NCBI GenBank assembly: GCA_017521805.1
Contig: JAFXDK010000014.1
Span: 1-39,818, forward strand
DNA length: 39,818 bases
Direction of reading: 5' to 3'
Source: Ruminococcus sp.
Lineage (GTDB): Bacteria > Bacillota > Clostridia > Oscillospirales > Ruminococcaceae
Shown: one piece after another, positions 1 to 39,818 of the stretch
How the letters are laid out: each line of letters begins with the position of its first letter
How positions within the stretch are numbered: position 1 is the stretch's first letter
Program-made: the position numbers and the translations under genes
Notes under the pieces: model-generated
Databases searched by the model: none
The model's input: the letters and a program-made list of their open reading frames with translations, nothing else
Told to the model about the DNA's origin: nothing

Positions 1-169
1 TGCGATATACCCTCACGTTCAAACAGCATCCTGCCTCACGTTCGGGCAACCCCTTGCAGAGCGCTTGAACGCTACGCAGGGCTTTGCCCTGCACCCACCT
101 TGATGCCAGCGGGGGCTCCCCGCCGCTGTCTCTGGACTCTGATAAAGGGTTTCACCCTTTAGAATCCCA
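1..169 (-). repeat. Hairpin-string dispersed repeat, copy A
   Basis: Read on the minus strand, this stretch matches 24068-24218 and the first part of 32962-33091. It begins one short gap after the stop codon of the leftward TPR gene (186) and runs off the window edge. Visible hairpins are AAAGGGT-gaa-ACCCTTT and, at 76-92, GCAGGGC-ttt-GCCCTGC as read on the plus strand. The second stem differs in sequence from the one in the same place in the other copies (TGTGGGAC/GTCCCACA) but still pairs. It may act as a 3' untranslated structure or terminator for the TPR gene. Confidence 0.8.
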
Positions 170-185
170 TTTTTGTCAGTATAAT

Positions 186-1259
186 TTAATTCTTTGTTAT
201 ATTTTCTCTGTTAGCGGCTGCCTCGTCATCAGAAACCATAGAGACAGGCTTGGCATTGGGGTCAAGCTTCAGAATAAGGTCCTTAACGCCCTTGTCAAGA
301 GTGAGATTATAAGTAAGCTTGAGAGCATTCAGCGCATTGGGAATATCCTTTTTAATCATATAGTGAGAAGCAAGCTGAGCCGCAACCTCAATAACCTGCT
401 TGTCAACGCCGAAATCGATATCATACTTTTTCATAGTATCGATAATCTGCTGCTGAGTAGGCTTAATAATGGGAGAGCCTTTCAGGTCTGTAAGGTGCTT
501 CATTTCCATAGGAACAGCAGGGTGAGGCGCAAACATAACGCTGGCAACATAGAAAACAGCTGCGTCGTCGTACTCGCCGTAATCCATAAGAGTATAACCC
601 ACATTTGCGTAACATCTTGCAATAGCAACGGGAGAAGAAGCAATTTTCAGAGTATCTCTTGTAACATCAATAACCATTTTCTTATTGCGGATTATCTTGT
701 AAACCTCGCAAAGCTCAAATCTCGGACCAACGTCAACGGGATTATATTCAATAGCCTTTTCGAGAATCGGAATAGCGTCAACATTTGCACCGCTTTCCAC
801 AAGGAGATATGCATAAGTTGTGATATACTCGGAAAAATCAAAGGGAGTACGGCTGAGAGTTCTTTCGTCCTTGAAAAGAATCTGACAGAGATTATCCTCA
901 AAGGGATTTCTCAGAGAAATATATCTTACCTTATCAGTGGGAGCATATTCAAGTGTAATTTTCTTGTAAAGCTTTTCAGCAATCGGAATAGCCTTGACAA
1001 TCTTCTTTTCGTCAATCAGGTCAAGAATCTGCTGATAGTATTTGTCAAGGCGCACGCCGTCAATATGAGTAAGGCGTTCGATTTCCTTTTTTCTGTCCTC
1101 AGGCATCATTTCAAGGATAAGTTCACCTGCGGCATTAACGCCGTCAACATTTCCCTCACGGGCATATTTTTCAGCCTCAGCTTTAAGGATTTTATCATTT
1201 TCTTCGGGAGAATCCCCCAGTTTTGCTCTGAGTTCTTCAATAATTTTATCTTTTTCCAT
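186..1259 (-). CDS. TPR-like repeat protein, function unknown
   Basis: A 357-residue protein, probably cytoplasmic, with no signal peptide or membrane segment. It is almost entirely helical. The middle part has tetratricopeptide-like helix pairs, for example around residues 150-240, with the pattern PILEKAIEYNP followed by a run ending in YTLMDYGEYDDAAVFYVASV. TPR proteins are usually scaffolds for protein-protein contacts; the partner here is unknown. The start is supported by GAGGT about 8 bases upstream of the ATG. It lies downstream of the large leftward gene ending at 1633, but the 373-bp gap contains a strong hairpin, so co-transcription is uncertain. A structured repeat follows the stop codon directly. 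Family membership is inferred from the repeat pattern; no catalytic motif is seen. Confidence 0.75.
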   Translation of the reverse strand: MEKDKIIEELRAKLGDSPEENDKILKAEAEKYAREGNVDGVNAAGELILEMMPEDRKKEIERLTHIDGVRLDKYYQQILDLIDEKKIVKAIPIAEKLYKKITLEYAPTDKVRYISLRNPFEDNLCQILFKDERTLSRTPFDFSEYITTYAYLLVESGANVDAIPILEKAIEYNPVDVGPRFELCEVYKIIRNKKMVIDVTRDTLKIASSPVAIARCYANVGYTLMDYGEYDDAAVFYVASVMFAPHPAVPMEMKHLTDLKGSPIIKPTQQQIIDTMKKYDIDFGVDKQVIEVAAQLASHYMIKKDIPNALNALKLTYNLTLDKGVKDLILKLDPNAKPVSMVSDDEAAANRENITKN

Positions 1260-1632
1260 GTTTTCAACCTCATTTTAAAAAATTTTCTCTGTATATATGT
1301 TATCCTACCGCGAGGGTAGGATAACAAATTTTTTTGATATGAAAAATCAATTTTTTTCTTTTTTTCGAAACAAAATACAGCAAAATATTTTAACAGAAAA
1401 ACCGTGTATTTTTTAGTGTAGGTTGCACAAAAAACACTGTTTGTGATTGTGCATGTATCTGAACTTTTCAAAAATTTTTCATTTTGCAACACTTTTCCGT
1501 TGCAAAAAGCCTCATTTCAGCCCTATTATGGAGGGAGTTTTTTATTTGCATGCATAAAAACATTAACTCCGAACCATAATTCTGCATTGCCATTAAGCAG
1601 AAAACAAATTGCGTATTTTGAAAAAATTCCTG
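1260..1632. other. AT-rich intergenic region with one strong hairpin
   Basis: This 373-bp gap holds no credible gene. At 1299-1325 there is a perfect 11-bp stem with a 5-base loop (GTTATCCTACC / GGTAGGATAAC). It sits 40 bases upstream of the leftward TPR gene start, so in that transcript it would be in the 5' leader. On the plus strand it is followed by a run of T, which is the shape of a terminator, although no rightward gene precedes it. A weaker inverted repeat (TGCACAA...TTGTGCA) lies near 1424-1455. No convincing promoter for the TPR gene was found. Confidence 0.6.
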
Positions 1633-3945
1633 TTATTTTCTCTTTAACATTTCTTTCTGGAATTTAGCGTCGATTTTATCCTGCTTCTTCTTAGCCTTAA
1701 GCTCTGCCTTTGTCATGAATCTATCTTCAACGTGAGCAGGCTTCGGAGCAACAGGTCTTGGTGCTGAATAAGCTGTATTTCTTACAGGTGCCTTGTATTC
1801 CTGATATGCAGGAACATTCATCTGAGCCTTTACCTCAGCGGCTTTCTTCTCCTTGAGAGAGTTATCGCCAAGCTGTGAAAGAACGTCTTCAACGGAATTG
1901 AGAACGCTTGTTCTCTGTTTAAGTCCCTGAGTTTCTGTAAGGCTCTGGTTTGCGTATTCCTTGGAAACTGAAATAGCGGAGATAAATGCCTTTGAAGTTT
2001 CCTTTGTATGAGGATTTGTAGCAATCTTTGAAACATTAGCAGTTACAGGGTCGCCCTTTGCAGCATTTGCGGCAGCAATTCTCTGTCCGGGAGTCATATC
2101 CTTTGTGGATGTGGGAATTTCCTTTGCAGCGGCAATAGCATCGCGAAGTCTTGTATTCTGATTGAATCTCTGGCTGAATGTTGTGGGAGCTGTAGGAATC
2201 TGTATATTCTGTCCGGGAAGGGGAACAAGAACAGGCTGACCATTCTGGTCGTATCCCTGAATCTGCATCTGGATATAAGCATAAATAGGCTGATTAGCAC
2301 TGTCATAGCCTGTAATCTGCGGAACTGATATAACCTGACCAACAGCGCCGGCAGGTGCAGACTGAACAGGAGCAGGAGCAGGCTGAGCAGGAACAGGCTG
2401 AACTGGAGCTGGAGCAGGAGCAGGCTGAACAGGGGCTGGAGCAGGCTGTGGTGTGTTAAGGGCAGATAATGCCGCTGAAACATCGTTGATAACGGGAGCA
2501 GCAGGCTGCTGCACGGGAGCTTCCTCTGCCTTGGGTGTTGCTTCGGGAATATTCATAGCTGTAATAGCGTCTGAAATATCATTGAGAATAGGAGACTGGG
2601 GCTCATGAACTACAGGCTCCGGTTCAAGCTCAGGAGCAATAAGCTCAAGGTCGTCATCATCATCATCGAGGTCGCCAAAAATTGTATCATTTACAATAGG
2701 AGCTTCAGCGTCTGCAGGAATGTTGAGAGCTGAAATTGCCTCTGAAATATCATCTATAACAGGAGCGGCAGGAGCAGGATAATTATTTCCGCCTATATCA
2801 TCAAGAACAGGGGGAGTAATTTCATTTAACACAGGTGCTGTGGGCTGAACAGGAGCAGTCTGAACGGGTACGGGCTCGGGCTGAACAGGTGCGGGTGCAG
2901 GCTGTACAGGTGTGGGCTCGGGCTGAACAGGAGTTGGATAGCTGTTTCCGCCTATATCATCAAGAACAGGAGCCTTTATGTCACTTGCAGGCTGAGGAGC
3001 GTTGCCCTCAAACAGCTGATTTGCAAGGACATCCCAGTCATTTTCGTAATTGTTTACAGCAGGTGTAGGCTGAACAGGGGCTGATTGAACAGGTGCAGGC
3101 TGTACAGGGGAATCAAATATGCTTCTCGGTGCAGACTGGATTTCCTGAACAGGAGCAGGCTCAGCAGGCTTCTGAGGTATGTATGAATTCTGTTCCATAG
3201 CTGCCAGTGCCGCGGAAATATCGTCAATAACAGGGGGAACAGCAGGCTCTGCGGGCTGAGATTCTTCCTCAGCAACATCTGATGTATCAGATACAGCAAA
3301 CTGAGCAAGGAAATCTGTTTCGTCGCTGTTTGTATCCTCCTGAGGCTCATCGGGCTTCTGAATAGCAAACTGAGCAAGGAAATCATCAACCTGAGGTGTT
3401 TCGGGCTGAGGCTCGGAAACAAATGGCTGCTGTGGCTCTGTCTCAAAATAATTGCTGTTTGTATCTTCCGCTGCAACAGGTTTGTTTATAGCAAACTGAG
3501 CGAGGTCGTCGTTCAGCGCAGGAGCACCATTAGGCTGATATGCAGGCTTCGGAGGCTCGGGAACAGGAGCTGCCGGAGGCGGAACGGGAACCGGAGCTGT
3601 GGGCGGAACGGGAGCTGGGGGAGGAACATTCTGCGGAGCAGTAATCTTCGCTGTAGTATTTCCAAGAGGAACGATGCCTATATCGTCGATACCTTTCTTG
3701 GCTCTCATTCTTTCTTCTTTAAGGAGAACTTTCATTTCCTTCTGGTCGGATCTGATCATTTCCTTAGCTATTTTTGTTTTACATTTTTCGCAGGTAATTT
3801 CGCCTAAATCAGTCATTTTTCCACCGCGGCGGAAACGGGTTGCGTTTTCCGGCTTAAGCATATTTATGCCGCAGCCTGTTCGTTTGTCGTTGAAGGTTCC
3901 GTGAACCTGATCGTTAAAGGTTGTTGTTACAAGAGTAATATTCAT
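1633..3945 (-). CDS. Zinc-head, intrinsically disordered multi-motif protein
   Basis: I do not recognise this 770-residue protein. The start is set at the ATG at 3945 (MNITLVTTTF) because GGAGAGG lies just upstream; an in-frame ATG further upstream has no ribosome binding site. Residues 15-55 have the order H15, C25-G, C52-x2-C55, which resembles a small zinc-binding fold. Residues 105-590 are very rich in Pro, Ala, Gln and Val and look disordered. They carry two repeated short motifs: D-x-LAQFA-[IV] at about 148, 190 and 213, and [VI][IL][DN]D[IV]-type motifs at about 239, 327, 372, 380, 396, 417, 453 and 485, several followed by a helix of the form SxAIxALN. Residues 591-770 look like a folded, helical and very basic C-terminal region ending in KEMLKRK. 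The short motifs suggest a docking scaffold; that is inference. It has its own promoter and leader. Confidence 0.75.
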   Translation of the reverse strand: MNITLVTTTFNDQVHGTFNDKRTGCGINMLKPENATRFRRGGKMTDLGEITCEKCKTKIAKEMIRSDQKEMKVLLKEERMRAKKGIDDIGIVPLGNTTAKITAPQNVPPPAPVPPTAPVPVPPPAAPVPEPPKPAYQPNGAPALNDDLAQFAINKPVAAEDTNSNYFETEPQQPFVSEPQPETPQVDDFLAQFAIQKPDEPQEDTNSDETDFLAQFAVSDTSDVAEEESQPAEPAVPPVIDDISAALAAMEQNSYIPQKPAEPAPVQEIQSAPRSIFDSPVQPAPVQSAPVQPTPAVNNYENDWDVLANQLFEGNAPQPASDIKAPVLDDIGGNSYPTPVQPEPTPVQPAPAPVQPEPVPVQTAPVQPTAPVLNEITPPVLDDIGGNNYPAPAAPVIDDISEAISALNIPADAEAPIVNDTIFGDLDDDDDDLELIAPELEPEPVVHEPQSPILNDISDAITAMNIPEATPKAEEAPVQQPAAPVINDVSAALSALNTPQPAPAPVQPAPAPAPVQPVPAQPAPAPVQSAPAGAVGQVISVPQITGYDSANQPIYAYIQMQIQGYDQNGQPVLVPLPGQNIQIPTAPTTFSQRFNQNTRLRDAIAAAKEIPTSTKDMTPGQRIAAANAAKGDPVTANVSKIATNPHTKETSKAFISAISVSKEYANQSLTETQGLKQRTSVLNSVEDVLSQLGDNSLKEKKAAEVKAQMNVPAYQEYKAPVRNTAYSAPRPVAPKPAHVEDRFMTKAELKAKKKQDKIDAKFQKEMLKRK

Positions 3946-4153
3946 AACCTCTCCAATCCTGTGAAGCTTCATGGCTGAATCTGTATTATTGCTATGTAAA
4001 TAATTAAGAGGGAGCAACAGCGTAATTCAGACATTACAGCCCACAGTCCTCGCTTTTCGGCAGCGGGACGGCCGATTTTGTTCAGGATTTCATATGTATA
4101 GGACTATTCTATGCGAAATCCAGAGTGTAAAAATACACATTACAATTCCATTA
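3946..4153 (-). promoter_or_regulatory. Structured 5' leader with alternative pairings
   Basis: From the promoter at 4160-4188 the transcript would carry about 200 untranslated bases before the ATG at 3945. Three hairpins can be drawn in it: 4085-4121 (GGATTTC/GAAATCC extended by CATA/TATG with one bulge), 4046-4069 (GTCCCGCT / AGCGAGGAC with one bulged A) and 4022-4037 (GTAAT/ATTAC). The loop of the first hairpin contains AGTCCT (4100-4105). This is perfectly complementary to AGGACT (4045-4050), which also forms one side of the second hairpin. The two pairings exclude each other, as in a switch. No known riboswitch class was recognised. Confidence 0.5.
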
Positions 4154-4159
4154 TGTACT

Positions 4160-4188
4160 ATTATAACTCATTTCACAAAAAAAATCAA
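4160..4188 (-). promoter_or_regulatory. Promoter for the leftward zinc-head protein gene
   Basis: On the minus strand TTGATT and TATAAT are separated by 17 bases, a near-consensus housekeeping promoter. The flanks are very AT-rich. It would start transcription near 4153 and produce the structured leader. Confidence 0.7.
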
Positions 4189-4392
4189 CAGTTTTTTTAT
4201 AATTAAATAGTAAAATTATACTAAAAATTAAATTTTCAGCGGAAATAACAAATTGTTATTGATTTTTTTGTCCATAATTTCATGCATTGTTACAAAGATG
4301 TGACAAATTTTACCAACGACAGAAATGATAATCGTCAATTACACAGAGTTTGTCGTATCTGCAAAATATCTGTGAAAATTTTCTCAAAGCTA

Positions 4393-4421
4393 TTGCATTT
4401 CTTTTTATAATGTTGTATAAT
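4393..4421 (+). promoter_or_regulatory. Promoter of the glycosyltransferase / pur gene run
   Basis: TTGCAT and TATAAT are separated by 17 bases, 38 bases before the ATG at 4459. A second TATAAT lies at 4406-4411. This is the only clear rightward promoter upstream of the pur genes before 24395, so it may drive a very long transcript. Confidence 0.65.
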
Positions 4422-4458
4422 TAATAGTGTATTTATTTTTTCTGACGGAGGGTTAAAA

Positions 4459-5442
4459 ATGAAACTGATTTCCGTGGTTGTACCCTGCTATAATGAGCAA
4501 GAAGTACTTCCGATGTTTTACGATGAAATTATCAAAGTCAGCGACGCAATGAAAAAAGAGCATAATGATATAGACTTTGAATTTCTCTTTATAAATGACG
4601 GTTCAAAAGACAGAACTCTTGAAATTTTCAGAGAGCTTGCCGATAAGGACAAGCGTGTGAGATATATCTCGTTTTCACGTAATTTCGGCAAGGAATCGGG
4701 AATGTATGCAGGTCTGAAAAACTGCAAGGGCGATTATGTCGTTGTTATGGACGCTGATTTGCAGCATCCCCCTGCATTTCTCCCACAGATGTACAACTAT
4801 GTCAAGGACGGCGAATTTGACTGCGCTACAACACGCAGAGTAAGCCGTACAGGTGAATCTCCTGTAAGGTCATGGTTTGCAAAGAAATTCTATAAGATTA
4901 TGAACAAGATTTCAGATACCGAAATTGTTGACGGCGCGCAGGATTTCCGCTTCATGACAAGACAAATGGTTGACGCTATCCTTGATATGTCGGAATATAA
5001 CCGTTTTTCAAAGGGAATTTTCAGTTGGGTAGGTTTCAGAACTCAGTATATGCCCTATGAAAACGTGGAGCGTCCCGCAGGCACTTCTTCATGGTCTTTC
5101 TGGGGATTGTTCAGATACTCCCTTGAGGGAATTATGGCATTTTCTACATTCCCCCTTGCACTGTCGATTTTTTGCGGAATATTCTGCCTTATAATCGGAT
5201 TTATCCTTTTGGTTATGGCGCTTATAATTACATTCGCAACAAATCATTCCGCGTTTGTGTTCTATATACTTTCCGCTATTTTCGGAATAGGCGGCGTACA
5301 GCTTGGCTGTATCGGAATTATGGGACAGTATCTCGGTAAAACCTACCTTGAAGTGAAAAAGCGTCCTATATATATTACAGGCGAAACTGACGAGGATTAC
5401 CGTAACAGAAAGAAATCCGGCAAAGTAAAGAGCAATGAATAA
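4459..5442 (+). CDS. Polyprenyl-phosphate glycosyltransferase, GT2 (DPM1/GtrB-like)
   Basis: A 327-residue family 2 glycosyltransferase that would move a sugar from a nucleotide sugar to a polyprenyl phosphate at the inner face of the membrane, feeding cell-surface glycan modification. Residues 1-220 form the GT-A domain: VVPCYNEQE (7-15), INDGSKDRT (45-53) and the metal-binding DAD at 98-100 followed by LQHPP. After an amphipathic segment there are two membrane helices at about 230-290, then a short basic tail. This is the layout of GtrB and bactoprenol glucosyltransferases. GGAGGG lies 6 bases before the ATG. The next gene starts inside its last codons, so the two are translationally coupled. 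The sugar cannot be read from sequence. Confidence 0.9.
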   Translation: MKLISVVVPCYNEQEVLPMFYDEIIKVSDAMKKEHNDIDFEFLFINDGSKDRTLEIFRELADKDKRVRYISFSRNFGKESGMYAGLKNCKGDYVVVMDADLQHPPAFLPQMYNYVKDGEFDCATTRRVSRTGESPVRSWFAKKFYKIMNKISDTEIVDGAQDFRFMTRQMVDAILDMSEYNRFSKGIFSWVGFRTQYMPYENVERPAGTSSWSFWGLFRYSLEGIMAFSTFPLALSIFCGIFCLIIGFILLVMALIITFATNHSAFVFYILSAIFGIGGVQLGCIGIMGQYLGKTYLEVKKRPIYITGETDEDYRNRKKSGKVKSNE

Positions 5443-6475
5443 ACGGACGAGACTTATCGTTTCTTTGCTGTTTGTCGTTCTGATAATACTTGCGGTGGCA
5501 ATTACGAGATTTTATCTCAATGTGCCGAAAAGTCCTGCGGTAAACGGCGGAAGCGATACCGTTGAAAAAATTGTTGTCTCCAACGACGAGGAATATTCGA
5601 TATTCACAGACAGTGCAGGAAACTGCGGAATTGTCCAATCGGGACGTATAACCGCTGTTCCTGAGTGGCAAAGTCTCGAATTTGCAGGGGATTACCTATG
5701 CATCGCCTCAAAGAGAATCGGCGGCTCGATGAAATACGGCTGTATCGATTTCGACGGAAATGCAGTTGTGCCTTTTGTCTACAGCAAAATTGAAAAAGAA
5801 ATTATGGGCGGCAGTGTTTTTTATTGTGCCGAATCCGACGGCAGCTTTGTGGTCTATGATTCTGATTTTACCCCATGCTTCAATACAGCGTGGCAGAGCT
5901 GTGAATTTACGGAAGATGAACTTCATCTCCGTGATAATAACGGCAGTTACACCTATGTTATGAGCAAAGACGGACTTCTTTTCAAAAGTGCCAATTATTC
6001 GGGAAGCATTATGAATCGCCCCTACGAGCTGAATATCTACAGCCGTGTTCTTCTTTCAAAGCTCTCTCCTGTTATGATTGAGCAGATGATGAAATTCACC
6101 GAGATATACATAGAATACGCTTTCAGAAAAGATGATGACGAAATCAGTAAAGCAGGGGTTGATATGCGGAATTTTTCCATGATTTTCCCCGATTCCGATG
6201 AGATAATGTCAAGACGGCTTATTGCGATTCCCGAAGTTCATGTTTATAACGTCGGTACGGAAAACGGCGAGGCTTTACATGAGGTCTCCGTTTCAGCCGA
6301 TGCCGAGTTATTATATACCGCGGAAAACGGCGAAACAGAAAAATGTACCAATACGCTTAAAGCGTCGGTGCGGTTCCGCGGAAGCTATGAAACAAATCTG
6401 GAGGCTGTTTCAGGCTCATTTGAGCCGCAGATTCCCGATTATCCGCAGGAGGAAACTACAAATATTATTCAATAG
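5435..6475 (+). CDS. Membrane-anchored WG-repeat-like protein
   Basis: A 346-residue protein with one N-terminal membrane helix (about residues 7-27) and an extracytoplasmic remainder. Residues 50-190 contain repeats of the WG/KWG type (beta-propeller-like), best seen in YGCIDFDGNAVVPFVYSKI. The C-terminal part is not recognised; it has beta-rich stretches and ends in an acidic, Pro-containing tail. The ATG overlaps the stop region of the upstream glycosyltransferase by 8 bases (ATGAATAA), so the two probably work together at the cell surface. purE follows after 19 bases. The WG assignment rests on pattern only and the exact role is unknown. Confidence 0.75.
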   Translation: MNKRTRLIVSLLFVVLIILAVAITRFYLNVPKSPAVNGGSDTVEKIVVSNDEEYSIFTDSAGNCGIVQSGRITAVPEWQSLEFAGDYLCIASKRIGGSMKYGCIDFDGNAVVPFVYSKIEKEIMGGSVFYCAESDGSFVVYDSDFTPCFNTAWQSCEFTEDELHLRDNNGSYTYVMSKDGLLFKSANYSGSIMNRPYELNIYSRVLLSKLSPVMIEQMMKFTEIYIEYAFRKDDDEISKAGVDMRNFSMIFPDSDEIMSRRLIAIPEVHVYNVGTENGEALHEVSVSADAELLYTAENGETEKCTNTLKASVRFRGSYETNLEAVSGSFEPQIPDYPQEETTNIIQ

Positions 6476-6494
6476 AAATGGAGAATAGAAAAAT

Positions 6495-6995
6495 ATGTCT
6501 AAAAAAGTTGCAGTTATCATGGGCAGCGACAGCGATTTCCCTGTTGTAAAGTCTGCTCTTACAGAACTTAAAAAATACGGCGTTGAGTTTGAGTGCCGTG
6601 TTATGAGCGCTCACCGTACACCTGCCGAGGCTTGCGAGTTTGCTTCAAATGCAAAGGCTAACGGTTTCGGAGCTATAATCTGTGCCGCAGGTATGGCTGC
6701 TCACCTTGCAGGCGTTGTTGCAGGTCATACAACATTGCCCGTTATTGGAATCCCTATGAAATCCGCCGCACTGGAGGGCATGGACGCGCTTCTTGCTACT
6801 GTTATGATGCCTCCCGGAGTGCCTGTTGCAACAGTTGGTATCAACTGTGCTAAGAATGCGGCAGTTCTTGCCGTTCAGATGCTTGCTGTATCCGACGAGG
6901 CGCTTGCTGAAAAGCTTGCCGCTGAGAAAAAGGCTATGGCTGAGGGCGTTATCGCTAAGGATAAGGCTTTGCAGGACGAGATTGCGGCACTTTGA
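6495..6995 (+). CDS. purE: N5-carboxyaminoimidazole ribonucleotide mutase (PurE)
   Basis: PurE, 166 residues, converts N5-CAIR to CAIR in purine synthesis. The nucleotide-binding start MGSDSDFPVV (9-18), SAHRTP, and the segment GMAAHLAGVVAGHTTLPV followed by IGIPM are the family's signature; length is normal for the octameric class I enzyme. GGAG lies about 10 bases before the ATG. The stop codon shares a base with the next start (TGATG). Class I PurE normally relies on PurK to make N5-CAIR, and no purK is in this window. Confidence 0.96.
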   Translation: MSKKVAVIMGSDSDFPVVKSALTELKKYGVEFECRVMSAHRTPAEACEFASNAKANGFGAIICAAGMAAHLAGVVAGHTTLPVIGIPMKSAALEGMDALLATVMMPPGVPVATVGINCAKNAAVLAVQMLAVSDEALAEKLAAEKKAMAEGVIAKDKALQDEIAAL

Positions 6996-7642
6996 TGAAC
7001 AGATACAAATATATTTTATTTGATTTGGACGGAACGCTTACCGATTCCGCGCCCGGTATACTCAACTGCTACCGTTACGCTCTCGATGCTATGGGTTTTG
7101 ACGAGCCTGAAGATATAATGCGCGTTGTTGGTCCGCCGCTTTACGATTCATTCGCTGAGATTTGCGGTATGAATGAAAGTCAGGTCAATGAAGCAGTGCG
7201 CATTTACCGTCAGCGTTATGCCGAAACGGGACTTTTCGAGAATAATGTCTACGACGGTATTCCCGAAATGCTCAGACGGCTGAAAAACAGCGGAAAAAGA
7301 CTTTTCGTTGCCACAAGCAAGCCAGAGGTATTTGCTGTGAGAATACTGGAAAAATTCAATCTGGCACAGTATTTTGACGTTATTGGCGGTGCTGATATCA
7401 ACGGCACACGTAACGCAAAGCAGGAAGTCATTGAGTACGTGCTCAGCCGCGGAAATATAACTGACAGAAACGATGTACTTATGGTTGGTGACAGATTTCA
7501 TGATATAATCGGTGCAAAAAAATGCGGAATTCCGTGTATGTCAGTCCTTTGGGGCTACGGTAACAAAGAGGAATTCATACAGCATGGTGCGGATTTTATT
7601 GCTGAAACTCCGCAGGCACTTACAGATGCGCTGATTTATTAG
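6995..7642 (+). CDS. HAD-superfamily phosphatase (Gph/PGP-like)
   Basis: A 215-residue haloacid dehalogenase-type hydrolase. Motif I is FDLDGTLTD with the nucleophile Asp near residue 10, motif II lies in VATSKPE, and motif IV is VGDRFHDI. A helical cap lies between motifs I and II (about residues 18-85). The layout fits phosphoglycolate phosphatase-like or pyrophosphatase-like enzymes; the substrate cannot be told. The ATG at 6995 is chosen because it overlaps the purE stop (TGATG); a TTG one codon earlier is also possible. Placement between purE and purC suggests a role in nucleotide or phosphosugar housekeeping, which is inference. A GTAGGGG-type hairpin follows the stop. Confidence 0.88.
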   Translation: MNRYKYILFDLDGTLTDSAPGILNCYRYALDAMGFDEPEDIMRVVGPPLYDSFAEICGMNESQVNEAVRIYRQRYAETGLFENNVYDGIPEMLRRLKNSGKRLFVATSKPEVFAVRILEKFNLAQYFDVIGGADINGTRNAKQEVIEYVLSRGNITDRNDVLMVGDRFHDIIGAKKCGIPCMSVLWGYGNKEEFIQHGADFIAETPQALTDALIY

Positions 7643-7768
7643 TAGGGGCTGCCTTTGGCAGTCCGCCAACGGATAATATCAGCCGCAACACATATAAAAA
7701 GCTTACAATTTCCGCGAAAAGCGGGATTGCATACACATTTAAACAATTCTCAAGGAGGAATTTTCAAA

Positions 7769-8488
7769 ATGGAAAATATCGTTAAAATGGAACAGCTCTA
7801 TGAGGGCAAGGCTAAGAAGGTTTACGCTACAAACGACCCCGACTGCGTTATCGTTGACTACAAGGACGACGCTACAGCTTTCAACGGCGAAAAGAAGGGT
7901 ACAATCGCAGGTAAGGGCGTAATCAACAACAGAATGACAAACTTCATGTTCAGCATGCTGGAAAAAGAGGGTGTTCCTACTCATCTTGTTAAGGAGATAA
8001 GCGACCGCGAAACTATCGTTAAAAAGGTTTCAATCGTTCCCCTTGAGGTTATCATCAGAAACGTAGCCGCAGGCAGCTTCTCCAAGAGAATGGGCGTTGA
8101 GGAGGGTACAAAGCTCCTTTGTCCTATCCTTGAATTCAGCTACAAGAACGATGATTTAGGCGATCCCTTTATCAATGATTACTATGCACTTGCTCTCGGT
8201 CTTGCTACTAAGGAAGAAATTGACACAATTGCTAAGTACGCTTTCAAGGTAAATGAGTTCATGGTAGAGTTCTTCAAGAAGCTCAACATCGACCTCATTG
8301 ACTTCAAGATTGAGTTCGGTAAGACTTCTGACGGCACAATTATCCTTGCTGACGAAATTTCTCCCGATACATGCCGTTTCTGGGACAGCACAACTCACGA
8401 AAAGCTTGATAAGGACCGTTTCCGCAGAGATATGGGCGGCGTAGAGGACGCTTATCAGGAAATTATGAAGAGACTTATGGGTGAATAA
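7769..8488 (+). CDS. purC: SAICAR synthetase (PurC)
   Basis: Phosphoribosylaminoimidazole-succinocarboxamide synthase, 239 residues, joins aspartate to CAIR using ATP. Family signatures are [10 protein letters not shown] near the start, [26 protein letters not shown] and [14 protein letters not shown]. The start is placed at 7769 because AGGAGG lies 9 bases upstream; the reading frame is open further 5' but that extension has no conserved features. The purF homologue follows after 2 bases. Confidence 0.96.
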
Positions 8489-8490
8489 TA

Positions 8491-9915
8491 ATGGGCGGTT
8501 TTTTTGGCGCAGCTACTAAAAACGACTGTATAACCGATGTTTTCTTCGGTACAGACTATCATTCTCACCTCGGCACACGCAGAGGCGGTATGACTTCTTA
8601 TTCCGAGGACAGAGGATTCCAGAGGTCAATCCACAGTATCGAAAATTCGCCTTTCCGAACAAAGTTCGAGGACGATGTTATAAATATGAGAGGCAAGCTC
8701 TGTATCGGCTGTATCAGCGATACAGATCCTCAGCCTATCATGGTTCGCTCAAAGCTGGGACTTTACGCTATATGCTCTATCGGTATCATCAGAAATGCCG
8801 AGGAGCTTACAGAGGAGCTTCTCCAGAATGGCTGTGCGAACTTTGAAACAATGAGCAGCGGAAATATTAACTCAGGAGACCTTATCGGCGCGCTTATAGC
8901 ACAGAAAGATAACTTCGTTGAGGGTATACGCTACGCTCAGGAGAAAATTGAGGGCACAATATCCCTTATTATACTTACCAAGGACGGTATTATTGCAGCC
9001 CGTGACAAATTCGGCAGACTTCCCGTTGTAATCGGCAAAAGAGTAGACGGCTACTGTCTTTCAACAGAATCCTTTGCTTTCCAGAAGTTAGGCTATGAGA
9101 CCTATAAGGAACTTGCCGCAGGAGAGATTATCAAAATGACCTCTGACGGCATTGAGATACTTGCAGAGGGAGACCCCTCACAGATGAAAATGTGTACTTT
9201 CCTCTGGACGTACTACGGCTATCCTACAGCCTGCTATGAGGGTGTAAACGTTGAGGTTATGCGTACACGCAACGGTGAGATTATGGCGGAAAATGATATT
9301 GCCGCAGGCAGACTTCCCGATGTTGACTATATATGCGGTGTTCCCGATTCGGGTACTCCCCACGCTATAGGCTATGCAAACAGAAGCGGAATTCCCTTTG
9401 CCCGTCCCTTTATCAAGTATACTCCCACATGGCCCAGAAGCTTTATGCCTACAAGCCAGAGCATGAGAAATAAGGTTGCGAAAATGAAGCTTATACCTGT
9501 TCACGAGCTTATCGAGGGCAAAAAACTTCTTTTCGTTGACGATAGTATCGTCCGCGGTACACAGATGCGCGAGACAGTTGAATTCCTCTATGCCAACGGC
9601 GCTAAGGAAGTTCATATGCGTTCAGCATGTCCGCCTATTATGTACAGCTGTAAGTATCTCAACTTCTCACGAAGCCATTCAGAGCTGGAGCTCATCGCCC
9701 GTCAGATTATTGACGAATTCGAGGGCGAGGAGGGTGTTAAGTATCTTGCGGAATACAGCGATTCAAGCACAGAGCGCGGCGGAAAGCTCCGCGACGAGAT
9801 ATGCCGCAGATTGAAGCTTACATCTCTTGAATTCCAGACGCTCCCCGGCAAAGTAAAGGCTGTGGGACTTCCCGAATGTAACCTTTGCACTTACTGCTGG
9901 AGTGGTAAGGAATAA
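8491..9915 (+). CDS. purF: PurF-type amidophosphoribosyltransferase homologue lacking Cys-1
   Basis: A 474-residue homologue of glutamine PRPP amidotransferase, which starts purine synthesis by making phosphoribosylamine. The phosphoribosyltransferase half is intact, with the PRPP loop VDDSIVRGT at 349-357. Candidate [4Fe-4S] ligands in positions like those of the Bacillus enzyme are C235, C387 and a C-terminal CxxCxxC (463, 466, 469). The N-terminal glutaminase half begins [10 protein letters not shown], so the cysteine that should follow Met is glycine; an in-frame stop 7 bases upstream rules out a longer start. Such variants seem to occur in other gut bacteria (from memory). It may use free ammonia or a partner amidotransferase, or be a paralogue. 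Spacing to purC is 2 bases. Confidence 0.88.
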
Positions 9916-9947
9916 AAGAATCCCATAAATTTAACTGGAGGATTATT

Positions 9948-10985
9948 ATGAATAACAGTTTTTCCGAAAGCTACAAAAAGGCAGGCGTTGACGTTACTGC
10001 CGGTTATAAGGCTGTTGAGCTTATGAAACAGCATATCGCAAGAACAACTCTCCCCGGCTGTATCTCAGGAATCGGCGGCTTCGGCGGTCTTTTCGAGCTT
10101 GATATGACAGGTATTTCCAAGCCCGTACTTGTTTCAGGTACAGACGGTGTTGGTACAAAGATTAAAATTGCTTTCATCATGGACAAGCACGATACTGTTG
10201 GTATCGACTGTGTTGCTATGTGTGTAAACGATATTATCTGCTGCGGTGCAAAGCCTCAGTTCTTCCTTGATTATATCGCTTGCGGAAAGAATATTCCCGA
10301 GAAAATTGCTGAAATCGTTTCAGGTGTGGCAGAGGGCTGTGTTCAGGCAGGCTGTGCACTTATCGGCGGCGAAACAGCTGAGCATCCCGGACTTATGCCC
10401 GAGGAGGAATACGACCTTGCAGGCTTCTCTGTAGGTGTTGTTGACAAGGACAAGATTCTCAAGCCCGATACTCAGAAGGCAGGAGATGTTCTTATTGCTA
10501 TCAAGTCAAGCGGTGTACATTCCAACGGTTTCTCCCTCGTAAGACGCGTATTCGACGTAAACGAGCAGAATCTCGCTATGCACTTTGATGATTTAGGTGC
10601 AACTCTCGGTGAAACTCTCCTTACACCTACACGTATCTACGTTAAGGCTATTATGAACCTTATAGATACAGTAAACGTGAAGTCTGTTTCACATATTACA
10701 GGCGGCGGATTCTACGAGAATATTCCACGTTCACTTCCTAAGAATCTTGCAGCTAAGATTGAGCGCAATGCTGTACAGGTTCTTCCTATCTTCGACCTTA
10801 TCGCAAGAAGCGGAAATATCCCTGAGCGCGATATGTTCAACACTTTCAACATGGGTGTTGGTATGATTGCCTGCGTTGACAAGAACGACGCTGATAAGGC
10901 AATTGCGGCTCTTAAGGCAGCAGGTGAGGATGCTTATATCCTCGGTGAGCTTGTTGAATCAACAGAAGGAGTTATTATCTGCTAA
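9948..10985 (+). CDS. purM: AIR synthetase (PurM)
   Basis: Phosphoribosylformylglycinamidine cyclo-ligase, 345 residues, closes the imidazole ring to give AIR using ATP. Signatures are [10 protein letters not shown] near the start, the glycine-rich [47 protein letters not shown] and [13 protein letters not shown]. Full length for the family. GGAGG lies 8 bases upstream of the ATG. The next gene starts one base after the stop. Confidence 0.96.
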
Positions 10986-10986
10986 G

Positions 10987-11454
10987 ATGTATATGCTTCT
11001 GATATCAGGTATCATCTCAGCACTGATTGGAATAATCCTGATTATCGTGGGAATAAAACAGGGCAATAAGCGCATTGAATGTGAGGACGGCTATATTTCC
11101 GCCGATGCGGAAATTGTACAGTTCGACAGCCGCAGAGCAGTGTTTCGTATTGGCTTGATTCCCATAATAGCAAAGGAGTATTCCCCTGCTGTGCGGTATC
11201 TGACTGACGGCGGAGTATGGGTGATGTCACAGTTGCCATATACTATGAAGATATCCTCGGAATACAAGGATTATAAACGCAGTTCTGACAATGGCGAACC
11301 GCTTCCCATACGATATAATCCCGATAATCCGAAAACTTGTTATTACGGCTCAAAAAAGGGTTTTCGCATACGTGAAGCCATTTATAAATTTCTTGTGGGA
11401 GCATTGCTGATATTTATCGGCGTAATGCTTATCCGCGGACATTTCTTAATATAA
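10987..11454 (+). CDS. Two-helix membrane protein, DUF3592-like
   Basis: A 155-residue protein with a membrane helix at each end (about 3-22 and 133-151) and a soluble middle. The middle has the DUF3592 pattern: a strand starting AEIVQF, a YSPAVRY strand, and LPIRYNPDNPKTCYY near its end. The start is the ATG one base after the purM stop; an ATG two codons later is possible, and the nearest GGAG lies 15 bases away inside purM, so translation is probably coupled. A second protein of the same type is encoded at 12546. Function unknown. Confidence 0.75.
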   Translation: MYMLLISGIISALIGIILIIVGIKQGNKRIECEDGYISADAEIVQFDSRRAVFRIGLIPIIAKEYSPAVRYLTDGGVWVMSQLPYTMKISSEYKDYKRSSDNGEPLPIRYNPDNPKTCYYGSKKGFRIREAIYKFLVGALLIFIGVMLIRGHFLI

Positions 11455-11476
11455 TATCCTAAGGGAGTGCAGGCAT

Positions 11477-12376
11477 ATGAAAAGATTTCTGACAGCATCA
11501 GCAGCGGCAGTTGTGACGGCTTTAAGCGTTTCTTCTGTGCCTGCATTTTCAGCAGGTACACCAATGGACTTTGACGGTGACAACAGAGTTGATGTATTTG
11601 ACCTTATCCTTGCAAGAAAAAGCGGACTTGAAGCGGAAAAGCTGATTCTCCTCAGCGATTTTCTACTCGGAAACGGCAACGGCTATACCGATGAACCTAA
11701 TACGGACGAACCGGATACGGATATAAGCAATGATTACACCATTGATGAAAGCTGTATCCTTGAACCTAAGGGCACGATTCATACGGGGGACGGTACATAC
11801 TACGGCGGCGGCTATGTAGGCGGCTGTGCAATGCTTGACCCTGTTTCCACTGATTACTGGATTGTGGCTATGAATCTTGCGGATTACAACGACGCTCAGC
11901 TTGCAGGTGCGTATCTTGAAGTTACAGGCGAGCTTGGTACTATAAATATGCTTGTTACTGATTTGCTCCCTGAGGGCAAAAAAGGCGACCTTGACCTGTA
12001 TGTTGACGCATTTCCGCTTATAGCGCCTCAGGAAAAGGGCAGAGTTCCTGTATCGTGGAAGATAGTTCCCCTTGATACAGCGGAAAATGCTCCCGTGTGC
12101 TACAAGTGGAAAGAGGGCACAACGGAATTCTGGTGCGGAGTTCAGGTGCGAAATCACCGTTATCCCATAACAAAGCTTGAATATCTCAACGAAAACGGTG
12201 AATTCGTGGAGATAAAGCGTCGTCCTTATAACTATTTTGAATCAATGGAAATGGGAAAAGGACCGTTTACATTCAGAATCACCGATATTTACGGTCAGGT
12301 TATTATAGATGAAAATATTCCGTTGTCTACCGATGATTCGGTAATAATCGAGGGCCATGTGCAATTCCCTAAGTAA
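11477..12376 (+). CDS. Secreted expansin with N-terminal half-dockerin
   Basis: A 299-residue secreted protein. Residues 1-26 are a signal peptide. Residues 31-65 contain one dockerin-like calcium loop and helix (DFDGDNRVDVFDLILARKSG) and then a helix-like DFLLG without a second loop. After an acidic linker, residues 95-299 match bacterial expansins of the BsEXLX1 type: YVGGCAMLDPV, VTDLLPEG with D162 in the place of the essential Asp, WKIVP, and the CBM63-like half with FWCGVQVRNHRYP and the terminal GHVQFP. The usual Trp-Trp face is Phe218-Trp219 here. Expansins loosen cellulose-matrix contacts without hydrolysis. GGAG precedes the ATG. It sits between two DUF3592-like genes in the pur cluster, an unusual place. 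Confidence 0.9.
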   Translation: MKRFLTASAAAVVTALSVSSVPAFSAGTPMDFDGDNRVDVFDLILARKSGLEAEKLILLSDFLLGNGNGYTDEPNTDEPDTDISNDYTIDESCILEPKGTIHTGDGTYYGGGYVGGCAMLDPVSTDYWIVAMNLADYNDAQLAGAYLEVTGELGTINMLVTDLLPEGKKGDLDLYVDAFPLIAPQEKGRVPVSWKIVPLDTAENAPVCYKWKEGTTEFWCGVQVRNHRYPITKLEYLNENGEFVEIKRRPYNYFESMEMGKGPFTFRITDIYGQVIIDENIPLSTDDSVIIEGHVQFPK

Positions 12377-12382
12377 TGACAA

Positions 12383-12542
12383 ATTGCTCCATCAACTAAT
12401 TCTTGAAGAATTATATGAAGCTTGGGGAGCAAAAGTCAAGTAAGAAAGCCGCAGGAATACTTGATGTATTGCAAGGTTTTCTGACGCAGAATTTTGCTTT
12501 TCAAGCAAAATAGAAAATTCAAGAATTGGTTGGTGGAGCAAT
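12383..12542 (+). repeat. Covarying-core inverted-repeat element, copy D
   Basis: Outer arms 12383-12407 and 12518-12542 are inverted repeats, 23 of 25 matching (ATTGCTCCA...TTCTTGAA). The inner core 12446-12489 matches 18716-18759 at 35 of 44 bases. In both, an 8-bp stem (here AGAAAGCC / GGTTTTCT) encloses a small AATAC/GTATT hairpin. The element starts 6 bases after the expansin stop codon and its right arm runs into the ribosome-binding region of the next gene, so it would lie in the transcript. Confidence 0.75.
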
Positions 12543-12545
12543 CAT

Positions 12546-13019
12546 ATGAAAGTAGAAAAAGCTGATTTTGTATGGGCGGTACTCGTCCTTATAACTGTGG
12601 GAGTAACCTTTCATTTCGGAATACTCCTGTATGGCATACTGGGAATATACGCTTCTATGGTGATTCTTTTCAGTTATCATATCCGCAGTGTAAAAAAGCG
12701 GATTGAAAACAGTGAAGCGGCATACGGCAAGATTCTTTCCTATCGCACGGAAAACTCGCTGATTAACTACTATTATCCCGAGGTTGAGTTTGAAACTGAG
12801 GACGGAGAGCTTATAAGTGCGGTATATACCTATCCTGATAAGGAAAAGAAGTATGAGATAGGCGATGAGGAGCTTATACGTTATACTCCTGACGATCCCA
12901 TGTTCTTTTACTTTGCTGACCGTGAAAAAGAACTGACAGAGATATACTACAGAAGTATAATATTCGGCGGAATAATTGCCGCAGTTATTGCCATAGCTAT
13001 TATTATCCTCAGTATATAA
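12546..13019 (+). CDS. Membrane protein, DUF3592-like
   Basis: A 157-residue membrane protein. Residues 8-45 form one or two N-terminal membrane helices, and a last helix is at about 136-157. The middle has a DUF3592-like strand pattern: AAYGKILSYRTENS, YYYPEVEFETEDGE and ELIRYTPDDPMFFYF. It is similar in design to the protein at 10987. The start codon follows the right arm of the inverted repeat, and GGTGGAGC in that arm may serve as ribosome binding site. purN follows after 13 bases. Function unknown. Confidence 0.72.
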   Translation: MKVEKADFVWAVLVLITVGVTFHFGILLYGILGIYASMVILFSYHIRSVKKRIENSEAAYGKILSYRTENSLINYYYPEVEFETEDGELISAVYTYPDKEKKYEIGDEELIRYTPDDPMFFYFADREKELTEIYYRSIIFGGIIAAVIAIAIIILSI

Positions 13020-13032
13020 AGGAGAGAAACCA

Positions 13033-13659
13033 ATGAAAAATATAGTTGTTCTCGTTTCGGGCGGCGGTACAAATTTGCAGGCTCTTATCGACGCTGAAAA
13101 GGCGGGAGATATCCTTGGCGGTAAGATTACCTGCGTTATATCTTCAAATCCCGAAGCGTATGCTCTTGAAAGAGCAAAAAATAACGGCATATCCACAAGA
13201 GTAATTCCAAGACGGGATTATTCAGATTCCAAAGCCTACAGCATGGCTGTCCTTGAAGCTCTGGACGAGGAGCAGGCAGATCTTGTGGTGCTGGCTGGCT
13301 TTATGACTATTCTTGATGAGTGCGTAACAAGCAAGTACTCATACAAGATAATCAACGTTCACCCTGCCCTTATTCCCTCTTTCTGCGGTGAGGGTTACTA
13401 CGGACTTAAAGTTCATGAAGCGGCTCTCAGCTACGGAGTAAAGGTCAGCGGTGCGACAATCCATTTTGTAAATGAGGAAGCAGACGCAGGTGCAATTATC
13501 CTGCAGGGCGTTGTAAACGTTGAAAAGGACGATACCCCTGAAATTCTCCAGAAACGCATTATGGAAAATGTTGAATGGAAGCTTCTTCCAAAGGCTGCTT
13601 CCCTTTTCTGTCAGGATAAAATTGAAATCATTGACGGCAAGGCATACGTAAAGGAATAA
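13033..13659 (+). CDS. purN: GAR transformylase (PurN)
   Basis: Folate-dependent phosphoribosylglycinamide formyltransferase, 208 residues. The start VVLVSGGGTNLQALIDA binds the nucleotide, and the catalytic region has INVHPALIPSFCG (Asn and His of the active site) and NEEADAGAIILQ (the catalytic Asp). Length is normal. GGAG precedes the ATG. The membrane protein at 13663 follows after 3 bases. Confidence 0.95.
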   Translation: MKNIVVLVSGGGTNLQALIDAEKAGDILGGKITCVISSNPEAYALERAKNNGISTRVIPRRDYSDSKAYSMAVLEALDEEQADLVVLAGFMTILDECVTSKYSYKIINVHPALIPSFCGEGYYGLKVHEAALSYGVKVSGATIHFVNEEADAGAIILQGVVNVEKDDTPEILQKRIMENVEWKLLPKAASLFCQDKIEIIDGKAYVKE

Positions 13660-13662
13660 GTC

Positions 13663-14223
13663 ATGAAGTTGTCGGTTATTACGGAAAATCAGCGTATACA
13701 GAAGCTTTTTCTATGTTTTATGATGTATTCATTTCTGGGCTGGTTTTATGAGGTTTTTCTGGAAGTTGTGGTCTATCGCTGGGGATATTCAGACAGAGGA
13801 GTTCTTGTAGGTCCTTATTGTGTAGTTTACGGCTTTGGAGCATTAGCGTTTCTGCTTTGTTTCGGAAAGCTTATGAAGAAAAAAGAGCCGGAATGGCTGA
13901 AATTTGTCAAGCCGCTGATTATCTTTCTCGGCTGTATGGCGGTGGCAACTGTTATTGAGCTTGCCGCAAGCTATATACTGGAGTTTTTCACAGGTGCGTG
14001 GCCTTGGCAGACTTATGCGGACTACAAATACAATTTTCAGGCGAGAATTGCATTGAGCACGTCAATCCGATTTGGATTGGGAGGAATGTTGTTTCTTTAT
14101 ATCGTACAGCCCTTTTACGACTGGCTGCTTGCAAAGCCGTCGGCGAAAACGCTGAATATAATTGCAGCGTCTGTTGCATTAATAGTCTTATGTGACTGTA
14201 TATACACATTTATTATCAAGTAA
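13663..14223 (+). CDS. CmpB-like ABC-transporter type IV membrane protein
   Basis: A 186-residue integral membrane protein with about five helices. The sequence YSFLGWFYEVFLE, RGVLVGPYCVVYGFGALAF and the later E-x-TG-x-W region match the putative ABC-transporter type IV (CmpB) family of Firmicutes, whose role is not settled. It lies 3 bases after purN and 13 bases before the IMP cyclohydrolase gene, so it is co-transcribed with pur genes. A nucleotide or base transport role would be attractive, but nothing in the sequence shows it. Confidence 0.78.
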   Translation: MKLSVITENQRIQKLFLCFMMYSFLGWFYEVFLEVVVYRWGYSDRGVLVGPYCVVYGFGALAFLLCFGKLMKKKEPEWLKFVKPLIIFLGCMAVATVIELAASYILEFFTGAWPWQTYADYKYNFQARIALSTSIRFGLGGMLFLYIVQPFYDWLLAKPSAKTLNIIAASVALIVLCDCIYTFIIK

Positions 14224-14236
14224 GGAGTAAATTATT

Positions 14237-14950
14237 ATGATTAAACTGGATTTAGCTAAGGAATTAAGCTCAAACGCATACCCCGGCAGAGGTATCGTTA
14301 TCGGTAAGTCTGAGGACGGCAAATATGCTGTAACAGGCTATTTCATCATGGGCAGAAGCGAAAACAGCCGTAACCGCGTATTCGTTGAGGACGGCGAGGG
14401 AATCCGCACACAGGCATTCGACCCCTCAAAGCTTACTGACCCACATCTCATTATCTATGCGCCTGTAAGAGTTCTCGGCAACAAGCTTATAGTAACAAAC
14501 GGCGACCAGACTGATACAATCTATGAGCTTATGGATAAGCAGTTCACATTCGAGCAGGCACTCCGTACACGTGAGTTTGAGGACGACGCTCCCAACTACA
14601 CACCTCGTATTTCAGGTATTCTTCGCTTTGAAGAGGGCGGCTTCAACTACGCTATGTCAATTCTTAAGAGTGCAAACGGCAACCCCGATTCATGTCAGAG
14701 ATACACATTCAGCTACAATGACCCAATTAACGGCGAGGGACGTTTCATTCACACATATATGGGTGACGGCAATCCTCTCCCAAGCTTTGAGGGCGAGCCT
14801 AAGCTTGTAGGTATCAGCGGAAATATTGACGAGTTCACAGATATGCTCTGGAACAATCTCAACGAGGATAACAAGGTATCTCTCTTTGTTCGCTTTGTAA
14901 ATCTTGAGGACGGTTCTGTTGAAACAAGAATTATTAACAAGAATAAGTAA
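14237..14950 (+). CDS. purO: PurO-type IMP cyclohydrolase
   Basis: A 237-residue protein that I read as an IMP cyclohydrolase of the archaeal PurO type, which closes FAICAR to IMP, the last step of the pathway. The match is in YPGRGIVIGKSEDGKYAVTG, then MGRSENSRNR, DPHLIIYAP, and the central NYTPRISGI. The call is strengthened by the stand-alone AICAR transformylase at 17451, which lacks the usual fused cyclohydrolase domain. AAGGAG lies 12 bases before the ATG. Bacterial members of this family are less common than archaeal ones. Confidence 0.82.
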   Translation: MIKLDLAKELSSNAYPGRGIVIGKSEDGKYAVTGYFIMGRSENSRNRVFVEDGEGIRTQAFDPSKLTDPHLIIYAPVRVLGNKLIVTNGDQTDTIYELMDKQFTFEQALRTREFEDDAPNYTPRISGILRFEEGGFNYAMSILKSANGNPDSCQRYTFSYNDPINGEGRFIHTYMGDGNPLPSFEGEPKLVGISGNIDEFTDMLWNNLNEDNKVSLFVRFVNLEDGSVETRIINKNK

Positions 14951-14971
14951 AGATATATTAAAGGGCTGAAA

Positions 14972-15067
14972 TTGACGGCTCTGAAATATTATGGTGTATT
15001 CATATTGCTTGAAGTTATTGCTGCTGCAATCAGCTTAATGACATTTATCATAACACCTGATGTATAA
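14972..15067 (+). CDS. Possible 31-residue membrane peptide
   Basis: An open frame starting with TTG encodes 31 residues, nearly all hydrophobic (from YYGVFILLE to MTFIIT), enough for one membrane helix. AAAGGG lies about 6 bases upstream. It fills the gap between the IMP cyclohydrolase and zinc-ribbon genes. It could be a real small membrane peptide or the remnant of a longer gene. Confidence 0.3.
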   Translation: MTALKYYGVFILLEVIAAAISLMTFIITPDV

Positions 15068-15070
15068 GAG

Positions 15071-16057
15071 GTGATAGACATAGCAAAATCAAGAGTTATA
15101 ACTTGCCCATACTGCAATGCTGTTATGCACTGCAAAGAAAATGCAAAAAAAGTAAAATGTGAATATTGCAGGTCTTTTATAGATATAGAACCTGAAACCC
15201 CCGATAAAATAATAATCGAGAAAAATAATTATTACACTATACCCCCACCTCCTGTGGATACCGCGGAACTTGAAAAACTCAACGAGGAATTCAAGAAAAA
15301 GCGAAAAAAATGGATATCTGCAAGTGTGGCGGTTGTTATAGCATCATTTGTTCTATCCTTTGTCGGCGGATTTGTGACGTATGTCAAGGATTCAGCGGCA
15401 GGTATGGGAATATGCGGCATGAGTATATTTTTTCCGATTATTTCAGGGTTCATTCTTGGCAGGATAAAGCCTATTTCTCCTGTTAAAAAGCAGAGCGGAG
15501 GAAAATTTTTTGCCGGAATGTTTGTCTTTGTGCTCGCAAATGGCGCGTTCTGGGCAGGACTTATTATATCTGCTATAGTGGCGGCTGTAATGAATTCCAA
15601 TACATCAAAAAACAGCGAAGAAGAACTTTCAGATACGATTTCCATAGAGGAAGAATATTACTCTGAAAGCTATGCCGAAGAAGAATTCACAGAAGCTGAG
15701 GAACTGTTTGATGCTGAATATCTCGTTGTTGAACCAAATACCTATGAAACTTATCTTGTTCTTTTCGTTGAAGCTGATAAGGTAATGGAAGCTGGACAAA
15801 TGGCTGCGGAGGTCAACAGCGGTGCCTATATGAATGGCTACAACTGGGAAGCACTTCTTGACTTCTATATTGAGCAGGAGACTCCGCATCTTTCAGGTAC
15901 ATATGAATCCGACCCCGAAGCAAATATGTATTTCGCTACGTTTACAAACTATAGCGACGCGGAGGAAATGGCAGATATTATCATGAATTTTGTTGAACAT
16001 CCCGATGAGCTTGCAGAGTTCGTTGAACGCTACGGTGATGATATTCAGTGGGATTAA
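15071..16057 (+). CDS. Zinc-ribbon membrane protein, unknown function
   Basis: A 328-residue protein. Residues 12-33 are a zinc ribbon (CPYC and CEYC), about residues 77-167 hold three membrane helices, and residues 170-328 are an acidic soluble domain ending in DDIQWD. The start is uncertain: the GTG at 15071 sits inside AGAGGTGAT, which itself looks like a ribosome binding site whose spacing would suit the ATA at 15080, where an ATG would be expected. The ATA may be a changed start codon or a rare initiator. It is downstream of pur genes on the same strand with no terminator between. Confidence 0.7.
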   Translation: MIDIAKSRVITCPYCNAVMHCKENAKKVKCEYCRSFIDIEPETPDKIIIEKNNYYTIPPPPVDTAELEKLNEEFKKKRKKWISASVAVVIASFVLSFVGGFVTYVKDSAAGMGICGMSIFFPIISGFILGRIKPISPVKKQSGGKFFAGMFVFVLANGAFWAGLIISAIVAAVMNSNTSKNSEEELSDTISIEEEYYSESYAEEEFTEAEELFDAEYLVVEPNTYETYLVLFVEADKVMEAGQMAAEVNSGAYMNGYNWEALLDFYIEQETPHLSGTYESDPEANMYFATFTNYSDAEEMADIIMNFVEHPDELAEFVERYGDDIQWD

Positions 16058-16219
16058 CCCCAAAATTCGGAATTACAGTTTTTCCTGTCAAAAAATCTCC
16101 TGCAAAAAAATAAAAAAATTTTTTTAGATTTCTGTAACACTTTGAAATTTTCAAGTGAGTATATGTTATGAGATGTGAAATACATCGGAAATATTTAATT
16201 ACAGAAAGAGGAAATTATT

Positions 16220-17419
16220 ATGAACAAGAAGATTTTTGCAATTCTCGCAGTATGCACAATGGTTATGACAGCTTGCGGTCCGGTAGTTGAGGAATCCGCA
16301 CAGTTACCCGAAACATCCGAAAAGACAACAACTGCCAATGTTGAAGCTGAAACAACAACAGCCGAGGCTGAAACAACAACAGCAGCAGATTCTGCCGATG
16401 AAAATGCAGCAGGCGGAAATAACAATTCAGCTGAAACAACAGCAGCAGTTCAGACAACAGAAAAAGCTGATTCCAATAAAATGGCTGAGCTTTCACCTGA
16501 ACCTCCCGTGTATACAAAGACTCTCACAAGCGAAAATTCACAAATGCCTGCATTACCCGAAAACTATGATGCATTTCCCGAACTCAACACAGATTTAAGC
16601 CTTTTTGGAATTCCCGATTATCTTGATTACGAGTATCAGGCTATTGCCTATAACTACACAGGAAAAACGCTTACAAGCTGTGTTCTGACATTGCATAACA
16701 GCCATGATGATGAAGTTTTCAGCGCTGTTTACAACATTGACGTTAATGATGCAATCTGGTCGGCTCCTTATTATACGGATTATGAGTATGACGCAAAGGG
16801 CAATCCTACATTAATCAGCCATTATGATGCAGGTGTCCTTACTCATGAGGAAATATTTACATATGACGCAAATGGAAATGTTACATATTCAGAGAGTTAT
16901 AATGCGGAATCAGGCACAAATTTCCATACCACAAATACATATGACCAAAAGGGCAATGTTCTTGTCAGCGAGGGTATAAATGCTCTTGACGGTGAATTCA
17001 AGGATACATATACATACGAATATGACGCAAACGGCAACGCAGTTTACGGCAAGGGCGATGTTACAAATCCATGGTCATTTAATGAATTCAGACAGAGATT
17101 TGACGACAGAGGAAATATGATTGAGTTTGTAGGAAAATGTGATATGGCAGCAGATACTCACAGAGAGCTTGCATATGACAGCAACAACAATTGTATTTAC
17201 GAGAAAAATTATTATTCTGATGATGTTGAAAACGCAACAATAACAGAATATCTCTATGACGGAAATAATAACTGCCTTTGCGAAGTGGTAAGCGGTTCAA
17301 ATTACGCTTATGTTGATTATTACGAGTATGATGCAAACGGCAGACCAACAAAACATTATAATCAGAGTTCAGACTCTGAGGACAGTTTCACATTATATGT
17401 TTATGAGGAATTGTCATAA
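16220..17419 (+). CDS. Lipoprotein with YD/RHS-like repeats
   Basis: A 399-residue secreted lipoprotein. The signal peptide ends in the lipobox MTAC, so Cys19 would be lipidated. Residues 30-90 are a Thr-rich linker with repeated AETTTA units, a cell-wall spacer common in these bacteria. Residues 180-399 contain repeats of the form YEYDANGNAxY, related to YD repeats of RHS-type proteins, which bind carbohydrate or form shells. At this length it is not a toxin-carrying RHS protein. AGAGGAAA precedes the ATG. The upstream gap (16058-16219) has a long A/T run but no clear promoter. The AICAR transformylase gene follows after 31 bases. Confidence 0.8.
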   Translation: MNKKIFAILAVCTMVMTACGPVVEESAQLPETSEKTTTANVEAETTTAEAETTTAADSADENAAGGNNNSAETTAAVQTTEKADSNKMAELSPEPPVYTKTLTSENSQMPALPENYDAFPELNTDLSLFGIPDYLDYEYQAIAYNYTGKTLTSCVLTLHNSHDDEVFSAVYNIDVNDAIWSAPYYTDYEYDAKGNPTLISHYDAGVLTHEEIFTYDANGNVTYSESYNAESGTNFHTTNTYDQKGNVLVSEGINALDGEFKDTYTYEYDANGNAVYGKGDVTNPWSFNEFRQRFDDRGNMIEFVGKCDMAADTHRELAYDSNNNCIYEKNYYSDDVENATITEYLYDGNNNCLCEVVSGSNYAYVDYYEYDANGRPTKHYNQSSDSEDSFTLYVYEELS

Positions 17420-17450
17420 ATAGAATTTTAAATTCAAGGAGGACATTATT

Positions 17451-18632
17451 ATGTCAAATGAAATGCAGTTAAAATACGGTTGTAACCCAAATCAGAAGCC
17501 TTCAAGAGTTTATATGGCTGACGGCAGCGAGCTTCCTATCGAGGTACTCTGCGGCAAGCCCGGTTATATCAATCTTCTTGACGCACTCAACGGCTGGCAG
17601 CTTGTAAAGGAGCTTAAAGCAGCTACAGGTGTATGTGCAGCTACTTCATTCAAGCACGTATCTCCTGCAGGTGCAGCTATCGGCAGACCTCTTTCCGACG
17701 ATTTAAAGAAGATTTACTGGGTAGACGATTTAGGCGAGCTTACACCCCTTGCATCAGCTTATGCAAGAGCAAGAGGCGCTGACAGAATGTCCTCATATGG
17801 CGATTTCATCGCACTTTCAGATAAGGTTGACGTATGCACAGCTAAGATGATTCAGCGTGAAGTTTCCGACGGTGTAATCGCTCCCGATTATGACCCTGAG
17901 GCTCTTGAAATCCTCAAGTCAAAGAGAAAGGGAACATACTGCGTTCTTAAAATTGATGAAAACTACAAGCCAGCACCAATCGAAACAAAACAGGTATATG
18001 GCGTATCTTTCGAGCAGGGAAGAAACGAGCTTGACATCAACCGCGAGCTCCTTGCAAATATCGTAACAGATAACAAGGAAATTCCCGAGGATAAGAAAGA
18101 TGACCTCCTTATCTCTCTTATCACTCTCAAATACACACAGTCCAACTCTGTATGCTACGTAAAGGACGGACAGGCAATCGGTATCGGAGCAGGTCAGCAG
18201 TCAAGAATTCACTGCACACGTCTTGCAGGACAGAAAGCTGATAACTGGTGGCTGAGACAGTCTCCGCAGGTTATGGGGCTCCAGTTTGTTGACGATATCC
18301 GCCGCGCAGACCGTGACAACGCTATTGATGTATACATCGGCGACGAGTACGAGGATGTACTTGCAGAGGGTACATGGCAGAATATCTTCAAGGTAAAGCC
18401 TGCTGTATTCACAGCTGAGGAGAAAAAGGCTTGGCTTGCAAAGAATACAGGTGTATGCCTTGGCTCTGACGCATTCTTCCCATTTGGCGACAATATCGAG
18501 CGCGCTAAGAAGTCAGGCGTTGAGTATATTGCAGAGCCCGGCGGTTCTATCCGTGACGATAATGTTATCGAAACCTGCAACAAGTACAATATTGCTATGG
18601 CATTCACAGGAATCAGACTTTTCCACCACTAA
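17451..18632 (+). CDS. purH: Stand-alone AICAR transformylase (PurH domain)
   Basis: Phosphoribosylaminoimidazolecarboxamide formyltransferase, 393 residues, forms FAICAR from AICAR and 10-formyltetrahydrofolate. The start LKYGCNPNQKPSRVY and the catalytic SFKHVSPAGAAIG (the Lys-His pair) mark the transformylase domain, and GGSIRDDNVIE near the end is also typical. Ordinary PurH is about 510 residues with an N-terminal IMP cyclohydrolase (MGS-like) domain; that domain is absent here. The missing activity is probably supplied by the PurO-type protein at 14237. AGGAGG precedes the ATG. Confidence 0.93.
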   Translation: MSNEMQLKYGCNPNQKPSRVYMADGSELPIEVLCGKPGYINLLDALNGWQLVKELKAATGVCAATSFKHVSPAGAAIGRPLSDDLKKIYWVDDLGELTPLASAYARARGADRMSSYGDFIALSDKVDVCTAKMIQREVSDGVIAPDYDPEALEILKSKRKGTYCVLKIDENYKPAPIETKQVYGVSFEQGRNELDINRELLANIVTDNKEIPEDKKDDLLISLITLKYTQSNSVCYVKDGQAIGIGAGQQSRIHCTRLAGQKADNWWLRQSPQVMGLQFVDDIRRADRDNAIDVYIGDEYEDVLAEGTWQNIFKVKPAVFTAEEKKAWLAKNTGVCLGSDAFFPFGDNIERAKKSGVEYIAEPGGSIRDDNVIETCNKYNIAMAFTGIRLFHH

Positions 18633-18650
18633 TAAAAAAATAATATAACG

Positions 18651-18813
18651 GGGTTCTTTAAAAAACGGAACACGAGCGAAATTTCGTACATGACAAATGT
18701 CAGTTACAAGGCGACAAACCGCAGTAATACTTTGTGTATCGCAAGGTTTGTCAACGCAGTAAATGATATTTGTCATAGGAAGTTCGCCGTGAGGGGGTTT
18801 TTTAGAGGTTCCC
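18651..18813 (+). repeat. Covarying-core inverted-repeat element, copy E
   Basis: Arms 18651-18702 and about 18764-18813 form an imperfect inverted repeat of roughly 50 bases (shared blocks AAAAAAC, CACG, ATGACAAAT). The core 18716-18759 matches copy D at 35 of 44 bases, with an 8-bp stem GACAAACC / GGTTTGTC starting just upstream of the shared core. Three of its pairs differ from copy D in both partners. It starts 18 bases after the AICAR transformylase stop and is sense to that gene. The arms have no evident similarity to those of copy D. Confidence 0.75.
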
Positions 18814-19022
18814 ATAGATACCACCGCACAGGCAGAGCCTTTTTACAGGAAATCTGCCTATGCGGTATTGCCGTTAATCTGAAAAAGTCATTTCCGCATT
18901 AATTTAATGCAACTTTTTCGTGTTCTGCGGTGTATTATTTATGTAGGGGGATATTATCCTCCCGAAATAAAAGGGGTGTAAAAACACCGCAGACACATTT
19001 TAATGATATAAGGGGAATTATT
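18814..19022 (+). other. Gene-free region with further inverted repeats
   Basis: Together with copy E this makes a 390-bp gap without a gene. An inverted repeat at about 18824-18875 (CCGCACAGGCAG / CTGCCTATGCGG, one mismatch) looks like a terminator-type hairpin. A second pairing GAAAAAGT / ACTTTTTC encloses GCATTA/TAATGC near 18880-18920. A GTAGGGG-type hairpin lies at 18943-18964. No convincing promoter for the lipoprotein genes was found. Confidence 0.45.
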
Positions 19023-20102
19023 ATGGCTAAGAAATTTTTATCCGCAATTATGGCTTTATCTATGGCTGCATGCACATTCGCAGGCTGTTCAGACCTTGAC
19101 AAGGACGGCAATCTCAAAGAGGCTTTCAGCTATAAGACAGTGACAAATGAAGAACTTGGTATAAGCTATAAAGTAAGAAGCGACTTCCTTGATGCTGACA
19201 GGATTTTAAGCGATATTGAAGATGCAACTACTGGTGATATGTACGTCTATGATTTTCAAGGTGATGTGATTTTTTCAATTTCACCTTGGATGGCAGGAAT
19301 TAAGATGAATACCCAGACAAAGATTGACTGGCGTAAGGTTGCATATTTTGATTATGAGAATATTGCAGATGAAATAATTGAGGATGAGGAATACGATATT
19401 ATAATATTTGCAGCAGATCATCCACAAGAAGATTACGAAAACAGCGAGGAAGAAACACCTACCAGGTTTATGGATTTCATTATAAGCAGCGAGGGGCATC
19501 CGCTTGATAATTTCGGGGTGCAAGCTACTTTTGCCAAGGACAAGGATGAAAAGCTTATGCGTGAGCTTGGACTTGAAATGCTCAGAAGTGTTGAATATAT
19601 CGGTGAAGAATCAACAACAGAGCCTGTTTTGAACTTTGACTGCGATTATTTTTCTATAGAACTTCCGTCTGATGAATTTAAATTCAGGTATTCTGATTTT
19701 GACGAGCTTGAAAATAATAAACAAGGTATAAAATATCGCTGCAGCGAGAATCTTGCTCAATATATGAGTGGTATTACAATAAAAGCATTAACTGATTCGG
19801 AATATACATCGGCAGAGGAATATCTCAAAGATACCTGTGATGAATTTATAAATAAAGAATCAGATGTTGAGCATAAAATGATTGAAGAAGTATCTGAAAC
19901 AGAAATACTCGGATACGATGGTTATCGTGCTGCTTATAAAAGCGGTGCTTGGGACGGATATGCTGCTCTGAAAAAGACACATTATGCCTTTGAAAAAGAC
20001 GATATGATTTATAGTATTTGTTGTTCCGTAAGAGAATACAACGGTCACGAACAGGTAGAAGCCGACTTTGAAAAGCTGATAGACAGCATTGTTATAAAAT
20101 AA
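19023..20102 (+). CDS. Lipoprotein, tandem paralogue 1
   Basis: A 359-residue lipoprotein. The start at 19023 is chosen because AGGGGA lies upstream and the signal peptide begins there; the lipobox FAGC puts the lipidated Cys at residue 22. The mature part is acidic, with no membrane helix. A C-terminal block, from CDYFSIELP through LTDSEYTSAEEYL and ILGYDGYRA to HEQVEADFEKLID, recurs in the next gene. The family resembles small secreted proteins of unknown role in gut Firmicutes. It is 26 bases upstream of its paralogue. Confidence 0.78.
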   Translation: MAKKFLSAIMALSMAACTFAGCSDLDKDGNLKEAFSYKTVTNEELGISYKVRSDFLDADRILSDIEDATTGDMYVYDFQGDVIFSISPWMAGIKMNTQTKIDWRKVAYFDYENIADEIIEDEEYDIIIFAADHPQEDYENSEEETPTRFMDFIISSEGHPLDNFGVQATFAKDKDEKLMRELGLEMLRSVEYIGEESTTEPVLNFDCDYFSIELPSDEFKFRYSDFDELENNKQGIKYRCSENLAQYMSGITIKALTDSEYTSAEEYLKDTCDEFINKESDVEHKMIEEVSETEILGYDGYRAAYKSGAWDGYAALKKTHYAFEKDDMIYSICCSVREYNGHEQVEADFEKLIDSIVIK

Positions 20103-20128
20103 CGGGATTATTAAAAAGAGGAATTATT

Positions 20129-21121
20129 ATGAACAAAAAGATTTTATCCGTATTTACCGCTATGGCTATGTCCGTATGCACATTTGTAGGCTGTTCAGAC
20201 CTTGACAGCGAGGGTAATCTGAAAGAGGCTTCAAGCTATGAAACGGTTGAAACAGACGAGGTGCGTTTCAAGGTCAGAAGCGACTTCAAGGATATTTCAG
20301 ATGATATGTGGCAGGGATATTCCTATGACGGCGATAAGCAATTCAGTATCTATGAATACTACGATTCAGAAGGAAGAATGAGCGCAGAAGCTATTATTGA
20401 TTACTGCAATTATGCCTTAAAGGATTATGATAATTGTCACAGCGAAATTATAGACTGCGGTGATTATGACATTGTTGTTTTTTCCTGCGACATTGAAGAA
20501 GGAATGAACACAAGATATTTTTTGAATAAAAAAGACTATGACCTCAGCGGTCTTACAATAGATGTGAATTATCCGGATGCCGAGGACGAACCATTAATGC
20601 GTCAGCTTGCTCTTGAAATATTTGAAAGTGCTGAATATATCGGTGAAAAGCTTCCGAAACAAACGGATTTTGAATGTGATTATTTTTCAATAAGTATTCC
20701 TGATGAATACATATTCAATAAAACAAACGATAATAACGTAGTTATAAAGTATGAGTATATGGACAGCCTTATGAAAAAAAATTCTACATTAAGGGTTCAG
20801 GTGCTGACGGATTCGGAATACACTTCTGCGGAGGAATATCTCGACAGTGTGTGCGAGGAATGGATTGATAAAGACATTGAGGGTGCTAAGTATGAAATCG
20901 TTGAAGAAGTGCATCCTGTAGAAATTCTCGGTTATGACGGCTATTGTGCGTCTTATGCAGCTAATAGTCCAGTTCTCCATAATAGATACGTCTATCAAAG
21001 ATATGCTTTTGAAAAAGACGGTGCTATTTACACTATTTATAGTTCCATACCCGAAGATGACGGTCACGAACAGGTAGAAGCTGATTTTGAAAAGCTGATA
21101 GATTGCATAAAAATAAAATAA
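20129..21121 (+). CDS. Lipoprotein, tandem paralogue 2
   Basis: A 330-residue lipoprotein, lipobox FVGC with Cys22, the same spacing as in the gene before it. Both start with the mature sequence CSDLD followed by GNLKEA, and both end in HEQVEADFEKLID-x-IxIK, so they are a tandem duplication. The middle has diverged strongly. AAGAGGAA precedes the ATG, and purD follows after 23 bases. Function unknown; a surface role is likely from the lipobox. Confidence 0.8.
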   Translation: MNKKILSVFTAMAMSVCTFVGCSDLDSEGNLKEASSYETVETDEVRFKVRSDFKDISDDMWQGYSYDGDKQFSIYEYYDSEGRMSAEAIIDYCNYALKDYDNCHSEIIDCGDYDIVVFSCDIEEGMNTRYFLNKKDYDLSGLTIDVNYPDAEDEPLMRQLALEIFESAEYIGEKLPKQTDFECDYFSISIPDEYIFNKTNDNNVVIKYEYMDSLMKKNSTLRVQVLTDSEYTSAEEYLDSVCEEWIDKDIEGAKYEIVEEVHPVEILGYDGYCASYAANSPVLHNRYVYQRYAFEKDGAIYTIYSSIPEDDGHEQVEADFEKLIDCIKIK

Positions 21122-21144
21122 CCCCCAAAAAGGAGGAAAAACCA

Positions 21145-22425
21145 ATGAAAAACGTACTTGTAATTGGCGGCGGCGGCCGTGAACACGCAATTATTATGAA
21201 GCTTGCAGAAAGCAAGCAGGTAGACAAGATATATTGCGCCCCAGGCAACGGCGGTATATCTAAATATGCTGAGTGCTTCAACGTAGGCGCAACAGATATT
21301 GACGGTGTAGTTGCTCTTGCTAAGGAGCTTAAACCCGATATGGTTGTAGTTGCTCCTGATGACCCCCTTGTTCTTGGAATGGTTGACGCATTGCAGGCTG
21401 AGGGCTTCATGACTTTCGGACCAAAGGCAAATGCGGCAATTATCGAGGGCTCAAAGGTATTCTCCAAGGAGCTTATGAAGAAGTACAACATTCCCACAGC
21501 CTTTTATGAGGTATTCACAGAGTCCGACAAGGCTATTGCGTACCTCAAAGAGCAGAACAGCTATCCCGCAGTAATCAAGGCTGACGGACTTGCTCTCGGA
21601 AAGGGCGTTATCATCGCTCAGAACGAGGAGGAGGCTGTACAGGCTGTTCATGATATGATTGATGACCTGAAATTCGGCAAAAGTTCCGCAAGAATCGTTA
21701 TTGAGGAGTATCTCACAGGCCCTGAGGTGTCTGTACTCTCATTCACAGACGGAAAGACAATGATTCCCATGATTTCCTCAATGGACCACAAACGCGCTCT
21801 TGACGGCGATATGGGACTTAATACAGGCGGCATGGGTACAATTTCTCCCAATCCATGCTATACAGAGGAACTTGCAAAGGAGTGCATGGAAAAGATTTTC
21901 ATTCCCACAATGAACGCTATGAATTCCGAGGGACGCACATTCGAGGGTTGTCTCTACTTCGGACTTATGATAACACCAAAGGGACCAAAGGTAATCGAGT
22001 ATAACTGCCGTTTCGGAGACCCCGAAACACAGGTAGTTCTCCCCATGCTTGATGCTGACCTTTATGAGATTTTTGAGGCTATCTATAATCACGAACTTGA
22101 CAAGGTTGATGTAAAGTGGCATGACGGCGCTTGTGCCTGTGTAGTTATGGCAAGCGGCGGCTATCCCGAAAGCTATCCCAAGGGCATTGTAATGAACGGC
22201 TTTGACGATATGGGACAGGTTGAAAACTGCTTCGTATACCACGCAGGAACAAAGCTCTCCGAAAGCGGCGAATTCCTCACCAACGGCGGCAGAGTTATCG
22301 GCGTAACTGCAAAGGGCGGCAATCTCCGTGAGGCTCTTGACATAGCTTATGCAGGAGTTGCAGGCATTACTTTTGACGGCGCACACTACCGCAAGGATAT
22401 CGGACAGAAAGCGCTCAACAGCTAA
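21145..22425 (+). CDS. purD: GAR synthetase (PurD)
   Basis: Phosphoribosylamine-glycine ligase, 426 residues, an ATP-grasp enzyme that joins glycine to phosphoribosylamine. Signatures are VLVIGGGGREHAI at the start, GPKANAAIIEGSK, the ATP-grasp VIKADGLALGKGVI, and the metal-binding VIEYNCRFGDPETQV. The start at 21145 is fixed by AGGAGG upstream. Its substrate is the product of the PurF reaction. Nine bases separate it from the next gene. Confidence 0.96.
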   Translation: MKNVLVIGGGGREHAIIMKLAESKQVDKIYCAPGNGGISKYAECFNVGATDIDGVVALAKELKPDMVVVAPDDPLVLGMVDALQAEGFMTFGPKANAAIIEGSKVFSKELMKKYNIPTAFYEVFTESDKAIAYLKEQNSYPAVIKADGLALGKGVIIAQNEEEAVQAVHDMIDDLKFGKSSARIVIEEYLTGPEVSVLSFTDGKTMIPMISSMDHKRALDGDMGLNTGGMGTISPNPCYTEELAKECMEKIFIPTMNAMNSEGRTFEGCLYFGLMITPKGPKVIEYNCRFGDPETQVVLPMLDADLYEIFEAIYNHELDKVDVKWHDGACACVVMASGGYPESYPKGIVMNGFDDMGQVENCFVYHAGTKLSESGEFLTNGGRVIGVTAKGGNLREALDIAYAGVAGITFDGAHYRKDIGQKALNS

Positions 22426-22434
22426 GGAGGCACT

Positions 22435-23142
22435 ATGCAGCATGAAAAACTGACTAAGGGAATCTTTTTCGGGTTCATAGGCAATTTGCTGTTTGTAGGC
22501 TTCGGTCTGATATGTCTGCTGTTCTATACTACCTATAAAGACGGCAGTTTTTTTTCAAGACTGCTTGAAGCGCTGGCATACAGTATTGAATTTTTAGGAT
22601 TCGGATTTCTTCTTTATGCCGACTGGCTGCTTATTAAGAGCGTGAGAATGAGAAATCTGCTGAAAATCAGTTTTACCGCATACATATTACTTGAAGCAAT
22701 AATGATGATACTGGAGCTGAATTCAGCCAAGATAGACGGATATGAGCCTTATTCGCTGGCTCTTGCAATGGTACACGCGGCAGTGTCGGGAATGGCTTGT
22801 TTTGCATTTCTACAGCTTGACCCCGACAATGTAAAGTGGGAAGTGGCAATATGCGCCTGTTTTACACTTATAGTTGCAGGTATGCTTGGAAATATTCTCG
22901 GTATACGAATTTATTTCAGTATCATAACAAATGCAATCGGATTTGCAGTGCTTTTCGGCGCTATGAAATTTTTCCGTGACCGTGAGGAAATAGACATCGA
23001 CTGTTACGGCGACAGAGCGTCGGAAGCGGTATTTTCCAGCAGTACAATTTTCGATTCTGGAAAATCTGATTCCCCAAAAGCCGAGGCTGAGGAAATTGAA
23101 GAAATAGAATCAGATGATGCGAATACTGATATAGAGGAGTGA
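22435..23142 (+). CDS. Six-helix membrane protein, unknown function
   Basis: A 235-residue protein with about six hydrophobic helices in residues 8-182 and an acidic cytoplasmic or extracellular tail (residues 183-235, rich in Glu, Asp and Ser). I recognise no family. AAGGAGG precedes the ATG, 9 bases after purD, and the next gene starts 5 bases after its stop, so it is part of the same transcript. Confidence 0.75.
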   Translation: MQHEKLTKGIFFGFIGNLLFVGFGLICLLFYTTYKDGSFFSRLLEALAYSIEFLGFGFLLYADWLLIKSVRMRNLLKISFTAYILLEAIMMILELNSAKIDGYEPYSLALAMVHAAVSGMACFAFLQLDPDNVKWEVAICACFTLIVAGMLGNILGIRIYFSIITNAIGFAVLFGAMKFFRDREEIDIDCYGDRASEAVFSSSTIFDSGKSDSPKAEAEEIEEIESDDANTDIEE

Positions 23143-23147
23143 TATAA

Positions 23148-23990
23148 ATGGGATTTTTTGATAAATTATTTGAAAAGAAAGAGTGCAGTATCTGCGGCGG
23201 TGAAATCGGAGTTTTGGGAAACCGTAAGCTTGAGGACGGAAACTGCTGTAAACAGTGTGCGAAAAAGCTTTCACCATGGTTTGAAGAACGCCGACATTCT
23301 ACTATAGCCGAAATCCAGGAACAGCTTGCATATCGTGAGCAGAACAGCAACAATCTTAAAGGCTTTACAGTAACAAGAGCAATCGGTGATTCATACAAGA
23401 TGTACATCGAGGAAATTAACGGTATTCCCACACGTTTCTTTGTAACCAATAAAAAGGAATACAAGGAAGAAAATCCCGATATTATACCGTTTGACAATGT
23501 TATTTCCTGTATATCCGATATTGACGTAAGGGATACGGAAAAAAAGCGTAGAAACGAAAACGGACAGATGGTAAGCTATAATCCGCCGAGGTTTGAACAG
23601 CGGTATGATTTCTACATAGAAATGGAGATACGCAGCCCATACTTTGATAAAATCCGATTCCGTATCAACTCAAATACAGTAACTCTTGAATCCGTAGGCA
23701 GCGCGAGGGGCAGAATGTCGGGATATCACCGTAACGGCAGTGAGCTTAACCTCGGAAGCAACAGAGAGCACAGACTTTATCAGGAATACACAGCAATGTG
23801 CGATAAGATATGCCAAATGGTTGAGGACGGTAAGCGTGGAGCAGCGACTGCGTCTGTACAGAGACAAGCTCCTGTTTCACAACCTGCAGTATCTCCTGAA
23901 TCTACAGGACCGAAATTTTGTCAGAACTGCGGTTCGCCTGCTGTAAGCGGAAAATTCTGCCAGTATTGCGGTTCGAGTCTGGTTCCGTAA
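23148..23990 (+). CDS. DUF4428 protein with two zinc ribbons
   Basis: A 280-residue protein. Residues 13-45 (CSICGGEIGVLGNRKL...CKQCAKKLSPW) are a DUF4428-type zinc ribbon. The middle (about 60-220) is a beta-rich domain resembling those in stress or short-chain PH-like proteins. The last 30 residues form a second ribbon (FCQNCGSPAVSGKFCQYCGS). A Pro/Gln/Ser linker lies at about 232-250. The role is unknown. It is the last gene of the long rightward run; a terminator hairpin follows at 24009. Confidence 0.82.
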   Translation: MGFFDKLFEKKECSICGGEIGVLGNRKLEDGNCCKQCAKKLSPWFEERRHSTIAEIQEQLAYREQNSNNLKGFTVTRAIGDSYKMYIEEINGIPTRFFVTNKKEYKEENPDIIPFDNVISCISDIDVRDTEKKRRNENGQMVSYNPPRFEQRYDFYIEMEIRSPYFDKIRFRINSNTVTLESVGSARGRMSGYHRNGSELNLGSNREHRLYQEYTAMCDKICQMVEDGKRGAATASVQRQAPVSQPAVSPESTGPKFCQNCGSPAVSGKFCQYCGSSLVP

Positions 23991-24008
23991 GGATAAATAA
24001 CAAGCATT

Positions 24009-24032
24009 AAGGACGGATACCCTCCGTCCTTT
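24009..24032 (+). terminator. Intrinsic terminator, first copy
   Basis: A 9-bp stem AAGGACGGA/TCCGTCCTT with loop TACCC, followed by a short T run, 18 bases after the DUF4428 stop. The same 25 bases recur at 24315-24339, on the other side of the repeat element. Confidence 0.75.
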
Positions 24033-24037
24033 CAGGC

Positions 24038-24309
24038 TGTCGAAAAACCGCGAAAGACTACAAAGGGTGGGATTCTAAAGGGCGAAGCCCTTTAGCAGAG
24101 TCCAGAGACAGCGTCTCTGGCAGAGTGTGGGACAGCGTCCCACATAGCGTTTAAGCGCTCTGCAAGGGGTTGCCCGAACGTGAGGCAGGATGATGTTTGA
24201 ACATGAGGGTATATCGCACTTGGATTTGACTGCGATTGAATTGAAAAGAGGGGACGCTCTGCAAGTGAGAGCGTCCCCTAAAAAATATCTTATTGTAACT
24301 TTTTCGACA
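24038..24309 (+). mobile_element. Hairpin-string repeat copy B inside a 272-bp inverted-repeat-bounded segment
   Basis: The segment is bounded by perfect 10-base inverted repeats TGTCGAAAAA (24038-24047) and TTTTTCGACA (24300-24309) and sits between two identical terminator hairpins. Inside, 24068-24218 matches copy A and both ends match copy C. Hairpins include AAAGGGC-gaa-GCCCTTT (24077-24093), TGTGGGAC-agc-GTCCCACA (24125-24143) and an 11-bp stem GGGGACGCTCT/AGAGCGTCCCC (24250-24278). It encodes no protein. The boundaries look like a small non-autonomous element or a duplicated terminator region. Confidence 0.6.
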
Positions 24310-24315
24310 CTCTCT

Positions 24316-24339
24316 AAGGACGGATACCCTCCGTCCTTT
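24316..24339 (+). terminator. Intrinsic terminator, second copy
   Basis: The same hairpin as at 24009 (AAGGACGGA/TCCGTCCTT, loop TACCC, then T's). It lies 56 bases before the promoter of the cellulase gene and would block read-through from the pur run. Confidence 0.7.
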
Positions 24340-24394
24340 ATGTTTGCTGCAAAATGCAGAATTTGAACCAAAAGTGTAAAATCTGCTGTCAGTA

Positions 24395-24423
24395 TTGACA
24401 AAACCGCGGAAAAATGTTAATAT
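24395..24423 (+). promoter_or_regulatory. Promoter of the GH5 cellulase gene
   Basis: TTGACA and TAATAT separated by 17 bases. The predicted start near 24430 gives a leader of about 90 bases containing an inverted repeat at 24441-24490. Confidence 0.75.
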
Positions 24424-24440
24424 TGTATTATAAGGATGTG

Positions 24441-24490
24441 TGTCCGCTGTACGCAGTAATAAGGGATAATTTATCGTTGTTCAGCGGACA
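24441..24490 (+). promoter_or_regulatory. Inverted repeat in the cellulase leader
   Basis: TGTCCGCTG (24441-24449) and CAGCGGACA (24482-24490) are perfect inverted repeats around a 32-base loop that contains a small GATAA/TTATC pairing. The repeat is close to the predicted transcription start and 30 bases before the ATG. It could be an RNA structure controlling cellulase expression or a two-half-site operator. Confidence 0.45.
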
Positions 24491-24519
24491 AAAATAAACA
24501 TCAAGAGAGGGAATTAACT

Positions 24520-26382
24520 ATGAAGAAAGTAACAAAAGCCCTGTCGGCTTTAGCCTCTGCTCTGGCTATTACCGTTACAGGCACTTCGTCGGCTGTAAAT
24601 ACTATTCTTACAGCTCCACAGGATACTGCCGCTGCCGTTGACACAAACAACGACGACTGGCTTCACGCAGAGGGCAGCCGTCTCTATGACAAGGACGGCA
24701 ACGAGGTATGGCTGACAGGCGCTAACTGGTTCGGCTTCAACTGCTCCGAAAACTGTGCTCACGGTCTTTATGCCTGCGATGTTGACGAATTTCTTAAGGG
24801 CGTTGCCGACCATGGTATTAACGTAATCCGCTTCCCAATTTCTTCGGAGCTTCTTGTTTCGTGGATGGAGGGTTCTCCCAACCCTGTAAGCTCTGTTCAG
24901 GCTTCCTATAATCCTCCGCAGGACGTTGTAGGCGAGGACGGTACAATTACTCCAGCCGGAAAATACGGCGATATCAACAGGGATTTCGTTCTCGAGGACG
25001 GTAAAACCCTGAAAAATTCAATGGAAATCTTTGATATCATTATGCAGAAGTGTAAGAAATACGGTATCAAGGCATTTATCGACATTCACAGTCCTGATGC
25101 AAATAACTCAGGTCATAACTACGAAATCTGGTACGGTCTTGCAGGCGTTACAACAGATGTATGGATTGATACTCTTGTGTGGCTTGCTGATAAGTACAAG
25201 AACGACGATACACTTCTTGGCTACGATTTAAAGAACGAGCCCCACGGAAAAAGAGGATATACAGATGACGGATGTCCTGATAATATTGCTATCTGGAATG
25301 ATTCCACAGCTGAAAACAACTGGGCATATGCCGCTACAAAATGCGCAAATGCTATTCTTGAAGTAAACCCCAATGCTCTTATTTTCATCGAGGGAATTGA
25401 ACAGTATCCCATGACAGACAAGGGGTATGATTGGGATACTCCCGATGTTTTCCAGCCCAAGCCCGGCGAGGAAAGATGGTACGGCGCATGGTGGGGCGGA
25501 AATCTCCGCGGTGTAAGGGAATATCCTGTAGTACCTGACAGCGGTACAAGCCAGATTGTATATTCTCCTCACGATTACGGTCCGTCAGTTTACGCTCAGA
25601 CATGGTTTGACAAGGACTTCACAACACAGACTCTCCTTGACGACTACTGGTACGATACATGGGCATATATCGTTGAAGAAGATATCGCTCCTCTGCTTAT
25701 CGGCGAATGGGGCGGACATATGGACGGCGGAAAGAATCAGAAGTGGATGGAGCTTCTCCGTGACTATATGATAGATAACCATATCAACCACACATTCTGG
25801 TGTCTCAACCCCAACTCAGGCGATACAGGCGGACTTATCGGCGTTGACTTCAAGACATGGGACGATGAAAAGTACGGACTTTTTGAGCCTTCACTGTGGC
25901 AGACACAGACAAGCGGAAAATATATCGGACTTGATCATGAGGTTGCACTGGGTGTAAACGGTATATCTCTCAGCGATTACTATGCAAATTATGCTTCAAG
26001 TGAGGGCAGCAATATCGACGGCGGAAAGAAATCCGACGAATCAGACAAGCCTGTTAAGCCTGTTGTAACAACTACAACAGAAAAGAAGCCTGTAGTAACA
26101 ACAACTACTACAACAAAGAAACAGGATAAGGTTACAACTACAACAAAGCCTGATGTTTCAGATATCCTTGCAGGCGACGCGAACTGCGACGGCAAGGTAA
26201 CTATTGCTGATTCCACAGCAATACTCCAATCTCTTGGAAACAACGACAAATATGGTCTTTCAGAGCAGGGTACAGCAAACGGCGATGTTGACGGTGTTGC
26301 AGGAATAACTGCGGGAGATGCTCTTACAATACAGAAATACGATGCTAAGCTTATATCAAAGCTTCCCGTTGCGGCAGAATAA
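24520..26382 (+). CDS. Secreted GH5 cellulase with dockerin (GH5_1-like)
   Basis: A 620-residue secreted endoglucanase. Residues 1-35 are a signal peptide. The GH5 barrel spans about 43-490 and resembles Acidothermus E1-type enzymes: LTGANWFGFN, NVIRFPIS, DLKNEPHG with acid/base E240, and LLIGEWGG with nucleophile E396, then FWCLNPNSGDTGG. Residues 511-545 are a Pro/Thr linker (VTTTT repeats). Residues 550-616 are a type I dockerin with two calcium loops (GDANCDGKVTIAD and NGDVDGVAGITAGD) that would attach it to a cohesin of a cellulosome. AGAGAGGG precedes the ATG. It has its own promoter and terminator. Confidence 0.95.
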   Translation: MKKVTKALSALASALAITVTGTSSAVNTILTAPQDTAAAVDTNNDDWLHAEGSRLYDKDGNEVWLTGANWFGFNCSENCAHGLYACDVDEFLKGVADHGINVIRFPISSELLVSWMEGSPNPVSSVQASYNPPQDVVGEDGTITPAGKYGDINRDFVLEDGKTLKNSMEIFDIIMQKCKKYGIKAFIDIHSPDANNSGHNYEIWYGLAGVTTDVWIDTLVWLADKYKNDDTLLGYDLKNEPHGKRGYTDDGCPDNIAIWNDSTAENNWAYAATKCANAILEVNPNALIFIEGIEQYPMTDKGYDWDTPDVFQPKPGEERWYGAWWGGNLRGVREYPVVPDSGTSQIVYSPHDYGPSVYAQTWFDKDFTTQTLLDDYWYDTWAYIVEEDIAPLLIGEWGGHMDGGKNQKWMELLRDYMIDNHINHTFWCLNPNSGDTGGLIGVDFKTWDDEKYGLFEPSLWQTQTSGKYIGLDHEVALGVNGISLSDYYANYASSEGSNIDGGKKSDESDKPVKPVVTTTTEKKPVVTTTTTTKKQDKVTTTTKPDVSDILAGDANCDGKVTIADSTAILQSLGNNDKYGLSEQGTANGDVDGVAGITAGDALTIQKYDAKLISKLPVAAE

Positions 26383-26399
26383 ATAATTACAAGAAGGGA

Positions 26400-26461
26400 C
26401 GGTTTAGTGCAATGACCATATAGAATCATTCTTAAACACTAATGGTTATTGACTAAACGGC
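26400..26461 (+). repeat. Imperfect inverted repeat after the cellulase gene
   Basis: GGTTTAGTGCAATGACCAT (26401-26419) pairs with ATGGTTATTGACTAAACGG (26442-26460) apart from one extra base and two mismatches, around a 22-base loop. It lies 20 bases after the cellulase stop and is followed by a separate true terminator. Confidence 0.5.
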
Positions 26462-26479
26462 GGCTAATGAAACGAACAA

Positions 26480-26515
26480 CAGGCGTATGCAAGAAGAACA
26501 GCATACGCCTGTTTG
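26480..26515 (+). terminator. Intrinsic terminator of the cellulase gene
   Basis: Perfect 11-bp stem CAGGCGTATGC / GCATACGCCTG with a 10-base loop, followed by TTTGATTTT. It lies about 100 bases after the cellulase stop. Confidence 0.85.
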
Positions 26516-26527
26516 ATTTTCACTTGA

Positions 26528-26556
26528 TTGAACTCATGAGCCTAATATGGTAAAAT
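26528..26556 (+). promoter_or_regulatory. Promoter of the ABC/two-component gene set
   Basis: TTGAAC and TAAAAT separated by 17 bases, about 85 bases before the permease start. The -10 box is one base from consensus. Being next to a kinase-regulator pair, it is a plausible site of autoregulation; no operator repeat was identified. Confidence 0.5.
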
Positions 26557-26640
26557 AAATTTGTACAAAAAACAGGATTTAAGGATTATTTAATAATTTC
26601 TATGCTACAATATAGTCACAACGATGAAAGGAGCACTGAA

Positions 26641-29019
26641 ATGTATCTCAATATACTGAAAAAAGACCTGAAAAGAAAAAAGGCGATGAATGTTATCCTG
26701 CTAATATTTATTACACTTGCGACGATGTTTGTTTCCTCAAGCGTGAATAATATCCTGAGCGTTACGACAGCATTGGACGATTATTTTGAAATGGCTGGTG
26801 TGCCCGATTACTTTGCAGCAACTGTAAATAAGGGAACAGGTGAAGATCCATACGATACTATAAAAAATGCTAAAAGTATAGACAGTTTTAAAACAGAGGA
26901 GATGTTTTATTTACCTGATTCTGCTATAATCAAAGACAACGAACCTTTGTCAGGCGGAGGCGGTACACGTATTTTACAAAGTGACAGCGATATGGCTTTG
27001 AATTATTTCCTTGAGGATAACAGTATTCTGAAAAGTGTTCCAAAGGGAAAAGTGTATATGACTTCTATTGTCGAGGATAATACTGACATTGAAATTGGTG
27101 ATAAAATTACTATTGAATTTGAGGGCATAAGCTGTGATTTAACTTATGCAGGAAGTATCAAAGACGCTGTATTAGGCTCGCAGATGATGGGTTCAATAAG
27201 ATATATCGTTAATTCCGAAGATTTTGAAATTTTTAATTCAAATGAAAGTATAAAGAACAGCAGCGGCGGTGTGCTTTATTACATCAATACGAAAGATGTA
27301 AATAAAACTGTTGAAGAATTATCCGGCGCTACATCAAAATATGTATTTCGTGGCGACAGAACACTGCTTACTTTTTCTTATGTCTTTGATATGATTATAA
27401 CAGGAATACTTCTTGTAGTCAGCATTATTCTTATTGCAGTTGCTTTTGTTGTACTCCGTTTCACAATAACTTTTACGTTGTCAGAAGAATTCCGTGAAAT
27501 CGGTGTTATGAAAGCTATTGGTATAAGCAATTCCAAAATCCGTGGACTTTATCTTGTGAAATATACAGCACTTTCTGTTATCGGTGCTGTAATCGGTCTT
27601 GGTTTAAGCTTCCCATTCGGTGAGATGCTTATGAAAGTTTCGGCAAAATCAATTATTATTAATAACCAAAATACACTTGTAACAAATATACTTTGTTCTG
27701 TTCTTGTTATAGCAGTAATTGTACTGTTTTGCTATGGCTGTACAGGAAAGGTTAAGAAATTATCCCCTATTGACGCTATCCGCAACGGTCAGACCGGTGA
27801 AAGATTCCGCAAAAAGAGCCTTATGAGCCTTGGCAGGTCAAAGCTGAATACAACACCATTTCTTGCAATCAATGATATAATAAGCAGCCCTAAAAGATTT
27901 GGTATTATTTCTCTTACTTTTGTTTTATGTCTGTCACTTCTGCTTATACTTTCGACAACAGTTAAAACACTTAAAAGTGATACACTTCTGAAGTGTTTTT
28001 CAGTTTCTGATTTTGATTTATCTGTAAACAATAGTGAAGAAGTGTTTAATTATATGAAAGAAAACGGACAGGAAAAATGCAAGGAAGATATGGCTGAAAT
28101 AGAAAATACTCTTGCACAAAATGGTATACCTGCGGAATGTAAAATGGAATTTCAGATGAATCTTCCTGTGGAACACGGAAAGATTAAAAGCCAGATTTTT
28201 ACTACGCAGGGTGTAGGCACAACAATGGATATGTACGAATATATGGAGGGAACATCACCGCAGAATGATTACGAAATTGCAATTACAAAAAGTGCCGCAG
28301 ATATTTTAAACGCACATATAGGCGATACTATAAAAATTGAAACAATGGAAGGAAAAGACGATTACTTAATAACTGCAATTTATCAGACAATGGCAAATCA
28401 GGGAACGCAGATAAGAATATATTCAGACAAAAAAATGAACTACTTACAGGTTACAGGTGCTATGTATTTGCAGATTAAATTTACAGATAGCCCAGATGAT
28501 AAGGAAATAAGCCGCCGCATTGATGAAATAAAAAAGCTTTATCCGCAATATAAGGAATTCAAAACGGGTGCTGAATTTGTTGAAGAAACAACAGCTGTTG
28601 CAGAGCCGCTCAACGCTATAAAGCTTATGTTCTCTGCACTTACAATTATTTTAACTGCCCTTATAACCGTACTTATGGAACGTTCATTTATTGCAAAAGA
28701 ACAGGGCGAAATTGCTCTCATGAAAGCTGTAGGTATAAAAAACAGCAAAATCTACGCATATCACACATTGAGATTTTTCTTTGTGGGAATTATTGCAATT
28801 ATTATAGGTGGAATTTTTGCAATGCCTCTTACACACCTCTGCATTGACCCTGTTTTCAAGATGATGGGTATGGAACTCAGGGTTGATTACACTACAAATC
28901 CTCTTGAACTCTTCCTTATATTCCCCGTTATAATTCTTCTGACAACAACAGTGAGTGCATTCCTCACTTCACTCTATACAAGAAAAATCAAATCATCTGA
29001 TACTGCCAGCATTGAATAA
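26641..29019 (+). CDS. FtsX-family ABC transporter permease
   Basis: A 792-residue permease. There are eight membrane helices in two groups of four: one at residues 17-35, three at about 245-375, one near 427-445 and three in the last 130 residues. Two extracellular domains lie between them, which is the doubled FtsX/MacB plan. The signature of the FtsX domain is EEFREIGVMKAIGISNSKI in the first half and GEIALMKAVGIKNSKI in the second. The start at 26641 is set by AAAGGAG 8 bases upstream. With the ATPase, regulator and kinase downstream it forms a set of the type that senses and resists peptides acting on the envelope; the substrate is unknown. Confidence 0.9.
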   Translation: MYLNILKKDLKRKKAMNVILLIFITLATMFVSSSVNNILSVTTALDDYFEMAGVPDYFAATVNKGTGEDPYDTIKNAKSIDSFKTEEMFYLPDSAIIKDNEPLSGGGGTRILQSDSDMALNYFLEDNSILKSVPKGKVYMTSIVEDNTDIEIGDKITIEFEGISCDLTYAGSIKDAVLGSQMMGSIRYIVNSEDFEIFNSNESIKNSSGGVLYYINTKDVNKTVEELSGATSKYVFRGDRTLLTFSYVFDMIITGILLVVSIILIAVAFVVLRFTITFTLSEEFREIGVMKAIGISNSKIRGLYLVKYTALSVIGAVIGLGLSFPFGEMLMKVSAKSIIINNQNTLVTNILCSVLVIAVIVLFCYGCTGKVKKLSPIDAIRNGQTGERFRKKSLMSLGRSKLNTTPFLAINDIISSPKRFGIISLTFVLCLSLLLILSTTVKTLKSDTLLKCFSVSDFDLSVNNSEEVFNYMKENGQEKCKEDMAEIENTLAQNGIPAECKMEFQMNLPVEHGKIKSQIFTTQGVGTTMDMYEYMEGTSPQNDYEIAITKSAADILNAHIGDTIKIETMEGKDDYLITAIYQTMANQGTQIRIYSDKKMNYLQVTGAMYLQIKFTDSPDDKEISRRIDEIKKLYPQYKEFKTGAEFVEETTAVAEPLNAIKLMFSALTIILTALITVLMERSFIAKEQGEIALMKAVGIKNSKIYAYHTLRFFFVGIIAIIIGGIFAMPLTHLCIDPVFKMMGMELRVDYTTNPLELFLIFPVIILLTTTVSAFLTSLYTRKIKSSDTASIE

Positions 29020-29033
29020 GAAAGGAAACCGCT

Positions 29034-29798
29034 ATGAATATTTTAGAAGTAAAAGACCTCTGTAAAACATATATTGTAAACAAGCGCCAGAACAACGTGC
29101 TTAAAAATGTAAACTTCACCGTTGAGGAGGGCGAGATGGTAGCTATAATGGGTCCCTCGGGCTCGGGTAAATCAACTCTCCTTTATGCCGTTTCGGGCAT
29201 GGACAGCATCACCGCGGGCGAGGCGGATTTCTGCGGAAAGAACATTGCGAAAATGGGCGAAAAGGAACTTGCCGATTTACGCCTTGACGAAATGGGATTT
29301 ATCTTTCAGCAGATGTATATGCTGAAAAATCTGACTGTGCTTGATAATATCATTCTTCCTGCGTGTCAGTCTAAAAAGAACACCGAAAGCCGCAAGGAAA
29401 CCGTACAGCGTGGTCAGGAACTTATGCGCAAGCTTGGTATTATCGACATTGCTGATAACGATATCAACGAGGTTTCAGGCGGTCAGCTTCAGCGTGCCTG
29501 CATCTGCCGCAGTATGATTAATAATCCTAAAATGATTTTCGCAGACGAGCCGACTGGTGCACTTAACCGTACCTCCTCTGATGAAGTTATGGAGGAGCTT
29601 GCAAAGCTCAACAACGACGGGACAACGATAATGCTGGTTACTCATGATGTAAAGGTTGCTGCTAAATGCACAAGAGTTCTCTATATAGTTGACGGAAACA
29701 TAAAAGGTGAGTATAATTTAAGTAGGTACGAAAATGCATCGCAGATGAGAGAGCGTGAAAGAGCGCTCAATAACTGGTTGCTTGAATTAGGGTGGTAA
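29034..29798 (+). CDS. ABC transporter ATPase (MacB/BceA type)
   Basis: A 254-residue ATPase. Walker A GPSGSGKST at 40-48, signature VSGGQLQR at 147-154, Walker B MIFADE at 167-172 and the switch His in VTHD at about 204. The sequence class is that of lipoprotein-release and antimicrobial-peptide exporters. It pairs with the permease 14 bases upstream. AAAGGAAA precedes the ATG. The regulator gene begins two bases after the stop. Confidence 0.95.
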   Translation: MNILEVKDLCKTYIVNKRQNNVLKNVNFTVEEGEMVAIMGPSGSGKSTLLYAVSGMDSITAGEADFCGKNIAKMGEKELADLRLDEMGFIFQQMYMLKNLTVLDNIILPACQSKKNTESRKETVQRGQELMRKLGIIDIADNDINEVSGGQLQRACICRSMINNPKMIFADEPTGALNRTSSDEVMEELAKLNNDGTTIMLVTHDVKVAAKCTRVLYIVDGNIKGEYNLSRYENASQMRERERALNNWLLELGW

Positions 29799-29799
29799 T

Positions 29800-30468
29800 A
29801 TGACCGACATTCTTATCGTTGAAGATAATAAAGAAATCAGCAGTCTGCTGTGTGATTTTCTCCGCTCGGAAAATTATACGGTATCGGTTGCCGAAACAGG
29901 TGAAAAAGCCTTGTCGCTGTATGAAAAATACGGCGCAAGGCTTGTCGTGCTTGACATAATGCTCCCCGGGATAGACGGTTTTGCGGTTTGTAAAAAAATT
30001 CGTGAGGAGAGCAATACGCCTATCCTCATTGTAAGTGCAAAAACCGACAAGGAAGATAAACTCAACGGGCTTGTGCTGGGTGCTGACGACTATATAGAAA
30101 AGCCTTATGATATTGATATAATGTTTGCAAAAATCGCAGGAATTTTCAAGCGGAGATATGCTGTTGATGAGCTTGTCTGCAACGATATAAAAATCAATAA
30201 GGTGAGCCGTACTGTTTGCAAAAATGATACGCAGATTGAAATGACCTCAAAGGAATTTGATTTGCTGGTGCTGCTCATTGAAAATAAGGGCAAGGCACTT
30301 ACCAAGGAGTATTTATTCAATCAGATATGGGGAAGCGACAGTTTTTCCGAACAGCAGACATTAACGGTGCATATAAAGTGGCTTCGTCAGAAAATTGAGG
30401 ACGACCCGAAAAATCCGAAGCACATTCAGACGGTATGGGGAGTAGGCTATAAATATGAAAGCGTTTAA
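29800..30468 (+). CDS. OmpR-family response regulator
   Basis: A 222-residue regulator. The receiver domain (1-118) has the phospho-accepting Asp52 in VVLDIMLPG, acidic residues at 8-9 and Lys101 in EKPYD. The C-terminal winged helix (about 128-222) ends with VWGVGYKYE, typical of OmpR/PhoB proteins. Its kinase gene starts 14 bases before its stop codon, so the pair is translationally coupled. Its likely target is the promoter upstream of the permease gene. Confidence 0.95.
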   Translation: MTDILIVEDNKEISSLLCDFLRSENYTVSVAETGEKALSLYEKYGARLVVLDIMLPGIDGFAVCKKIREESNTPILIVSAKTDKEDKLNGLVLGADDYIEKPYDIDIMFAKIAGIFKRRYAVDELVCNDIKINKVSRTVCKNDTQIEMTSKEFDLLVLLIENKGKALTKEYLFNQIWGSDSFSEQQTLTVHIKWLRQKIEDDPKNPKHIQTVWGVGYKYESV

Positions 30469-31684
30469 CAGAATTTTTGCGGTGGTAATCGCTGTTATAA
30501 TTTCGGTTTTTGTTACCGCAAATGCAATTTTGCTGAGTGACAACAGTGGCAACGGCAGACCCTATCTTGTTGAGGTTTCAAGGCTTGTCCATGAAATTGA
30601 AAAGGACAGCTTTGAAATAAAGGATTTGGCAAACTGCGAATATGTAACAGGAGTAAACATATACGGCGAGGATTTTTACAATCCAACAAGTGACTATGTT
30701 ATACGAGAGATAAACGGCGAGCTGTACCGCTTTGATTATACCGCAAATAGTAATTCGGATAAAACGAGCACTATGATTATTCTAAATATAATTTTTGGCG
30801 TAATGTCGGCGGTAATTATTGCTGTTATGCTGTATGTAAGATTTAAAATTCTTGCGCCTTTTGAGAAGCTGTCCGATATTCCCTATGAGCTTTCAAAGGG
30901 CAATCTTACCGCACCTGTAAAGGAAACGAAAAACCGCTTTTTCGGGCGGTTTATCTGGGGCGTGGATATGCTCCGTGAAAATATGGAACAGCAGAAAGAG
31001 CGTGAACTTGGTTTGCAGAGGGAAAAGAAAATGCTTCTGCTATCCTTATCTCATGACATCAAAACTCCGCTTTCCGCAATAAAACTATATTCAAAAGCGC
31101 TGTCAAAGGGACTTTATTCCGACACTAAAAAACAGCTTGAAATTGCCGAAAGCATTAATGCAAAGGCAGATGAAATCGAAAGCTATGTTTCACAGATTAT
31201 CACTGCTTCAAGAGAGGAATTTCTCAGTTTTGACGTTACTATGGGTGAATTTTATCTCTCAGAGCTTGTAAATAAAATCAGCATTTACTATACTGAAAAA
31301 CTGTCGCTTATAAAGACGGACTTTACGGTTGGAAGTTATACCGATTGTCTGATAAGCGGCGACATTGACAGAAGCGTTGAGGTCATTCAGAACATAATGG
31401 AAAATGCCATAAAATATGGTGACGGGAAAAGTGTTGATATAAGTTTTTCCGAGGAGGACGGCTGTATCCTCATAACTGTAAGGAACAGCGGGTGTGCTTT
31501 ACCTGATACGGATTTGCCTCATGTTTTTGACAGCTTCTGGAGAGGCGCAAACGCTGAAAATGAAAAAGGAAGCGGTCTGGGACTATACATATGCCGTCAG
31601 CTTATGCACAAGATGAATGGTGAGATTTTTGCGGAAATAAGGAATGGAAATATGTGCGTTACGGTTGTGTTCGGTAAGGTGTGA
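30455..31684 (+). CDS. Sensor histidine kinase of the ABC gene set
   Basis: A 409-residue kinase. Membrane helices at 8-27 and 106-128 flank a short extracellular domain of about 78 residues. A HAMP-like linker follows. The phospho-accepting His200 is in LSLSHDIKTPLS. The ATPase domain has the N box ENAIKYG (Asn317) and the G box GSGLGL at 372-377. The sizeable outer loop sets it apart from Bce-type intramembrane kinases, so it may bind a ligand itself. A partial inverted-repeat arm follows the stop at 31693. Confidence 0.94.
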   Translation: MKAFNRIFAVVIAVIISVFVTANAILLSDNSGNGRPYLVEVSRLVHEIEKDSFEIKDLANCEYVTGVNIYGEDFYNPTSDYVIREINGELYRFDYTANSNSDKTSTMIILNIIFGVMSAVIIAVMLYVRFKILAPFEKLSDIPYELSKGNLTAPVKETKNRFFGRFIWGVDMLRENMEQQKERELGLQREKKMLLLSLSHDIKTPLSAIKLYSKALSKGLYSDTKKQLEIAESINAKADEIESYVSQIITASREEFLSFDVTMGEFYLSELVNKISIYYTEKLSLIKTDFTVGSYTDCLISGDIDRSVEVIQNIMENAIKYGDGKSVDISFSEEDGCILITVRNSGCALPDTDLPHVFDSFWRGANAENEKGSGLGLYICRQLMHKMNGEIFAEIRNGNMCVTVVFGKV

Positions 31685-31692
31685 AAATAGTT

Positions 31693-31717
31693 ATTGCTCC
31701 ACCAATTAACTCTTGAA
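31693..31717 (+). repeat. Partial copy F of the covarying-core element (one arm)
   Basis: 22 of 25 bases match the arm of copy D at 12518-12542 (read in reverse complement), starting 9 bases after the kinase stop. It is followed by GCCGCAG...ACGCA, which may be a shortened core. No matching right arm is present. Confidence 0.5.
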
Positions 31718-31787
31718 GGCGGAGAAAACTCTGCCGCAGTTCGTTACGCACCACCTCAGATATATTCTTCAATATCAATTCTTATAA

Positions 31788-31973
31788 GCCGTTTTCACTT
31801 CCGAATATAACTTGCCATGCCACCGTAGCCGTAATCACCGCCTTATTGAACGTGGTGCAATTCTGGAGAGCCTTATTTCCAACGAAAACACATTAATTTC
31901 AGAACAAAATTCAGATCTTTCGACAATTTCAAATGATGCTTTTAAAATTCTTGACATCATTTTTTCTGTATGA
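31788..31973 (+). pseudogene. Remnant of a mobile-element gene (C-terminal piece)
   Basis: A 60-residue open stretch without a start codon carries a natural-looking protein end: RSRNHRLIERGAILESLIS, then about 25 residues ending in AFKILDIIF. This resembles the end of small proteins found in conjugative and mobilizable elements (DUF3847 type), as recalled from the RLIxRGAIxES pattern. The upstream frame is closed and no N-terminal part is visible. It suggests that a mobile element once lay here and was mostly lost. The 329-bp gap (31685-32013) otherwise holds the promoter at 31951. Confidence 0.45.
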
Positions 31974-31979
31974 TATAAT
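31951..31979 (+). promoter_or_regulatory. Consensus promoter for the U32-like gene
   Basis: TTGACA and TATAAT separated by exactly 17 bases, a full consensus match, 34 bases before the ATG at 32014. The -35 box overlaps the end of the decayed gene fragment. Confidence 0.85.
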
Positions 31980-32013
31980 AATAGTATACTTTTAATAAAA
32001 GGAGGCAAAAAAT

Positions 32014-32958
32014 ATGCAGGTAAAATTTCATCTTCCCGATTTCGCAAACCAGTTCAAATTTAACCTTGTATTTGCTACAATGCTGAAAAACTGTCCGCAA
32101 TATTTCCGCGAGGGCGTTGAAATAGCCTCGATTTATGGCACTTTTCCGCAATCCCTATGGAACGGCGGAAGAACGACTACAGGCTTATGCGATACTAACT
32201 TTGCAAAAGTAGTAATAAATACTATGAATAAGCACGGAATCCCCCTCAGATTTACATTTACAAACCCTATGCTTGAAGAAAAACATCTCAGCGATAAATT
32301 CTGCAACGAAATCATGAAGCTTGCCGACAACGGCATGAATGAGGTTATTGTCAATTCCCCTCTTTTAGAGGACTATATCCGCAAGACATACCCCAATTAT
32401 AAGCTGACAAGTTCAACCTGCAAGCGTATTACTGAGCCGGACAAGCTTCTGGAGGAAATGAAAAAGGATTACAGCATTGTTGTCCTCGATTACGATTTCA
32501 ACAACAAATTTGATATACTGGAAACGCTCCCTGACAAAGAACGTATGGAAATTCTTGTAAATGCCTGCTGTGACCCCGAATGCAGCAGAAGAACAGACCA
32601 TTACCGCCACCTCGGGCTTCAGCAGATTGCCATGTGTGAGCACGTAGCTAAAAAGAAAAACAAGGGATTCAAAGTTGAGGATTACGGTTTATCTGAAATG
32701 AACTGTAAATGCGCCGACAGAGGCATTTTTGAAATAAAGAATCTCAGAACTCATATTACACCTGACGATATCTGGGAAAAATACGTGCCTATGGGATTCA
32801 GCCAGTTTAAAATTGAGGGCAGAACAACAACGCGCCTCAATCTTATGGAAACATATCTCTATTACATGGCAAAGCCTGAATACAGAGACGAAGCGCGTTG
32901 TATACTGCTTTATAATCTAGAAAAAAACGGCATTGTACGCATAGAGGGTAATAAATAA
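32014..32958 (+). CDS. Peptidase U32-like protein with a cysteine cluster
   Basis: A 314-residue protein. The fold is read as the U32 type from NEVIVNSPLLEDYIRKTYP (strand and helix in the barrel) and FKIEGRTT at about 265-272, which recurs in U32 proteins. Cys185, Cys186, Cys190, Cys208, Cys231 and Cys233 could hold an iron-sulfur cluster, as in UbiU/UbiV and related members. Those relatives take part in hydroxylation or tRNA modification, not simply proteolysis, so the substrate here is open. It is a single-gene unit with a consensus promoter and AAGGAGG 9 bases before the ATG. A hairpin-string repeat starts 3 bases after its stop. Confidence 0.65.
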   Translation: MQVKFHLPDFANQFKFNLVFATMLKNCPQYFREGVEIASIYGTFPQSLWNGGRTTTGLCDTNFAKVVINTMNKHGIPLRFTFTNPMLEEKHLSDKFCNEIMKLADNGMNEVIVNSPLLEDYIRKTYPNYKLTSSTCKRITEPDKLLEEMKKDYSIVVLDYDFNNKFDILETLPDKERMEILVNACCDPECSRRTDHYRHLGLQQIAMCEHVAKKKNKGFKVEDYGLSEMNCKCADRGIFEIKNLRTHITPDDIWEKYVPMGFSQFKIEGRTTTRLNLMETYLYYMAKPEYRDEARCILLYNLEKNGIVRIEGNK

Positions 32959-32961
32959 GAC

Positions 32962-33091
32962 GGGATTCTAAAGGGTGAAACCCTTTAGCAGAGTCCAGAG
33001 ACAGCGTCTCTGGCAGGGTGTGGGACAGCGTCCCACGTAGCGTTCAAGCGCTCTGCAAGTGAGAGCGTCCCCTTAAAATTACCTATTGTAA
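32962..33091 (+). repeat. Hairpin-string dispersed repeat, copy C
   Basis: Matches copy B (24069-24298) except that one block is missing: in B the sequence GCTCTGCAAG occurs at 24157-24166 and again at 24256-24265, and C has lost the 99 bases between the two. Hairpin AAAGGGT-gaa-ACCCTTT differs from copy B by a C-G to T-A pair. The TGTGGGAC/GTCCCAC stem is conserved. It starts 3 bases after the U32-like stop codon and is sense to it. Confidence 0.8.
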
Positions 33092-33102
33092 AAATTATAT
33101 TG

Positions 33103-33130
33103 AAAGGACGGAAAAAATCCGTCCTTTTTA
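33103..33130. terminator. Terminator between convergent genes
   Basis: Stem AAAGGACGGA / TCCGTCCTTT with a five-A loop and a T run on the plus strand. It resembles the GGACGG hairpins next to copy B. It would end the U32-like transcript. Confidence 0.75.
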
Positions 33131-33134
33131 CGTA

Positions 33135-35762
33135 TTATAAACACGGCATTTCAATAACCGCCGCAAATACATCTCCGTCGATATCAACTCTGAATGTACC
33201 GCCGCAAGCTTCTGTAAAGCTTTTGGCTATGGAAAGTCCGAGACCGTTGCCCTCTGTACTTCTGGATTCGTCACCCCTTGTGAATCGCTCAGTTATTTCG
33301 TCAGGGCTGAATGTCATTTCATAGCTTGCAATATTTTTCACTGTGATACTGCATACTCCATTTTCTCTTTTAAGGGTGAGATATACCCTTGTCCCTTCCA
33401 TAGAATATTTCAGCGCATTGTCAATAACGTTCTGGAATACACGGTACATCTTCTTTCCGTCCGCGTTAATCGGCGCGGATTCTGCCTGTATATCGCTTTT
33501 CAGCGTTCTGCCTGATGTCTCAATTTTATCGGCTAAATCTCCCAAAACCTGTCTTGTAAGAACTACTGCGTCAATTTCCTCAGCCTGTACATCGGTGCGG
33601 CTTGTAGCTTTTGCAAGGTCGAACAAATCCGCAACCATTGTCTTTAAACGCTGTGATTTGCTCTCAATTATTGTCACATAGTCCCTTGCCGCAGGGGAAA
33701 GCTCCTCTGCTGATAAAAGGTCAATATAGCTTATAATTGAAGTCAGCGGTGTTTTCAAATCATGGGATACATTTGTTACCAGCTCGATTTTCATTCGCTC
33801 GGATTTTACCTGTTTTTCAACAGTTTCCTGTATACTTGTTGAAATCTCGTTAATTCTCTCCGTTGCCGCATAAATGGGTGAGCCGACTTCTTCATTTCGT
33901 GGAGTGTAATCCCCCGATTTTACTGCGGAAATATGCTCGTTCATTCGCTTTAATGCCTTGAAATCGCCAAGGCTGAGATACACATAACCTACAAGAAGCA
34001 CTATTCCCAAAATAAAATCTACAACGAACATATCAAATTGGCTACGGAAAGTTAAACTGCCTAAACCGCATATAATCATCAAGACTGTAAATATTACTGT
34101 TCTTAAAAGGAAATTTCTTGTGAATTTGTCGTTTTTAAGCATTTCACGGGTTGCCATATTTTTAAGGAAATCAGCCTTGACAGCTGACAGCATTTTATAG
34201 ATTTTAACTGCGTATTTTTTCACAGCTTTCCACAATTTTTTTGCTATTCCCCAAAGCAACATTAAAATTCTGCCTGTTATTGATGTTTTAATCAAAGTGC
34301 GGCATTTCAGACGAATTACAAGGGTATTGAGGGCAAGGAGAATTATTCCGAATATCGCCGCAACTATTGCTCCCATTAAAATACTGAATACATAGGTTGG
34401 ATAATATTTATTGAAAAATTCCGCAAGATATTCGATACTGTCAAACCAGTATATTCCTCCGATAAACGCCGCAATACCTGCTCCAATGTAAAGTTCCGCA
34501 AATACTTTGTCTGCCGCTGTGGGAACGAATTTCTTTTCTTTCTTGCTGTAGCCACCTGCAATAATCACATACAATCCAAGGACAACTGCAATTACTCCGT
34601 ATGGGATAAGGTCTACAAGCCCTCTTGCAATATAGGCATCTGCCTCCTGCTCCAATTGGTCAGCATTTTCAAAATCTGATATAATACTGTCGCTGGGGCA
34701 AATTGTAATCATAATATCCGCCTCGGACATCTGCGTTCTTGTGAATGATTCATTGTCCACATTTGGCAGAGTTGGCATTTCGGTTTGAGGCTCTGTTGCC
34801 GCCTGAAGAAATTCTGTCACAGTTTCTCTTTCGGTATTTTCTGTAACTATCTCATTATCGGCATTTGTCACAGTTTCCGCAACTTCTTCCACAACAGCAG
34901 AAGTTTCATCCCCCGCTTCCCCTGCTGTAACTGTTACCGATACGGCGTTATCGGAAATACCATTTTCAACAGTTGGACTTTCTGCATCTTCCGCAGAAAT
35001 TGCTGTGTGTTCTGTTTCAGCTATATCAGTAACTTCAACAATTGTATCTTCATAGTTTTCAGTATTGTTTTCATCAAATGAATATATCTGCTCGTCATCA
35101 ACAACCATATATTTGCTGAGGTCAACATAGTCGTAAGGAAGCGGCGTTGTGCCGTCAAGCTTATAATATATAGTCGCTCCAAGTTCGTCAACGTAGCTGT
35201 CACAACCCTCTGTGTCAAAGTCAAATATAGCGTAGCCCTCGCCGTTGAAATAATAGTATGTCATTCCATAATCCGTAGTAAACCAGTTTACCATGTCATA
35301 AATGTAATTGCCATGCGTATACTTGTTATATTCCAAACAAGCATTTCTGTGGAACAGGGAATATTTACTTGAAAGTTCCTCGTGAGATTTATCCGTATTA
35401 GAAAATTCACCGTCCCCATAGCTTACACGGTATTCAAAATCTCCTCCGTCAATGTCAAGTTCCCCCACTGCATTCATCAAACCAAGCTTTTTAAGCATCT
35501 CAACGGTCTGTTTCTCTGCATATTCCGTGCCTTTGTAATTGCCGTTTTCGTCAAGGTGATTGACATACATATAACCTGCCATTAAAAGCTTGCGGTGAAG
35601 TTCATTCATCTCCCAGCCTTTGTTATATGCGGATATCTCATTTATTTCATCATAAAGCTTTTCGCTTTCAATACAGGTATTTGCCAGCTTTGCACCGCAT
35701 ACAAATACCATTCCGCAGGCGATAGCGCCTGCTATAATTCGTGTTGCTTTACTTCTCAGCAT
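33135..35762 (-). CDS. Large VanS-type sensor histidine kinase
   Basis: An 875-residue kinase, much longer than the usual 400-500. One membrane helix at about 9-27 is followed by a large extracellular domain (about 30-385) with a Glu/Thr-rich low-complexity part (about 235-330). Several membrane helices follow (about 392-600), then a HAMP-like linker. The phospho-accepting His667 is in NVSHDLKTPLTS, the N box has Asn782 in DNALKYS, and the G box is GNGLGL at 838-843. The start at 35762 follows GGGAG and lies 14 bases after the regulator gene, so the two form one leftward operon. The ligand is unknown. Confidence 0.92.
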   Translation of the reverse strand: MLRSKATRIIAGAIACGMVFVCGAKLANTCIESEKLYDEINEISAYNKGWEMNELHRKLLMAGYMYVNHLDENGNYKGTEYAEKQTVEMLKKLGLMNAVGELDIDGGDFEYRVSYGDGEFSNTDKSHEELSSKYSLFHRNACLEYNKYTHGNYIYDMVNWFTTDYGMTYYYFNGEGYAIFDFDTEGCDSYVDELGATIYYKLDGTTPLPYDYVDLSKYMVVDDEQIYSFDENNTENYEDTIVEVTDIAETEHTAISAEDAESPTVENGISDNAVSVTVTAGEAGDETSAVVEEVAETVTNADNEIVTENTERETVTEFLQAATEPQTEMPTLPNVDNESFTRTQMSEADIMITICPSDSIISDFENADQLEQEADAYIARGLVDLIPYGVIAVVLGLYVIIAGGYSKKEKKFVPTAADKVFAELYIGAGIAAFIGGIYWFDSIEYLAEFFNKYYPTYVFSILMGAIVAAIFGIILLALNTLVIRLKCRTLIKTSITGRILMLLWGIAKKLWKAVKKYAVKIYKMLSAVKADFLKNMATREMLKNDKFTRNFLLRTVIFTVLMIICGLGSLTFRSQFDMFVVDFILGIVLLVGYVYLSLGDFKALKRMNEHISAVKSGDYTPRNEEVGSPIYAATERINEISTSIQETVEKQVKSERMKIELVTNVSHDLKTPLTSIISYIDLLSAEELSPAARDYVTIIESKSQRLKTMVADLFDLAKATSRTDVQAEEIDAVVLTRQVLGDLADKIETSGRTLKSDIQAESAPINADGKKMYRVFQNVIDNALKYSMEGTRVYLTLKRENGVCSITVKNIASYEMTFSPDEITERFTRGDESRSTEGNGLGLSIAKSFTEACGGTFRVDIDGDVFAAVIEMPCL

Positions 35763-35776
35763 TTTTCTCCCTCTTT

Positions 35777-36487
35777 CTATTCACGACTGATTTTGTAGCC
35801 GATTCCCCACACCACTTTCAGATAGCGTGGCTCTGCGGGGTTGATTTCAATTTTTTCACGTATGTGTCGGATATGCACCATAACTGTATTTTCCACAGAA
35901 TAGGAATCCTCGTTCCACACTCTGCTGTAAATTTCCTCCGCAGAAAATACTCTGCCTGCGTTTTCCATAAGAAGTTCCGTGATTTTAAATTCCGTAGCCG
36001 TTAATTTTACAGGCTCTCCGTCAATGTAAATCTGCTTTTCATCACGGTCAAGGGATAATCCACCGATACGCAGTACAGAGCTTTTCTTGACGCTGTCTGC
36101 GGCTCCCAGACTTAAATAACGGCGAAGATTTGACTGCACCCTTGCCACAAGCTCCATAGGATTATAGGGCTTTGTTATGTAGTCATCAGCACCCATTGAA
36201 AGACCAAGTATCTTGTCGCTGTCCTCAGATTTTGCTGAAAGAACAATTATGGGGATATTTTTCATGGTGCGAATTTTCATCATCGCCGATAAACCGTCCA
36301 TTTTCGGCATCATAATGTCAATGAGTATAAGCTGTATATCCTCACGCATCAGAGCGTCAACAGCTTCAAGACCGTTGTATGCCTTTCTTGTGGAGAAACC
36401 CTCACGCTCTAACAGTGCACTGATAGCGTTTACAATGTCGTGGTCATCATCGACCACAAGTATTACTGAATTTTCAATGCTATTCAT
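35777..36487 (-). CDS. OmpR/VanR-type response regulator
   Basis: A 236-residue regulator. The receiver domain has the acidic pocket VVDDDHD, the phospho-accepting Asp57 in LIDIMMPKMDG and Lys near 107 in ITKPYNP. The winged-helix output domain (about 140-236) ends VVWGIGYKI. It is encoded just upstream of the large kinase, with a promoter of its own at 36534-36563. AGGTGG lies 7 bases before the ATG. Together they are a complete two-component system. No target genes other than the pair itself are evident. Confidence 0.95.
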   Translation of the reverse strand: MNSIENSVILVVDDDHDIVNAISALLEREGFSTRKAYNGLEAVDALMREDIQLILIDIMMPKMDGLSAMMKIRTMKNIPIIVLSAKSEDSDKILGLSMGADDYITKPYNPMELVARVQSNLRRYLSLGAADSVKKSSVLRIGGLSLDRDEKQIYIDGEPVKLTATEFKITELLMENAGRVFSAEEIYSRVWNEDSYSVENTVMVHIRHIREKIEINPAEPRYLKVVWGIGYKISRE

Positions 36488-36533
36488 AATTTACCACCTG
36501 TTTCGTATAATATATATTTTTCACATATCTTCT

Positions 36534-36563
36534 ATTTTACATCTCCTTTCCTGCCTATGTCAA
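36534..36563 (-). promoter_or_regulatory. Promoter of the leftward two-component operon
   Basis: On the minus strand TTGACA and TAAAAT are separated by 18 bases, about 47 bases before the ATG at 36487. Confidence 0.6.
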
Positions 36564-36716
36564 TATTATAAAGCAAATTTCTTATAAAATCCTTGGCACA
36601 AATCTTATTTTTTTCTTAATGATTTTTAAGAATATGGCAAAATGACTAATTAGATAAATGTGCAACATTGCGCGATTGGTTAAAATGGCGAATTTATTTT
36701 TTTTTAGAATATCCTC

Positions 36717-36745
36717 TTGACTTTCCGCTCTTTTTAGTGTATAAT
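36717..36745 (+). promoter_or_regulatory. Promoter of the tRNA pair
   Basis: TTGACT and TATAAT separated by 17 bases, 34 bases before the tRNA-Met gene. A long T/A run precedes it. A GTCGTAAGTCGAAGCGAC palindrome lies between promoter and tRNA. Confidence 0.75.
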
Positions 36746-36779
36746 AATTAAGTCGTAAGTCGAAGCGACGTTTAATCGT

Positions 36780-36856
36780 GGCGGCATAGCTCAGTTGGCT
36801 AGAGTACTCGGTTCATACCCGATTGGTCGTTGGTTCGAATCCTACTGCCGCTACCA
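36780..36856 (+). tRNA. tRNA-Met (anticodon CAT)
   Basis: Cloverleaf drawn by hand: acceptor GGCGGCA / TGCCGCT (first pair G-T), D stem GCTC / GAGT, anticodon loop TTCATAC, T loop TTCGAAT, and encoded CCA at 36854-36856. Two pairs do not match: the outer pair of the anticodon stem (C-T) and the middle pair of the T stem (T-T). The sequence is of the elongator Met type. Confidence 0.9.
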
Positions 36857-36861
36857 TATAC

Positions 36862-36936
36862 GGCCCGTTGGTCAAGAGGTTAAGACATCGCCCTTTCACG
36901 GCGGAATCATGGGTTCAATTCCCGTACGGGTCACCA
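36862..36936 (+). tRNA. tRNA-Glu (anticodon TTC)
   Basis: Acceptor GGCCCGT / ACGGGTC, anticodon stem CGCC / GGCG with loop CTTTCAC (anticodon TTC), T arm ATGGG-TTCAATT-CCCGT, and encoded CCA at 36934-36936. It is 5 bases after tRNA-Met and shares its promoter. Its 3' end faces the integrase gene, a common integration target. Confidence 0.95.
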
Positions 36937-36942
36937 TTGCAC

Positions 36943-36987
36943 AAACTCTCAAATGACGATATACCGCCATTTGAGAGTTTTTATTTT
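36943..36987 (+). terminator. Terminator of the tRNA pair
   Basis: 13-bp stem AAACTCTCAAATG / CATTTGAGAGTTT followed by TTATTTT, 7 bases after tRNA-Glu. Confidence 0.85.
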
Positions 36988-37002
36988 GTCTAAAAAATGA
37001 TC

Positions 37003-37044
37003 TTGTACGCTATTTGTACGCTACTCATATTTTTTAGCGTACAA
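37003..37044. other. Candidate integrase arm-type or attachment repeats
   Basis: TTGTACGCTA occurs twice in direct orientation (37003-37012, 37014-37023) and once inverted (TAGCGTACAA, 37035-37044) between tRNA-Glu and the 3' end of the integrase gene. Such short repeats near an integrase gene are typical of arm-type binding sites. The attachment core itself cannot be fixed because the other end of the element is outside the window. Confidence 0.45.
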
Positions 37045-37110
37045 GCATCGCTTTTTTACATTATTCCCTATGCATAAAAATGAATATTATTCATTTAGCT
37101 TTTATTACAC

Positions 37111-37159
37111 AAAATAAGCTCGCTGTCTGTTATTCTTCAAATGTCAGCGAGCTTATTTT
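37111..37159. terminator. Terminator downstream of the integrase
   Basis: 15-bp perfect stem AAAATAAGCTCGCTG / CAGCGAGCTTATTTT with a 19-base loop. The stem ends are A/T so it can work in both directions. It lies 19 bases beyond the integrase stop codon. Confidence 0.75.
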
Positions 37160-37178
37160 ATACTATACATTCACTGCA

Positions 37179-38369
37179 TTATTTTGAGTCTGCATCTCCC
37201 TCCTGAGGTAGAAATGCAAAAGCTTTGTCCATTGCTTCCGAGACCCTTGCCTGTGCATTCTGAAACATATGTGAGTATACATTCAAAGTAGTTCCTGAAT
37301 TACAGTGACCTAATGCGCCTGAAACTGTTGTAACATCAAGACCTGCTGAAATAAGCGAACTTGCCGCAAAGTGTCTGAAACTATGTATACCGTAAAAAGG
37401 CATATCATTCTTCTCGCAGAACTCTTTCAGCCAGCCGTAAGGAGTCTGGTTGTTCATGGGTTCTCCGTTCCATTTCACAAAAAGCCTGTCGCTCTCGACC
37501 CACTTGTCTCTGAGTCGGAGAGCTTCTTCGTCCTGCTCCAGCTTATAGTCTTTCAGTATCTCCATTATATACGGAGATATTTTCAAAACTCGCTGGGAAC
37601 GTTTTGTTTTTGTGGTGTCGGTATATATACCACGCTCTGCGGTATAATTTGAGGTCCGCTTAATGGTAATGATATTGTTCTCAAAATCAATATCCTTCCA
37701 TTCAAGACCGAGCATTTCACTTCTTCTGAATCCGCTGTAAGCTATCAGAAAGAAAAATGCCTTATACTTCAGAGGCTCTCCATTAATAGCTGTAAGCAAA
37801 TGTGCCATCTCTTCCTGTGAATAAATCTGTTTCTCCTTAACTTCACCTTTCGGAACCGTGACTTTTCTGCACGGATTATCTGAAAGCAAATCCATTTTTA
37901 CTGCATAACTGAACACATCACTGATAAAGCTGAGATTATGACGAATAGTCTTCTGCGCAAGAGGCTTGCCTGTCTTCTCATTTGCCCCCTCTTTGGCAAG
38001 AGAGTTCACAAAACCTTGCAACTGCCTTGCTGTGATTTTATCCATTCTCAGATGCCCTATTGCATTATAGACTCTTTTACGGAGCTGAAGCATCCTCTCG
38101 TAAGTTGTACTTCTCAGATTAAGCTTTGCATACTCCTCAAACCATTCCTCTGCAAAGTCCTGAAATTTTACAGCTGTAGTCTTATATCCATGACTTACCT
38201 GTTCTTCAAAAAGTACCGCCTGACGTTTAAGTTCCTTTTCAATCTGCCTTTTACTCATATTTTCATTAGGTTTCCACGTCATTGACTGTTCCTTGTGATT
38301 ACCATTTATATCGTAGCCGCAGCTCACTCTGATGAGGTAGCTTTTGCCGCGTTTCTGTATAGTAGTCAT
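37179..38369 (-). CDS. Tyrosine recombinase (integrase)
   Basis: A 396-residue site-specific recombinase of the Tn916/phage class. Residues 1-60 are the arm-DNA binding domain, 66-165 the core-binding domain and 180-385 the catalytic domain. Catalytic residues are Arg215 in SGFRRSEML, Lys in TKTKRSQR near 254-256, His329 and Arg332 in HSFRH, His355 in LGHC, and the nucleophile Tyr365 in NVYSHMF. GGAGGG lies 8 bases before the ATG. It is next to tRNA-Glu and downstream of an excisionase-like gene, so it defines the end of an integrated element that extends to the right. Confidence 0.96.
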   Translation of the reverse strand: MTTIQKRGKSYLIRVSCGYDINGNHKEQSMTWKPNENMSKRQIEKELKRQAVLFEEQVSHGYKTTAVKFQDFAEEWFEEYAKLNLRSTTYERMLQLRKRVYNAIGHLRMDKITARQLQGFVNSLAKEGANEKTGKPLAQKTIRHNLSFISDVFSYAVKMDLLSDNPCRKVTVPKGEVKEKQIYSQEEMAHLLTAINGEPLKYKAFFFLIAYSGFRRSEMLGLEWKDIDFENNIITIKRTSNYTAERGIYTDTTKTKRSQRVLKISPYIMEILKDYKLEQDEEALRLRDKWVESDRLFVKWNGEPMNNQTPYGWLKEFCEKNDMPFYGIHSFRHFAASSLISAGLDVTTVSGALGHCNSGTTLNVYSHMFQNAQARVSEAMDKAFAFLPQEGDADSK

Positions 38370-38395
38370 ATATTTCCCTCCATAAAGAAATATGA

Positions 38396-38411
38396 CCTGC
38401 CTTTCGGCAGG
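38396..38411. other. Short hairpin between excisionase and integrase genes
   Basis: CCTGCC-tttc-GGCAGG, 10 bases after the excisionase-like stop on the minus strand. It could lower integrase read-through; it has no T run and is too short to be certain. Confidence 0.35.
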
Positions 38412-38421
38412 CCACGTTATT

Positions 38422-38709
38422 TCATGATTCGAAGTAGCTTAAGAGATCATTCTTTGCTATGAGAATCTTTCCGCGAACGCCCGCACCACATCTCACACTT
38501 TTTATCTTGCCCTGAAGCACAAGCTGTCTAAGGGTATGCATGGATAAACCGGGGATAATATCCAAGCTCTCCTTCAGTGTGAGCATCTCAACAGGTTTCT
38601 TGGGCTGCTGTATAGGCATTACATCAGACGGCACCTCTCCGGCTGATGTAAGTTCAAAAATGATCGCAACAAGCTGTTTAGCAAGCTCTGCTTTTCTTTC
38701 CAGTGTCAT
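38422..38709 (-). CDS. Excisionase-like helix-turn-helix protein
   Basis: A 95-residue protein. Residues 42-93 (LTLKESLDIIPGLSMHTLRQLV then GKIKSVRCG and a wing ending LLSYFES) are a MerR-like or excisionase-type DNA-binding fold. Residues 1-40 add a helix and a Pro-rich linker. Small size and location directly before the integrase gene suggest it steers excision of the element. AGGAGG lies 8 bases before the ATG. Confidence 0.8.
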   Translation of the reverse strand: MTLERKAELAKQLVAIIFELTSAGEVPSDVMPIQQPKKPVEMLTLKESLDIIPGLSMHTLRQLVLQGKIKSVRCGAGVRGKILIAKNDLLSYFES

Positions 38710-38742
38710 AATAATTCCTCCTTATATTTATGGGCAGTACTA

Positions 38743-38771
38743 TTGACCTGCTCCGTTATTTATCGTATAAT
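38743..38771 (+). promoter_or_regulatory. Rightward promoter antisense to the ATPase gene
   Basis: TTGACC and TATAAT separated by 17 bases, pointing right into the leftward ATPase gene. The transcript would begin near 38779 with the hairpin GTGCCCC-gaa-GGGCGTCAC. No open frame of useful length follows, so a regulatory RNA is possible. Confidence 0.45.
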
Positions 38772-38817
38772 ATAGATGTAAGGTAGTGCCCCGAAGGGCG
38801 TCACCTCATTTTGAACA

Positions 38818-39696
38818 TTAATCATCGTGCATACAGGTCCAACCTTTGATAACAAAGTGCTTATTTTTTTCAGCTTTTTTACTATAAAGCAGACCATAAA
38901 CAATGCACTGTCCCTGTTCAAGGTTAGCAAGTGTTGACGCGTCCACACCTATATGCTTTGCAATATCCTTTATATTTGCGTCTTTGGGATGAAAGATTAT
39001 GTGCGTAGCACAGTTTCCAATAAGCTTTCCAAGCTTATCTTTTTCTACGGAATACTCCTGAGAGGCAAGCAGCATTGAGAGATGATGCTTTGCACCTTTT
39101 CTGAGTATTATGTTGATAGGTCCATCTTTGTCTAAACAAAGGTCTTCAATCTCGTCAAGGGCAACGATAAATCTCGGACTTCTATCATGCTGCTTGTACT
39201 CATACAAGCTCGCCAGAAGCATGTCAACAAGAGGACTACTCTTGCGTATACCGTCAGATGATGTTGATATAACAATTATTCCGTTCTGAGAGTCAATGAA
39301 TTGTCCCCAGTTCTGCTTATATGTATTCAAACCTTCAAGTTCACAGAAGACCTCTTCAAGTCTCTTCTTGATTATTGCTTCTTCAGGAGCGTCATCATCG
39401 AAGAATTTTAACGTCTCCGGCAGGGAGTGGATTGTTCCTGCATCTATTGCTTTTGCAATCGCAGGGAGTTTTTTCTTTAAAACTTTTCCCTGTATCTCTC
39501 CGGTAACACTTGCTGCTACAGATAAGATACTGTACAATCTATTCTTCTTCTCAGGAAGTGTTGAACAGTTTTCCAGTGATAACAAATCAACTGGAAGTCC
39601 ATACTTTCCGATATCCCAGTGAGAAAACTGCGACTTGTCCATACCATGCTTTTCAAGCTCTTCAGGAGAGAAAGATCCTGTCTGGTCAAAGACTAA
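38818..39696 (-). pseudogene. 5'-truncated HerA/FtsK-superfamily ATPase gene
   Basis: The longest ATG-started frame (38818-39642) gives 274 residues, but the same frame continues upstream without a start as PLVFDQTGSFSPEELEKHG, which looks like the segment that follows the P-loop in HerA/TraG-type ATPases. The frame then ends at a stop inside what looks like an insertion sequence end (39698). Walker B is visible in RFIVALDEIEDL, and LASQEY may be the sensor strand; Walker A is not present. Relatives serve in conjugation (coupling ATPases) and in defence systems of the DptH or HerA type; the sequence does not decide between them. The protein is probably not functional here. Confidence 0.6.
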
Positions 39697-39697
39697 A

Positions 39698-39818
39698 GGG
39701 CACCTCTAATAACCCCATAAAAAACAAAAATCAATGGGTACAGAAAAAACAAGAGCCGCTAAATCAGTAAAAATGCTGAAATAGCGGCATATATGTATGG
39801 TTATTCGCTGTATTTTTG
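39698..39818. mobile_element. Probable end of an insertion sequence, runs off the window
   Basis: The reading frame of the ATPase stops making sense at GGGCACCTCTAATAACCCC (39698-39716), which has the look of an insertion-sequence terminus. Then at 39755-39788 a hairpin (GCCGCTA...TAGCGGC) is followed, on the minus strand, by a T run, the shape of a terminator for a leftward transposase gene beyond the window. No transposase residues are visible. Confidence 0.45.

Follow-up and report, generated by a model that had tools for sequence, protein, structure and literature searches.

Two sites in a 39,818-nt stretch of Ruminococcus sp. DNA, hereafter called the window, were described in an initial annotation as members of one structured repeat family having a covarying core of 44 bases enclosed in long inverted arms with no sequence in common, and the question raised by this pair is what kind of element keeps its centre while its ends differ. 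The common core is real, the best ungapped 44-mer having 35 matches (at 12446 and 18716) compared to 25 in the best of 30 shuffled pairs, and pairs 1 to 3 of the 8-bp stem within it are indeed changed on both sides (stem sequences in Table 1). The inner AATAC/GTATT hairpin is also kept, though with one A.C mismatch in the 18650 copy, and the second element, earlier placed at 18651-18813, had to be extended by its first base. The arms of the two elements are unrelated, as described, and are now identified as transposon ends, namely terminal inverted repeats (TIRs) accompanied by target duplications in related copies. The two elements were assigned to different families, A (18650) and B (12383), which have only the core in common. 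In the family B element the arms are 25 nt long and 92% complementary, and the same insertion with matching flanks was found at one other locus (L129). Neither window copy has an intact target duplication, the flanks of the 18650 copy being TAAC/ATAG. Both sites fold much better than shuffled sequences, with folding energy z values of -8.15 for 18640-18825 and -11.05 for 12370-12555, none of 200 shuffles being equally good in either case. The partial copy noted at 31693 consists of a left end only, located 9 bases downstream of a stop codon; matches to the covariance model of the core (R1) in the window are limited to the two full copies, with none at 31693.

Table 1 Features of the core-bearing elements in the window
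Feature	Position	Strand	Details
Family A MITE-like element, 164 bp	18650..18813	+	TIR GGGGTTCTTTAAAAAAC...GTTTTTTAGAGGTTCCC; family consensus GGGGTTCTCTAAAAACC
Conserved core of the 18650 element	18681..18786	+	Covariance model R1, 79.5 bits
Loop 2, 5′ strand, CAAGG	18707..18711	+	Faces CGCAG 18755-18759
Loop 2, 3′ strand, CGCAG	18755..18759	+	
Covarying 8-bp stem	18713..18752	+	GACAAACC/GGTTTGTC, enclosing the apical part
Loop 1 of the 18650 element	18721-18723, 18743-18744	+	GCA (18721-18723) faces AA (18743-18744)
Apical hairpin of the 18650 element	18726-18740	+	AATAC-TTTGT-GTATC
Family B MITE-like element, 160 bp	12383..12542	+	TIR ATTGCTCCATCAACTAATTCTTGAA / TTCAAGAATTGGTTGGTGGAGCAAT
Conserved core of the 12383 element	12411..12516	+	Covariance model R1, 83.0 bits
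Covarying 8-bp stem	12443..12482	+	AGAAAGCC/GGTTTTCT, enclosing the apical part
Loop parts of the 12383 element	12451-12454, 12473-12474, 12485-12489	+	GCAG 12451-12454, AA 12473-12474, CGCAG 12485-12489
Solo left end of a family B element	31693..31717	+	No core or right end; 88% complementary to the right end 12518-12542

Both window sites are MITE-like non-autonomous transposons with TIRs. The elements are about 160 bp long, multicopy and devoid of a transposase gene, with TIRs and target duplications found within the families; median lengths range from 158 to 172 bp, and the value for the Pseudoalteromonas family is 195 bp. Inverted repeats reached the threshold of the script in 97 of 115 distinct core elements, and the remaining 18 include copies of family A such as L011, the 18650 element itself, the ends of which fall just short. 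Besides GGGGTTCTCTAAAAACC of family A, the end families include GGCCTTGTTTGAAAA, GACCTCCTCGGGAACTG, GAACCTGTATTCATAACCG, GGCAACACCGCACAAAG and TTGCTCCACCAACTAACTC. Target duplications were tallied as the longest exact flank repeat around elements that possess the core and were oriented by it, each flank pair being counted once; the pattern for family A also takes in A2, and those for E and I overlap. Flank repeats of 4 bp were found in families A (35/52), A2 (4/5) and G (8/13), of 3 bp in E (3/4), F (2/4) and I (4/5), and of 2 bp in C (15/24), D (13/23, with four longer) and B (7/12). The Pseudoalteromonas family is mixed, 4 bp being the commonest length (14/34). The differing lengths point to different transposase subgroups, and duplications of 2, 3 and 4 bp presumably resemble those of IS5 subgroups.

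One of the TIR families suggests by its end a possible autonomous, IS5-like partner. Six contig ends of the genome from which the window comes carry the start of an insertion sequence (IS) with the 18-base end GGGCATCTCTAAAAACCC, identical at 18 of 18 positions to the TIR of the A2 MITEs; the known part of this IS is about 138 bases long, at which point the contigs end, as expected for a collapsed repeat. In tblastn its first 28 residues gave weak matches to 12 plasmid records (44 to 54% identity, E 0.3 to 0.9), nine of which are annotated there as IS5 family transposase, and no match for these residues was obtained in Pfam and NCBIfam. The initial annotation had listed a match to a known transposon end among the findings that would refute it; this applies in part, through the end of this one family, and the covariation described below still stands. 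The other families were not tied to a partner in this way: around the PF01609 transposase genes at ten loci of seven genomes no IS with a matching end pair was detected, the neighbourhood of these genes containing a MITE-sized D pair (L236) and a solo E-like end (L237). In Pseudoalteromonas, a 1-kb element lying between the right ends was considered as an autonomous partner and rejected, as it turned out to be an IS5-family IS (DUF4096, DDE_Tnp_1; L256, about 602-1624) that had entered a core element within its apical loop, at the sequence CTAG.

The core is widespread. A degenerate core pattern with up to three mismatches has 23 matches in the window's own genome and none when reversed as a control, while R1 finds at least 58 matches there; most copies in this genome belong to family A and have the same ends as the 18650 element. 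Exact scanning of one genome per species gave at least 115 stretches, most of them in records bearing the names Ruminococcus, Oscillospiraceae or Angelakisella; of these stretches at least two (L028 and L116) were missed by the later model R1 and may be chance matches. A search of further genomes with a covariance model, proposed at the outset as a check, detected the core in 34 of 60 genomes and 9 of 25 genera, own genome and genus included, when R1 was applied with a limit of E ≤ 0.001 to at most about 65 candidates per genome; the two weakest positive genomes rest on E 2.6e-4. Seven additional genomes contained 9 (a groundwater Gammaproteobacteria MAG), 16, 1, 98 (R. flavefaciens FD-1), 75, 87 and 114 matches. 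When a family C element was used as a BLAST query, 53 to 55 bases of the core were aligned in two Pseudoalteromonas replicons, which score 54.6 and 49.1 bits with R1 there, and four finished Pseudoalteromonas replicons have 5 to 12 R1 matches each at E ≤ 0.1. A Pseudoalteromonas copy used as a query retrieved nine records including its own, seven from Pseudoalteromonas and two from Catenovulum. One viral contig harbors a core copy scoring 76.1 bits with R1, and searches of plasmids, phages and E. coli with the elements returned matches in Alteromonadales only. Thus, one core spans families with different ends in Bacillota and Pseudomonadota, and the window repeats belong to a large superfamily of small, parasitic mobile elements in gut and marine bacteria.

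The core forms a hairpin whose internal loops are asymmetric, of the type C[AA]G/C[GCA]G, and alternate between the strands. According to 24 folded representatives and an alignment designated A1, the layout from the outside in begins with the paired ends, which in several families are separated from an inner arm by a loop CGCAG(GA)/(GA)CAAG. The inner arm is followed by loop 2 (CAAGG/ACGCAG), the covarying 8-bp stem, loop 1 (CGCAG/GCAAGG) and the apical hairpin. The core of the A2 MITEs has the same loops and a different apical hairpin (GCGTG...CGCAC). A1 was made with MAFFT from 36 rows picked for diversity, the structure being defined on one row. Standard pairs make up 85.4% of it (shuffles, 60.7%), double-change cells number 302 (shuffles, 107), 27 of 32 pairs have double changes, and the covariation score is 0.621 (shuffles, 0.176). 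RNAalifold, run unaided, predicted 25 pairs, 21 of them with double changes. In A3, an alignment obtained by fitting to the covariance model and hence leaning to the model structure, the paired fraction is 88.9% and changes on both sides occur at 32 of 32 pairs. The covariation noticed in two copies is therefore upheld over many.

As for the loops, conservation in A3 equals 0.97, 0.88 and 0.96 for GCA and 0.93 and 0.99 for AA of loop 1, and 0.79 and 0.85 for AA and 0.84, 0.68 and 0.80 for GCA of loop 2, with values of 0.36 to 0.58 in the variable columns of the 8-bp stem. Averaged over all core columns, the loops (0.73) barely exceed the stems (0.71), the latter value being raised by the likewise conserved apical stem. 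Since loop 1 and the apical stem were prescribed in the pattern used to gather the training rows, conservation of these two parts is partly a product of search selection, and only loop 2, lying outside the pattern, provides a fair measure.

Derivatives of these elements were also encountered. Eight family A-like copies (L148, L149, L150, L152, L154, L155, L156 and L157) of about 42 to 75 bp have kept both ends and lost the core, and the internal junction is nearly identical in several of them, which gives the impression of a separate family that spread by itself. Two of the short copies (L152 and L156) have target duplications, meaning that the core is not strictly required for movement; core-bearing copies outnumber core-less ones here. 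In L151 and L158 the apical part of the core is missing, as if deleted between two CAAGG strands, while four family E/F copies (L033, L058, L087 and L115) have about 55 extra nt, including CCAGGCGC...GCGCCTGG, in the 3′ half of the core. L003 combines a family A left half with a family B-like right end and is possibly a chimera of two families.

The window contains other repeats as well. Adjoining the 18650 element, positions 18820-18872 form an inverted repeat CCGCACAGGCAGA...TCTGCCTATGCGG followed by TATTGCC, which looks like a core-less element with family G-like ends, and a similar sequence is present at locus L346. Another repeat family, about 98 bp long and composed of several small hairpins (AAAGGGTGAAACCCTTT, CCAGAGACAGCGTCTCTGG and GTGGGACAGCGTCCCAC), is located at 1-173, 24068-24218 and 32957-33059, two of its copies being 95% identical.

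In the usual description a MITE is hardly more than a pair of transposon ends with filler in between, and one explanation would be that the present elements are ordinary ones, with paired ends and a passive interior in which neither hairpin nor loops play a role. A long palindrome will fold by default, derivatives lacking the core exist, and both window elements have typical TIRs, all of which agree with this explanation. What it does not account for is a core common to families with different TIRs and duplication lengths in two phyla, or a loop 2 that was kept, although outside the search pattern, while the variable columns of the neighboring 8-bp stem covary. It also has to face an asymmetry between the two strands.

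Of the 192 R1 matches in the fetched loci, the flanks were long enough in 147, and a set of 78 representatives was retained. Their left and right halves were aligned with equal scoring for G.T and A.C mismatches. In the core, G.T outnumbers A.C by 118 to 46 (50 representatives vs 13), and in the arms, which lie outside model R1 save for six bases a side, by 125 to 20 (70 of the 78 scorable; 49 representatives vs 6). This excess amounts to 60:16 in the terminal 18 bp (36 representatives vs 10) and 65:4 in the inner arms, and the Pseudoalteromonas arms taken separately show 17:1 (10 elements). The representatives share ancestry, so p values are too small and are not to be taken literally. Counts on model-fitted alignments (153:86 and 145:40) were set aside as leaning to G.T, and A1, which was not model-fitted, gave 75:29, with 15 of its 29 A.C cells falling on two loop-closing pairs. 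Within families A, C and D (45, 20 and 20 copies), in contrast, single-sided changes at Watson-Crick consensus pairs are found at 71 G.T and 58 A.C sites (p 0.29), family D alone showing a within-family G.T excess (54:26 cells, 23:16 sites). Purine-purine mismatches prevail over pyrimidine-pyrimidine ones both in the core (168:14) and in the arms (106:44), but the same is seen in ERIC repeats (44:10), so this excess is not special to the core superfamily.

A cruciform needs both strands and predicts equal numbers of G.T and A.C, and the asymmetry therefore disfavours selection on a cruciform. Mutation bias would give the same G.T excess in young copies, where little is seen, which makes selection on one folded strand likelier. 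Of the two options named in the initial annotation, RNA or cruciform structure, what survives is that one folded strand was apparently selected, and on our reading it is the founders of families that were selected for the fold of this strand. An asymmetry strong between families and weak within them does not suit passive filler either, and the ordinary-MITE explanation, already hard to hold, appears improbable to us.

Both window elements and the solo end were said to be placed in sense just after a stop codon, which holds true for the three places in the window (the ORFs end at 12376, 18632 and 31684) and would fit a host regulatory RNA that acts as a 3′-UTR stabiliser, as a terminator or as a processing site and has been propagated because of what it does to nearby genes. 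Effects on neighbouring genes have been reported for ERIC and NEMIS in the accounts given by PMC2229807 and PMC10969869. Such placement is not a rule among 122 of the 192 sites, namely those with 900 bases either side, each flank being counted once and genes being defined by the ORF script as ORFs of at least 100 codons: flanking genes are sense-sense at 36 sites, antisense-antisense at 34, mixed at 45 and missing on one side at 7. At the 66 sites where both genes lie within 300 bases the respective counts are 17, 26 and 23, and over all 122 sites the sense orientation to genes is not favoured, which makes the placement in the window look like chance. The site of the 18650 element is also variable between close relatives. 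Of 20 fetched loci, four were read downstream of the gene that ends at 18632 in the window, the site in a fifth, L348, not having been located by the pattern: no element is present in the first 250 bases or so in three of them (L345, L347 and L351), and L346 contains only a scar, GGGGTTCCC, apparently left by deletion between GGTTC repeats in the two element ends. With neither a sense bias nor constant presence behind this gene, a primarily regulatory role for the host is, in our opinion, highly improbable.

We consider it rather probable that the repeats constitute a MITE superfamily whose active source copies depend on one strand in its folded form, most likely as RNA. The elements would be non-autonomous units of about 160 bp whose ends and duplication length vary by family around a maintained central core, the whole folding as one strand into a single long hairpin. 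This strand, and not its complement, would be selected in the source copies that found new families. IS5-type transposases would presumably move the elements in trans, as suggested for one family by its TIR. The folded strand may be RNA rather than single-stranded DNA, arising by read-through of transcribed source copies, and its loops may bind a protein of host or transposase origin. We infer that by such binding the folded strand may help the mobilisation or persistence of the element, and that regulation of nearby genes would not be the main role of the element.

G.T tolerance as such cannot tell RNA from single-stranded DNA; RNA is our first choice, judging from sequence patterns, and single-stranded DNA would fit almost as well. 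The same superfamily might thus have been selected as a one-strand DNA hairpin arising from replication or excision and read by the transposase or a host factor. The strand asymmetry extends into the terminal 18 bp, where the transposase would be expected to bind, and no host transcript is necessary given the lack of a sense bias towards genes. Single-strand hairpin substrates are used by IS200/IS605, which provides a precedent. On the other hand, target duplications of 2 to 4 bp suit double-strand cut-and-paste, and orientation of the elements relative to GC skew in three Pseudoalteromonas replicons was 20:9 among 29 matches, the skew being weak and based on 20 samples each. We regard the DNA version as a less likely possibility worth keeping in mind.

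If the selected strand is RNA after all, a more far-reaching form of our preferred reading can be proposed, although we find it rather doubtful: a portable core, selected as RNA, would recruit transposition machinery in trans, for instance by tying a transcribed MITE to nascent transposase, and would be a bacterial counterpart of SINEs among DNA transposons. It would have been re-fitted with the ends of several transposase types because the core and not the ends carries this ability, and would have crossed phyla.

What sets these repeats apart from the usual picture of MITEs is that one folded core outlasts many changes of ends in Bacillota and Pseudomonadota and has seemingly been selected on one strand. 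Transposases have a cis preference, and provided that the strand is RNA, a DNA transposon would depend on its own transcript, which would bear on how bacterial MITEs escape this preference. The superfamily further hints at a testable explanation of why other repeats, e.g., ERIC, are structured, and R1 can be used to annotate repeats in gut genomes.

As for known systems, the initial annotation named no fitting family, and this holds: Rfam matches in the window at the gathering threshold are tRNAs only, and the same is true of seven loci searched at E up to 5. A sub-threshold match to SSRC34 over a core copy (L059, 3225-3355; E 3.3, with 29 bits where the cut-off is 64) was taken as chance. In the literature searched, no paper was recognised as dealing with this superfamily. 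IS5-family ISs resemble it in that a TIR is common to the A2 MITEs and the IS5-like element of the same genome; we know of no structured core common to families with different ends described for IS5-family ISs or their MITEs, and in this the superfamily would differ from them.

Small non-autonomous repeats with stem-loop transcripts include bcr1. The same is described for NEMIS/Correia, RUP and YPAL/RU-2 in PMC2229807 and for BOX in PMC10969869. By their descriptions, some of them in the table of PMC2229807, all five are set apart from the superfamily in having one end type and occurring in one or a few related genera.

ERIC, or IRU, is described in PMC2229807 as a MITE-like structured repeat of 127 bp with TA at its ends. 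Besides the purine-purine excess mentioned above, the consensus of nine copies (L364-L372) has GGAAGGCGGC and GCCAACGCA on opposite arms, with AAGGCGGC and GCCAACGCA at the position of loop 2, which resembles loop 2 and possibly indicates distant kinship. The strict loop motif is found in 2 of 9 ERICs and 24 of 147 core elements, with a single occurrence in 302 kb of background. ERIC differs in that its best R1 match (9.6 bits, E 0.46) lies away from loop 2, its apical part is unlike that of the superfamily, and its G.T and A.C mismatches are about even (13:11 and 14:11). Membership of ERIC by the covariance model was accordingly rejected, the loop 2 resemblance, found post hoc, remaining as a lead.

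Finally, the CORE-SINEs of animals have a conserved central domain common to families with different ends, as do the elements described here. CORE-SINEs are retroposons made from RNA, whereas the members of the present superfamily have TIRs and short target duplications.
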